Of a DNA stretch of 49,139 bases, positions 1-49,139 are shown in pieces. Below the pieces are notes generated by a model. That model searched no databases. It saw only the letters and a list, made by a program, of their open reading frames with translations, and had not been told where the DNA came from. The translations under genes and the position numbers were made by a program. How positions within the stretch are numbered: position 1 is the first letter of the stretch; each line of letters starts with the position of its first letter. The stretch comes from Thermoanaerobaculum sp. (lineage in GTDB: Bacteria; Acidobacteriota; Thermoanaerobaculia; Multivoradales; UBA5704): positions 1 to 49,139 of the forward strand of contig JAJKHS010000034.1 of assembly GCA_021154885.1 (NCBI GenBank). Direction: 5' to 3'.

Positions 1-5
1 CCCGG

Positions 6-1052
6 TTGGAGCCGTCTTGCTGGTCTCCCTCTTCTCCCGGGGAGGGGGGTTGGGAGGGGGCGGGAGAAGAGGGCCGGGGTGATGAGGGTCTTGGGAGGGG
101 GAAGGGTGACCTGCCCTGGCTCGACGACCTCGCCCCTCCCGGTCTCCGCCTCCTTTTCTTCGGCGGCAAGGGGGGCGTGGGAAAGACGACGTGCTCGGCG
201 GCGGTCGCTCTCGCCTTGGCGCGGCGGCGGCAGGGGGCGCGGATCCTGCTGCTTTCGACGGACCCCGCCCATTCCCTGGCCGACGTGCTGCGGGTCCCCC
301 TCGGGGATGACGAGCGCCCCGTGGCGGGCGTGCCGGGCCTCGTGGCCCGCGAGCTCGACGCCGGCGGCGCGTTCGCGCGCTGGCGGGAGCGGCACGGCGG
401 AGAGGTGGACCGGGCGGTCGGCGCCCTGGCCGCGGAGGGGTCCGGCGTCGAGGACCTGCTGGACTTCACGCCGCCGGGGCTGGACGAGCTGATCGCCGTC
501 TCCTCTCTGCTCGACGCCATGTTCAGCGAGGATGGAGAGGATGGCGCGCCCGCCCGCGACCTGGTGATCGTGGACACCGCCCCCACCGGCCACGCGCTGC
601 GCCTGCTGGAGATGCCGGAGCTGGCCCTCTCCTGGGACCGCTTTCTCCTGTCCCTCCTGCTCAAGTACCGCGAGGCCATGGGACTGGGGGACCTCGCGGC
701 CGGGCTCGTGGACCTCTCCCGCAGCCTGAAGCGCCTGCAGGCCCTGCTACGCGACCCCGGCCGGGCCCGCTTCGTCGTGGTGACCCGTGCCGCCGAGCTC
801 CCCCGCCGCGAGACGGCGCGCCTCCTCAGCTCCCTGCGGCGGCTGAAGATCGCGGTGCCGGCGGTGGTGGTCAACGCCTTGCCGCCTCCAGGGTGCTCCC
901 GCAGCGGCGAGATACCGGCCCTGCGGCTCCCCCGCGTCGTGCGCGGGCGCTGCGCTATCATCGAAGCTCCCGCCACGTTCCCGCCGCCCCGCGGTGCGGA
1001 GGACCTGGCGACGTGGGCTCAGGACTGGACGATGACCGCGGGTACCGGATGA
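6..1052 (+). CDS. ArsA/Get3-type ATPase of a gas-vesicle cluster (5' end uncertain)
   Basis: P-loop ATPase of the ArsA/Get3 family. It has a deviant Walker A (GGKGGVGKTT, about residues 53-62), the STDPAHSL switch segment and VIVDTAPTGH. Such ATPases occur in some gas-vesicle clusters, where the role is unknown. The stop overlaps the next start (ATGA), so it is coupled to the gvp genes. The start is doubtful: TTG at 6 is the only usual start codon in this frame before the P-loop. It would give a Gly/Glu-rich leader carrying a long inverted repeat, and the frame is open to the left edge, so the gene may begin outside the window. Family call is firm; the N-terminus is not. Confidence 0.75.
   Translation: MEPSCWSPSSPGEGGWEGAGEEGRGDEGLGRGKGDLPWLDDLAPPGLRLLFFGGKGGVGKTTCSAAVALALARRRQGARILLLSTDPAHSLADVLRVPLGDDERPVAGVPGLVARELDAGGAFARWRERHGGEVDRAVGALAAEGSGVEDLLDFTPPGLDELIAVSSLLDAMFSEDGEDGAPARDLVIVDTAPTGHALRLLEMPELALSWDRFLLSLLLKYREAMGLGDLAAGLVDLSRSLKRLQALLRDPGRARFVVVTRAAELPRRETARLLSSLRRLKIAVPAVVVNALPPPGCSRSGEIPALRLPRVVRGRCAIIEAPATFPPPRGAEDLATWAQDWTMTAGTG
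27..73. repeat. 13-bp perfect inverted repeat in the ArsA 5' region
   Basis: CCCTCTTCTCCCG (27-39) is exactly complementary to CGGGAGAAGAGGG (61-73) across a G-rich 21-base spacer. It resembles the REP-like palindromes scattered between genes of GC-rich genomes, which argues that the first 70 bases may not be genuine coding sequence. Confidence 0.5.
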
Positions 1053-1828
1053 GCGAAGCCACCTATCTCTACTGCCTCGTGCGCGGCTCCGGCGAGCCGT
1101 CGCTGGCCGGCGTGCCGCCCGGCCTGCCGGGGCTCGGCGCCCCTCGCGCTCTGGAAGTCGCCGGCGGGCTCTGGCTGGTGGCGGCCGGTGCCCCCCTGCC
1201 CGAGTTCAGCGGCGAGCGGATCGAGGAGCGGCTCGCCGACCTCGACTGGGTATCGGCCTGCGCCCTCGCCCACGAGGCCGTCGTCGAGCACTTCCGCGAC
1301 GCTCCCGCCCTCCTGCCGCTGAAGCTCTTCACCCTCTTCGCCTCGGACGAGCGTGCCCTCGCCCACCTGCGCGAGAGCCGCGAGCGGCTCGACCCGGTGC
1401 TCGACAGGGTGGCCGGCCGCGTCGAGTGGGGGGTGCGCGTCCGTCTCGACGAGGCCCGCGCCCGCGCGGCCCTGGCCGCCGAGGGCCGCCAGACCGTCCC
1501 GGCCGGCTCCGGCACCAGCTTCCTGCTGCGCAAGAAGCGGGAGCAGGAGGCCTCACGGGACCTGGCCAGCCGCCTCCGCGCCGAGGTGGACGCCGGCTGG
1601 GACGAGCTGGCGGCGGCGGCGGACGAGGTGCTCCGCCGGGAGCCGGCGACGGCGCCGGAACAGGGGGGCAAGGTGTTCCTCGACGCCGCCCTCCTCGTCC
1701 CCGCCGGCCGCGGCGCCGAGCTCGAGGCCGCCGTCGAGCGCTTTGCCTCCCGTCTGGCCGCGAAAGGTGGCGAGGTGATCCTCACCGGCCCCTGGCCCCC
1801 CTACCACTTCGTGGAGGAGGCCCGATGA
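1049..1828 (+). CDS. Gas vesicle protein GvpL/GvpF family (copy 1)
   Basis: 259-aa member of the GvpL/GvpF family, minor gas-vesicle proteins needed for assembly. It begins with the typical ATYLYCLVRG strand, has the ALLPLKLFTLF segment in the middle, and ends with the family hallmark TGPWPPYHF. ATG 1049 overlaps the ArsA stop by four bases and is preferred to upstream starts, which would run through the ATPase. The 3' end overlaps the next gene by ATGA. A second copy lies two genes downstream. F and L cannot be told apart from sequence alone. Confidence 0.9.
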   Translation: MSEATYLYCLVRGSGEPSLAGVPPGLPGLGAPRALEVAGGLWLVAAGAPLPEFSGERIEERLADLDWVSACALAHEAVVEHFRDAPALLPLKLFTLFASDERALAHLRESRERLDPVLDRVAGRVEWGVRVRLDEARARAALAAEGRQTVPAGSGTSFLLRKKREQEASRDLASRLRAEVDAGWDELAAAADEVLRREPATAPEQGGKVFLDAALLVPAGRGAELEAAVERFASRLAAKGGEVILTGPWPPYHFVEEAR

Positions 1829-2055
1829 GCACAACGAGAACGACGAGGGAAGATGACAGCCTGGAGATCCTCGACTCGAGCGACGTCTCGCTGCTCGACA
1901 CGGTGGACAACCTGCTCAACCGGGGGGTGGTGCTCAAGGGCGAGGTGGTGATCGGCCTGGCCGGCATCGACCTGATCTACCTCGAGCTCTCGGCCATCCT
2001 CTGTGCCGCCGATCGCATCCTGCCCAAGGAGCCGCCCAGGGAGCCGGACGAGTGA
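1825..2055 (+). CDS. Small gas vesicle protein of the GvpA/J/M/S family
   Basis: 76-aa protein whose central part (LLDTVDNLLNRGVVLKGEVV, then IGLAGIDLIYLELSAIL) is the conserved helix-strand-strand-helix core of the GvpA family. The KGEVVIGLAGIDLIYL form looks more like the accessory J/M/S members than the main rib protein GvpA, so the principal shell gene probably lies upstream, outside the window. ATGA overlap with the previous gene and GTGA overlap with the next put it in one translationally coupled operon. Confidence 0.85.
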   Translation: MSTTRTTREDDSLEILDSSDVSLLDTVDNLLNRGVVLKGEVVIGLAGIDLIYLELSAILCAADRILPKEPPREPDE

Positions 2056-2732
2056 CCCCCATCCTCTACATATACGCCGTGGTCGACGGCGAGCCGGCCG
2101 GCCCCCTCGGCGAGGGGATCGGGAGTGAGCCCCTCCGGCTCGTCCGCACGGGTGGGATCGCGGCCGTAGCGGGCGACCTCTCCGCCGTCCTCAAGCCTGC
2201 GCCCGAGACCCTGAAGCACCAGGACGCCGTGGTCCGCCGGCTCGCCGGGCTCTTCACCGCTCTCCTCCCGGCCCGCTTCGGCGAGAGCGTGGCGGACGAG
2301 GCCGCCCTCGCGGCGCGGCTCGCCCCCCGGGAGAGCGAGCTGGCCGCGGCCCTGGCGCTCGTCCGCGGCTGCGTGCAGATGACCCTGCGCGTCTTCGGCG
2401 AGCCGGACCCGGCGCCGGAGCCCGGAGCCCCGGCCGCCGGCGGACCGGGCGCGCGCTATCTCGCGGCGCGCCGGGAGGAGCGGCAGAGGTTCCACTCGCT
2501 CCCCGAGATCGGCCCCCTGAGCCAGGCCCTGCGTCCATTGCTGCGCGCCGAGCGGATCGAGCGCCACGCCGCCGGCCCGCTGCTCGGCACCGCCTATCAT
2601 CTCGTCCCCCGCGACGGCACCGCCGCCTACCTCGCCGCCGTGGAGGAGGCTCGGGGCCGGCTCGGCGGCCGGCGGCTCGCCGCCACCGGCCCCTGGCCGC
2701 CCTACGCCTTCGCCCCAGGGGGCACGCCATGA
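2052..2732 (+). CDS. Gas vesicle protein GvpL/GvpF family (copy 2)
   Basis: 226-aa GvpL/GvpF protein, starting at a GTG that overlaps the preceding TGA (GTGA). It has the N-terminal ILYIYAVVDG strand, the LLPARFGESV segment matching LLPLKLFTLF of copy 1, and the C-terminal TGPWPPYAF motif. It is shorter and clearly divergent from copy 1, so this is an old F/L pair and not a recent duplicate. It overlaps gvpK by four bases. Confidence 0.88.
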   Translation: MTPILYIYAVVDGEPAGPLGEGIGSEPLRLVRTGGIAAVAGDLSAVLKPAPETLKHQDAVVRRLAGLFTALLPARFGESVADEAALAARLAPRESELAAALALVRGCVQMTLRVFGEPDPAPEPGAPAAGGPGARYLAARREERQRFHSLPEIGPLSQALRPLLRAERIERHAAGPLLGTAYHLVPRDGTAAYLAAVEEARGRLGGRRLAATGPWPPYAFAPGGTP

Positions 2733-3076
2733 GCCAGCAGGACGCAGTCCGCCTGGAGATCGAGGAGCTGGACGCCCTGCGTGCCGAGATCGAGCGCCGG
2801 GCCGCCGCCGAGGCGCCGCGTTGGAACGCCGACCCGGAGGAGGTGCAGCGCTCGGTGGCGCGACTCCTCCTGGCGCTCGCCGAGTTCCTGCGCAAGCTGA
2901 TGGAGAAGCAGGCCATCCGGCGCATGGAGGCCGGCACCCTCACCGACGAGGAGGTGGAGAAGCTCGGCCTCTCCCTCATGCGCCTGGAGGAGACCCTGCA
3001 CGAGATCGCCGCCCGCTTCGGCCTCGCCCCCGAGGACCTGAACCTGGATCTCGGGCCCCTGGGGAGGCTGATCTGA
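2729..3076 (+). CDS. gvpK: Gas vesicle protein GvpK
   Basis: 115-aa GvpK. The family signature is complete: NADPEEVQRSVARLLL, then LMEKQAIRRMEAGTLTDEEV, and the C-terminal LNLDLGPLGRLI. GvpK is a conserved assembly protein of gas vesicles. The start ATG 2729 overlaps the end of the second GvpL/F gene. It is the last gvp gene of the run; a 38-base gap separates it from the HupE/UreJ-like gene. Confidence 0.95.
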   Translation: MSQQDAVRLEIEELDALRAEIERRAAAEAPRWNADPEEVQRSVARLLLALAEFLRKLMEKQAIRRMEAGTLTDEEVEKLGLSLMRLEETLHEIAARFGLAPEDLNLDLGPLGRLI

Positions 3077-3114
3077 GCGTTCATCCATCCACGCCCCCGT
3101 ACCGTACTCCTGGC

Positions 3115-4230
3115 GTGAGGACCCGATCCTTGTCTCGCATCCGCTTTCTCGTCCTTGTTGTCCTTGCCGTCCTTCCGGTCCTTTCCCCAGCCCACGCCCA
3201 CGAGCTGGGGAAGATCCAGGTCTACGCCAACTTCCTGAAGGACGGCACCTACCGGATCGACGTGCCCATCGACCCGGAGCACCTGACGCCGGGCGATTTC
3301 GGCGGTCCCGCGGGCGAGACCCGCCATGGGGCCATCGCCAGGCTGACCCCGGAGGTGGAGGGCCAGTACGGGAAGTTCCTGCGCAACTTCGTGGACGGCG
3401 CCACCGTGTCTTTCGACGGCAAGCCGGTCGAGCCCCAGGTGGAGATCGCGCCGCCGGACAAGGACGCGCCGCCGGGGCGGACGACGCTGCGCCTCCACGG
3501 CCCCATTCCGGGCGGCGCCCACGCCTTCACGTGGGTGGAGACGCAGCGTCTCGGCTCCTATCCCCTGGTGCTGCAGAACGAGGGAGACGAGAGTGCCGAG
3601 TGGGGGTGGCTGGAGGGGGGCAGGCAGAGCCCGCCGTTCTCCCTCTCCAAGGCAGTGGTGCCGCCCACCCGCTGGCAGGTGGTGAAGCTTTATCTCAAGC
3701 TTGGCTTCACCCACATCGTGCCCGAGGGGCCGGACCACATCCTCTTCGTGCTTGGCATCTTCCTCCTCTCCCGGCGGGTCAAGCCGATCCTTCAGCAGGT
3801 GACCGCCTTCACGGTGGCGCACACCCTGACGCTCGGCCTCTCCATCTACGGCGTCGTGTCGCTGCCGCCCTCGATCGTCGAGCCGCTGATCGCGCTGTCG
3901 ATCGTCTTCGTGGCGGTGGAGAACATCCTCACCCCGGAGCTGAAGCCCTCGCGGATCGCCCTGGTCTTCGCCTTCGGCCTGCTGCACGGCCTGGGTTTCG
4001 CGGGCGTCCTCTCGCAGCTTGGCCTCCCCCGCTCGGAGTTCCTCACCGCGCTCCTCTCCTTCAACCTGGGAGTTGAAGCGGGCCAGCTCACGGTCATCAG
4101 CATCGCCTTCCTTCTCGTGGGCCTGCCTTTCCGCAGCCAGATCTGGTATCGTCGGCGCGTGGTCGTTCCCGCTTCGTTTCTCATCGCGGCCGTGGGGCTT
4201 TACTGGTCGGTGCAGCGGGTTTTCTTCTGA
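3115..4230 (+). CDS. HupE/UreJ-like membrane protein with extracytoplasmic N-domain
   Basis: 371-aa protein from GTG 3115. The start gives a clean signal peptide (Arg-rich n-region, FLVLVVLAVLPVL, cleavage near AHA-HELG). TTG 3130 is an alternative. Residues about 27-180 form an extracytoplasmic domain. The C-terminal half has about six membrane helices with the HupE/UreJ-type motifs FTVAHTLTLGLS and GLLHGLGFAGVL, whose histidines are proposed metal ligands in this family (nickel/cobalt transport in characterised relatives). The substrate here is unknown. It follows gvpK by 38 bases and may be co-transcribed; a strong hairpin follows its stop. Confidence 0.8.
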   Translation: MRTRSLSRIRFLVLVVLAVLPVLSPAHAHELGKIQVYANFLKDGTYRIDVPIDPEHLTPGDFGGPAGETRHGAIARLTPEVEGQYGKFLRNFVDGATVSFDGKPVEPQVEIAPPDKDAPPGRTTLRLHGPIPGGAHAFTWVETQRLGSYPLVLQNEGDESAEWGWLEGGRQSPPFSLSKAVVPPTRWQVVKLYLKLGFTHIVPEGPDHILFVLGIFLLSRRVKPILQQVTAFTVAHTLTLGLSIYGVVSLPPSIVEPLIALSIVFVAVENILTPELKPSRIALVFAFGLLHGLGFAGVLSQLGLPRSEFLTALLSFNLGVEAGQLTVISIAFLLVGLPFRSQIWYRRRVVVPASFLIAAVGLYWSVQRVFF

Positions 4231-4243
4231 ACAGCCCGTTTTT

Positions 4244-4288
4244 CATTGAAAAAACCGGAGAAACAATGTTTGCCGGCTTTTTTCAATG
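4244..4288. terminator. Long A/T-flanked hairpin, probable bidirectional intrinsic terminator
   Basis: Nearly perfect 45-base inverted repeat 14 bases after the HupE/UreJ-like stop. CATTG+A6+CCGG+AG+AAAC (4244-4264) pairs with GTTT+G+CCGG+C+T6+CAATG (4268-4288) around an AAT loop. The T6 on the 3' arm and A6 on the 5' arm suit termination on either strand. It coincides with units 1-2 of the 20-bp repeat array. Confidence 0.6.
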
Positions 4289-4423
4289 TTTCTCCAGGAA
4301 AAAAATTGTTCCACGGCTTTGAACAATATAAAAGCGGCTAGAACATTGTTCCACGGCTTTTTTCATTGTTTAAGCCGGTTTTCCAGTGTTCAAGGCTCTG
4401 GAAACGTGTTCAAGCCCCGGAAA
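4244..4423. repeat. Array of nine degenerate 20-bp repeats with exact 20-bp phasing
   Basis: Nine consecutive 20-bp units start at 4244, 4264, 4284, 4304, 4324, 4344, 4364, 4384 and 4404. Each has a CATTGTT-like box, then a GC core (CCGG, CACGGC or AAGCCGG) and an A or T run. Clear units are CATTGTTCCACGGCTTTTTT (4344-4363) and CATTGTTTAAGCCGGTTTTC (4364-4383). Neighbouring units form inverted repeats, such as ATTGTTC/GAACAAT around 4305-4327. G+C is 37% by count over 4261-4320, far below the flanks. The downstream part to 4601 holds no convincing gene; it has scattered GCCGG and AAAGCCG motifs like decayed units. Confidence 0.75.
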
Positions 4424-4601
4424 AGCTCGGCGAGAGGGATTTCAAGCCCGCGCGGCGGCGGTATGGTGAGAAAGTCGCCGGTGCGGCGGAAATTTCGGGC
4501 AGACGCTGGAAAAAGCCGGCGAGCCGGCGAAAGACGAGCACGGCTCCGCGAAAGCCGTCGATGTCATGTCAGGTTGGCTCCGAACCTCAACCCGGATCGT
4601 T

Positions 4602-5072
4602 CTAGGGCGCCGTGGAGGGTTGCTCAAAGGTGAGCTCGTAGGGAACCCGCGCGACGACCTCCCATTGACCGTCCCCCTGTCCTTGTTCCATTTGGAAGGT
4701 GTATCGCCCTACCCCTCGGAACGGCAGCACCGTCATTTTAATTTGCGTTCTCACCCGTTGCTTCTCGGTCAGGTCAATCCTGGCCGTCATCTCTTTCTCG
4801 TTGACTGGCAGCACCAAGGACCCATCAGCCGCGACCAGCGATACTCGGTAGGCGCCCATCTCGGGGACGTCTGGCCGCGATCGAACCCAAAAGCTGAACA
4901 GGGTTGCTTCCAGTTCAATTGCCGTCCCTTTCTCTCCTGGATTGGCCACCGCTGCCGCTTCTGTCGGCGAAACGTCAATCAAGACGGTTTCGATGGCGTC
5001 AATCAACGAAACCTGATTTGACTCCCTGTCGATGATCGCGCGTTTACAGAAGAGGGTCCAGACGTGTTCCAC
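4602..5072 (-). CDS. Uncharacterised DUF6941-like protein, third gene of a toxin-antitoxin operon
   Basis: 156-aa protein starting at GTG 5072, immediately after the antitoxin stop, with GGGGAAG upstream as a ribosome-binding site. The layout is a first strand ending in NQVSLIDAIE, a central strand pair with GAYRVSLVAADGS, and a terminal GVGRYTFQM...VPYELTF. It resembles the small all-beta DUF6941-type proteins, but that is a by-eye match. No signal peptide or membrane segment. The lower G+C (53% by count over 4681-4740) is shared with the two genes upstream, implying joint acquisition. Function unknown; its place suggests a chaperone-like, regulatory or sensor role in the toxin-antitoxin module. 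Confidence 0.7.
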   Translation of the reverse strand: MEHVWTLFCKRAIIDRESNQVSLIDAIETVLIDVSPTEAAAVANPGEKGTAIELEATLFSFWVRSRPDVPEMGAYRVSLVAADGSLVLPVNEKEMTARIDLTEKQRVRTQIKMTVLPFRGVGRYTFQMEQGQGDGQWEVVARVPYELTFEQPSTAP

Positions 5073-5468
5073 CTATCTTCCCCAATTCATTGTAACGGTG
5101 TCCGTTGCGGAATCTCTCGCCATCGCTACAGCCGGCTTGCCGGCCCTGGCTTTATGCCGGGCAAAGTCGACGACCACTCCTTGGTCCGCGCGCCTGTCCT
5201 CCTTTCTCTCCAGGTGAACGCGAACCACGGCGTCCAGGGCCATTGCAAGCTTCGCCATGGTCCCCAGGGTGACGTTAGCTCCACCCAGGAGCTTGGTGAT
5301 GAATTGGCGCCTGACGCCAAGAAGCCTCGCCAACTGTGCGTTCGTGACCTGTCGTTGCTTCATCAGGGCATGCAACTCCCTCGCAAAATCGCTGATCGCG
5401 ACATCCATCCAATACTCACTCGACGACTCAGCCTCCCGGGCTAAGTCCCGATACTTCTGCAGGCTCAT
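5073..5468 (-). CDS. XRE-family antitoxin
   Basis: 131-aa protein with a central helix-turn-helix (about residues 43-80: NAQLARLLGVRRQFITKLLG followed by NVTLGTMAKLAMAL), the Cro/C1 type typical of HigA-like antitoxins. The ATG overlaps the toxin stop by four bases, so toxin and antitoxin are translationally coupled, toxin first. The polar C-terminal tail (about residues 95-131) is probably the toxin-binding or flexible part. It is expected to neutralise the toxin and repress the operon. Confidence 0.85.
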   Translation of the reverse strand: MSLQKYRDLAREAESSSEYWMDVAISDFARELHALMKQRQVTNAQLARLLGVRRQFITKLLGGANVTLGTMAKLAMALDAVVRVHLERKEDRRADQGVVVDFARHKARAGKPAVAMARDSATDTVTMNWGR

Positions 5469-5902
5469 GGCTGATCCTCCACGAGAGTCGTAATCGTGAC
5501 CCTGCCCCTTCGTTTGTCGGCGAAGTAGCGCCGCCTGGCCTCAGCGGCCTCCTTAAGTTTTTGAGGCGGCGTCATGTCGGTCTTGAGGAAGCCGTTCACA
5601 CAGATGATTCGTTTCTCGTCCATGAAGAAAAGGACGCGCACCTTCGGTCCACGCCGTGGCTGTTTGCGAAATTCGAAGACGCCATCCTCATAGGGATGCA
5701 TTCGGAAACAGAGCTCCACGTTGTCCTCTTGTGGACCGTAGTGCGGCACGGTCTCCTTGAGGAACGAGTACAGCCCACGCCGGACGGCTTGCTGGCCCTC
5801 CCGCTTCCCCAGAAGGAAATCAAGGAGCTCGCACGTCTCGCCGTCGTAGGTCAGCAACGCCAGCACGTCCCACGCCGCCCTGCGTAGGCGCAACAGCCTC
5901 AT
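5465..5902 (-). CDS. RelE/HigB-like toxin
   Basis: 145-aa protein with the RelE/HigB-superfamily core in its second half: VFEFRKQPRRGPKVRVLFFM, then ICVNGFLKTDMTPPQKLKEA and EARRRYF. This is the form seen in phage-derived Gp49-like toxins, which are usually ribosome-dependent mRNA interferases. ATG 5902 lies close to the possible promoter, so the true start could be a few codons further in (a GTG at VLALL). First gene of a toxin, antitoxin, third-gene operon on the minus strand. Confidence 0.75.
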   Translation of the reverse strand: MRLLRLRRAAWDVLALLTYDGETCELLDFLLGKREGQQAVRRGLYSFLKETVPHYGPQEDNVELCFRMHPYEDGVFEFRKQPRRGPKVRVLFFMDEKRIICVNGFLKTDMTPPQKLKEAAEARRRYFADKRRGRVTITTLVEDQP

Positions 5903-5915
5903 GGTAACCTATGAG

Positions 5916-5930
5916 TTGACATTCCGTCAA
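5916..5930 (-). promoter_or_regulatory. Possible operator/-35 of the toxin-antitoxin operon
   Basis: TTGAC-ATTCC-GTCAA is a perfect 5-bp inverted repeat 14 bases upstream of the toxin start. Read on the minus strand it includes TTGACG, a good -35, but no convincing -10 sits at standard distance. Autoregulation through such palindromes is usual for XRE antitoxins. Role inferred. Confidence 0.35.
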
Positions 5931-5947
5931 GGCCTGGCTTGGGGTTT

Positions 5948-5972
5948 GTGGCGTGAATTCCGGGGTCAGACC
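5948..5972. other. Possible mobile-element footprint beside the toxin-antitoxin island
   Basis: The stretch containing GAATTCCGGGGTCAGACC resembles the GGGGTCAGACC-type termini that I recall beside IS200-like and REP-associated tyrosine transposases in many genomes. No transposase is present, and the opposite edge of the island shows no matching copy. It marks the change from lower-GC to high-GC sequence. Confidence 0.25.
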
Positions 5973-6010
5973 AAGGTGGAGACTCAGCTATTCCCGATCG
6001 CCGCCACTGC

Positions 6011-7348
6011 CTAATCCTCGTTCCTCGCATCGAACTTCAGCCCCGGATCGTTCTCGGCTCTCTGCAGAAAGGCGGCCACCCGGGCGACCAGCTCGGCGCT
6101 CGCCGTTTCGGCTTCGATCGCCTGCTTCAGGAAGGCGAGGGCCGCCAGCGCCTCACGGTGGATCTGGCGCGAGGTGAAGACCGGCGCGATCTCCTCGGCC
6201 AGCCGCTTCAGGTCGGCCGTGCGCCCCTGCTCGGCGTAGAGGGCGGCGAGCTCCAGCGAAACCAGGGCTGTGTCGTAGGGGACGCCCTCGGCGAGGAACC
6301 CCTCCCGCGCCTTCAGGAAGAGCGACTCGGCGCGGCTCGCGTTCCCGAGGCCGCGCGCGATCTTCCCCTTCAGCCACTGGCGACGGTTCTGGATGAACGG
6401 CTCTCCGAAGTCGCGGTAGAGAGGACGGGTCTCGCGATAGAGGTCCCGCGCCTCCACGGCTCGGCCCGCGTCGGCGAGGTAGGTCGCCAGGTTGTGCCGG
6501 GCGCAGATCAGCAGGCGCGGCTCCTGCTCCGCGTCGATGAGGTCGAGGGACTGATAGAGCACCGGGATGCTCGCTTCGGGGTTTCCAGCGTGGTAGTGGA
6601 CGGTCGCGAGGTTAACGAGGGAGCGGCCGGCCCGGTGCCGGTCGCCGATCTTGAGGAAGGTCGAGACCGCCTTCCGGAGCAGATCCACGGCCTCTTCGAA
6701 CCGGCGCTGATCTCTGCGTAGCGAGCCCAGGAGGTCCAGGAGGATGGCGCGCTCCAGCACGTCCCCCGTCCCTTTCTCCAGATGGTCGAACGCCTTGCCC
6801 AAGGCCTCCTCGGCACCGTGCAGATCCGAGCGGGTGCGGCAGGCATTGCCGACGTGGGCCCAGGCGCGGGCCCGCAGGTCCTCGATCAGCTCCGCGCCAT
6901 AACGGTAGGGGTCCAGGCAATCCCCCAGGCTGAGGGCGAGCAGCCCCAACTCCTCCGCATGGGCCGGGCCGCGGATCGTCATCTCCCGGGTCCGCTCAAT
7001 CAGCAGCTCGAAGAGGCCCCAGGAATGGAACCGCGGATTGGCGCTGAGGACCTCGTCCCACCGCTCGGCCGGATGGCCCATCAGCTCCACGAAGAGGTCC
7101 GGGGCCTCGTCCCGTTCCGCCTCAACCGTCCGGGCCCAGGTCTCGACCCGCCCGCGGGTGCGCTCCAGGGCCGGGGCATACCCGCCGAAAGCCTCCTTCT
7201 CTCCGGCCGTCTCCTCCGGCCGCGGCAGGTAGTAGAGTCGCGCGCGGCAGTAGGCGCAACGGGCGAGGTGGAAGACCAGGTCCCGATCCCGCTCCGCCAG
7301 CGACAGCAGAAACTCCTCCAGCACCTTGTCATGAGGGTGGATCTTCAA
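6011..7348 (-). CDS. Zinc-finger/TPR protein paired with a sigma-like protein
   Basis: 445-aa protein with an N-terminal HLARCAYC (H-x3-C-x2-C, about residues 27-34), like the zinc-binding anti-sigma fold, followed by an all-helical region of TPR repeats from about residue 160 to 420 (for example GRSLVNLATVHYHAGNPEAS). No transmembrane segment. The ATG overlaps the 3' end of the sigma region-2 protein by 20 bases, so the two are co-expressed. The likely role is a cytoplasmic partner of that protein, perhaps an anti-sigma factor using TPRs for signal or protein binding. Two distant relatives lie in tandem at 23695-26351. Confidence 0.65.
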   Translation of the reverse strand: MKIHPHDKVLEEFLLSLAERDRDLVFHLARCAYCRARLYYLPRPEETAGEKEAFGGYAPALERTRGRVETWARTVEAERDEAPDLFVELMGHPAERWDEVLSANPRFHSWGLFELLIERTREMTIRGPAHAEELGLLALSLGDCLDPYRYGAELIEDLRARAWAHVGNACRTRSDLHGAEEALGKAFDHLEKGTGDVLERAILLDLLGSLRRDQRRFEEAVDLLRKAVSTFLKIGDRHRAGRSLVNLATVHYHAGNPEASIPVLYQSLDLIDAEQEPRLLICARHNLATYLADAGRAVEARDLYRETRPLYRDFGEPFIQNRRQWLKGKIARGLGNASRAESLFLKAREGFLAEGVPYDTALVSLELAALYAEQGRTADLKRLAEEIAPVFTSRQIHREALAALAFLKQAIEAETASAELVARVAAFLQRAENDPGLKFDARNED

Positions 7349-7571
7349 AGCCTCTCTCCTCTCTCAAGCGCTCGCACCGGTCGATAATGGTGTGCAGCAG
7401 CCAAACGAGCGGGTCCTGGCGCCGCAACGTCTTGCCGGCCAGGACGCGGCAGGACTCCTCGACGATCGTCTCCGCCTCCTGGACGGAAATCCCATAGCCC
7501 GCGAAGATCCTCTCCAGGACGGGCTGGAGCTGATCGAGGATCTTGGCAACGTCAGGGCGGGGGCAGTCCAT
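7329..7571 (-). CDS. Sigma-70 region-2-like mini protein without region 4
   Basis: 80-aa protein that aligns by eye with region 2 of the ECF sigma factor at 15020. The mini protein has ERIFAGYGISVQEAETIVEE and then DPLVWLLHTIIDRCERLREE; the full sigma has KTILRSFDIPFQDAEDLLQD and then ESWLLGTLRVKCWNYRKKRR. It ends where a full sigma factor would continue to region 4. There is no frameshift remnant, because the next frame is the TPR gene overlapping by 20 bases. It may be a decoy, a core-RNA-polymerase-binding regulator, or a degenerate sigma factor. A weak TATAGT-like -10 lies upstream near 7590. Confidence 0.6.
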   Translation of the reverse strand: MDCPRPDVAKILDQLQPVLERIFAGYGISVQEAETIVEESCRVLAGKTLRRQDPLVWLLHTIIDRCERLREERGFEDPPS

Positions 7572-7693
7572 GGTACGGTCTCTACAATACTATAGGTTGC
7601 CGCAAACGGGGAAAGCAGGACAAGTTGAGAGAACTTGAGAGGGTCGAAGGGCGGCGCCGGTTGCGTCAACCAGCGCCCAGGAGAGGAGCCGGC

Positions 7694-7987
7694 CTACCGG
7701 CCGTTGGGATCCATCTCGCATCCCTCATCGATCCGCTGCGGCGGGGCGGGGGCGCAAAGCATGCGGCCGTTGGGATCGATATCGCAGCCGGCCTTCTCCG
7801 TGATGGGAGTCAGAGGAGGAGACGGGGCCGGCAGGACGTGGCGGGCGATCCAGGTCCAGGCGGCGGTCAGGAGGGATGCGGGCGCGGCGGGCGCGGACCG
7901 GCGGGGGGACGGCGCGGCCTGAGCGGCGGCAACGAGGGCGAGGGTGAGGACGAGGAAGGCGGTGCTGCGGCGGACGACGCGCTTCAT
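7694..7987 (-). CDS. Small secreted protein with repeated GC[DE]xDPNGR motif
   Basis: 97-aa protein. ATG 7987 is preferred because it begins a clear signal peptide (KRVVRRSTAFLVLTLALVAAAQA). The mature part is Pro/Ala-rich and ends with two copies of a short motif: GCDIDPNGR and, at the very C-terminus, GCEMDPNGR. Single cysteines in each copy could form disulfides or bind a metal. No known family recognised. It is divergent from the Cys-rich secreted peptide at 8224. Confidence 0.55.
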   Translation of the reverse strand: MKRVVRRSTAFLVLTLALVAAAQAAPSPRRSAPAAPASLLTAAWTWIARHVLPAPSPPLTPITEKAGCDIDPNGRMLCAPAPPQRIDEGCEMDPNGR

Positions 7988-8097
7988 GGGCGGGCTCTCT
8001 TTCCGGCGGCCCGCGGCCGCGGTCTCCCTGATCGCGGTGGAGCCGCCTGGGGGAAGAGTGGCATAGCCGCAGGGGCCGTTTATGGCAGTAGGGCCGT

Positions 8098-8146
8098 CAT
8101 CCTGGCAATATCGTGCAAGACACAAGCTCTTCTCCTTGCCAGGATG
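8098..8146. promoter_or_regulatory. 11-bp inverted repeat between divergent secreted-protein genes
   Basis: CATCCTGGCAA (8098-8108) is perfectly complementary to TTGCCAGGATG (8136-8146), 27 bases apart. It lies about midway in the 236-base gap between the divergent genes at 7987 and 8224. The spacing suits a dimer-pair operator or a long-looped RNA hairpin. No T-run follows, so a terminator is unlikely. Confidence 0.45.
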
Positions 8147-8223
8147 GGGTGACCTCAGCCGAGCCCGGCGCGGGTTCGGGACCTGAGAGTCAGATCCCAA
8201 CTCTTTGCAGGAGGAACAGAGCG

Positions 8224-8412
8224 ATGAAAAATCTCAAGAAACTGCTGTTCGCGGCCGTGCTGATCGGCGCCGCCGTGGTCTCCACGCCCAAGACGGTCCA
8301 GGCGGACCCGGTCGGGTGTGGCGTCTGTGCCTCGAGTGGCGGCACCAACTGCCAGGCTTGTTGCATGTGCGACGGCAACACCGCAGGGTATTGCGTACGC
8401 GCTTGCAGCTAG
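8224..8412 (+). CDS. Small secreted peptide with eight cysteines
   Basis: 62-aa product preceded by a strong ribosome-binding site (GCAGGAGGAACAGAGCG). The n-region is MKNLKK, the hydrophobic core LLFAAVLIGAAVV, and cleavage is expected after VQA. The mature part of about 34 residues holds eight Cys, including C-x2-C, a CC pair and AGYCVRACS, suggesting a disulfide-knotted or metal-binding extracellular peptide. It is monocistronic: a hairpin terminator follows 18 bases after the stop. Family not recognised; a natural-product precursor is possible but no maturation gene is nearby. Confidence 0.7.
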   Translation: MKNLKKLLFAAVLIGAAVVSTPKTVQADPVGCGVCASSGGTNCQACCMCDGNTAGYCVRACS

Positions 8413-8430
8413 GCTAAATCTCGATCCAGA

Positions 8431-8457
8431 CCCGCCCCGTGGTTGCGGGGCGGGTTT
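8431..8457 (+). terminator. Intrinsic terminator after the Cys-rich peptide gene
   Basis: CCCGCCCCG (8431-8439), loop TGGTTG, CGGGGCGGG (8446-8454), then TTT. Nine uninterrupted G-C pairs; the T tract is short. Confidence 0.75.
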
Positions 8458-8585
8458 CCCCGTTGTGGCCCTGCGATCTCAGCCCTCCTTGCCGTGCCCC
8501 GCTCTTTCGAAGTTTTCGACACCCTCCAGGAAGAACCCGCTCTTCGTTTGCCTCAGCGACACCCCAGAAGTGACACCTCCCCCGG

Positions 8586-8613
8586 TTGACAATCCCCCCC
8601 ACCCTGCTATCAT
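8586..8613 (+). promoter_or_regulatory. Sigma-70-type promoter of the SUF operon
   Basis: TTGACA (8586-8591), a 16-base spacer, and TATCAT (8608-8613), ending 57 bases before the sufR-like start. Downstream of the -10, GTCC-N7-GGAC (8632-8646) lies in the likely transcribed leader and could be part of an operator for the Rrf2 regulator encoded next. The promoter is well supported; the operator is a guess. Confidence 0.7.
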
Positions 8614-8670
8614 GGAATTCGTACTGAAACGGTCCTGTTTTGGGACTCGGCATCCGAGGGCAGGCGAACC

Positions 8671-9159
8671 ATGATCCGCATCACCAAGCAGACCGACTAT
8701 GGCATCGTCCTCCTGACTCACCTTGCGGCGAATCCGGAGCGGCAGCTCAATGCTCCGGAGCTGGCGGCGGAGACGCACCTGCCGCTGCCCATGGTGAGCA
8801 AGATCCTGAAGCTGCTGGCACGGGAGGGGCTGCTGACGTCCCACCGTGGCGTCAAGGGCGGCTACGGTCTGGCCCGCCACGCGGAGGAGATCTCCATGGC
8901 GGAGATCATCGCCGCCCTCGAGGGGCCCATCGCCCTCACCGAGTGCATCAGCGTCGAGGGGGACTGCTCGCATGAGCCGCTCTGCCCGGTGCGCTCCAAC
9001 TGGCAGCGCATCAACGTGGCGGTGCGCGCGGCGCTGGAGGGGATCGCCCTGTCGGAGATGGCCCGCGGTAGATCCCAGGGGCCGCCGGGACCGCAGGGGC
9101 TGGTGACGCTGGGGAGCGGGCGCACCGCCTTCGAGGCCGCCGCCCACCAGGAGATCTGA
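8671..9159 (+). CDS. Rrf2/IscR-family regulator of SUF Fe-S assembly
   Basis: 162-aa Rrf2-family regulator. It has an N-terminal winged helix (KQTDYGIVLLTHLA, then LPLPMVSKILKLLAREGLL and the HRGVKGGYGLA wing) and a three-Cys cluster-binding segment (ECISVEGDCSHEPLCPVRSNW, about residues 91-111). This is the form found in SUF-system regulators of the IscR type, which sense Fe-S supply through their own cluster. It is the first gene behind the promoter at 8586 and lies 50 bases before sufB, so it probably autoregulates the operon. Confidence 0.88.
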   Translation: MIRITKQTDYGIVLLTHLAANPERQLNAPELAAETHLPLPMVSKILKLLAREGLLTSHRGVKGGYGLARHAEEISMAEIIAALEGPIALTECISVEGDCSHEPLCPVRSNWQRINVAVRAALEGIALSEMARGRSQGPPGPQGLVTLGSGRTAFEAAAHQEI

Positions 9160-9209
9160 CCGCTCTCCGGTCCTTCGGAACCTACTCATAAAGGCGCATA
9201 GAGGAAACC

Positions 9210-10658
<1,449 letters not shown>

Positions 10659-10671
10659 TCCCGCGTTTTCC

Positions 10672-10713
10672 AATCCAAATCTGAAATCCAAAATCCAGGA
10701 TCGGAATCCAAAT
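10672..10713 (+). repeat. Degenerate AAATCCA heptamer repeats between sufB and sufC
   Basis: AATCCAAAT (10672-10680), AAATCCA twice in direct succession (10684-10697) and GGAATCCAAAT (10703-10713), the last one abutting the sufC start. AT-rich in a GC-rich setting, and similar in look to the short tandem repeats of cyanobacterial intergenic DNA. It leaves sufC without an obvious Shine-Dalgarno sequence. Confidence 0.6.
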
Positions 10714-11478
<765 letters not shown>

Positions 11479-11481
11479 GAA

Positions 11482-12837
11482 ATGTCTGTTACGGAGATCC
11501 AGAACGCGTCGGCGGCGCTCGCGCCTTATATCGCCGACTTCGAGCGCTTTCAGGGGGGGCGCCCGGCGTCGGAACCAGCCTTCGTCCAGGCGCTGCGCCG
11601 GGCGGGGATGGACCGCTTCTCGGCCCTCGGCTTCCCCAACACCCGGCAGGAGGAGTGGCGGCTGACCAACGTCGCCCCCATCGTCCAGGGCTCGTTCCAC
11701 CGCGCCATGAGCGATCCCAATGCCGTGGCGCCGGAGCAGATCGCGGCCTACGACTTTCCGGCCGCCGCGCGGCTGGTGTTCGTGGACGGCCGCTACTCGG
11801 CGCGGCTGTCGTCCATCGCTGGGACACCGGCATTCCCCGCCGGGATGGTCGTCACCAGCCTGGCGGCGGCCCTGGCTGCGACGCCCGGCCTGGTGGAGCC
11901 CTGGCTCGGCCAGCTCGCAGGTTTCGAGCAGCAGCCGTTCGTGGCCCTCAACACGGCGTTCCTGGGCGACGGCGCCTTCATCCACGTGCCGCGGGGTGTG
12001 GCCTCGGGGCTGATCCACCTTCTCTTCCTGTCTTCCTCCGAGGACGGCCGGGCGACCGTCTCCTATCCGCGCAACCTCTTCGTCGCCGGCGAGAACAGCC
12101 AGCTCACGGTGGTGGAGACCTACGCCGGCACGGGCGCCTACTTCAACTGCCCGGTGACCGAGCTGGTGGCGGGCCCCAACGCGGTGGTGGATCACTACAA
12201 GGTGCAGCGCGAGAGCCGCGAGGCCTTCCACATCGCCACCTTCCAGGTGCAGGGCGAGCGCAACAGCGTGCCCCGTTCCCACTCCATCTCGCTGGGCGGC
12301 GGCCTGGTGCGCAACGACGTCAACGCCGTCCTCGCCGGCGAGGGGATCGACTGCATCCTCAACGGCCTCTACCTGGTGGACGGCCGCCAGCACGTGGACA
12401 ACCACATGCGGGTGGAGCACGCCAAGCCCCACTGCGCCAGCCACGAGCTGTACAAGGGGGTGCTGGACGGCAAGGCGCGGGCGGTGTTCAACGGCTTGAT
12501 CCACGTTCACAAGGGCGCTCAGAAGACCGACGCCAAGCAGTCGAACCGCAACCTCCTGCTGTCGCGCGACGCGATCGCGAACTCCAATCCGCAGCTCGAG
12601 ATCTACGCCGACGACGTCAAGTGCACCCACGGCTCGACGGTCGGGCAGCTCGACGAGGACGCCGTCTTCTACCTCCGCTCGCGAGGAATCGGCCAGGAGG
12701 CGGCACGCAGCCTGCTCACCTGGGCCTTCGCCAGCGACATCGTGGAACGCATCCAGGTGGAGCCGGTGCGCAAGGACCTCGAAGAGTTCCTCTTCGCCCG
12801 CCTGCCCAAGGGCGAGGTCGTGCGGCAGGCGGTGTGA
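11482..12837 (+). CDS. sufD: Fe-S cluster assembly protein SufD
   Basis: 451-aa SufD, the SufB paralogue that completes the SufBCD complex. It shows the N-terminal RQEEWRLTNVAPI motif, the beta-helix core (FLGDGAFIHVPRGV), and the C-terminal ADDVKCTHGSTVGQLDEDAVFYLRSRG region typical of SufD. Normal length. The ATG lies three bases after the sufC stop, and the stop is one base before the sufS start. Confidence 0.95.
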   Translation: MSVTEIQNASAALAPYIADFERFQGGRPASEPAFVQALRRAGMDRFSALGFPNTRQEEWRLTNVAPIVQGSFHRAMSDPNAVAPEQIAAYDFPAAARLVFVDGRYSARLSSIAGTPAFPAGMVVTSLAAALAATPGLVEPWLGQLAGFEQQPFVALNTAFLGDGAFIHVPRGVASGLIHLLFLSSSEDGRATVSYPRNLFVAGENSQLTVVETYAGTGAYFNCPVTELVAGPNAVVDHYKVQRESREAFHIATFQVQGERNSVPRSHSISLGGGLVRNDVNAVLAGEGIDCILNGLYLVDGRQHVDNHMRVEHAKPHCASHELYKGVLDGKARAVFNGLIHVHKGAQKTDAKQSNRNLLLSRDAIANSNPQLEIYADDVKCTHGSTVGQLDEDAVFYLRSRGIGQEAARSLLTWAFASDIVERIQVEPVRKDLEEFLFARLPKGEVVRQAV

Positions 12838-12838
12838 G

Positions 12839-14122
12839 ATGGCGATGACCCTCGCGGCTTCCGCTGAGGACACAGAGGACACGAGGGAGGCGGCCCCCGG
12901 GCCCACCTACGACCTCGACCGGGTTCGAGCCGATTTTCCCATCCTTGCGCAAAAGGTACACGGCCGGCCCCTGGTCTACCTGGACAACGCCGCCTCCACC
13001 CAGAAGCCGCGGGCGGTGATGGACGCCATCGCCGCCTGCTACGGCGAGTACTACGCCAACGTCGAGCGCGGCGTGCACACCCTCTCCCAACGCTCGACCG
13101 CGGCCCGGGAGGGGGCGCGGGAGGCGGTGCGCCGCTTCCTCAATGCCCCGAGCGCCGAGGAGGTCGTCTTCGTCCGCGGCACCACCGAGGCCATCAACCT
13201 GGTGGCCGCGAGCTGGGGCCGGCGCCACGTGGGGCCGGGCGACGAGGTCCTGATCACCGAGCTGGAGCACCACTCGAACATCGTTCCCTGGCAGCTCCTG
13301 TGCGAGGAGCGGGGCGCGCTCCTGCGGGTGGCCCCCATCGACGACCGCGGCGAGGTGATCCTGGAGGAGCTGGACCGCCTCCTCTCCCCCCGCACCCGGC
13401 TGGTGGCCGTGGCCCACGTCTCCAACGCCCTGGGCACGGTCAACCCCGTGCGCGAGATCGCCGCGCGGGCTCACGAGGCCGGTGCCGTGGTGCTGGTGGA
13501 CGGCGCCCAGGCCGCCCCGCACTTGAGAGTCGACGTCCAGGCCTTGGGGTGCGACTTCTACGCCTTCTCCGGCCACAAGGTCTACGGCCCCAGCGGCATC
13601 GGCGCCCTGTGGGGGCGCCGGGAGCTGCTGGAGGCGATGCCGCCGTGGCAGGGGGGCGGCGGCATGATCCGCACCGTCAGCTTCGCCGGGACCACCTACG
13701 CCCCGCCACCCCACCGCTTCGAGGCCGGCACCCCGGCCATCGAGGCGGCCGTCGGCTTCGGAGCCGCTCTCAATTACCTGACCGCCCTCGGCCTGCCGGC
13801 CGTCGGCGCCTGGGAGGCCGAGCTGCTCGCCTTGGCCACGGAGCGGATGGCGGCGGTGCCCGGCCTGCGGTTGATCGGCACGGCGAAAGAAAAGGCGGCC
13901 GTCCTCTCGTTTACCCTGGAGAGGATCCACCCCCACGACGTGGGGACGGTCCTCGACCGGGAGGGGATCGCGGTCCGCGCCGGCCACCACTGCGCCCAGC
14001 CGGTGATGGAGCGCTTCGGGGTGCCGGCCACGACGCGCGCCTCCTTCGGCCTGTACAACACCCGCGAAGAGGTCGAGGCCCTGGTCGCCGCCCTCCACCG
14101 GGCGCGAAAGCTCTTCGGATGA
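12839..14122 (+). CDS. sufS: Cysteine desulfurase SufS
   Basis: 427-aa class-V aminotransferase-fold enzyme that takes sulfur from L-cysteine for cluster assembly. Landmarks are YLDNAASTQKP near residue 47, ANVERGVHTLSQRST, the cofactor lysine in FYAFSGHKVYGPSG, and the catalytic Cys in RAGHHCAQPVMERF. Compared with typical SufS (about 405-415 aa) it carries a slightly longer acidic N-terminus; ATG 12845 would be an alternative start. The stop overlaps sufU (ATGA). Confidence 0.95.
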   Translation: MAMTLAASAEDTEDTREAAPGPTYDLDRVRADFPILAQKVHGRPLVYLDNAASTQKPRAVMDAIAACYGEYYANVERGVHTLSQRSTAAREGAREAVRRFLNAPSAEEVVFVRGTTEAINLVAASWGRRHVGPGDEVLITELEHHSNIVPWQLLCEERGALLRVAPIDDRGEVILEELDRLLSPRTRLVAVAHVSNALGTVNPVREIAARAHEAGAVVLVDGAQAAPHLRVDVQALGCDFYAFSGHKVYGPSGIGALWGRRELLEAMPPWQGGGGMIRTVSFAGTTYAPPPHRFEAGTPAIEAAVGFGAALNYLTALGLPAVGAWEAELLALATERMAAVPGLRLIGTAKEKAAVLSFTLERIHPHDVGTVLDREGIAVRAGHHCAQPVMERFGVPATTRASFGLYNTREEVEALVAALHRARKLFG

Positions 14123-14589
14123 TCACCTCGATGAACGACCTGCGCGATCTCTATCAGGAGGTCATCCTCGACCACAACCGGCAACCCCGCAACTTCGGGC
14201 CTCTGGCGACCGCCAGCCACCGGGCCGAGGGGAGCAACCCCCTCTGCGGCGACAAGGTGACCGTCCTCCTGGACCTGGACGCCGGACGCATTCGCGACAT
14301 CGCCTTCCAGGGCGCGGGGTGCGCCATTTCGACGGCCTCCGCATCGCTGATGACCGAGGCCCTCAAGGGGCAGACCGTGGAAGACGCCCGCCGGCTCTTC
14401 CACGTCTTCCATGACCTGCTCACCACCGGCGACATCCGCGATCGTGAGGGCTCGCCGGAGCTGGGCAAGCTCGCCGTCTTCACCGGCGTCCGCGAGTACC
14501 CCATGCGGGTCAAGTGTGCCACTCTGGCGTGGCACACCCTGATCGCCGCTCTGGACCAGAAGCAGGATCAACCCGTCTCCACCGAATAG
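14119..14589 (+). CDS. sufU: SufU, zinc-type sulfur-relay/scaffold protein
   Basis: 156-aa SufU with the three conserved cysteines in NPLCGDKV, GAGCAISTASASLMTE and RVKCATLAWHTL, plus the insertion between them that separates SufU from IscU. In characterised systems SufU binds zinc and accepts persulfide from SufS. The ATGA overlap with sufS supports a working SufS-SufU pair. No sufA or sufE is present in the window. Confidence 0.93.
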   Translation: MITSMNDLRDLYQEVILDHNRQPRNFGPLATASHRAEGSNPLCGDKVTVLLDLDAGRIRDIAFQGAGCAISTASASLMTEALKGQTVEDARRLFHVFHDLLTTGDIRDREGSPELGKLAVFTGVREYPMRVKCATLAWHTLIAALDQKQDQPVSTE

Positions 14590-14609
14590 CGTTGAAGAAG
14601 GAGATCAGC

Positions 14610-14993
14610 ATGGATATCGATCCCGATCCGGAAACCACCTCTACACCTCCCACCGCCACGGCGACCGTGGCGACCGCGGTGGCTGATCCCTCCGATGTCG
14701 AGCATGGGATCGTCGAGGTCCTGAAGACCGTCTTCGATCCCGAGATCCCCGTCAATATCTATGAGCTGGGGCTGATCTACGACGTCGACATCCGGGAGGG
14801 GGGCCACGTGCAGGTCAAGATGACCCTCACCTCCCCTGGTTGTCCGGTGGCCGGTTCCCTGCCGGGCGAGGTCAAGACCAAAGTGGAGGGGGTCCCCGGC
14901 GTCGCCTCCGCCGACGTGGAGCTGGTGTGGGATCCGTCCTGGAACCCGTCCATGATGTCCGAGGCGGCGCGGCTTCAATTGGGAATGTTCTGA
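14610..14993 (+). CDS. sufT: SufT, MIP18/DUF59-family Fe-S maturation factor
   Basis: 127-aa protein. ATG 14610 is chosen because AAGAAGGAGATC lies just upstream and the longer frame overlaps sufU. After a Thr/Ala/Pro-rich lead of about 30 residues comes the DUF59 domain: VLKTVFDPEIPVNIYELGLI, then MTLTSPGCPVAGSLPGEV with the conserved Cys, and WDPSWNPSMMSEAARLQLGM at the end. The family helps deliver clusters to client proteins. Last gene of the SUF operon. Confidence 0.92.
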   Translation: MDIDPDPETTSTPPTATATVATAVADPSDVEHGIVEVLKTVFDPEIPVNIYELGLIYDVDIREGGHVQVKMTLTSPGCPVAGSLPGEVKTKVEGVPGVASADVELVWDPSWNPSMMSEAARLQLGMF

Positions 14994-15019
14994 GAAGAGG
15001 GTACAGGTTGCCAATGTGA

Positions 15020-15646
15020 GTGATAAAGTTCGGGTGGACGACCCCGGCGCGCAATCCCGCGGCCGGCTATACGAGCTACCCTGTGAACGGCGCCCTCGAA
15101 CCCACACCCGACCTCCGACCCGAAGAGACCCTGGAGGAGCTGGTAAAGCGGATCCGCTTCCGCCTGAAGACCATCCTCCGCAGCTTCGACATCCCTTTCC
15201 AGGACGCCGAGGACCTCCTTCAGGACTCCTTCCTGGAAGCGTTTCGCAAGTGGGAAAGCATCTACGACAAGGAGAGCTGGCTCCTCGGCACGCTCCGCGT
15301 CAAGTGCTGGAATTATCGAAAGAAGAGACGGCTGCACCCGTCCCCGGTGCTGGGCGTGCCGAGCCTGGAAGAGCTCTGCCCGCCGCAGCCGCCACCGCAG
15401 GAGAAGCGGGACGAAGCGCTCGACCTGCAAACCCTGCTCGGCGTTCTGGACCCGCGCCACCAGCAGGTCCTCTGGCTCCGCTTCGGCATGGGCTTCACCC
15501 CCCACGAGGTGGCGGAGCGCCTCGGCTACTGCCACTCCAGCGTGCGCAAGCTCACCCTGCGGGCCGTGGCGCGGCTCCGGAATTGGCATTTCGCGGCTCG
15601 TCCCCGGCCGCCGAGGGACGAGGTTCCCGACCCGGACCTGGACTGA
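15020..15646 (+). CDS. ECF-type RNA polymerase sigma factor
   Basis: 208-aa two-domain sigma factor. Region 2 spans about residues 45-105 (FQDAEDLLQDSFLEAFRKW, ESWLLGTLRVKCWNYRKKRR). Region 4 spans about residues 130-190 (LLGVLDPRHQQVLWLRFGMG, then FTPHEVAERLGYCHSSVRKL). GTG 15020 gives about 35 residues before region 2 and has a weak ribosome-binding site, so a later start is possible. It sits 26 bases after sufT and 94 before a histidine kinase. No anti-sigma gene adjoins it. Confidence 0.85.
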   Translation: MIKFGWTTPARNPAAGYTSYPVNGALEPTPDLRPEETLEELVKRIRFRLKTILRSFDIPFQDAEDLLQDSFLEAFRKWESIYDKESWLLGTLRVKCWNYRKKRRLHPSPVLGVPSLEELCPPQPPPQEKRDEALDLQTLLGVLDPRHQQVLWLRFGMGFTPHEVAERLGYCHSSVRKLTLRAVARLRNWHFAARPRPPRDEVPDPDLD

Positions 15647-15740
15647 AACCTGCATGTCACCACGGCAGGAACGGCCGACCTCAAGATGCCCCTGCCGCTC
15701 CTCGACCGGTCCGCCGCGGACCGAAGGGAAAGAGACCCTT

Positions 15741-17003
15741 ATGCGCAACCCCAACAACACACCGAACCTCGTGCGGGCCGTCGACGACCTCCCCCCCGAG
15801 GGGGCCGAGACCCGCAGCGCGCCCCGGCTGGCGGAGACCCGCCGGCTGATGCGACACAGCGAGGAGATTCCGGCGCTGGCTCAGAGCATGGACGCCATGG
15901 GCCGGCTGGCGGGCGGCATCGCCCACGTCTTCAACAACCTCCTCACCGCCATCTCCTTTCAGACCGAGCTGGCGATGGGCTCGCTGTCCGGCGACGACCC
16001 GGCCCGCAAGCACCTGCGGGAGATCGAGAAGGTCGGCGAGCGCGGAGCGGCCCTGGCCCGCCAGCTCCTGGCCTTCAGCGGCCGGCAGGTGCTCCACGCC
16101 CGCGTGCTGCAGCTCAACCACCTGCTGACCGGGATGGAGGAGCGCCTCCGCCGTTTCCTGGGCGACGACATCGAGCTGAAGCTGGACCTCCACCCCGAGC
16201 TCGACCGGGTGTCGCTGGATCCCGAGCAGTTCGAGCAGGTGGTCATGAACCTGATCTCGAACGCCCGCGATGCCATGCCGGACGGCGGCCGGGTGGTGCT
16301 GGAGACGCAGAACGTGGACGTGCAGCCCGGCAACCTCACCCACCCCATGCGCGCCACCCCCGGCCGCTGGGTGCTGCTCAAGGTGAGCGACACGGGACCG
16401 GGCATGCAGGAGGACGTACGCCGCCACGCCTTCGAACCGTTCTTCACCACCAAGGGCGGCATGGAGATCACCGGGCTGGGGCTCTCCACGGCCTACGGCG
16501 TGGTCAGCCAGAGCGGCGGTCAGATCCTCGCCGACAGCGAGCCGGGCAGCGGCTCGCGCTTCCTCATCTTCCTGCCCAGCGCCGAGCAGGCCGCCGAGAG
16601 CGCGGGCGCCGGGGCAGCCCCGGCCCGGGAGTGGGAGACCCTGCTGATCGTCGAGGACGAGGAGAACGTGCGCAAGCCCCTGGTGCAGATCCTGGCCGCC
16701 CGCGGCTACAACGTCCTCGAAGCCCGCGACGGGGCCGAGGCCATCCGCATCAGCCAGAGCCACCCCGGGCCCATCCACCTGATGGTGACGGACATCCTGA
16801 TGGACGGTATGACCGGCGTCGAGCTCGCCGAGCGCCTCTCCTTCAAGCGCCCCGAGATGCGCGTCCTCTTCGCCACCGGCTACCCCGCCGGCCTCGCCGA
16901 GAACGCCAGCCTGGGCCGCGAGGACGCGCCGCTGCTCAAGAAGCCCTTCAGCGGCCGCGAGCTGGCGACCAAGGTGCGGGAGGTTCTGGAGAGCGGGGAT
17001 TAG
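15741..17003 (+). CDS. Soluble hybrid histidine kinase/response regulator with atypical H-box
   Basis: 420-aa protein from ATG 15741. It has a short unstructured N-terminus with no sensor or membrane domain. A HisKA-like H-box follows (GRLAGGIAHVFNNLLTAISF, His62), then an ATPase domain with N-box (NLISNARDAMPDGG), G1 (DTGPGM), F-box (FEPFFTTK) and G2 (GLGLSTAYG). The receiver domain contains LLIVEDEEN, phosphoacceptor Asp in VTDILMDG and LLKKPF. The residue after the phosphoacceptor His is Val, where H-[DE]-FNN is the rule. It probably receives its signal from a separate partner; no output domain. Confidence 0.88.
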   Translation: MRNPNNTPNLVRAVDDLPPEGAETRSAPRLAETRRLMRHSEEIPALAQSMDAMGRLAGGIAHVFNNLLTAISFQTELAMGSLSGDDPARKHLREIEKVGERGAALARQLLAFSGRQVLHARVLQLNHLLTGMEERLRRFLGDDIELKLDLHPELDRVSLDPEQFEQVVMNLISNARDAMPDGGRVVLETQNVDVQPGNLTHPMRATPGRWVLLKVSDTGPGMQEDVRRHAFEPFFTTKGGMEITGLGLSTAYGVVSQSGGQILADSEPGSGSRFLIFLPSAEQAAESAGAGAAPAREWETLLIVEDEENVRKPLVQILAARGYNVLEARDGAEAIRISQSHPGPIHLMVTDILMDGMTGVELAERLSFKRPEMRVLFATGYPAGLAENASLGREDAPLLKKPFSGRELATKVREVLESGD

Positions 17004-17023
17004 CTCTCACGGGGGAGGTGGTC

Positions 17024-19635
17024 TCAGAGCTCCACCTCCTCCAATCCCCCCCAGTACAGCGCGTTCCACAACAGCTTGAACGTCCTGTGCGGCTGTGCCC
17101 GGTGCTGGGGGTGGAAGCCGAGGAGGACGACCTTGCCCTTGCCCACCCCGTACTCCACCACAGCTGCCTTGCGCGTCAGCTTCTCCGCGCCCTTGATGTA
17201 GCCGCTGACGAGGACGTCCTGGGCGTTCTCCGGGTAGGTGGCCACCACCCGCCGCTGGAAACGGGGGTCGGGCAGGCGGGTCTCGAAGGCGGGGGAGTCC
17301 GCGAAGAAGGCGACCTCCTCGGCGTCCATCCCCCAGCTCAGGGGGTGGGAGGTGTCCATCAGGATGCGGAGCATGGAGCCCGGAACGTGGAACTGCTCCT
17401 CGGGGACCTTCTCCAGGACGTTCCTCACCGGCAGCTCCAGCAGGCTGATGGCATAGCCCGAGGACTGATCGAGGGTCACCAGGGTGCCGCCGTCCTGCAC
17501 CCACTTCCTGAGCTTCTCCCCGCCCGCCGTGCCGAGCCCGCCGGCGTAGGGCGGTGGCAGGGGCGAGCCGCCGGAGCCGCTGGACGATCCTTTCTCGATC
17601 GTCCCCGGCTCCATGGCCGGCAGCAGGATCACGTCCACCTTTCCCTGGTAGGCGCCGGTCTTCATCTGTTCGTTGTCCAGGTTCTGGAAGGCGAAGCCGT
17701 AGCGCTCCAGCAGGAACCGGGTCCACCCCTCGTCGAGGTTGGCTACCCAGGGCTTGTAGAGGCCGACGCGGATGGGCTTCACCCGGAAGGCCGGGCCGGC
17801 CGGCGCCCGGTCGAGGGGCGTGATGGGGAGGTGCAGCTCGCGCGACAGCCGGCTCATGGCCTCGGGGGTGGCCTCCCCCGCCGGCACATAGAGATCGCCC
17901 GCCTCGCCGCCGCCGGCGGGAGCCTTCTTCAGCCAATAGACCTTCTTCCTCTCGGCCAGCAGGCGGTTCTGGGCCGTGATGGCCGAGTCGGCTCGATGGG
18001 AGATCCGGTAGCCGCCAGCTCCCTTCGCATTCGCAATCGCCACCTCTCCCCCCGGCCAGACCGGGGCGTCGATCGGCGCCGCGGCGGCCGTGCCAGGGAC
18101 GGGCGTGCCGGCCTCGTCCACCTCGACGCCGAAGGAGAGGGGGAGCGACCAGGCGGTGACGTCGTAGGGCGGCATCACCGGGCCGCCCACGTAGGGGATG
18201 ATCTGCGGATAGCGTTGCGGCCGCAGCATGGTGAGGAGGAACTGGCGGTAGGGCTGGGCGGCGGGGATGACGTACGTCCCCGCCGGATAGGCCGAGCGGC
18301 CGACGGTGAACGCCGCGCCGGCGCGCTCCACCCGCACGCCGTGGCGGATCAGCAGCTCCACCAGCAGGGCCGCCGCGACCGGATCGCCCTGATCCGCCGG
18401 CACCAGGAAGGCGTACGGCGGCTCCTGGCCGCCGCGGTCGATCGCCTCCCGGGCCATGCGGTAGACGTTGAAGAGGAAGTCCTCGCGGTAGCGGGCGCCC
18501 GTCTCCAGAAAGCTGCGGGTGGAGACCAGCTCGTAGTCCACGATGTCGCGCAACCGCCACCAGCCGCCCGGCCAGGGCGAGGGGAAGTTCGACTGGCGCT
18601 TGTACTCCGGCAGCCCCTTGACGCCGCCCTGCAGCTCCCCGGGCTCGACGTAGATGGGCGTCGCGATCCGGGCGCTGGCGATCTCGGTGAGCAGGCCGGT
18701 GACGTTCTTCCACCACGCCGTGTTGCGGGTGCCCCCGGGCCAGTAGCTGTCGAAGATCATGTTGCTCCCCACCCCGAGGTGGCCCGCCTCCTCCAGGCGA
18801 ACGCTCATGCCCGTGCCCAGGAGGTCGGCCTGGCGGAAGATGAGCGAGTGCACGTCCAGAGCGAGGGGGTCGGCCTGAGGCGGCACGAACATGCGCGGCC
18901 CCACCGATCCCATCTGGTGCTCGTCGAGAAAGATCTGGGGGTACCAGCGGTGGTAGAGGAGGTCGTTGACCGCCTGCGTCTCCTTCTGGGTCAGCATGTA
19001 GAAATCGCGATTGTTGTCGTGCCCGGCGTAGACGTGGTAAAGCCAGGGCAGGGGCCCCCCTCGTACGGGGTGCCCACGTACTTGTCGTACCAGTCCACCA
19101 CCATCACCTGACCGTCGGGGTTGATCGACGGCATCAGCAGGAGCACGGCATCGTTCAGCCACGAGAGCACGGCGGGATCCTGGGTGGTGGCCAGGTCGTG
19201 GACGAATTCCAGGGCCATCTGGGTCGAGCCCACCTCGGTGGAGTGGATGGAGCAGGTGACCAGGGCGATGGTCTTCCCCTCCTTCGCCAGGGCGCGGGCC
19301 TCGGCCGCGGAGAGCCCGTCCGGGTTGGCCAGCCGCCGGGCGATCTCCCGGTAGCGGTCCAGGTGCTTCTGGTTCTCCTCCGAGGTGATCACCACCACGA
19401 GCATGTCATTACCCTGGGTGGACTTGCCCGCCGACTCCAGGGAGATGCGGTCGGATGCGGCGTCCACCCGCCGCAGGTACTCCACTACCTTGGGCCAGGG
19501 AGCGAGCTTGCGGTCGGCCCCCACGCGGTGGCCCAGGAAGCTCTCGGGCGTGGGGACCTCGGCGGCGGCCAGGGGTTCCACCAGGGCCGGCACGGCCAGG
19601 CACAGCACGGCGAGGATCGGCAGGATTCGGCGCAT
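17024..19635 (-). pseudogene. Secreted M14-family zinc carboxypeptidase, broken by a one-base frameshift
   Basis: About 870 codons if one base is restored. ATG 19635 has AAGGAGAGCCG upstream and starts a signal peptide (RRILPILAVLCLAVPALV). The N-terminal part carries the HxxE zinc site in TCSIHSTEVGS. The frame breaks in the C6 run at 19055-19060 (G6 on the coding strand): with G7, TPYEGGP continues directly into LPWLYHVYAGHDNNRDFYML. The rest is intact, with a C-terminal class I amidotransferase-like domain common in large bacterial M14 proteins. The length of 2612 bases is one short of a multiple of three. A recent mutation or a homopolymer sequencing error would both explain it. Confidence 0.8.
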
Positions 19636-19695
19636 CGGCTCTCCTTGGATTTCATGCAATCTTTGGCTTTTGGGCATGGCAGACGGCTTGCTTCT

Positions 19696-19725
19696 GTTAT
19701 AACCCGTTGGAACCTCCGGCTCCAA
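19696..19725 (-). promoter_or_regulatory. Possible promoter of the M14 peptidase gene
   Basis: On the minus strand TTGGAG (19725-19720), an 18-base spacer, and TATAAC (19701-19696). The TTATAA core is self-complementary, and on the plus strand TATAAC (19698-19703) lies 42 bases before the divergent gene at 19746, so it may serve both directions. Confidence 0.35.
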
Positions 19726-19745
19726 CTCCCCTTGCAAGGAAACCC

Positions 19746-20450
19746 ATGAAATCGATCCTTCGCAAATCTCTCCTTCTCGGCCTCCTGGCGTTCCTGGTGG
19801 CGGGCCCATGGGTATCCTCGGTGTCCGCGCAGGCTGCGCAAGGGCGTGGGGACGAGGAGTTTCAATATCACTGGCAGCTCCGCAACATCCTCGGCACCCT
19901 GGTCGGCCTGTTCCTGCCCAACCGGGGCGAGGGACAGCTCACCTTCAAGACCGACGGCAACGGCCACCTGCGCAGCGAGCTGACCATCACCTCGGACGTC
20001 GCCAGGCAGGGCGAGTTCTTCCGCTACGGCTCCGAGGTCGATACCCGTACACTACAGCCGATCCGCGCCTGGAGCGCCTACTCCTGGCGCGGCGAGACCA
20101 AGTCGAAGAGCGAGGACATCACCGCGGACGGGGTGCTCGACATCGCCTCCGGTATCTATGCCATCCGGCGCGACCCGCCCCAGAAACCGCGGCGGATGGA
20201 GATCTGGTCGGACGGCAAGGTCTATCCTGTCGTCGTCGTCCCCCAGGGCGTCGAGACCCGGACCCTCCAGGACGGCAAAAAGGTCCAGGTCCAGAAGTTC
20301 TCGATCCGGGGTGTCGACGTGCCCGACCGCGACCGCTGGAAAGGGAGGCTCGACCTCTGGCTGGCCCGCGACGAGGCGGCCACGCCGGTCGAGATCCTGA
20401 TCTCCCGCAATCTCGCGGACGTGCGTATGGAATTGAAGTCGTTGCGCTAG
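19746..20450 (+). CDS. Secreted DUF3108-like protein
   Basis: 234-aa protein from ATG 19746, with CAAGGAAACCC upstream. Signal peptide: KSILRKSLLLGLLAFLVAGP, cleavage near VSAQA. The mature domain has the repeated strands of DUF3108: LTFKTDGNGHLRSELTITSD, EVDTRTLQPIRAWSAY, then DGKKVQVQKFSIRG and DLWLARDEAATPVEILI. The family is periplasmic and beta-barrel-like with no known enzymatic role. It is divergent from the M14 peptidase gene, sharing a 110-base control region, and lies 56 bases before sodC. Confidence 0.7.
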   Translation: MKSILRKSLLLGLLAFLVAGPWVSSVSAQAAQGRGDEEFQYHWQLRNILGTLVGLFLPNRGEGQLTFKTDGNGHLRSELTITSDVARQGEFFRYGSEVDTRTLQPIRAWSAYSWRGETKSKSEDITADGVLDIASGIYAIRRDPPQKPRRMEIWSDGKVYPVVVVPQGVETRTLQDGKKVQVQKFSIRGVDVPDRDRWKGRLDLWLARDEAATPVEILISRNLADVRMELKSLR

Positions 20451-20506
20451 GCAGACGCGATATCCTGGCGAACCATGGCAGTCCATCTTCTCAGGAGGAG
20501 AGAGCG

Positions 20507-21145
20507 ATGAATCATTCCAGGTATGGTTGGACCCTCTTGGCGGCGGCGGGGCTTCTGGTCCTGACCACCTGCGGCCCGAAGTACGAGAAGGCGACGACCA
20601 GCGATCACGCGCGGGATATGACGGACCACTCGCCCGCCCCCAAGCCGATGTCCGCCTCGCCCCTGGCCGCGACGGCGACGCTCCAGGGCGATCCCGCGAA
20701 CACCGCGTTCTCCGGCACGGTCACCTTCACGCCGGCGGCGGGCGGCGCCGTCCACGTCGTGGCCGACGTCAAGGGCGTGCCGCCGGGCAAGCACGGCCTC
20801 CATCTCCACGCCAACGGCGAGTGCGTGCACGGGGATGAAGCCGGCAAGCATTTCGCCTCGGCCGGCGGCCACTTCAACCCCACCAACGCGCCCCACGCCT
20901 GCCCTCCCACCGACCCCCGCCACGCGGGTGACTTCGGCAACATCGAAGTGGACGCCAGCGGCAACGGCCACCTGGACCTCACCTCCAAGGCGATCTCCGT
21001 GACCGGCTCCAACGCGGTGGTGGGCAAGGCCGTCATCCTCCACGCCGGCGCCGACGACTGCACCACCCAGCCCACCGGCAACTCCGGCGACCGGCTGGCC
21101 TGCGGGGTGGTCAATTTGAGCGGGGTGGAGAACCAGGGACATTGA
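20507..21145 (+). CDS. sodC: Cu/Zn superoxide dismutase, lipoprotein form
   Basis: 212-aa SodC that converts extracytoplasmic superoxide to hydrogen peroxide and oxygen. The N-terminus ends in a lipobox-like LLVLTTC (Cys22), so the protein is probably membrane-anchored. Metal ligands are in place: HGLHLHANGEC, GGHFNPTNAPHACPP, RHAGDFGNIEV and GKAVILHAGADD. The disulfide cysteines are in HANGEC and RLACGVV. ATG 20507 is preceded by TCAGGAGGAGAGAGCG, a strong ribosome-binding site. Confidence 0.93.
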   Translation: MNHSRYGWTLLAAAGLLVLTTCGPKYEKATTSDHARDMTDHSPAPKPMSASPLAATATLQGDPANTAFSGTVTFTPAAGGAVHVVADVKGVPPGKHGLHLHANGECVHGDEAGKHFASAGGHFNPTNAPHACPPTDPRHAGDFGNIEVDASGNGHLDLTSKAISVTGSNAVVGKAVILHAGADDCTTQPTGNSGDRLACGVVNLSGVENQGH

Positions 21146-21194
21146 GGCCCCGCCCCTCAGGTCTCTACCTGGCTGGAGTCGGTGGACGCTTCCG

Positions 21195-22532
21195 TTATGC
21201 GTACCGCGTCCACTTCCAGATCTCCTGCAGCGTCGGCTTTTTGCCGTACATCAGGATGCCGACCCGGTAGATGCGGGCGCAGACCCAGATCATGCCGATC
21301 ACGAACGACAGCGTCAGCACGTAGGCCAGGGCGAGCTGCCAGGCCGGCGGCATCTCGATGGCGATGCGCAGCGGCATGACCAGCGGCGTGAACAGGGGGA
21401 AGAGCGACATCGCCACCGCCATCGTCGAGCTCGGGTCGTTGATGATCTGGTTGAGCACCATCACCGGCGCCACGATGAACACCACCGCGATGCTCGCCAC
21501 CTGCTGCGCCTCCTGGAGGTTGTTGAACGAGGCGCCGATGGCGGCGTAGAACGTGGCATAGGCGAAGAAGCCCAGGATGAAGAGGAACGCCAGGTTGAGC
21601 GTCATGCCGATCGTCAGCGAGGGCATCGTCACTCCTGCCGGCAGAAAGGCGAGGGTCGCCACGATGCCCGGGGCCGTCAGCACCAGGACGGTGCCGAGCC
21701 AGATGGCGAGCTGAGTCATGCCCACGAGGCAGATGCCCAGGAGCTTGCCCATCATCAGCTCGAAGGGTGTGATGGCCGAGATCAACACCTCAATCACCCG
21801 CGTCCCCTTCTCCTCCAGCACCCCGGTCATCACCTGCTGGCCCCACATCAGAATGCTCATGTAGAGAAGGAAGAAGAGGACCACAGCGAAGATCAACCCG
21901 GCGACGCCCCCGCCGCTCGTTCCCGTCCCCGGCACTTGCACGGCGTCGAGCTCCACCCGCTTGGTGAGCTCCTCCATGCGGGCCGGATCGATCCCCGCCT
22001 GCCGTAACCGGACGCGGCGCACCACTTCCGAGAGGTCTCCCCGCAACGTCTCCTGGGTGATGAAGTTCGTGGTGTTACGGGCGTGATACTCCGCCGCTTC
22101 GTCTTTCAACACGCCGGGGCCGAGCCACATCCAGGCGTCGACCTTCCCCTTCCCGTTTCGCACCCGGGTATCCAGATCCCGCCGCTGCACCCGGGGGTCG
22201 GCCCCCGGCGTCTGCGTCTCGATGGTGAAGTCCGCCAGGCGGGACTCCCCCTTGCCGGAAGGCCGGCGAACCGGCGCGGCGGCGGCCTCCTTGGACTTCG
22301 CCGCCGCGGTCTTGGCCATCTGCGCCTTCAAGGCCTCGGCGACTCCCTGGCCTGTCGCGTCCACGACGACGATCGTCTGGCTGGTATGGCTCTTGGAGAT
22401 CAGGAGGGTCGGCAGGATCGTCACCGCCGCGGCGAACAGCGGCACCGCCAGAGTGGCGATCCAGAACCCCTTGTTCTTGACTCGCGACAGGTACTCCCGC
22501 TTGAGAACCACGAAGATACTGTCAAGCCGCAT
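21195..22532 (-). CDS. ABC-2 type permease (NatB/YhaP-like)
   Basis: 445-aa membrane protein: one N-terminal helix (GFWIATLAVPLFAAAVTILP), an extracytoplasmic domain of about 190 residues, then five or six helices from about residue 225, including the EEKGTRVIEVLISAITPFELMMGKLLG motif characteristic of NatB-type exporter permeases. The start overlaps the ATPase gene by 11 bases, so the two form one exporter. Characterised relatives export sodium; the substrate here cannot be told. Confidence 0.88.
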   Translation of the reverse strand: MRLDSIFVVLKREYLSRVKNKGFWIATLAVPLFAAAVTILPTLLISKSHTSQTIVVVDATGQGVAEALKAQMAKTAAAKSKEAAAAPVRRPSGKGESRLADFTIETQTPGADPRVQRRDLDTRVRNGKGKVDAWMWLGPGVLKDEAAEYHARNTTNFITQETLRGDLSEVVRRVRLRQAGIDPARMEELTKRVELDAVQVPGTGTSGGGVAGLIFAVVLFFLLYMSILMWGQQVMTGVLEEKGTRVIEVLISAITPFELMMGKLLGICLVGMTQLAIWLGTVLVLTAPGIVATLAFLPAGVTMPSLTIGMTLNLAFLFILGFFAYATFYAAIGASFNNLQEAQQVASIAVVFIVAPVMVLNQIINDPSSTMAVAMSLFPLFTPLVMPLRIAIEMPPAWQLALAYVLTLSFVIGMIWVCARIYRVGILMYGKKPTLQEIWKWTRYA

Positions 22533-23424
22533 CGCGCACCGCCTTCATGAAGATCTGTTCGAGCTCCGGCTCTTCCGAGCGGAACTCGCGGACTTTCAGG
22601 AACCCGACCATCTGCCGCAGCGCCTCGGCGCCGTCGGCGTCCGGCCGGAGCATCAGCTTCACCTCGCCGTTCTGGATCGTGGCCTGCTCCACTTCGGGCA
22701 TCGTCTTCAGCCGCTCGAGGTCCCCTTCCGCCAGCAGCCGGAAGGAGTTGCCTCCCACTCGCCGCTTGATGTCCCTGAGCTCGCCGTCCAGCACCGCCCG
22801 GCCGCTGGAGATCAGGCAGATGTGGTCGCACATCCGCTCCGCCAGCTCCATGCCATGGGTGGAGAGCACGACGCTCTTGCCCTGCGTGCGGTAGTCCTGG
22901 AGCAACTCGCGGAACAGCTCCTGGTTGAGGGGATCGAGGCCCGAGAACGGCTCGTCGAGGATGAGCAGGTCCGGCTTGTGGAGCACCGTGCCGATGAGCT
23001 GCACCTTCTGCTGCATGCCCTTCGAGAGCTCCTCGATCTTCTTCTTCGCCCACGGGGCCAGCTCCACCCGCGCCAGCCAGCGCTCGACCTCGGGCACGAG
23101 CTGGGCCCGCTTCAGGCCCCGGATCTCGCCGAGGAAGAGGAGCTGGTCCATCACCGTCATCTTCCGGTACAGCCCCCGCTCCTCCGGCAGGTAGCCGATG
23201 CGGCGCAGGTCGTCCCCTGTGCGCGGGTGGCCGAAGACGAGCACCTCGCCCGAGTCGGGAGCCGTGATGTTCATGATCATGCGGATCGTGGAGGTCTTGC
23301 CCGCCCCGTTCGGTCCCAGGAGGCCGAAGATGCTGCCGGGGGGAACCGACATCGAGACGCCGCCCACCGCCACGAAATCGCCGTAGCTCTTGCGCACGTC
23401 CCGTACTTCGAGAATGGGTGTCAT
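22522..23424 (-). CDS. ABC transporter ATPase (NatA-like)
   Basis: 300-aa ATPase. ATG 23424 (MTPILEVRDV) is chosen over longer starts because upstream residues do not match the family. Walker A GPNGAGKTS (about residues 38-46), the signature LSKGMQQKVQLI, Walker B LLILDEPFSGLDP and the H-loop STHGMELAER. The C-terminal extension of about 80 residues, ending in PELEQIFMKAV, is typical of the NatA/DrrA group. First gene of a two-gene exporter operon; the 270-base gap upstream holds no clear promoter. Confidence 0.92.
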   Translation of the reverse strand: MTPILEVRDVRKSYGDFVAVGGVSMSVPPGSIFGLLGPNGAGKTSTIRMIMNITAPDSGEVLVFGHPRTGDDLRRIGYLPEERGLYRKMTVMDQLLFLGEIRGLKRAQLVPEVERWLARVELAPWAKKKIEELSKGMQQKVQLIGTVLHKPDLLILDEPFSGLDPLNQELFRELLQDYRTQGKSVVLSTHGMELAERMCDHICLISSGRAVLDGELRDIKRRVGGNSFRLLAEGDLERLKTMPEVEQATIQNGEVKLMLRPDADGAEALRQMVGFLKVREFRSEEPELEQIFMKAVRDAA

Positions 23425-23694
23425 GGATTTTTTCCTCTGGTTGGTTCGCTCCTGATACGCAGGAGGCCCCGGGAGGTTTCCCCCCCCGGCTCCCTGGGAC
23501 AGGGCCGGGTAAGCATATGCCGCCTTCGTGGCCTGGCAGGGATCTGGCAGGGTGGAAGCCTTCACGACTCCGCCCTGTTTTCACCTGCGGAGCGCAACTC
23601 TCGCACCGTAATGTGCGTAGAAATGTTCAGGGACTAGTCTCACCTTCGAGCTGGTCCATACCATCCCCGGCGACCGCCGCCGAAAGAGGGTCAC

Positions 23695-24921
23695 ATGGAG
23701 CCCCGACATCTATCGTCCCAGGATTTCCGGACCTTCGCCGAGGGCGTCCTGCCCCGCGAGCGGGCGCGAACGGCCGTGGCCCATCTGCTGCGCGGCTGCG
23801 GGGCCTGCCGCGCTGCGGTAGCGCCCCTCTGGAGCCCGGCCGCGCCGGTCGAGCCCGACGCCTACGACGCGGCTTTCGAGCGCGTGGCCGCGACCCTCGG
23901 CGGCCGGGCCCGCCCTGGCGAGCCCGCCGGCGTCCAGGGGCCTGACCGAGTGGACGACCTCCTTCAGCGCGCCTGGTCGCTGCGCCACGACGATCCCGCC
24001 GAGATGCTGCGCGTCGCGCGCCTCGCCGTGCTCACCGCCAGCGGCCTCTCCCCGGCCATCGGCAGGCCCCAGGTGGCGGACCTCCAGGGCCGCTCCTGGG
24101 CCGGCTTCGGCAACGCCTGCCGCATCGCCGGCGACCTCGAGCAGGCGCAGGGGGCCTTCGACCGGGCCGCCGGGTTTCTCAACCGGGGGACGGGCGACCC
24201 GCTGAGCCGGGCGCAGCTCTACGACTTCCAGGCCTCTCTCGAATCGGCGCGCGGCTACTACGACCTCGCCCTGGCGGCCCTCGACGCCGTCCAGGCCCTC
24301 CACCACGAGCGGGGCGACCGGCACCTGGAAGGGCGGGCGCTCATCTCCAAAGGTCTCCAGACCGGCTACGCCGGCCGGCCGCGGGACGCCTTCCGCCTCA
24401 CCCAGGAGGGGCTCGCCCTGCTCGACGAGGAGCGGGATCCGGGGCTCGCCGTCTCCGCCATCCACAACCAGCTCTGGTTCCTGGTGGAGAGTGGGCACCC
24501 CGGAGAGGCCCGGGACCTGCTGACGAGCCACCGGGAGCGCCTCGCCACCGGCGGCGCCCAGTGCCTCGACCTCCTCTGGCTCGAAGGGCGGATCAAGGCC
24601 GGCCTGCGCGAGCTCGACGGCGCCCTCCTCGACCTCGAAGCCGCCGAGCAGGCCTTCGCGGCCGCCGGCCGGCGCTCCCAGGCCGCGGGCGTCAAGCTCG
24701 ACCTGGCCGCGCTCCAGATCCGCCTCGGCGAGCCGGTCCGCGCCCTGACCCTGGTGCGCGACGCCGAAGAGACCTTCGCCCGGCTGGGAGCCTCGCGGAC
24801 CACCCGTATGGCCCTCGCCTTCCTGCGCCGCTCCCTCTCCGAGCGGGAGGTCCCCGCGCGGTTCGTCCTCAGCCTGGCGGACCTCGTTCGCCGTCATCAG
24901 ACGGCGGCGGTAAGAGGGTAG
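23695..24921 (+). CDS. Zinc-finger/TPR protein, tandem paralogue 1
   Basis: 408-aa soluble protein. The N-terminus (SSQDFRTFAEGVLPRERART, then HLLRGCGAC) resembles the zinc-binding anti-sigma fold, here as H-x4-C-x2-C. The rest is helical TPR-like repeats (for example RAQLYDFQASLESARGYYDL). It is followed 14 bases later by a close paralogue with shared blocks such as GRALISKGLQ, TGDPL and LDLLWLEGRI. More distantly related to the protein at 6011. No sigma gene adjoins it, so the partner is unknown. Confidence 0.65.
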   Translation: MEPRHLSSQDFRTFAEGVLPRERARTAVAHLLRGCGACRAAVAPLWSPAAPVEPDAYDAAFERVAATLGGRARPGEPAGVQGPDRVDDLLQRAWSLRHDDPAEMLRVARLAVLTASGLSPAIGRPQVADLQGRSWAGFGNACRIAGDLEQAQGAFDRAAGFLNRGTGDPLSRAQLYDFQASLESARGYYDLALAALDAVQALHHERGDRHLEGRALISKGLQTGYAGRPRDAFRLTQEGLALLDEERDPGLAVSAIHNQLWFLVESGHPGEARDLLTSHRERLATGGAQCLDLLWLEGRIKAGLRELDGALLDLEAAEQAFAAAGRRSQAAGVKLDLAALQIRLGEPVRALTLVRDAEETFARLGASRTTRMALAFLRRSLSEREVPARFVLSLADLVRRHQTAAVRG

Positions 24922-24935
24922 ACAAGGATAAAAAA

Positions 24936-26351
24936 ATGGAGGCACCGCACTCGCACGACCCGTTTCATAGTAACATTGAAGATGGAAGCTCAGACCGCGC
25001 CAGGACGCGGGGAGAGGAGGCTGTGGTGGAGGGACACCCGACACCTCAGGAGCTCCGGGCGTTCGCCGAGGGCGAGCTCCCCAAGGAGCGGGCGCGGACC
25101 GTCGTCGCCCACTTCCTTCGTGGTTGTGCGAGCTGCCGCGCCGAGACCGCGGCCCTCCTGAACCTGATCCGCATCCGTCGCGGTCCGCGGGAGGCCACGC
25201 CCGAGCGGCTCCAGGCCTACGACGAGGCCTTCGACCGCGTCTACGAAATCCTGCGGGCCGGCCGCATACCCGAGACGCCCACCGCCTTCGAGACCGGCAA
25301 TCCGGCCTGGCTCCACGCCCTCGCGGGCGTTTCCCCGGGCCTGCACGGCCCTGAGCTGGTGGAAGCGCTCCTGGCGAGGGCCTGGTCGCTGCGGCACGAG
25401 AGGCCAGCCGACATGGCCCGGATCTCCCGTCTGGCCGTGCTCACGGCCGGTGGCTTGAGCACCGAAACCTGGGGGGGGCGGCCGGTGGCCGACCTCAGTT
25501 GCGCGGCCTGGTCCTGCCTCGGCAACGCCTGCCGGATCACCGGCGACCTCGACCAGGCCCAGGACGCCCTCGACCACGCCGCGGCGCTCCTCGACGCCGG
25601 CACCGGCGACCCGCTCCTGCGGGCGCGCCTCTACGACTTCCAGGCCTCCCTCGAATCCACCCGCGGGCGCTACGACCGGGCGCTCACCGCCCTGGACGTG
25701 GTGGTGGAAATCCACCGCGAACGGGGGGACCAGCATCTGGAAGGTCGGGCCCTCATCTCCAAGGGGCTCCAGGCGGGCTACGCCGGCCGGACCCGGCAGG
25801 CCCTCCGCCTCACCCGCGAGGGGCTGGCCCTGATCGACGAGGAGCGCGAGCCGGACCTCGTCCTCACAGGCCTCCAAAACCAGCTCTGGTTCCAGGTGGA
25901 GAGCGGGCGTCCGCGCGAAGCTCAGCGCTTCCTGGAAGCCCACCGGGACCGCCTCGCCACCGGCGAGACCCAGCGCCTGGACCTCCTCTGGCTGGAGGGG
26001 CGGATCGCCGCGGCCCTCAACCGGTTGACCCTCGCGCAGAGCCTGCTCGATGAAGCCTACCAGTCCTTCGAGCTCGCGGGCTTCGCCCACAAGGCCGCCA
26101 ACGTCAGCATCGACCTCGCCGCCCTGGCCCTCCGGCTGGATCAGCCCGCGAAGGCCCGAGCCCTCATCCGCTCCGCCGAAGACGCCTTCCGCGACCTCGA
26201 CGCCCCCAAGAGCACCCTCGTCGCCTTGAGCTTCCTCCACCGCCGCCTCACCGAAAAGCAGGTCCCCGTCCACCTCGTGCTGCGGCTGGCGGATCTGGTG
26301 CGGCGGACTCAGATGGAGGCGGGACGGGGGATGGAACCGGGTTGGGCGTAA
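24936..26351 (+). CDS. Zinc-finger/TPR protein, tandem paralogue 2
   Basis: 471-aa paralogue of the preceding gene. ATG 24936 adds about 32 residues before the conserved TPQELRAFAEGELPKERART; GTG 25024 is an alternative start giving an N-terminus like paralogue 1. It has HFLRGCASC (H-x4-C-x2-C) and the same TPR array (RARLYDFQASLESTRGRYDR, GRALISKGLQAGYAGRTRQA). The high similarity over the whole length indicates tandem duplication. Both copies appear intact, implying that both are used. Confidence 0.65.
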   Translation: MEAPHSHDPFHSNIEDGSSDRARTRGEEAVVEGHPTPQELRAFAEGELPKERARTVVAHFLRGCASCRAETAALLNLIRIRRGPREATPERLQAYDEAFDRVYEILRAGRIPETPTAFETGNPAWLHALAGVSPGLHGPELVEALLARAWSLRHERPADMARISRLAVLTAGGLSTETWGGRPVADLSCAAWSCLGNACRITGDLDQAQDALDHAAALLDAGTGDPLLRARLYDFQASLESTRGRYDRALTALDVVVEIHRERGDQHLEGRALISKGLQAGYAGRTRQALRLTREGLALIDEEREPDLVLTGLQNQLWFQVESGRPREAQRFLEAHRDRLATGETQRLDLLWLEGRIAAALNRLTLAQSLLDEAYQSFELAGFAHKAANVSIDLAALALRLDQPAKARALIRSAEDAFRDLDAPKSTLVALSFLHRRLTEKQVPVHLVLRLADLVRRTQMEAGRGMEPGWA

Positions 26352-26413
26352 GTATCACCGAGGCCACAAGGAGTAGCCCCGGCGAGATCAACCGGCAGGT
26401 CAGAGGGAAGGGT

Positions 26414-26603
26414 CTAGAGGCACTGGCGAGGACCGCAGGAGTAGGTGGGACAGTCATCGCAGGTGTGGTTCGAGTTGCCGCACTGAGCGGGAGGTATGCT
26501 GAAGGCCCCCACCGCCTCGCCCAGCTCCTTGGAATCCAGTTTGCGCAGCGTCTCGCGGTTGAGGACGAGGGTCTTCAGTTTTCCGATTCGTCTTCTTGTG
26601 CAT
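26414..26603 (-). pseudogene. Lanthipeptide-like (RiPP) precursor with a one-base frameshift
   Basis: ATG 26603 follows AAGGAGTCGCG, an ideal ribosome-binding site, and begins MHKKTNRK. The rest of a class I lanthipeptide-type leader (LKTLVLNRETLRKL, then ELGEAVGA) and a Cys/Ser/Thr-rich core (HTCDDCPTYSCGPRQCL) lie in the next frame. The frames are joined by the A4 run at 26579-26582 (coding strand); with three A's the product is a continuous 62-residue precursor. No other ATG, GTG or TTG fits the leader frame nearby. No modification, transport or immunity gene is in the window, so it would be an orphan. A sequencing indel cannot be excluded. Confidence 0.6.
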
Positions 26604-26765
26604 CGCGACTCCTTTTCGGGGCGGGAAGAGAGGACCCGCCAATAGGGAAGGTGCTTCGCCCTCCCAAGGGCGCGCCCACCGGGCCCGTCACGGCGAGGAG
26701 TGTTCGACCGCGCCGGCAGGACGCGTGACGAGTGGCGCGGTAGACTGGGTCGAGGAGGGGCAGCG

Positions 26766-27248
26766 ATGGCGACGCGAGCGAAGCGATATTGGCTGATGAA
26801 GTGCGAGCCCGAGGCGTACTCCATCGACGACCTGGAACGGGATGGGGTGACGACCTGGGAGGGGGTGCGCAACTTTCAGGCGCGGAACACGATGCGGGAC
26901 GACATGAAGGTGGGCGACGGCGTGCTCTTCTACGCCTCGAACGCCGAGCCCTCGGGAGTGGCGGGGGTGGCGGAGATCGCCCGCGAGGCTTATCCCGATC
27001 CTTATGCCTTTCAAAAAGAGCACAAGTATTTCGATCCCAAGAGCGATCCGGACGATCCCACGTGGTACATGGTGGACGTGCGCTTCGTGGAGAAGTTCCC
27101 GGAGATCGTTCCCCTCGCCGCGCTCAAGGAGGCGAAGGGGCTCGCGGACATGGTGGTGGTCCAGAAGGGCTCGCGCCTCTCCGTCCAGCCGGTGACCAGG
27201 AAAGAGTTCGACATCGTCCTCAAGCTCGGACGGCAGAAGGGAGCCTGA
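26766..27248 (+). CDS. EVE-domain protein
   Basis: 160-aa protein, a complete EVE domain: YWLMKCEPEAYSIDDLE at the start, then TTWEGVRNFQARNTMRDDMK, VLFYASNAEPSGVAGVAEIA and WYMVDVRFVEKFPEIVPLAAL. EVE domains belong to the PUA superfamily and bind modified bases in DNA or RNA. The start was chosen at ATG 26766, where the family begins. A two-base gap separates it from the CPXCG gene, so they form one operon. Confidence 0.92.
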   Translation: MATRAKRYWLMKCEPEAYSIDDLERDGVTTWEGVRNFQARNTMRDDMKVGDGVLFYASNAEPSGVAGVAEIAREAYPDPYAFQKEHKYFDPKSDPDDPTWYMVDVRFVEKFPEIVPLAALKEAKGLADMVVVQKGSRLSVQPVTRKEFDIVLKLGRQKGA

Positions 27249-27250
27249 CG

Positions 27251-27448
27251 ATGGAGCACGACGGCTACTGGAGCGACACGATCGAGGTGCAGTGTCCCTA
27301 CTGCGGCGAACACGTGGAGATCGTCCTGGAGCCCGATGTCTGGGGCACCCTGGTGCAGGACTGCGAGGTCTGCTGCAACCCCTGGCAGGTCACGGTGACG
27401 CGGGACCGCTACGGCGATCCCGCGGTGCGGGTGGAGAGGGCGCAGTAG
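27251..27448 (+). CDS. CPXCG-motif cysteine-rich protein
   Basis: 65-aa zinc-ribbon-like protein with two Cys pairs: VQCPYCGEHVEI and DCEVCCNPWQVTV. The CPYCGE...CxxCCxPW pattern is that of the small CPXCG family, of unknown function. It starts two bases after the EVE gene. Confidence 0.85.
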   Translation: MEHDGYWSDTIEVQCPYCGEHVEIVLEPDVWGTLVQDCEVCCNPWQVTVTRDRYGDPAVRVERAQ

Positions 27449-27517
27449 GGACCCTCATTACCACCTGAGCGCCCCTCTTGACTCTCCACCGGCCGGACGA
27501 CAGGATGAGCCCCGGTC

Positions 27518-27898
27518 ATGCACACCATCTTCAAGGACTTCACCTTCGCCGCCGCCCATGCCATCCGGGGGCACACCCGCGGCTGCCAGAACCTGCATGG
27601 CCACAACTACCGCGTGCGGGTGCACCTGGCGGCCGGGCGGCTGGACGAGCTCGGGATGGTGCTGGACTTCGCCGACCTCAAGACGATCATGCAGGAGATC
27701 CTGGGCCCCTTCGATCACGGGGTGATCAACGATGTGCCCCCCTTCGACCGGCGGAACACCACGGCCGAGCTGCTCTCCCAGTACGTCTTCGAGGAGGTGG
27801 AGAGGCGGCTCGCGGCGCAGGAGCGGGTGCGGGTGACGCGGGTCGAGGTATGGGAGAACGACACCTCCTGTGCCGCCTATCAGCCTGAGCAGGCTTGA
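27518..27898 (+). CDS. queD: 6-carboxy-5,6,7,8-tetrahydropterin synthase QueD
   Basis: 126-aa member of the 6-pyruvoyl-tetrahydropterin synthase family. Zinc ligands lie in FAAAHAIRGH and HGHNYRVRV, the catalytic Cys in RGCQNLHGH, and FDHGVINDV and EVWENDTSCAAY are in place. In bacteria this form usually makes 6-carboxytetrahydropterin for queuosine/7-deazaguanine synthesis; no other que gene is in the window. The EVE-domain neighbour fits a modified-nucleic-acid theme but may be coincidental. Confidence 0.9.
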   Translation: MHTIFKDFTFAAAHAIRGHTRGCQNLHGHNYRVRVHLAAGRLDELGMVLDFADLKTIMQEILGPFDHGVINDVPPFDRRNTTAELLSQYVFEEVERRLAAQERVRVTRVEVWENDTSCAAYQPEQA

Positions 27899-27949
27899 CG
27901 GCTTCCGCTTTCCTTCCGCCTTCAGGTAGAATCGCGTAGAGGAGAATTC

Positions 27950-29179
27950 ATGGTTTCGGACAAGCCTTCGCTGGAAGGCCTGCGCATCGACCGCGCGGCG
28001 GAGGACGCCGGCGGCGCCGGCAGAAATCGGCGCTGGTGGATCGTCCTCCTCGCCGTGGCGGCGCTGGGGGCGGGGGCGGCCTGGTGGCTGGCCCGGCCGC
28101 GGCCCGTGCCGGTGCGGACCGTCGAGGCGAAGGCGCAGTCAGGCGGTGCGGCCACGGCCGGCGCGGTGCTCAACGCCTCGGGCTATGTCACTGCCCGCCG
28201 CCGGGCCACCGTCTCCTCCAAGATCACCGGCAAGGTGGTGGACGTGCTGGTGGAAGAGGGGATGGAGATCAAAGAGGGACAGGTGCTGGCGCATCTGGAC
28301 GACGTCTCGCCCCGCAAGCAGCTCGCCCTGGCCGAGGCGCAGCTCGCCTCCGCGCGGCGCAACCTGACGGAGAACGAGGTGCGCCTCCGGCAGGCGCGGC
28401 TCAGCCAGGAGCGGATGCGGCGCCTGAAGGACCAGGGAGTCTCGGCCCAGGCGGACCTCGACGCCGCCAACGCCGAAGCGGACTCGTTCGCGGCGCGGCT
28501 CGAGGTGGGGCGGCAGGACGTGCAGGTTGCCGAGCGGCAGGTGGCCCTGCGGCGCCAGGACGTGGAGGACACGGTGATCCGCGCCCCCTTCTCCGGCGTT
28601 GCGGTGACCAAGGACGCGCAGCCCGGGGAAATGATCTCGCCCATCTCGGCCGGCGGCGGCTTCACCCGCACCGGCATCTGCACGCTGGTGGACATGAAGT
28701 CGCTGGAGGTCGAGGTGGACGTCAACGAGAGCTACATCCACCGGGTGAAGCCCGGGCAGCGGGCGATGGCGACACTGGACGCTTATCCCGACTGGCAGAT
28801 CCCCTGTCGGGTCATCATGCCCGTCCCCACCGCCGACCGCCAGAAGGCGACGGTGAAGGTGCGGCTGGGGATCGAGCAGCTCGACCCACGCATCCTCCCC
28901 GACATGGGAGTCAAGGTGGCCTTCCTTGGGGAGGAGGGGGAGCGGCCCGTCTCCAGCCGGGCGGTCCTGGTCATCCCCCGCGCCGCCGTGCGCCGGGTGG
29001 GGGACAAGGATGTCGTCTTCGTGGTGAAGGAGGGCGCCGTCGAAAGGCGGGCGATCGGCCTCGCGGCCGCGCCTGGCGACGAGGCGGTGGTCCTCTCCGG
29101 GCTCGCGGCCGGCGAGCGGGTGGTCGTCGAAGGGCCGGCGAATCTCAAGGACGGGGACAAGGTCGCCGTCCGGGACTAG
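27950..29179 (+). CDS. Periplasmic adaptor (membrane fusion protein, MacA/HlyD type)
   Basis: 409-aa adaptor with one N-terminal membrane anchor (about residues 25-43, WWIVLLAVAALGAGAAWWLA), lipoyl-like halves (TGKVVDVLVEEGMEIKEGQV and APFSGVAVTKDAQPGEM), an alpha-helical hairpin between them (about residues 125-205), then beta-barrel and membrane-proximal domains. ATG 27950 is preceded by AGAGGAGAATTC. It lies 10 bases upstream of an ABC ATPase and two permeases, so it is the adaptor of a MacAB-like efflux or export pump. Confidence 0.9.
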   Translation: MVSDKPSLEGLRIDRAAEDAGGAGRNRRWWIVLLAVAALGAGAAWWLARPRPVPVRTVEAKAQSGGAATAGAVLNASGYVTARRRATVSSKITGKVVDVLVEEGMEIKEGQVLAHLDDVSPRKQLALAEAQLASARRNLTENEVRLRQARLSQERMRRLKDQGVSAQADLDAANAEADSFAARLEVGRQDVQVAERQVALRRQDVEDTVIRAPFSGVAVTKDAQPGEMISPISAGGGFTRTGICTLVDMKSLEVEVDVNESYIHRVKPGQRAMATLDAYPDWQIPCRVIMPVPTADRQKATVKVRLGIEQLDPRILPDMGVKVAFLGEEGERPVSSRAVLVIPRAAVRRVGDKDVVFVVKEGAVERRAIGLAAAPGDEAVVLSGLAAGERVVVEGPANLKDGDKVAVRD

Positions 29180-29189
29180 GGAGATCCGA

Positions 29190-29885
29190 ATGTCGCAGAA
29201 CGGCACGCTGGTTCATGTCAAGGAAGTGCGCAAGGTCTACCGCCGGGGGGAGGAGCGGATCGACGTCCTGCAGGGGATCGATCTCGACGTGCCCCAGGGC
29301 GACTTCCTGGCGCTGATGGGGCCTTCGGGCTCGGGCAAGACGACGCTGCTCAACCTGATGGGCGGCCTTGACCGACCCTCCTCGGGGAGCGTGGAGGTGG
29401 CCGGGGAGCCCATTCACCGCCTCTCCGACGGCCAGCTCGCCGGCTGGCGGGCGCGCCACGTGGGGTTCGTCTTTCAGTTCTACAACCTGCTGCCGGTGTT
29501 GACCGCCGAGCGCAACGTCGAGCTGCCGCTGCTGCTCACCAAGTTGTCGGCGGCGGAGCGGAGGCAGCACGTGGCCACGGCGCTGGGCGTGGTGGGCCTG
29601 GCGGACCGCGCCTCCCATTACCCGCGGCAGCTCTCCGGCGGCCAGGAGCAGCGGGTGGGCATCGCCCGGGCCATCGTCACCGATCCCACCCTGCTGCTCT
29701 GCGACGAGCCCACCGGCGACCTCGACCGCAAGTCGGGCGACGAGATCCTGGACCTGCTCCAGGCGCTCAACCGCGAGCACGGCAAGACCATCGTCATGGT
29801 GACCCACGATCCCCATGCCGCCGCCCGGGCCCGGCGCACCCTCCACTTGGACAAGGGGAACCTCGTCGCGGAGCCGGCGCCATGA
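29190..29885 (+). CDS. ABC ATPase of a MacB/LolD-type exporter
   Basis: 231-aa ATPase: Walker A GPSGSGKTT (about residues 43-51), Q-loop VFQFYNLLPVLTAERNVELP (the MacB/LolD pattern), signature LSGGQEQRVGIARA, Walker B LLLCDEPTGDLDRKSGDEIL and H-loop MVTHDPHAA. The stop overlaps the first permease start (ATGA), so this is one operon with the adaptor and both permeases. Confidence 0.92.
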   Translation: MSQNGTLVHVKEVRKVYRRGEERIDVLQGIDLDVPQGDFLALMGPSGSGKTTLLNLMGGLDRPSSGSVEVAGEPIHRLSDGQLAGWRARHVGFVFQFYNLLPVLTAERNVELPLLLTKLSAAERRQHVATALGVVGLADRASHYPRQLSGGQEQRVGIARAIVTDPTLLLCDEPTGDLDRKSGDEILDLLQALNREHGKTIVMVTHDPHAAARARRTLHLDKGNLVAEPAP

Positions 29886-31039
29886 AGTTCCTGCCGCTGA
29901 TCTGGAGCAACCTGAAGCGCAAGAAGCTGCGCACGGCGTTCACGCTGCTGTCGATCCTGGTGGCCTTCATCCTGTTCGGCTACCTGTCGGCCATCCGCAT
30001 GGCGTTCACCGCCGGGGTCGAGATGAGCGGCGCCGACCGGCTGATGGTCACCCACAAGGTGTCCATCATCCAGCCGCTGCCCATCGCCTACCGGGAGCGC
30101 ATCGCGATGGTGTCCGGAGTCCGGGAGGTGACCCATGCCAACTGGTTCGGCGGCATCTACCAGGACCCCAAGAACTTCTTTCCTCAGATGGCGGTGGAGC
30201 CCGAGACCTACCTGAGCCTCTACCCCGAGATGGTGCTGCCGGCTGAGCAGAAGAAGGCCTGGCTGGCCGACAAGGCGGGCGCCATCGTGGGGCGGACGAC
30301 GGCCCAGCGTTTCGGCTGGAAGGTGGGGGACAAGATCCCCGTCATGGGCACCATCTACCGCCACGCCGACGGCTCGAACGCCTGGGAGTTCAACCTCGAC
30401 GGCATCTACGACGGGCGGGACAAGTCCGTCGACACCTCCGGCTTCTTCTTCCACTACGACTACCTGAAGGAGGGGACGGGCGGCACCACGGGGCTGGTGG
30501 GCTGGTACATCATCCGCGTCGACGACCCGGCGCACGCCCCGGACGTGGCCCGCCGCATCGACCCGTTGTTCGCCAACTCGCCGTACGAGACCAAGACCCA
30601 GAGCGAGAAGGCGCTGGCGCAGTCGTTCGCTGATCAGGTGGGTAACATCGGCCAGATCATGCGGGTCATCCTGGCGGCCGTCTTCTTCACCATCCTGCTG
30701 GTGGCGGGCAATACCATGGCGCAGTCGGTGCGCGAGCGCACGAGCGAGCTGGCGGTGCTGAAGACGCTGGGCTTCGGCAACGGCCAGGTGCTCGCCCTGG
30801 TGCTGGCGGAGTCCTGCCTGCTGGCCGTGCTGGGCGGGGCGCTGGGCCTCGCCATCGGCTGGGCGCTGATCACCGCGGGGGGCGATCCGACGCACGGCAA
30901 TCTCCCGGTCTTCTACTTCCCGCCGCCGGATATCGCCGTGGGCGCGGCGCTGACGCTGCTCCTCGGGCTGGTGACCGGCCTGCTGCCCGCCCTGCAGGCC
31001 ATGCGGCTGCGCATCGTCGACGCGCTGCGGAGGGTGTGA
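29882..31039 (+). CDS. ABC permease, MacB/FtsX type (subunit 1)
   Basis: 385-aa membrane protein: one N-terminal helix (TAFTLLSILVAFILFGYLS), an extracytoplasmic MacB-like domain (about residues 45-255) and three C-terminal helices. The FtsX block is VRERTSELAVLKTLGFGNGQ. It overlaps both neighbours by four bases (ATGA upstream, with the next ATG at 31036). Paired with a second permease, it suggests a heterodimeric mechanotransmission-type pump. Confidence 0.9.
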   Translation: MKFLPLIWSNLKRKKLRTAFTLLSILVAFILFGYLSAIRMAFTAGVEMSGADRLMVTHKVSIIQPLPIAYRERIAMVSGVREVTHANWFGGIYQDPKNFFPQMAVEPETYLSLYPEMVLPAEQKKAWLADKAGAIVGRTTAQRFGWKVGDKIPVMGTIYRHADGSNAWEFNLDGIYDGRDKSVDTSGFFFHYDYLKEGTGGTTGLVGWYIIRVDDPAHAPDVARRIDPLFANSPYETKTQSEKALAQSFADQVGNIGQIMRVILAAVFFTILLVAGNTMAQSVRERTSELAVLKTLGFGNGQVLALVLAESCLLAVLGGALGLAIGWALITAGGDPTHGNLPVFYFPPPDIAVGAALTLLLGLVTGLLPALQAMRLRIVDALRRV

Positions 31040-32232
31040 CCATGTTCAACTGGCTCTCGCAAGTGGCAACGGTGACCGGGCTCAGCCTGCGGACGGTCGG
31101 CCAGCGCCGCGGCGCCTCGATCGCCGCGGTCATCGGCGTGGCGGGGGTGGTGGCCGTGTTCGTCACCACCCTGTCCATCGCCGAGGGTTTCCGCCGCACG
31201 CTGATGTCGGGCGCCTCGCCGGACACGGCGATCGTGCTGCGCAGCGGCAGCGACAGCGAGATGATGAGCGGCCTGCGGCGGGAGGCGACGAGCATCATCG
31301 CCGAGAAGCCCGGCCTGGCCCGCACCGCCCAGGGTCCCGTGGCCTCGGCGGAGCTCTACGTGGTGGCCGACATTCCCAAGCGGTCCACCGGCACCGACGC
31401 CAACGTCCCGCTGCGGGGCGTGCAGCCGGCCGCCTTCGACGTCCGCAGCCAGGTGAAGATCGTCCAGGGGCGCCGCTTCGAGCCCGGGCGCAGCGAGGTG
31501 ATCGTGGGCAAGGCGGCCTCCCAGGAGTTCGCGGGGCTCGACCTCGGCTCCAAGCTCCACTTCGGCCAGTCCGAGTGGACCGTGGTGGGCATCTTCACCG
31601 CCGGCGGCTCAATCGCCGAGTCGGAGATCTGGTGCGACGTCGGGGTGCTGCAGCCGGCCTACCGGCGGGGCGACACCTTCCAGGCGGTCTATGCCAAGCT
31701 CCAGTCGCCCCAGGCCTTCGACGAGTTCAAGGACAACCTGACCCGCGATCCGCGCCTGGACGTCAAGGTGATCCGCGAGGCGGACTATTACGCCGAGCAG
31801 ACCCGCGCCATCAACGGCATCATCACCGGGCTGGGCTACCTCATCGCCTCGCTGATGGCGGTGGGGGCCGTCTTCGGCGCCATCAACACGATGTACACGG
31901 CGGTGGCTTCGCGCACCCGGGAGATCGCCACGCTGCGCGCCCTGGGGTTCCGCAGCGGTCCGGTGGTGATCTCGGTGCTGGCCGAATCGATGCTCCTCGC
32001 CTTGGCCGGCGGGCTCCTTGGCGCCGCCATCAGCTACTTCGCCTTCAACGGCTATCAGACCGCGACCATGAACTGGTCGAGCTTCAGCCAGGTGGCGTTC
32101 TCCTTCGCGGTGACCCCGCGGCTGCTGGTCAACGGCCTGGTGTACTCCCTGCTCATGGGCCTGATCGGCGGGCTGTTCCCCGCTATCCGGGCGGCCCGGC
32201 TGCCGGTGGCGACGGCGCTGCGCGAGCTCTGA
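31036..32232 (+). CDS. ABC permease, MacB/FtsX type (subunit 2)
   Basis: 398-aa permease with the same topology as its neighbour. The N-terminal helix is SIAAVIGVAGVVAVFVTTLS; the large outer domain includes VVGIFTAGGSIAESEIWCDV; and three helices at the C-terminus contain SRTREIATLRALGFRSGPVV. It ends in the conserved PAIRAARLPVATALREL. Last gene of the four-gene adaptor, ATPase, permease, permease operon. The substrate is not evident. Confidence 0.9.
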   Translation: MTMFNWLSQVATVTGLSLRTVGQRRGASIAAVIGVAGVVAVFVTTLSIAEGFRRTLMSGASPDTAIVLRSGSDSEMMSGLRREATSIIAEKPGLARTAQGPVASAELYVVADIPKRSTGTDANVPLRGVQPAAFDVRSQVKIVQGRRFEPGRSEVIVGKAASQEFAGLDLGSKLHFGQSEWTVVGIFTAGGSIAESEIWCDVGVLQPAYRRGDTFQAVYAKLQSPQAFDEFKDNLTRDPRLDVKVIREADYYAEQTRAINGIITGLGYLIASLMAVGAVFGAINTMYTAVASRTREIATLRALGFRSGPVVISVLAESMLLALAGGLLGAAISYFAFNGYQTATMNWSSFSQVAFSFAVTPRLLVNGLVYSLLMGLIGGLFPAIRAARLPVATALREL

Positions 32233-32253
32233 GGGCCCCCGAGGTCGGCTTCC

Positions 32254-32283
32254 TTGCACGCCCGCGAAGCCAGACGATAGAAT
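32254..32283 (+). promoter_or_regulatory. Probable promoter of citrate synthase
   Basis: TTGCAC (32254-32259), an 18-base spacer, and TAGAAT (32278-32283). Transcription would start near 32290, inside a strong hairpin. The ten bases TAGAATCGCG at 32278 also occur at 27927, 18 bases upstream of the start of the adaptor gene. Confidence 0.5.
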
Positions 32284-32286
32284 CGC

Positions 32287-32318
32287 GCACGGCTCTCCCC
32301 GCTCCGGGAGGGCCGTGC
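32287..32318 (+). promoter_or_regulatory. Leader hairpin upstream of citrate synthase
   Basis: GCACGGCTCTCCC (32287-32299) pairs with GGGAGGGCCGTGC (32306-32318), with one G-U pair and a six-base loop. No T-run follows, and the ribosome-binding site GAGGAGA lies just downstream. It could stabilise the mRNA 5' end or be a weak attenuator. Confidence 0.45.
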
Positions 32319-32337
32319 GTGCGAGGAGACCCTCAGG

Positions 32338-33666
32338 ATGTCTCAGCAGACGAAAGCCGTCGTCGAAGAATCCCCCGCCCTGCCTCCCGCTCCGGCGCCC
32401 GCCCGCCTGACGCTGGACGGCAAGGAGCATGAGCTGCCGGTGATCGTCGGCTCCGAAGGCGAGGTGGGTCTCGACATCTCGCAGCTCCGGGCCCGCTCCG
32501 GCGCCATCACCTTCGATCCCGGCTACGGCAATACGGGGGCCTGCGAGAGCGCCATCACCTTCATCGACGGCGAGGCCGGCATCCTGCGCTACCGCGGCTA
32601 TCCCATCGAAGAGATCGCCGGCCGGGCGCAGTTCACCGAGATCTGTTACCTCCTCATCTACGGCCACCTGCCGACTGCGGAGGAGCTGAAGGATTTCGAG
32701 AACCAGCTCACCCGTCACACCATGATCCACGAGGACATGAAAAAGTTCTTCGAGGGCTTCCCCTCGAGCGCCCACCCCATGGCCATGCTGTCCTCGATGG
32801 TGGTGTCGCTCTCCACCTACTACCCGAAGGAGGGCCGCGACGACGACCTCGACCTGAACGTCATCCGGCTACTGGCCAAGGGCCCGACCATCGCCGCGGC
32901 CTCCTACAAGAAGAACATGGGTCAGCCGGTCGTCTACCCGCGCAACGACCTCTCCTACTGCTCGAACTTCCTGCACATGATGTTCTCGGTGCCGGCGGAG
33001 CCCTACGAAGTGCGGCCGGTGCTCGACCGGGCGCTCAACCTCCTGCTCATCCTCCACGCCGACCACGAGCAGAACTGCAGCACCTCGACGGTGCGCATGG
33101 TGGGGAGCAGCCAGGCGAACCTCTTCGCCTCCATCTCGGCTGGCATCTCGGCCCTCTGGGGGCCGCTCCACGGCGGCGCCAACCAAGCGGTGATCGAGAT
33201 GCTGGGGCGCATCCGCGACGACCACGGCGACTACAAGAAGTATGTCGACATGGCGAAGGACAAGGGCTCGGGCTTCAAGCTCATGGGCTTCGGCCACCGC
33301 GTCTACAAGAACTTCGATCCGCGGGCGAAGATCCTCAAGGCGACGGTCGACGAGGTGCTGGCCGAGCTCGGCGTCTCCGACCCCCTGCTGGAGATCGCCA
33401 AGGCCCTCGAGGAGGTCGCTCTCCACGACGAGTTCTTCGTCTCCCGCAAGCTCTATCCCAACGTGGACTTCTACAGCGGCATCATCTACCGCGCCATGGG
33501 CATCCCCACCAATATGTTCACGGTGCTGTTCGCCCTCGGCCGCATGCCGGGCTGGATCGCCCACTGGCGGGAGATGCTGCACGACCCCAGAAACCGTATC
33601 AACCGGCCGCGCCAGATCTACACCGGCCCCCCCCAGCGGCCGTTCGTGCCCCTCGCTCAGCGCTAA
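32338..33666 (+). CDS. gltA: Citrate synthase
   Basis: 442-aa type II citrate synthase, condensing acetyl-CoA and oxaloacetate at the entry of the TCA cycle. Catalytic regions are present: LLILHADHEQNCSTSTVRMV, GPLHGGANQAVIEML and FGHRVYKNFDPRAKIL, plus the C-terminal NRINRPRQIYTG. The first 35 residues are a Pro/Ala-rich lead. Own promoter and terminator, so monocistronic. Confidence 0.96.
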   Translation: MSQQTKAVVEESPALPPAPAPARLTLDGKEHELPVIVGSEGEVGLDISQLRARSGAITFDPGYGNTGACESAITFIDGEAGILRYRGYPIEEIAGRAQFTEICYLLIYGHLPTAEELKDFENQLTRHTMIHEDMKKFFEGFPSSAHPMAMLSSMVVSLSTYYPKEGRDDDLDLNVIRLLAKGPTIAAASYKKNMGQPVVYPRNDLSYCSNFLHMMFSVPAEPYEVRPVLDRALNLLLILHADHEQNCSTSTVRMVGSSQANLFASISAGISALWGPLHGGANQAVIEMLGRIRDDHGDYKKYVDMAKDKGSGFKLMGFGHRVYKNFDPRAKILKATVDEVLAELGVSDPLLEIAKALEEVALHDEFFVSRKLYPNVDFYSGIIYRAMGIPTNMFTVLFALGRMPGWIAHWREMLHDPRNRINRPRQIYTGPPQRPFVPLAQR

Positions 33667-33694
33667 AGCAGAGGCAGCTTCGGAGTGGAGAAAA

Positions 33695-33724
33695 GGCCGG
33701 CGGCGACGCCGGCCTTCGTGTTTT
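33695..33724 (+). terminator. Intrinsic terminator of citrate synthase
   Basis: GGCCGGC (33695-33701), loop GGCGAC, GCCGGCC (33708-33714), then TTCGTGTTTT, 28 bases after the stop. Confidence 0.75.
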
Positions 33725-33735
33725 CAGGAGCTGGG

Positions 33736-33765
33736 TTGACAAACAGGACCAAGATGGTCCAGAAT
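33736..33765 (+). promoter_or_regulatory. Promoter of the Fur-headed iron locus
   Basis: TTGACA (33736-33741), an 18-base spacer, and CAGAAT (33760-33765). The spacer contains GGACC-AAGAT-GGTCC (33746-33760), a 5-bp inverted repeat that could be an operator. Confidence 0.5.
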
Positions 33766-33776
33766 ACTCCAGATTG

Positions 33777-33793
33777 TTGAGACGAAATCTCAA
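33777..33793 (+). promoter_or_regulatory. Possible Fur-family operator
   Basis: TTGAGA-CGAAA-TCTCAA is a perfect 6-bp inverted repeat, AT-rich relative to the surroundings, 24 bases upstream of the Fur-family gene and just downstream of the promoter. Position suits autorepression. It does not match the classic Fur or PerR box closely. Confidence 0.45.
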
Positions 33794-33817
33794 TAAGGAC
33801 AACGGGACCAGAGAACC

Positions 33818-34306
33818 ATGGCGAATGCTCGCGAGAAAGAGCAGTTCCTCCAGTACCTGCGCGGCCGGGGGCAACGGGTCACCGGCGAGCGGCTGGCGCT
33901 CTTCGAGGAGATCTTCTCCCAGCACGGGCACATCGACGCCGAAGAGTTGCTGGCGGCGATGAAGGCCCGCGGCCTCAAGATCTCCCGCGCCACCGTCTAC
34001 CGCAACCTCGACCTGCTGGTGGAGAGCGGCTTGGCCCGCAAGCAGCGGCTGGGCAGCCGGGGTTTCCTCTACGAGCATGTGCATTTCGGACAGCAGCATG
34101 ACCACCTGGTGTGCACCGGCTGTGGCCGGGTGGTGGAGTTCGTCAGCCTGGGGATCGCGGCGCTGCAGGGGGAGATCTGCCGCGCCCACGGCTTCGTTCC
34201 GACGCGCCACACGCTGCAGATCGCCGGCCTGTGCAACCGCTGCGCGGAGGCGTCCGCCGCGTCCGACACGGCTCAATCGCGCGGGGAGGTGCCGGCCCAT
34301 GTTTGA
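33818..34306 (+). CDS. Fur-family metal-responsive regulator
   Basis: 162-aa Fur-family protein. It has a winged helix (QRVTGERLALFEEIF, then KISRATVYRNLDLLVESGL), a metal-sensing HxHxxQHDHLVC segment, and two Cys pairs (CTGCG and LCNRC) that form the structural zinc site of Fur/PerR proteins. The 3' end overlaps the FTR1 permease gene by eight bases, which makes an iron-responsive role more likely than zinc or peroxide sensing. First gene of the iron locus. Confidence 0.9.
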   Translation: MANAREKEQFLQYLRGRGQRVTGERLALFEEIFSQHGHIDAEELLAAMKARGLKISRATVYRNLDLLVESGLARKQRLGSRGFLYEHVHFGQQHDHLVCTGCGRVVEFVSLGIAALQGEICRAHGFVPTRHTLQIAGLCNRCAEASAASDTAQSRGEVPAHV

Positions 34307-35600
34307 GGCCTTCATCGTCACTCTGCGCGAAGGGGTGGAGGCGGCCCTGGTGGTGGGGATCATCGTGGCCTTCCTGCGCCGGGAGGGGTACGAGCGGCGG
34401 CTTGGAGCAGTGTGGGCCGGCATCGCCGCAGCGGCGGCGGCGAGCCTGCTGGGCGCCTTCCTCCTCTACCGCTGGGCAGTGAACCAGGAGGTCTTCGAGG
34501 GCCTGCTGTACCTGGGCTCGGCCCTCATCGTCGGCTCCATGATGGTGTGGATGTGGCGCCACTCCCACGCTCTTTCTGGGGAGATGAAGGGATCGCTGGC
34601 GCGCATCGTGGCGCGGGAGCGGGCGGGGTCGGTGGCCGCGGGCCTCTTCGCCTTCACCTTCCTGATGGTTTTCCGCGAGGGGATCGAGACGGTGCTGTTC
34701 CTCTCCGCCCTGTCGCTCACCACCGGCGGCCTGATGGCCATCCTGGGGGTGCTGGCCGGCCTGGCCCTGGCGGTGGTCTTCGGCGTGCTGTTCGTGCGCG
34801 GCAGCCTGCGCATCGACCTCGGCCGCTTCTTCAAGATCACGGGTATCGCCCTGTTCATCTTCGTCCTGCAGCTCCTGACCAACGGCTACCACGAGCTGTC
34901 GGAGGCGGGGTGGCTGCCGGCCAACCGGACCACCATGGCGACGGTGGGGCCGCTGGTGAAGAACGAGTTCTTCTTCGTGGCGGCGGTGCTGGCGCTGCCG
35001 CTGCTGATGCTGCTGATTCCGGGCCGGCGCCGGGAGGAGGCGGCAGCCACCGGCGCGGCGGCGCGGCTGGAGAAGGCCGGGAGCCGCCGGCAGGCGCGGG
35101 CCCGCGTACTGGGTGCGACGCTGGGCCTGATCATCCTCGCGGCCCTCGGCCTGGGGTTCGTCTATGCCCAGCCGCCGGCCGCGCTGTCGGCGGCCACGCC
35201 GGTGGAGGTGGGAGCGGACGGCGCGGTGCGCATCCCCCTCGCGATCTTCCAGGGCACCAGGCTCCAGCGCTTCCAGGCCGTCGTGGACGGCCGCCCGGTG
35301 CGCTTCATCGCCATCCCGATCGAGTCCATCGAGAAGGGTGGGGCCATCGCCACGGCCTTCGACGCCTGCGTCATCTGCGGCCCGCGAGGCTATTACCAGG
35401 ATGGCCCGAACGTCACCTGCCTGCACTGCGGCTCGGCGGTCTATCCGCCGAGCATCGGCCAGCCGGGGGGCTGCAACCCTGTCCCCTTGAAGTCGCGGGT
35501 CGAGGGCGGCAGCCTCGTGCTGACGGCCGCAGATCTCGCCGCCGGCGCCCACCTGTTCGCGCCGACGACTGCGGCGGCCGCGGCACACGCGGGGCACTGA
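34299..35600 (+). CDS. FTR1 iron permease fused to a DUF2318 domain
   Basis: 433-aa fusion. Residues 1 to about 250 form a multi-pass FTR1 permease with two REGxE motifs (LREGVEAALVVGII and FREGIETVLFLSAL), the putative iron ligands. After a linker and one more helix (LGATLGLIILAALGLGFVYA), the outer domain is DUF2318-like: FDACVICGPRGYYQDGPNVT, then CLHCGSAVYPPSIGQPGGCN, with five cysteines. In Campylobacter and relatives these two proteins are encoded separately in the P19 iron-uptake cluster together with ABC permeases, matching the genes that follow. No P19-like protein is found here. Confidence 0.9.
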   Translation: MFEAFIVTLREGVEAALVVGIIVAFLRREGYERRLGAVWAGIAAAAAASLLGAFLLYRWAVNQEVFEGLLYLGSALIVGSMMVWMWRHSHALSGEMKGSLARIVARERAGSVAAGLFAFTFLMVFREGIETVLFLSALSLTTGGLMAILGVLAGLALAVVFGVLFVRGSLRIDLGRFFKITGIALFIFVLQLLTNGYHELSEAGWLPANRTTMATVGPLVKNEFFFVAAVLALPLLMLLIPGRRREEAAATGAAARLEKAGSRRQARARVLGATLGLIILAALGLGFVYAQPPAALSAATPVEVGADGAVRIPLAIFQGTRLQRFQAVVDGRPVRFIAIPIESIEKGGAIATAFDACVICGPRGYYQDGPNVTCLHCGSAVYPPSIGQPGGCNPVPLKSRVEGGSLVLTAADLAAGAHLFAPTTAAAAAHAGH

Positions 35601-35612
35601 GAACGGAATCCG

Positions 35613-36863
35613 ATGTACGGTCGCCTGCTCATCGAGTCGCTGCGCCGCGGCACCCGCCGCAAGCTGCTGGCGGTCTCTGCCGTGGCCCTGGGGACGCTGG
35701 GCGCCACGGCGCTCACCGAGGTGATGCTGGCCTCGGGGGACCGCTTGGCGTCGGAGATGGGCTCCTACGGCGCCAACCTGGAGGTGGTGCCGGCGCAGGC
35801 AGGCGAGACCCTCCCGGTCGCGGAGCTCGCGGCGGTGCGCAAGATTTTCTGGCGCAACAACATCGTGGCCATCGCCCCGCTCCACAGCCTGCGCGTGCGC
35901 TGGGCGCCTGGGGAGCCGAGGGAGGTCGTGGCGCCCCTGGTGGGCACCTGGTTCGACCACGCCCTGGAGCCGGACTGGCGGACGGGCCTGCCGCGCACCC
36001 GGCCGACCCTGAAGGTGGCAGGGCGGTGGCCGCGGGAGGGCTCGCCGGAGGGAGCTGGCGAGGTGGTGCTGGGCCGGCGGTTGGCCGAGCGCCTGGACCG
36101 CCGCCCGGGGGACGCGGTGCAGGCCCGTCTCGGCGAGCGCGGCGCGGCCTTCCGCGTCGTCGGCGTGCTGACCAGCGGCGGCGAGGAGGACGAGCAGGCC
36201 TTCGCGCCGCTCGCGGCCGTGCAGCGGCTGGGCAGCCAGCCGGGGCGCTTCACGCGGGCCGAGGTCTTCGCCATGACTACCCCCGAAAAGCAGCCCGAGA
36301 ACCGGAACGCGCGGCCCGACCCCCACCGCATGAGCGCCGAGGAGTACGAGACCTGGTACTGCACGGCGTACCCGTCGTCGATCGCCTTCCAGCTCAATCA
36401 GGCCCTGCCGCGGGCGCGGGCGAGCGTCGTCTACGGCGTCACCGCCGCGACGGCGGACGTCCTCGGCCGCCTGCGGGGAGTCTTGGGCGCCCTGGCGGCG
36501 GTGGCCCTCCTCGGGGCGGCCGTGGGCGTCACCGCGGCGATAACCGCCACGGTGCTGGAGCGGCGGCTGGAGGCCGGCCTGATGGTGGCCATCGGCGCGC
36601 CCCGCAGCCGGGTGGTCCTCTTCTTCCTCAGCGAGGCGGCGCTGCTCGGCCTGCTCGGCGGGATCGCCGGCGGCGCGTTGGGGCTGACGGCCGGCCGCCT
36701 GCTGGGGAGCGGTGCCCTGGGCGTCGCCGTGCCGTGGACGCCCGTGCTCCTCCCCTTCGCAGCGCTGCTGGGGCTGCTCCTGGCCGTTCTGGCGAGCCTC
36801 GCGCCCGTGGCGCGGGCCTTGGAGCGCTACCCCGCCGACATCCTCAAGAGGGCGACGGCCTGA
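35613..36863 (+). CDS. ABC permease (FtsX type) of the iron locus, subunit 1
   Basis: 416-aa permease: an N-terminal helix (LLAVSAVALGTLGATALTEV), an outer domain of about 230 residues (with GANLEVVPAQ), and C-terminal helices that include ATVLERRLEAGLMVAIGAPR. The equivalent pair of permeases accompanies FTR1/DUF2318 genes in P19-type iron clusters. The stop overlaps the next start (TGATG). A substrate-loading or periplasmic-remodelling role is inferred from context only. Confidence 0.85.
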   Translation: MYGRLLIESLRRGTRRKLLAVSAVALGTLGATALTEVMLASGDRLASEMGSYGANLEVVPAQAGETLPVAELAAVRKIFWRNNIVAIAPLHSLRVRWAPGEPREVVAPLVGTWFDHALEPDWRTGLPRTRPTLKVAGRWPREGSPEGAGEVVLGRRLAERLDRRPGDAVQARLGERGAAFRVVGVLTSGGEEDEQAFAPLAAVQRLGSQPGRFTRAEVFAMTTPEKQPENRNARPDPHRMSAEEYETWYCTAYPSSIAFQLNQALPRARASVVYGVTAATADVLGRLRGVLGALAAVALLGAAVGVTAAITATVLERRLEAGLMVAIGAPRSRVVLFFLSEAALLGLLGGIAGGALGLTAGRLLGSGALGVAVPWTPVLLPFAALLGLLLAVLASLAPVARALERYPADILKRATA

Positions 36864-37702
36864 TGCTCGCCCGCCTGGTGCTCATGAGCCTGCGCCGCCG
36901 CTTCCGGCAGCTCGCGCTGATCCTGGCCGCGGTGACGGTGGCCGCGGCCACGGTGGCCACCCTGGCCGGCTTCTCCAGCCGCGCGGAGGGCCGGCTGGGC
37001 GACAGCCTGGCCGCCTTCGGGCCGAACCTCACGGTGCGGCCCCAGGTGGGCGGCGCGGCGAGCCTCACCCTCGACGTGGTGGCGCGGCTGCGGCAGGTGC
37101 CGGGAGTGCGCGTCGCGACCGGGGTCAGCGGTACGCCCCTGCCGGCGAGCTTCGGCCAGGCCGGCGGCGACGCTCTGGAGCGTGTGGAGGTCCGTGCCGA
37201 TCCCGGCCGGCTGGACGAGGTGGCCCGCGCCATCGAGTCGCGAGTGGAGGGGGTCGAGGCCCGCCCCCTCCTCCGGGTCAGCGAGTCGGATGCCCGGGTG
37301 ACCCGCCGGCTGACGCTGGTGCTCGTCGCCGTGAGCGCCGTCTCCTTCCTCCTGGCCCTCCTCTCCGTCGGCGCGGCGACCACAGCGCTGGTGGGAGAGC
37401 GGCGGGTGGAGATCGGGCTCCTCCTGGCCCTCGGCTACACCGGCCGGCGGGTGGGCGCCTTCCTGGCGGCCGAGCTGCTGGCCGCGGCGCTGCTGGCCGG
37501 CGCGGTGGGCGAGCTGGTGGGCGAGCTGGCGGCCGGCGGCCTCGCCCAACGCATGCTGGGGGATGCCGGGGGACTCTCCCTGACCTGGGGCGGCTTCGCC
37601 GGCGCCGCCCTGGTGGCGGTGCTGGTGGTGGGCTCCTCCATGCTGGTGGCGCTGCGGCGGGTGGAGCGGCTGGATGCCGCCCGGGTGCTGCGAGGCGAAT
37701 GA
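36863..37702 (+). CDS. ABC permease (FtsX type) of the iron locus, subunit 2
   Basis: 279-aa permease with the same plan but a shorter outer domain (about 110 residues). The N-terminal block is LALILAAVTVAAATVATLAG, followed by FGPNLTVRPQVGG and the C-terminal TALVGERRVEIGLLLALGYT. It ends in RVERLDAARVLRGE. Start at ATG 36863, overlapping the previous stop; the ATPase gene begins eight bases after its stop. Confidence 0.85.
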   Translation: MLARLVLMSLRRRFRQLALILAAVTVAAATVATLAGFSSRAEGRLGDSLAAFGPNLTVRPQVGGAASLTLDVVARLRQVPGVRVATGVSGTPLPASFGQAGGDALERVEVRADPGRLDEVARAIESRVEGVEARPLLRVSESDARVTRRLTLVLVAVSAVSFLLALLSVGAATTALVGERRVEIGLLLALGYTGRRVGAFLAAELLAAALLAGAVGELVGELAAGGLAQRMLGDAGGLSLTWGGFAGAALVAVLVVGSSMLVALRRVERLDAARVLRGE

Positions 37703-37709
37703 GGGCGCC

Positions 37710-38774
37710 ATGGCGCTGGTGGAAACCGAGGCCCTGAGCCGCCGTTTCGGGCCGTTGCGCGCCCTCGACGAGCTCACGCTCGGAATCGAACAGGGGGACT
37801 GGGTGGCGGTGACCGGCCCGTCGGGATCGGGCAAGACCACCCTCCTCAACATCCTCTCCGGCCTGGACCGGCCCACCTCCGGCACGGTGCGGGTGGGCGG
37901 CGTGGACCTGGCGGGTCTCTCGGCACGGGAGCTGGCCGGCTACCGGCAGCGGACGGTCGGCCTGGTCTTCCAGCAGTTCCACCTCATCCCCTATCTCACC
38001 GCGCTGGAGAACGTCATGCTGGCGCAGTACGTCCACAGCATGACCGACCGCGGCGAGGCCGAGGAGGCGCTGCGCAAGGTGGGTCTCGGCGAGCGCCTCG
38101 GCCACCTCCCCAGCCAGCTCTCCGGCGGCGAGCAGCAACGGGTATGCATCGCCCGGGCGCTGATCAACCAGCCGCCGCTCATCCTGGCGGACGAGCCCAC
38201 GGGCAACCTGGACGCGGTCAACGAGGCGGTGGTGATGTCGCTCCTCGCCGACCTGCACCAGCGCGGCCACACGCTGATCCTGGTCACCCACGATCCGGCC
38301 ATCGCCGCCCGTGCCGGCCGGGAGATCCGTCTCGAGCACGGCCGGCTGGCCGCGGTGGGGCTGCAGGGGGACCTCGAGCTGCAGGCGGTGCTGGCCGACC
38401 TCTGGCAGCGCCTGGAGGAGGATGGCGAGGGGGTCTCGGTGGCGCGGCGCGGCGTGGCCGAGCTGCTGGCCGATGGCCTCCTCGCCTTCGTGGACGGCCG
38501 GATCGCCTTCACGGAACGGGGACGAGCCCAAGCCTCGGCCGTCGTGCGGCGGATCCGTCTGGCGGAGGTGCTGCTGGCGCGCACCCTCGACCGCAGCCTG
38601 GCCGAGGAGTGCGGCCGGGAGACCCCGGTGGCCGCCGGCTTCGAGGACCAGGTCTGCGCCTTCCTCGACCACCCGGCCCTCTGCCCCCACGGCCGGCCCA
38701 TCGCGCCCGGTCCGGGCTGCTGCGACCGGGAGGAGGTCCCGGCTGCCTCGGGAACGCTGGAGGTGGGCGCGTGA
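37710..38774 (+). CDS. ABC ATPase fused to a DtxR-like metal-binding domain
   Basis: 354-aa fusion. Residues 1-215 are a LolD/MacB-type ATPase: Walker A GPSGSGKT 36-43, LSGGE 137-141, Walker B LILADEP 157-163 and His194. Residues about 222-340 match DtxR/IdeR-type repressors from the wing onward: GRIAFTERGRAQASAVVRR, IRLAEVLLA, EECGRE (Cys301, in the place of the metal-site Cys of DtxR) and CPHGRPI (325-331), with further Cys at 316, 337 and 338. The segment before the wing is too short for a complete helix-turn-helix, so DNA binding is doubtful and metal sensing in cis with the ATPase is the better guess. GTGA overlap with apbE. Confidence 0.85.
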   Translation: MALVETEALSRRFGPLRALDELTLGIEQGDWVAVTGPSGSGKTTLLNILSGLDRPTSGTVRVGGVDLAGLSARELAGYRQRTVGLVFQQFHLIPYLTALENVMLAQYVHSMTDRGEAEEALRKVGLGERLGHLPSQLSGGEQQRVCIARALINQPPLILADEPTGNLDAVNEAVVMSLLADLHQRGHTLILVTHDPAIAARAGREIRLEHGRLAAVGLQGDLELQAVLADLWQRLEEDGEGVSVARRGVAELLADGLLAFVDGRIAFTERGRAQASAVVRRIRLAEVLLARTLDRSLAEECGRETPVAAGFEDQVCAFLDHPALCPHGRPIAPGPGCCDREEVPAASGTLEVGA

Positions 38775-39847
38775 GGGCTCTCTGGCTCGCTCCCCTCGTT
38801 CCCCTCGTTCCCCTCGTTCCCCTCCTGGCGGCGGCTCCCATCCCGCAGGGCGTCCAGCGGACGGTCACCGTCGAGCGGCGGCTGGGCCTGATGGGAACCG
38901 AGCTCGAAGTGAGTGTCGAGGCCGCGAACCGCGCCGTCGCGCTCGATGCAAGCGAAGAGGCGGTCCGCGCTCTGGAGGCGGCGGAGGGCCGTCTCTCGAC
39001 TTGGCGCGACGACAGCGAGCTCGAACGCCTCAACCGCACGCCGGTCGATAGACCGCTTCAACTCTCGCCCCGTCTGTTCCAGGAGTTGCGCGGCGTGCAG
39101 CACTGGTGGCGGGAGACCGGTGGCGCCTTCGATCCGGGGATCGGCGCGCTGATCGCGGCCTGGGGCCTGCGCACCGGCGGCCGGGTGCCCACTGCGGAGG
39201 AGCGGGAACGGGCGCGCGCGGCCGGCGGCCTCGCCGCTCTGGAGCTCGCGGCGGATGGCCGGGCGGTGCGCCGGCGGCCGGGGCTGCGCATCGAAGAGGG
39301 GGGTTGGGGCAAGGGCGCCGGGCTCGACGCCGCGATCGAGGCGCTCCGTGCCGACGGACACGCCACGGCCGCGGTGCTGAACCTGGGCGGTCAGGTCGCC
39401 GTCTACGATGGGAGGGGCCAGGGGATGGGTTGGACCCTCACCGTCGCCGACCCGCGGGACCGGCGGCGACCGGCCGTGGCGCTCACGTTCTCCTCGGGCT
39501 CGGTCGCCACCTCGGGCAACAGCGAGCACGGCTTCGAGCGGGCTGGCGTGCGCTACGGCCACCTTCTCGACCCTGCGACCGGCGCGCCGGCGCGCGACTT
39601 CGGCAGCCTCACCGTCTGGGCTCCCGAGGCGCTCGCCGCCGACTGTCTCTCGAAGCTCTACGTCCGTGGCCCCGACGCGGCGCTCGCCTGGGCGCGGGCA
39701 CACACGGGCGGCGAGGTCCTGACCCTCGAGCCGGTTGCCGGCGGCGGCCTGCGCGCCCGCGCCTCCGCCGGCTGGCGGGGGCGGCTGGAAGCGCTCGTTC
39801 CGGAGCTCGTGGTCGAGTTTGAATCCCGCGCGAACGAAGGAGCCTAG
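38771..39847 (+). CDS. apbE: FAD:protein FMN transferase (ApbE)
   Basis: 358-aa ApbE from GTG 38771, overlapping the ATPase stop. The signal peptide is built from in-frame PLV repeats. Key parts of the family are present: GGAFDPGIGALIAAWGLR, GGWGKGAGLDAAIEAL (in place of GGIAKGYAVD), VLNLGGQVAVYD, SVATSGNSEHGFE and YGHLLDPATGAPA. The enzyme attaches FMN covalently to Ser/Thr of extracytoplasmic FMN-binding domains. The FMN-binding protein two genes downstream is the obvious substrate. Confidence 0.92.
   Translation: MRALWLAPLVPLVPLVPLLAAAPIPQGVQRTVTVERRLGLMGTELEVSVEAANRAVALDASEEAVRALEAAEGRLSTWRDDSELERLNRTPVDRPLQLSPRLFQELRGVQHWWRETGGAFDPGIGALIAAWGLRTGGRVPTAEERERARAAGGLAALELAADGRAVRRRPGLRIEEGGWGKGAGLDAAIEALRADGHATAAVLNLGGQVAVYDGRGQGMGWTLTVADPRDRRRPAVALTFSSGSVATSGNSEHGFERAGVRYGHLLDPATGAPARDFGSLTVWAPEALAADCLSKLYVRGPDAALAWARAHTGGEVLTLEPVAGGGLRARASAGWRGRLEALVPELVVEFESRANEGA
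38795..38821 (+). repeat. Three exact copies of a 9-bp repeat in the apbE signal peptide
   Basis: CTCGTTCCC repeated three times in tandem and in frame, encoding the PLVPLVPLV run of the hydrophobic core. Copy-number change by slippage would alter signal-peptide length without a frameshift. Confidence 0.8.
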
Positions 39848-41212
39848 ATGCTGCGCACGCTTGGAGTGGCAGTGCTGATCGGCATGGTGGTAATCGCAGG
39901 AACGGCGCGGGCCGGCGAGCCGCCGTCGTTGACCCAGTTGGAGCAGGAGATCGCGGGTCTGCGGTCGGAGGTGCAGGCGCTCCGCGCGCAGAGCGGTCCG
40001 GACGCCGAACGCTTGAAAGAGCTCGAGCGCCAGCTCCAGGTGCTGGCGCAGGAGATCGAGACGCTGAAGCTCGGCGAGGCCGCGGCCACCGCCGACCGGT
40101 CGACGAACGGCATGGGGCCGGCGGCATCCAAGATCTATCGCAGCGGCAATGGCCTGGCGATCGGCGGCTATGGCGAGGGAGTGTATCGGCATTTCGACGG
40201 CAAGCTGCAGGACGGCAGCCCTTCCACAGCCGTCGACGAGGCCGACCTCCAGCGGGCCGTCCTCTACTTCGGCTACAAGTTCAACGATCGCTTCCTCTTC
40301 AACTCCGAGCTGGAGGTCGAGCACGCGGTCACCGCATCGGACAAGGACGGTGAAACGGAGGTGGAGTTCGCCTATGGCGACTACCTGTGGAAGCCGCAGG
40401 CCAATCTCCGCGCCGGACTGGTGCTGATGCCGGTGGGTCTGCTCAACGAGTACCACGAGCCCACCGTCTTCTTCGGCATGAGCAGGAACAGCGTCGAGAC
40501 CGCGATCATCCCGACCACATGGCGCGAGATCGGCTTCGGCCTTTATGGCGAGGCCGGTCCCTGGCGCTATCGCGCCTATCTCACCAACGGTCTCGACGCC
40601 TCGCGCTTCTCCGCCGACGGCCTCCGCGAGGGGCAGGGCGAGGGCTCGCATGCGAAGGCGGAGGATCTGGCGTGGGTGGGGCGGCTCGACTACACCGGCG
40701 TTCAGGGCCTGCTGATCGGCGGCTCGGCCTTCACCGGCGATTCCGGCCAGGGGCTTCGCGACGCCGCGGGACGGCGGATCGGCGCTCGGGTGAGCCTCTA
40801 CGAAGCCCATGTCGACTGGCGCTGGCGGGGTCTGCAGCTCCGCGCGCTCGGGGTGAGGAGCCGCGTCGGCGATGCGGCAGCCCTCAACCGGGCGCTGGGT
40901 CTGGAGGGTGAGAAGGGCATCGGCAAAGCCCAGAGCGGCGCCTACGCGGAGGTGGGGTATGACCTCCTGAGCCTCCACGCGGGTAGCCGGCAGCGGCTGA
41001 TCCCGTTCGCCCGCTACGAGTCGTACGACACCCAGAGCGAGGTTCCGGCGGGCTTCGCGCGCGATCCGGCCAACGACGCGCGTGTCCTCACCCTGGGCTT
41101 CAACTACTACCCGATCGACCAACTGGTGGTGAAGGCCAACGTGCTGCGCGTCCGCAACGAAGCCCGGACGGGCCAGAACGAGCTCCAGGTCGGGCTGGGC
41201 TACGTCTTTTGA
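39848..41212 (+). CDS. Outer-membrane porin with N-terminal coiled coil
   Basis: 454-aa protein directly after apbE (no gap). Signal peptide: LRTLGVAVLIGMVVIAGTARA. Residues about 27-80 are a coiled coil (LTQLEQEIAGLRSEVQALRA, LKELERQLQVLAQEIETLKL). From about residue 100 to the end there are alternating amphipathic strands, ending in the aromatic QVGLGYVF, the usual beta-barrel C-terminus. It resembles phosphate-selective-porin (OprO/P)-like proteins. In this operon it could admit iron chelates or flavins. Confidence 0.75.
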   Translation: MLRTLGVAVLIGMVVIAGTARAGEPPSLTQLEQEIAGLRSEVQALRAQSGPDAERLKELERQLQVLAQEIETLKLGEAAATADRSTNGMGPAASKIYRSGNGLAIGGYGEGVYRHFDGKLQDGSPSTAVDEADLQRAVLYFGYKFNDRFLFNSELEVEHAVTASDKDGETEVEFAYGDYLWKPQANLRAGLVLMPVGLLNEYHEPTVFFGMSRNSVETAIIPTTWREIGFGLYGEAGPWRYRAYLTNGLDASRFSADGLREGQGEGSHAKAEDLAWVGRLDYTGVQGLLIGGSAFTGDSGQGLRDAAGRRIGARVSLYEAHVDWRWRGLQLRALGVRSRVGDAAALNRALGLEGEKGIGKAQSGAYAEVGYDLLSLHAGSRQRLIPFARYESYDTQSEVPAGFARDPANDARVLTLGFNYYPIDQLVVKANVLRVRNEARTGQNELQVGLGYVF

Positions 41213-41217
41213 GCGCC

Positions 41218-41772
41218 ATGCGCCTGCGCAACCTGATGATTCTCTGTGTGGGTCTGGCTGCGCTGGCCGCGATGGTGGCCGGGCCCGTCGCGGCAAAGGT
41301 CTTCCTCACCGTCGACGAGGCTCTCCACCTCGCCTTTCGGGACTGCTCCGTCGAACGCCACACGGTCTTCCTGACCGCCGGGCAGCGCGCCCGTGCCCAG
41401 CAGCTCGCGGGGCGCGAGATCAAGAGCGGGCTCGTCAATCCGTACCACGCGACCTGCGGCGGCAAGGACGCCGGCACGGCCTACTTCGACGCCCACGTCG
41501 TGCGCACCCTGCCCGAGACGCTCATGGTGGTGGTCGATCCCCAGGGCAAGGTGTCGCGGGTCGAAGTGCTGTCCTTCGCCGAGCCCGAGGATTATCTGCC
41601 GCCGGGCCGGTGGTACGGCCAGTTCGTGGGCAACGGGTTGAGCGACGAGCTGGCGCTGGGGCATCGCATCCGCGGCGTCACCGGGGCCTCGCTGACCGCG
41701 CGCGCGACGACCGACGCGGTGCGGCGGGTGCTGGCCATCCACCAGGTGCTTCACGATGCGGGGAAGCCGTGA
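41218..41772 (+). CDS. FMN-binding domain protein, probable ApbE substrate
   Basis: 184-aa protein. ATG 41218 gives a clean signal peptide (RLRNLMILCVGLAALAAMVA); TTG 41209 is possible. The mature part ends in an FMN_bind-like domain: TLMVVVDPQGKVSRVEVLSF, then GHRIRGVTGASLTARATTDA. TGAS, followed by LT, is a flavinylation-type [ST]GA[ST] motif, the place where ApbE attaches FMN. Two Cys lie before it (FRDCS, ATCGG). It overlaps the following membrane cytochrome-like gene by GTGA, giving a natural electron-transfer pair. Confidence 0.8.
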   Translation: MRLRNLMILCVGLAALAAMVAGPVAAKVFLTVDEALHLAFRDCSVERHTVFLTAGQRARAQQLAGREIKSGLVNPYHATCGGKDAGTAYFDAHVVRTLPETLMVVVDPQGKVSRVEVLSFAEPEDYLPPGRWYGQFVGNGLSDELALGHRIRGVTGASLTARATTDAVRRVLAIHQVLHDAGKP

Positions 41773-42233
41773 GCCGCCTCGAGGCCTGGCTGCTGCACAC
41801 CGCGACGCTGCTCGTCGGCGGCACCGGCCTGATCTACGCCTGGATGCGCTACCTCTTGCACCCGGCGGACCCCTATGCCGTGGTCAACCATTCCCTCCAA
41901 CCCACGGTGCAGCACCTGCACATCCTGGTGGCCCCCCTGCTGGTCTTCGCCGGCGGCATGGTGTGGCACCGCCACGCCTGGACGCACTGGCGGCGGGGCG
42001 TCGAGCGCCGCCGGCAGAGCGGCGGCTCGCTGATCCTCACCCTGGTGCCGATGGTGGTCTCGGGGTATCTGATCCAGACCGCGGTCGACGGCGGCTGGCG
42101 GCGGACCTGGGTGATCGTCCACCTCGCAGCGTCAGGGCTTTGGCTGGCCGGCTACCTGGCGCACCAGGTGCCGGCGGCCTGGAAGAGCCTGCGCCGGCGC
42201 CCCTATCTCCGGCTGACCTCGGACCAGCGGTAG
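41769..42233 (+). CDS. Small b-cytochrome-like membrane protein
   Basis: 154-aa integral membrane protein, GTG start overlapping the FMN-binding gene. Four helices are visible: about residues 6-26 (LLHTATLLVGGTGLIYAWMR), 45-68 (QHLHILVAPLLVFAGGMVWH), 88-104 (LILTLVPMVVSGYLI) and 114-135 (WVIVHLAASGLWLAGYLAHQ). Histidines near helix ends (HTATLL, QHLHILV, HRHAW, VHLAAS, AHQ) could bind heme, as in small membrane b-cytochromes, but no family is recognised. A partner passing electrons across the membrane to the flavoprotein is the contextual guess. Its last 31 bases overlap the convergent gene. Confidence 0.7.
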   Translation: MSRLEAWLLHTATLLVGGTGLIYAWMRYLLHPADPYAVVNHSLQPTVQHLHILVAPLLVFAGGMVWHRHAWTHWRRGVERRRQSGGSLILTLVPMVVSGYLIQTAVDGGWRRTWVIVHLAASGLWLAGYLAHQVPAAWKSLRRRPYLRLTSDQR

Positions 42234-43189
42234 TCCACCTGGAGGGGAGCCCCGGAGCCGCTCCCCAGGAACCAGAGCACCGAGGGGCGCGGGCGCAGCG
42301 ATCCCAGGCGGACCTGGCCCTCGCGGGGGCCGAGGATGAAGAGCGCGGTCGCCAGGCCCTGGGCGTCCGCTGCATGCTCGGTCACCGCCACGGTCGCGAG
42401 GACGCCCTCGGCCGGACGCCCCGTCCGCTGGTTGAGGTAAGGCGCGGCTCCCGCGAGGGGCGCCAGAGGATGATCTGAAGGCGAGGCGAACGCCAAGGCG
42501 TGATCGCGCAGGAACAGATGGCCGGCCGCTTCCTCAAGGCCGGGCAGCCGAGGCAGCTCCACCGGCCACCCCTTGCCCCTGGGCCCGGCGCCGAAGCCCC
42601 GCTGCACGGCGCCGATGCGCACGAAGCCGTTGGCGGCCCCGCTCTGCCGCAGCACCTCTGCCGCTCGGTCCACTGCGAGCCCCTCCGCGAAACCCCACAG
42701 GTCCAGCCCGCTCCCAGCCGCCAGCTCGGCGGTGCCCTTCTCCAGGTCGACCGTCAGGCGCGTGCAGGTCGTGAGGCCGGCCGCCTTCTCCACCTGCTCG
42801 GGGGACGGGGGATCGGTCACCGCCGAGCGCAGGCCCCAGAGGGCGTAGAGGTCGCGTCCCAGGGGACCGTGGGCGCCCTCCGACCAGAAGCAGAAGTCGG
42901 CGGCGCGGCCGAGCATCGCGAGCAGGCGGGGGTCCGACTTCTGGGGACCCTTGCCCGCCGCGGCGTTCAGCGCCGTGAGCCCGCCGTCGGGACGCGCCGC
43001 GTCGGTCAGCCGCTCGGTTTCCGCGATTGCCGTGAAAGCGCGGCGGATCGCCTCCCGGGCGACCTCCGGCGGCAGGTCGCGGACTTCGATCTCGGCCGGC
43101 TTGCCAAAGGCCTTGTCCGCCAGGCGCTGAGGTGAGGGTTCAGGGGACGGCGGCACGCCGAGGATGAAGGTGAGCAGCCAAAGGAGCAT
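42203..43189 (-). CDS. Degenerate ApbE-like protein
   Basis: 328-aa protein with an N-terminal hydrophobic stretch (MLLWLLTFILGV) and the ApbE fold pattern: GLDLWGFAEGLAVDRAAEVL, matching GGIAKGYAVDRA, and AADAQGLATALFILGPREG, matching the usual ADALATA motif. Other motifs are eroded: RIGAVQRG replaces N-GGD, FASPSD replaces ATSG, and YLNQRTGRP replaces H-DP-TG-P. FMN transferase activity is therefore doubtful. It converges on the iron/flavin operon with a 31-base 3' overlap and lies 19 bases downstream of a TetR gene, probably in one operon. Confidence 0.7.
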   Translation of the reverse strand: MLLWLLTFILGVPPSPEPSPQRLADKAFGKPAEIEVRDLPPEVAREAIRRAFTAIAETERLTDAARPDGGLTALNAAAGKGPQKSDPRLLAMLGRAADFCFWSEGAHGPLGRDLYALWGLRSAVTDPPSPEQVEKAAGLTTCTRLTVDLEKGTAELAAGSGLDLWGFAEGLAVDRAAEVLRQSGAANGFVRIGAVQRGFGAGPRGKGWPVELPRLPGLEEAAGHLFLRDHALAFASPSDHPLAPLAGAAPYLNQRTGRPAEGVLATVAVTEHAADAQGLATALFILGPREGQVRLGSLRPRPSVLWFLGSGSGAPLQVDYRWSEVSRR

Positions 43190-43208
43190 GGGGAGGATGA
43201 TAGCGGAG

Positions 43209-43805
43209 TCAGGAGGCGAGGAAACCCTCCATCACCGCCCGGAACGCCCGCCGCATCTCGGCTCCGCCGTAGTGGGCGGGGAATTCCCCCCGCTCCGCCA
43301 GCAGGCGATCCCGCAGCATACCCTCGAAAGCCCCCACCAGCGCCGAGCGGACCGCCTCCAGATGCAGATCTCGCCGCAGTTGGCCCGCCTCGGCCATCTG
43401 GCGCAGCACGCCGTCCACCGCGCTCAGCATCTGCAGGTAGCCCTGGGTCAGCAGCACCATGTGGCCATGCTTGCGGATGCGGCGCCCTTCGAGGAGCATC
43501 AGGGTTTGCAGCTCCCGGTCTTGCTCCAGGGCGCCGATCAGCAGATCGGTGAGCGACTGCAGCTTCTCCAAGGGCTGGGCCGACCCCTCCTGGACGCCGT
43601 GGATGCCGGCGGCCAAGCGCTGCCAGGCCTCGTCGAAGATGGCCTGCAGAAGGCCCTCTTTGCTGCCGAAGTGCTTGATGAGCTGCGACTCGCTGGTGCC
43701 CGCCCGGCGGGCGATGGCCGAGGTCGTGGTGTTCTCGTAGCCATCCCCGGCGAACAGCGCGCGGCCGGCCTGCAGGATGCGATCGTGCGATGAGAGCTCG
43801 GTCAA
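43209..43805 (-). CDS. TetR-family regulator
   Basis: 198-aa TetR-type repressor. TTG 43805 is chosen because GGGAGAGGGG precedes it and the DNA-binding domain follows directly: HDRILQAGRALFAGDGYENT, then TSAIARRAGTSESQLIKHFG and SKEGLLQAIF. The C-terminal ligand domain is helical and unrecognised. It is followed by the ApbE-like gene after 19 bases. A 6-3-6 palindrome 70 bases upstream is the likely operator. Confidence 0.85.
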   Translation of the reverse strand: MTELSSHDRILQAGRALFAGDGYENTTTSAIARRAGTSESQLIKHFGSKEGLLQAIFDEAWQRLAAGIHGVQEGSAQPLEKLQSLTDLLIGALEQDRELQTLMLLEGRRIRKHGHMVLLTQGYLQMLSAVDGVLRQMAEAGQLRRDLHLEAVRSALVGAFEGMLRDRLLAERGEFPAHYGGAEMRRAFRAVMEGFLAS

Positions 43806-43874
43806 CGGCCCCCCCTCTCCCTCGACGTCTTCATAAGCGGAGACATCGTAATATGGCTGCGGGCGGGCCGCAAC

Positions 43875-43889
43875 AGTGGTAGCACCACT
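43875..43889. promoter_or_regulatory. Palindrome AGTGGT-AGC-ACCACT, probable TetR operator
   Basis: Perfect 6-bp arms with a three-base centre between tyrS and the TetR gene. This size and symmetry suit a TetR-family dimer. No firm -10/-35 is assigned. Confidence 0.5.
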
Positions 43890-43922
43890 ATTGGCGGGAT
43901 ATTGGCGGGATATTGACCGGAT
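43890..43922. repeat. Three tandem 11-bp repeats next to the TetR palindrome
   Basis: ATTGGCGGGAT (43890-43900), ATTGGCGGGAT (43901-43911) and ATTGACCGGAT (43912-43922). The first starts right after the palindrome and the last reaches into the tyrS stop codon. The 11-bp period is about one helical turn, so copies face the same side of the DNA. Confidence 0.7.
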
Positions 43923-45145
43923 CAGCGCAAACGGACGCGGGCGAAGCGCCTCTTGCCGACCTTCAAGAGATAGGGCTCGGGACGGGGGCCCAGCTCCAGG
44001 GTCGGATCGCCCGCGCGCTCGCCGTCGACGGCGACGGCGCCCTGCTGGACGAGCCGCCGCGCCTCGCCGTTGCTCGGCGCCAGCCCGGCCGCGGTGAGCA
44101 GCCTGGCGAGGTTCCAGGCTCCGGCGAGCTCCTTCTCGGGCACCTCGTCCGGCACGCCGCCTTCTCTGAATATGGCCTCGAACTCGGCTTCCGCCTGGTT
44201 GGCGGCCGCCTCGCCATGGAACTGGGCCACCAGCCGGCGGGCCAGCTCCTGCTTGGCCGCCTTGGGGTGGAGCTCCCCCGACTCCAGCCGCCGCCGGCGG
44301 GCGTCGATCTCGCTTTGCGGGAGGTCCGTCAGCAGCAGGTACCAGTCCCACATGAGCGCGTCGGGGATCGACATGGTCCTGCCGTAGACCTCGCGCGGCG
44401 GGTCCTCGACGGCGATGGCGTTGCCCAGGCTCTTCGACATCTTTTCGTGGCCGTCCAGGCCCACGAGCAGGGGGACGGTGAGCACCACCTGGGGCTCCAG
44501 CCCCTCCTCCTTCATCAGGTCGCGCCCCACCAGGAGGTTGAAGATCTGGTCATGGCCGCCGAGCTCGACGTCGGCCTTGAGGGCGATGGAGTCGTAGCCC
44601 TGGGCCAGGGGGTAGAGGAGCTCGTGGAGGTGGATCGGCCGGTTCTCCTGGAAACGGGTCTTGAAATCCTCCCGCTCCATCATCCGCGCCAGGGTGTAAC
44701 GGCCGGCGAGGCGGATGAGCCCGTGGGAGCCGAGGGCCCCCAGCCAGCGGTCGTTGTCGTCGACCACGGTCTCTGCCTCGTCGAGGATGTGGAAGACCTG
44801 GCGTTTGTAGGTGCGGGCGTTGGCCTCCACCTCTCCTTGAGTGAGCTGGGGACGGGTGGCCTTCTTGCCCGTGGGATCGCCGATGCGGGCGGTGAAGCCG
44901 CCGAGCAGAAAGACCACCCGGTGGCCGAGCTGCTGGAAGTGCCGCATCTTGCGCAGCAGCACCGTGTGGCCGAGGTGGAGGTCGGGGGAGGAGGGGTCGA
45001 AGCCCGTCTTCACCGTCAGCGGCTGGCCGCTCTGACGCGACCGCTCCAGCTTGGATCGGAGCTGCGCTTCGTCGACCAGGTCGACGGCGCCGCGCCGGAG
45101 CAGCTCCAACTGCTCTTCGACAGGAGGGAACTCTTGGGCTGTCAT
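43922..45145 (-). CDS. tyrS: Tyrosyl-tRNA synthetase
   Basis: 407-aa class I aminoacyl-tRNA synthetase. ATG 45145 overlaps the glycosyltransferase stop by one base. It has the HIGH-type motif in DLHLGHTVLLRKM, the Tyr-site residues in YPLAQGYDSIALKADVELGG, KMSKS in DGHEKMSKSLGN, and a C-terminal S4 RNA-binding domain (GLAPSNGEARRLVQQGAVAV). This is the longer tyrosyl-tRNA synthetase form. Promoted probably from 45981. Confidence 0.95.
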   Translation of the reverse strand: MTAQEFPPVEEQLELLRRGAVDLVDEAQLRSKLERSRQSGQPLTVKTGFDPSSPDLHLGHTVLLRKMRHFQQLGHRVVFLLGGFTARIGDPTGKKATRPQLTQGEVEANARTYKRQVFHILDEAETVVDDNDRWLGALGSHGLIRLAGRYTLARMMEREDFKTRFQENRPIHLHELLYPLAQGYDSIALKADVELGGHDQIFNLLVGRDLMKEEGLEPQVVLTVPLLVGLDGHEKMSKSLGNAIAVEDPPREVYGRTMSIPDALMWDWYLLLTDLPQSEIDARRRRLESGELHPKAAKQELARRLVAQFHGEAAANQAEAEFEAIFREGGVPDEVPEKELAGAWNLARLLTAAGLAPSNGEARRLVQQGAVAVDGERAGDPTLELGPRPEPYLLKVGKRRFARVRLR

Positions 45146-45885
45146 CAGAAATTGATGTACTCGAGCTCGGGGTTGAGCACCGGTCCCACCGCGACTCGTT
45201 CCCCGTGGCGCCGCAGGGCCGGCGGCCGGATCTGGAGGACGAGCCAGGCGCCGAAGACGGCGGCGAACATCCGGAAGCGGGCCCGGGAGCCCTGGATCAG
45301 CCCCCGCTTCTTCTCCTTGACCAGGTGCTTGAGGTTGTACATGACGACGGTGGTGGTGCGGCACCCGAGCTGCCGGCAGGCCCAGTTGAGGCCGGTCTCG
45401 ACGGCGAAGCCCTCGAGATGGCTCTTGGGGACGGCTTCGAAGATCTCCCGCCGCAGGCAGCGGATGCCGGAGAGCAGCGGCCCCGTGCGATCCTGGACGG
45501 CGTTGATGGGCCGGCCGCGGTGGCGGATGCCCACGTTCATGTCCGAGCAGTTCGATAAGACGGGCTCGACGAGCCGCTCGAGGAGGTCCACCGTCAGGTT
45601 CATGATGTCGCCGTCGACGAAGAGGAGGATCGGAGCGTCGGTATGGGCGACGCCGATGGCCATGGCCCTTCCCTTGCCCTGGTTCTCGCGCAGATGGATG
45701 GTCCGCAGGCCCAGGGCCCGGGCGATCTCGACCGTGCGGTCGGTCGAGCCGTCGGAGACCACCAGGATCTCGTCGACGACGGGCGTCGCTTTGAGGACCG
45801 AGAGGACTTCGGTGAGAGTGGCTTCCTCGTTGAAGGCCGGTACGATCGCCGCGACGCGCAGGTCTCCCTCAGAGGATTCTCTCAT
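45145..45885 (-). CDS. Family 2 glycosyltransferase
   Basis: 246-aa GT-A fold protein: AAIVPAFNEEATLTEVLSVL, EILVVSDGSTDRTVEIARAL, and the DxD-like LLFVDGDIMNLTVDL. The C-terminus has a short hydrophobic stretch (FRMFAAVFGAWLVLQIRPPA) that may touch the membrane. It resembles dolichol/undecaprenyl-phosphate sugar transferases, but acceptor and sugar are unknown. It overlaps tyrS by one base. Confidence 0.85.
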   Translation of the reverse strand: MRESSEGDLRVAAIVPAFNEEATLTEVLSVLKATPVVDEILVVSDGSTDRTVEIARALGLRTIHLRENQGKGRAMAIGVAHTDAPILLFVDGDIMNLTVDLLERLVEPVLSNCSDMNVGIRHRGRPINAVQDRTGPLLSGIRCLRREIFEAVPKSHLEGFAVETGLNWACRQLGCRTTTVVMYNLKHLVKEKKRGLIQGSRARFRMFAAVFGAWLVLQIRPPALRRHGERVAVGPVLNPELEYINF

Positions 45886-45952
45886 CTCGGCCCTCCCCGG
45901 TCCCTCCGGCGTGCAAGATCACGGCCCGATGCCCGCGCTGCGATCTGCGGCG

Positions 45953-45981
45953 AATATAACCAACCGTTGCAGGTCTGTCAC
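45953..45981 (-). promoter_or_regulatory. Promoter of the glycosyltransferase-tyrS operon
   Basis: Minus strand: GTGACA (45981-45976), a 17-base spacer, and TATATT (45958-45953). The -35 overlaps the dapF stop codon, so the promoter is embedded in the end of the upstream gene. Confidence 0.6.
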
Positions 45982-46826
45982 GTTTTGACGAGATCCGCCG
46001 ACCCTTTCCAGGCCGGCAGGGGAGGGCTCACCTCGGCCCCCGGGAGGAGCTCGCCCTCGGCGACGACGCGCGCGTCGCCGGCCAGGGACCAGCTCCCCGC
46101 CTCCGGGTCGCCGGCCACCAGGAGCTCGAAGCCGCCCTGAGTCTCCACCCGCAGGGGCAGCCGGACCTTCGCCAGCACGAGGCCGACGGCGGCGCCGGCC
46201 AGGACGCCGGTGCCGCACGAGAGCGTCTCGTCCTCGACGCCGCGCTCGTAGGTACGAATTTCCATCCGCTCTCGTGCGGGAAAGCGGACGAAATCGACGT
46301 TGGTCCCCGGGAGGCCGAAAACGGGGTGGTACCGGAGCTGGCGGCCCAGCTCGCGGACGGGCGCCGTCTCCAGCCCGTCCGGCCACAGGAGCACGAAGTG
46401 GGGGACGCCCACCAGGATGCGCCAGCCGGCGCGGGACGTGCCACCGATGTCCACAGTGAGGGGCTGCGGCGGCTCGACCGGAGCGGGGAGCTCCACGGCC
46501 GTGCGACTCCCGTCGAGCCGGCGGGCGGTGACGCTCCCGGCGCCGGTGCGCAGATGAGCTCTCTCCTCGACCCAGCCGAGATGGAAGGCGAGCTGGGCGG
46601 CGCAACGGGTGCCGTTGAGGCAGAGGTCGGCGGGGAGGCCGTCAGCGTTGAAGTAGTCCATGGTGCCACCGCCTTCCGCCCGCCGCAGGATGAAGAGGCC
46701 GTCGGCCCCCAGCGACACGCCGCGCCGGCACCAGGCGCGGATCCGCTCGGGCGGCGGCGTCTCCCAGGGCTCGGCCAGCGCCAGGAAGTCGTTGCCGCTG
46801 CCGGAGAGCTTGTAGAAGCGCGTCAT
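45978..46826 (-). CDS. dapF: Diaminopimelate epimerase
   Basis: 282-aa DapF, which converts LL- to meso-diaminopimelate for lysine and peptidoglycan. It starts with FYKLSGSGNDFLALAEP. The two catalytic cysteines are kept: Cys69 in DLCLNGTRC and the second in TLSCGTGVLAGA. The usual CGNG around the first Cys is CLNG here. The C-terminal half is otherwise normal. ATG 46826 overlaps the stop of the FN3 lipoprotein gene by four bases. Confidence 0.88.
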   Translation of the reverse strand: MTRFYKLSGSGNDFLALAEPWETPPPERIRAWCRRGVSLGADGLFILRRAEGGGTMDYFNADGLPADLCLNGTRCAAQLAFHLGWVEERAHLRTGAGSVTARRLDGSRTAVELPAPVEPPQPLTVDIGGTSRAGWRILVGVPHFVLLWPDGLETAPVRELGRQLRYHPVFGLPGTNVDFVRFPARERMEIRTYERGVEDETLSCGTGVLAGAAVGLVLAKVRLPLRVETQGGFELLVAGDPEAGSWSLAGDARVVAEGELLPGAEVSPPLPAWKGSADLVKT

Positions 46827-47947
46827 GGCGCCTCGGCCCGCACCTCGGCTCCGGGATCGCTCTCGTTGCCCGTCTTGTCGATCGCCGTCACGCGATAGGC
46901 GTAGGTCTGGCCCGCCTTGACCGCGGTGTCGGCGTACTCCGGCGCCGTCAGCGGCTGGGGGGTGACGCGCTCGAAGGGGCCGTTGCCGGTCCGCCGGTAG
47001 ACGATGTAGCCGGCGAGGTCGTCGGCATCCACGGGCCGCCAGACCAGCCGCACCCGGCCGGGCTCGGGCAGGGCCACCAGCTCGGCCGGGACCGGCGGCG
47101 GGAAGCGGTCCTGGTAGCGCACCTCGTGCTCGCTGCCGACGGCACTCTCCACCGCTGGCTCGCGCTGGGCCAGGGCGGTGACGGAGTAGATGTAGTCCTG
47201 GCCGAAACGGGCCGTGTTGTCGAGCCAGCTCCGCTCCTCAGGCCCGGCGACGTGGACCGGCTGGCCGTGGAAGCGCTCCTGGGCGTCGCGGCGGTAGACG
47301 TTGTAGCCGCCGGCCGCTCCCGACACGCCGGCCCACTCCACCAGCACGCCGTCGGCGCGGGGGGTGACGGTGAGCCGCCCGGGCGCCGGGGGCGGCGCCT
47401 TGGGCACCACCGCGGCGACATTGGAGGGCTCGGAGCGGTCCCCCTCCTGGCCGAAAGTGCGCACGGCGAAGTAATGGGCCTGGAGCGGCGGGGTGGCCGC
47501 CGGTGTCGTCGCTGGCGCCGGTGTCGTCCCTGGCGCCGGCTTTGCCGCTGCCGTCGGCATTGCCGGCGCCGGGGGCACGGGCAGGGCGATGACGATCCGG
47601 TCCCCCGCGGTGGCGCTGGTCAGGTCCGCGCCCTGCACCTTCAGCCGCGGCTTGGCGGCGGCCGCGAGCTCCCGCGGGTCCATGGGATTGGCCTTGCCGT
47701 CCGGCGCTGCCGGCTTCGTGGCCTCCAGCACCTCGACGGCCGAGATCCCGGACAGCGCCGTGCCGGCGGGCGTTGTCTTGGGGTAGGTGAAGGAGAGCAC
47801 GATCTGCGTCCCCTGCTGGATGGCCGTGAGATCCTTGGTGGTCGCCGGCACCGCCCGCAGGGGGGGCAGGGGCGGCCCCTGCTTGCCGCAACCGAGGAGG
47901 CTGGTCGTGAGGACAACCGCCGCGAGGGCGCCCTTTCTAAAGGACAT
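46823..47947 (-). CDS. Lipoprotein with fibronectin type III domains
   Basis: 374-aa protein with a lipoprotein signal ([16 protein letters not shown], lipobox Cys20) followed by GKQGPPLPP. There is a Pro/Ala/Thr linker near residues 125-150, then two FN3-like domains (about residues 190-275 and 285-374; motifs [20 protein letters not shown] and [20 protein letters not shown]). Surface or periplasmic binding function unknown. It lies between hslU (11-base overlap) and dapF (4-base overlap), an operon arrangement without an obvious functional theme. Confidence 0.85.
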
Positions 47948-49139
47948 AGCGGGAGAGGTCCTGGTCCTTGACGATGTCCGACAGCACCCGGCGCACGTAC
48001 TCGCCGTCGACGTTCACCTCCTCCCCTGACATGTCGGGGGCTTCGAACGAGACGTCGTCGAGCAGCCGCTCCATGAGGGTCGAGAGCCGGCGCGCGCCGA
48101 TGTTCTCCGTCGAGGAGTTGACCTCGACGGCGAGACGGGCGAGCTCGGCCACCGAGTCGGCGGTGAACTCGAGTTTCACGCCCTCGGTGGAGAGCAGGGC
48201 CGAGTACTGCTTGGTGAGGGCGGTCTCGGGCTCGGTCAGGATGCGCACGAAGTCCTGCTCGGTGAGCGCGTCGAGCTCCACCCGGATGGGGAAGCGCCCC
48301 TGCAGCTCCGGGATCAGGTCCGAAGGCTTGCTGACGTGGAAGGCGCCGGCGGCGATGAACAGGATGTGGTCGGTCTTGACCATGCCGTACTTGGTGGAGA
48401 CGTTCGTCCCCTCGACGATGGGCAGCAGGTCGCGCTGCACGCCCTCGCGCGAGATGTCGGGGCCGCGGCCCCCCTCGCGGCCGGCGATCTTGTCGATCTC
48501 GTCGAGGAAGATCAGCCCGCCCTGCTCGACGCGCTGGCGCGCCTCGCGGGAGACCTGGGTGCGGTCGATCAGCTTCTCCGACTCCTGCTGCTGCAGGATC
48601 TCCCGCGCCTCCGCCACCGAGACCTGCTGCTTCTTCTTGCGGCCGAAGAGGCCGGGGAGCATCTCCTTGATGTTGATCCCCACCTCCTCGACCCCCTGCG
48701 GAGTGAACATCTCGAGGCTGGGATAGGAGGACTCGTCCACCTCGATGTCCACCTTGCGGTGGTCGAGAGCGCCCGAGCGGAGCTTGTCGCGGAACTTCTC
48801 GCGCGTGGCATTGAGCTCGTCCTCGTTCTCCTCCTCGTGGCGCAGGTAGCTGCTCACCGGCCGCGGCGGCACCAGGAGCTGGAGCAGCCGGTCCTCGGCG
48901 CGGGCCGCCGCGGCCTCGCGCACCGCCTCCCGCTTTTCCTCCTTGACCATGGTGACGGCGATCTCCACCAGGTCGCGCACCATCGACTCGACGTCGCGGC
49001 CGACGTAGCCGACCTCGGTGAACTTGCTGGCCTCGACCTTGAGGAACGGCGCCTTGGCGAGGCGGGCCAGGCGGCGGGCGATCTCGGTCTTGCCGACGCC
49101 CGTGGGGCCGATCATCAGGATGTTCTTCGGCGCGATCTC
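47937..49139 (-). CDS. hslU: ATP-dependent protease ATPase subunit HslU (5' end outside window)
   Basis: At least 400 residues are visible. The frame stays open to the right edge, reading [18 protein letters not shown], so the first part of the gene is cut off. It has Walker [10 protein letters not shown], pore-loop region [11 protein letters not shown], an I-domain of normal size (with [12 protein letters not shown]), Walker [16 protein letters not shown], the sensor region GRFPIRVEL, and the C-terminal DLSRYVL tail that docks into HslV. hslV would be expected just outside the window. Confidence 0.95.

Follow-up and report, generated by a model that had tools for sequence, protein, structure and literature searches.

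The window, the whole 49,139-nucleotide stretch of Thermoanaerobaculum sp. DNA analyzed in the present study, carries an FTR1 operon on its forward strand (Table 1). The gene for a Fur-family regulator, which is likely the transcription factor of the locus, is followed by one in which an FTR1 iron permease is fused to an FtrD-like domain, and the fused protein has three RExxE motifs and the cysteine pattern CxxC-x13-CxxC-x14-C. The ABC ATPase under study is encoded after two permease genes (35613-36863 and 36863-37702), and both of the FtsX/MacB-type permease partners expected of a MacB/LolD-type ATPase are present. The GTG start codon of the ApbE gene overlaps the stop codon of the ATPase gene. 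The ATPase gene is followed at 38771-42233 by adjacent or overlapping genes for ApbE, a porin-like protein, a TGAS-motif FMN-binding protein, and a small membrane protein, which we take to be possibly an extracytoplasmic flavin-based iron reductase module; in locus L189, the genes for ApbE, the FMN-binding protein, and the porin lie beside the FTR1 operon on the opposite strand.

Table 1. Genes of the operon and segments of the ATPase protein in the window, with the basis of each assignment.
Feature	Positions	Strand	Basis
Fur-family regulator, likely transcription factor of the locus	33818..34306	+	PF01475 E 7.2e-26
FTR1 iron permease fused to FtrD-like domain	34299..35600	+	PF03239 E 3.5e-37, PF10080 E 1.1e-22
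MacB/FtsX-type permease 1	35613..36863	+	PF02687 E 2.9e-15, PF12704 E 1.2e-10
FtsX-type permease 2	36863..37702	+	PF02687 E 6.1e-9 in longer open frame 34412-37702
ABC ATPase domain, aa 1-214	37710..38351	+	PF00005 E 9.9e-35; five motifs; fold matches
Helix 1 of DtxR-derived domain, aa 219-238, with Ala at ligand positions 10 and 13	38364..38423	+	AlphaFold model, alignment
Remaining helix and wing of truncated winged helix-turn-helix, helix 2 missing, aa 246-267	38445..38510	+	AlphaFold model, spacing
Long helix, aa 269-292, expected to pair two copies	38514..38585	+	AlphaFold model, aligned residues
Eroded DtxR metal helix, aa 293-313	38586..38648	+	2/9 family-conserved columns kept
Conserved Cys/His tail C316 H321 C325 H327 C337 C338 (CPHG...CC)	38655..38723	+	12/15 conserved columns kept, aa 314-338
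ApbE-family flavin transferase	38771..39847	+	PF02424 E 2.9e-56 in longer open frame 38144-39847

The open frame at 37710-38774 on the forward strand encodes 354 amino acids, residues 1-214 of which form a MacB/LolD-type ABC ATPase. The Pfam profile ABC_tran matched residues 19-164, the five catalytic motifs (Walker A, Q-loop, signature, Walker B, and H-loop) are intact, and MacB, LolD, YbbA, and related structures were the top listed matches of the protein in fold searches; the listed rows of both fold searches are ABC ATPases and say nothing on the C-terminal domain. The ATPase scored 204.8 bits against the LolD equivalog model, which is below its cut-off of 307.75.

Regarding the C-terminal part, the profile Fe_dep_repr_C (PF02742) matched residues 268-331 (E 5.4e-11, 42.8 bits against a cut-off of 27), and the last 140 residues alone matched IdeR/DtxR chains in the PDB (best match 1b1b, E 2.1e-8). 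These matches bear out the first-pass annotation of this protein as an ABC ATPase with a DtxR-type C-terminal domain, including the DtxR relation that it had proposed to examine by profile searches. A Pfam search with the C-terminal domain alone returned PF02742 and a weak HemN_C match and no others. The 28 PDB sequences matched by the C-terminal 140 residues were all 239 residues or shorter, and, hence, none of them also contained an ABC domain. The mean pLDDT of the AlphaFold model of the window protein was 84.9; this model and that of the relative L064 described below are of monomers.

A genome scan identified 213 relatives, the best 80 of which were kept. Most of these 80 came from records labeled Acidobacteria or with the name of an acidobacterial group, and the rest from Nitrospirae, Deltaproteobacteria, Hydrothermarchaeota, KSB1, Zixibacteria, Latescibacterota, Krumholzibacteria, Eisenbacteria, Armatimonadota, and others. 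The scan pattern, ACxFEH[IV]L[ST][PL], forces C102, E105, and H106 (IdeR numbering), and ligand counts on these loci (L064-L143) are not our main evidence. The domain was fused to an ABC ATPase in 58 of the best 80 (including L078, discussed below); the architecture, for which the first-pass annotation had suggested a search, is recurrent. FTR1-FtrD or FtrD labels were present in 51 of the 58 fused loci, the remaining seven being L078, L093, L121, L123, L126, L135, and L143. The other 22 of the best 80 were stand-alone proteins, 20 of which carried a FeoA label; of the two without it, L117 extends past the end of its stretch and L131 starts at the stretch edge. In three stand-alone proteins that were scanned, PF02742 and PF04023 (FeoA) were the only profiles matched at E 0.01. 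With L131 left out because it is cut at the edge, 20 of 21 loci have feoB immediately beside the stand-alone gene and on its strand, 19 of them upstream and one, L132, downstream; the 21st, L137, has a feoB fragment at the contig edge. Pfam identified FeoB in all six upstream neighbors scanned and in the downstream neighbor of L132. No feoB was found in the DNA stretches examined around the fused loci.

As a control free of the bias of the scan pattern, the FtrD family was searched for in 396 genomes of the phylum; 74 of them contained matches, 76 in all, corresponding to 75 stretches and the window itself. Twenty of the 75 stretches, several of them on short contigs, had no recognized ATPase of this kind, nine were of an FtrD-only type with a more distant ATPase, and 46 had the set of FTR1 and FtrD (separate genes in L206), permease, and ATPase. 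Among these 46 comparable operons, 22 were fused and 24 were without a recognized DtxR domain, where "fused" denotes phmmer recognition by the domain of the window or of L046, such that more eroded domains may be missed. The transporter can, thus, do without the domain. The 22 fused proteins are referred to below as the FtrD-anchored fused relatives.

Other fusions and neighbors were also noted during these searches. ABC-3 metal permeases with a C-terminal PF02742 domain were found in four genomes of the order of the window, one of which is of its family (L006:1468-2823, L007:1-1821, L012:1-1818, and L018:1486-3294), with no PF01325 match at E 0.01; as judged from these profile matches, they represent a second fusion between a DtxR-type domain and a metal transporter, separate from that of the ABC ATPase. 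A gene resembling thioredoxin reductase, a presumptive assignment, lies shortly 3' of the fused ATPase in 14 of the 44 loci with a listed downstream frame (e.g., L071:6557-7477), and its copy in L078, the sole copy so assigned, is a pyridine nucleotide-disulphide oxidoreductase by Pfam. L078 (4894-6459), from a Xanthobacteraceae record, was considered as an independent fusion and set aside because its contig is probably a chimera: the ATPase clusters among unrelated paralogs, whereas the C-terminal domain is placed with one from an acidobacterial record and the gene downstream is similar to its counterparts in acidobacterial loci. It is a row in both of the trees described below.

The first-pass annotation had also stated that the segment expected to form the helix-turn-helix is approximately 16 residues too short. 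Between the Trp/Tyr of helix 1 and the motif of the dimer helix, the window protein has 49 residues and IdeR has 62; the shortening, therefore, holds, with a deficit of 13 residues rather than approximately 16. In counts partly biased by selection with the scan pattern, the same spacing was 58 residues in 15 of 34 stand-alone relatives, while among 62 fused relatives (including L078), it was 55-59 in 32 and 88, because of an insert, in 14. In the AlphaFold model of the window protein, the structure prediction that the annotation had called for, helix 219-238 leads to helix 246-254 and then to the wing, and helix 2 is absent; in the model of L064, a relative with an intact site (mean pLDDT 86.3), a short helix (259-262) occupies the place of helix 2 beside residues with pLDDT <50. 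The profile of the DtxR DNA-binding helix-turn-helix, PF01325, gave no match in the C-terminal domain of the window at E up to 10 within HMMER's filters. It matched one of 24 C-terminal domains (E 0.2), all 24 of which matched PF02742, and, as a positive control, it matched the true DtxR genes in the archaeal loci L109 and L118 (E 3.1e-15 and 3e-18). These two loci (L109:2897-7058 and L118:2741-6648) hold FTR1, FeoB, a DtxR-FeoA protein lacking the helix-turn-helix, and the true DtxR together. Considering the models and profiles, the DtxR-derived domain of the window ATPase no longer looks able to bind DNA.

According to a previous report, the primary metal site of DtxR consists of M10, C102, E105, and H106, and the ligands of MntR are the equivalents of positions 10, 13, 79, 102, 105, and 106, with 13 and 79 being our own mapping (PMC4805248). 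The window protein has A, A, I (Ile282), C (Cys301), E (Glu304), and T (Thr305) at these six positions, and E (Glu286, the retained equivalent of Glu83) and L at positions 83 and 98. Two of the six classical ligand positions, Cys301 and Glu304, are, thus, kept, and with four of six lost, the classical site cannot be complete in this protein. Among the 22 FtrD-anchored fused relatives, C102, E105, and H106 were all kept in 21, position 10 was E/D in 21, position 13 was E in 20, and position 79 was H in 16, Q in five, and K in one; the full set of E/D10, H79, C102, E105, and H106 was present in 16 of them and not in the window protein. The first-pass annotation placed Cys301 and the CPHG sequence at 325-328 correctly; however, the metal site that it read from them is not borne out for this protein, and CPHG lies outside the DtxR/MntR ligands as part of a separate conserved Cys/His tail. 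This tail (IdeR-aligned C117, H122, C126, H128, and CC) was found in 21 of the 22 fused relatives and the window protein and also in the two archaeal true DtxR genes, and, hence, it is not peculiar to forms without the helix-turn-helix. Asp132 and His134 of Porphyromonas gingivalis MntR were described as further potential ligands in the same report (PMC4805248), and we infer that they occupy CPHG-like positions. A wing insert of approximately 30 residues with several His residues was present in six of the 22 fused relatives (L165, L166, L168, L180, L185, and L191).

The loss of ligands is unevenly spread over the domain. Columns were scored as conserved when shared by 20 or more of the 21 intact FtrD-anchored fused relatives. 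Of these, the window protein kept two of five in the winged helix-turn-helix, nine of 11 in the dimer helix, two of nine in the metal helix, and 12 of the 15 tail columns; the difference between tail and metal helix had a Fisher p of 0.010 for regions chosen after seeing the data. A protein of the window's own class, L224:9224-10240, one of the 22 FtrD-anchored fused relatives, is a second eroded member, which lost the metal-helix ligands and the CC pair, kept CPHG, and retained 2/5, 8/11, 3/9, and 9/15 of the respective columns. The identity to the family of the last ~70 residues of the domain was lower than that of the ATPase by 15.8 points in the window protein and by 11.4 points in L224, while for 27 further fused rows, drawn from 52 with L078 left out, this difference ranged from -3.3 to +4.8. 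A sequencing frameshift as the origin of the erosion was not supported: all six relatives tested matched the stretch significantly in the annotated frame only. No match to the window copy was found in two genomes of the same genus, the single match in one genome of the same family (E 1.1e-4) was to an ABC-3 permease fusion and not a close relative, and viral contigs gave no match. At the level of sequence, the window protein belongs to a recurrent architecture as an eroded member, and its own classical switch has decayed.

In the ATPase tree, which included 31 fused rows (about half of those available), the window grouped with five fused rows on a non-starred branch (89/83), and 21 of 23 distinct unfused rows formed one clade nested among fused rows, which suggests loss of the domain there. 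The fused label required five changes, including those at L078 and the long-branched L224, three of which were forced by starred branches, and, thus, a single origin of the fusion is not established. The C-terminal domain tree, with a window branch length of 10 and 34 of 77 inner forks open, was not used for placement. The natural series from intact through eroded (window, L224) to absent (the nested unfused clade) offers ready-made comparisons.

Among known systems, the operon resembles the P19/FTR1 cluster of Campylobacter jejuni (CJJ81176_1649-1656), described in the accessible part of its report as containing FTR1, a DUF2318 membrane protein with the pattern CxxC-x13-CxxC-x14/15-C, two permeases, and a cytoplasmic ATPase, the substrates of these permeases and ATPase being stated there as unknown (PMC6083913). 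The window operon shares FTR1, an FtrD-like part with the published cysteine spacing, two permeases, and an ATPase; however, its FTR1 and FtrD-like domain form one protein, neither P19 nor thioredoxin was found among the ten window proteins scanned, and its ATPase carries a putative regulatory domain, none being mentioned for the C. jejuni ATPase in that part of the report (PMC6083913). With DtxR, IdeR, and MntR, the window protein shares the metal-binding and dimerization domain and the wing, and its relatives keep the ligand positions; it differs in the incomplete helix-turn-helix, the fusion to an ABC ATPase, and the lack of four of six ligand positions. MetN and ModC have C-terminal domains that bind the substrate and restrain the ATPase, as outlined in a previous study (PMC10710835). 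The window protein likewise has a putative C-terminal regulatory domain on a transporter ATPase, for which the reading of substrate would be our proposal, whereas its domain is of another family, shared with transcription factors, and its transporter is MacB/LolD-like. In another report, FeoA was found to stabilize GTP-bound FeoB (PMC8980893); similar to FeoA and FeoC, the unfused sisters lie beside feoB and the three scanned carry a FeoA domain, while they differ by adding a DtxR-type metal domain. Open-access literature searches gave no description of a DtxR domain on an ABC ATPase, as judged by titles and abstract starts among the papers listed, consistent with the earlier remark that no characterized protein of this design was known, and the architecture may well be already listed in domain databases.

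The metal chemistry and pairing helix of the family are mostly kept, the helix-turn-helix is incomplete, and the domain accompanies the NTPases of two unrelated importers, for which the simplest reading is direct feedback. The window protein is, on this reading, the ATPase of an FTR1/FtrD-type iron-uptake ABC system with a DtxR-derived metal-binding and dimerization domain. In intact relatives, cytosolic Fe(II) would bind to a site formed by helix 1 (E10 and E13), H79, C102, E105, and H106 and shift the seating of the paired C-terminal domains, which may open or clamp the pair of ATPase domains, much as imported substrate does in trans-inhibition through the C2 domain of MetN or the C-terminal domain of ModC. 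The unfused module, mostly FeoA-tailed and encoded beside FeoB, would act on the G-protein instead. A non-DNA-binding, DtxR-derived metal sensor that serves the NTPases of iron importers and gates the ATPase, similar to the C-terminal domains of MetN and ModC, is, in our judgment, evenly poised between right and wrong; the architecture, the operon, the recurrence, the incomplete helix-turn-helix, the kept and lost ligand positions, and the feoB linkage are observed, and we infer metal binding, the identity of the metal, pairing, gating, and its sign. The proposal in the first-pass annotation that metal could act directly on ATP hydrolysis is well supported at the family level by the recurrent fusion, incomplete helix-turn-helix, mostly intact ligands, and unfused sisters beside feoB, but is weakened for the window protein by the loss of four of six ligand positions and by a divergence of the domain far greater than that of the ATPase. 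The window copy most likely keeps a role in pairing or docking and may sense metal or redox state through its Cys/His tail.

The erosion of the window copy lends itself to two further explanations. The C-terminal domain may be a module for pairing or docking two ATPases, or an ATPase and another iron protein, with the metal being at most structural and conveying no signal. The retention of nine of 11 conserved columns in the dimer helix against two of nine in the metal helix speaks for such a module, and L224 of the same class, which also lost ligands, still has a recognizable domain; however, the set of C102, E105, and H106 in 21 of 22 fused relatives goes beyond a purely structural need, and we regard this explanation as unlikely. 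For the window organism only, the domain may instead be a functionless remnant on its way out, a doubtful possibility to which we give slightly more credence and which is compatible with the sensor reading of the family. It would liken the protein to relatives in which little of the ATPase follows its ABC domain, and the nesting of the unfused clade among fused rows, the identity of the domain 15.8 points under that of the ATPase, and the retention of two of five winged helix-turn-helix columns are in line with decay, whereas the intact frame and the uneven retention between tail (12/15) and metal helix (2/9; Fisher p 0.010, post hoc regions) argue against it.

The company that the domain keeps bears on two others. 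Its position beside two unrelated iron importers, its many Cys and His residues, and the wing insert with several His residues in six of 22 fused relatives would suit a cytosolic iron receiver that takes Fe(II) leaving FTR1 or FeoB and passes it on or shields it, without switching the ATPase. We consider this to be distinctly improbable because the domain is fused to the ATPase and not to the iron-passing FTR1 permease, and characterized DtxR-family members use the metal-binding domain as a sensor. Kinship with DtxR and the kept wing and one further helix of the winged helix-turn-helix might also indicate a protein that moonlights as a transcription factor, which appears very improbable indeed: helix 2 is absent from the window model, while that of the L064 model is short and of low confidence, PF01325 matched only one of 24 C-terminal domains at E 0.2, the operon has its own Fur, and the two archaeal loci have a separate true DtxR. 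Returning to direct feedback, an extended form of it, in which a DtxR-derived clade left transcription to become a common iron gauge on or beside the FTR1-linked ABC ATPase and FeoB, giving direct post-translational feedback, with the gauge of the window protein rebuilt around its Cys/His tail into what may be a zinc, redox, or Fe-S switch, is put forward tentatively.

Control of iron uptake is usually placed at the level of transcription, with Fur and DtxR as the regulators. The many relatives with an intact copy of the sensor suggest that iron may throttle its own importer directly. If true, a repressor-derived sensor on a transporter ATPase would represent a fast second layer of control, and the DtxR-type domain encoded beside feoB would provide a testable idea for the shut-off of ferrous iron uptake.
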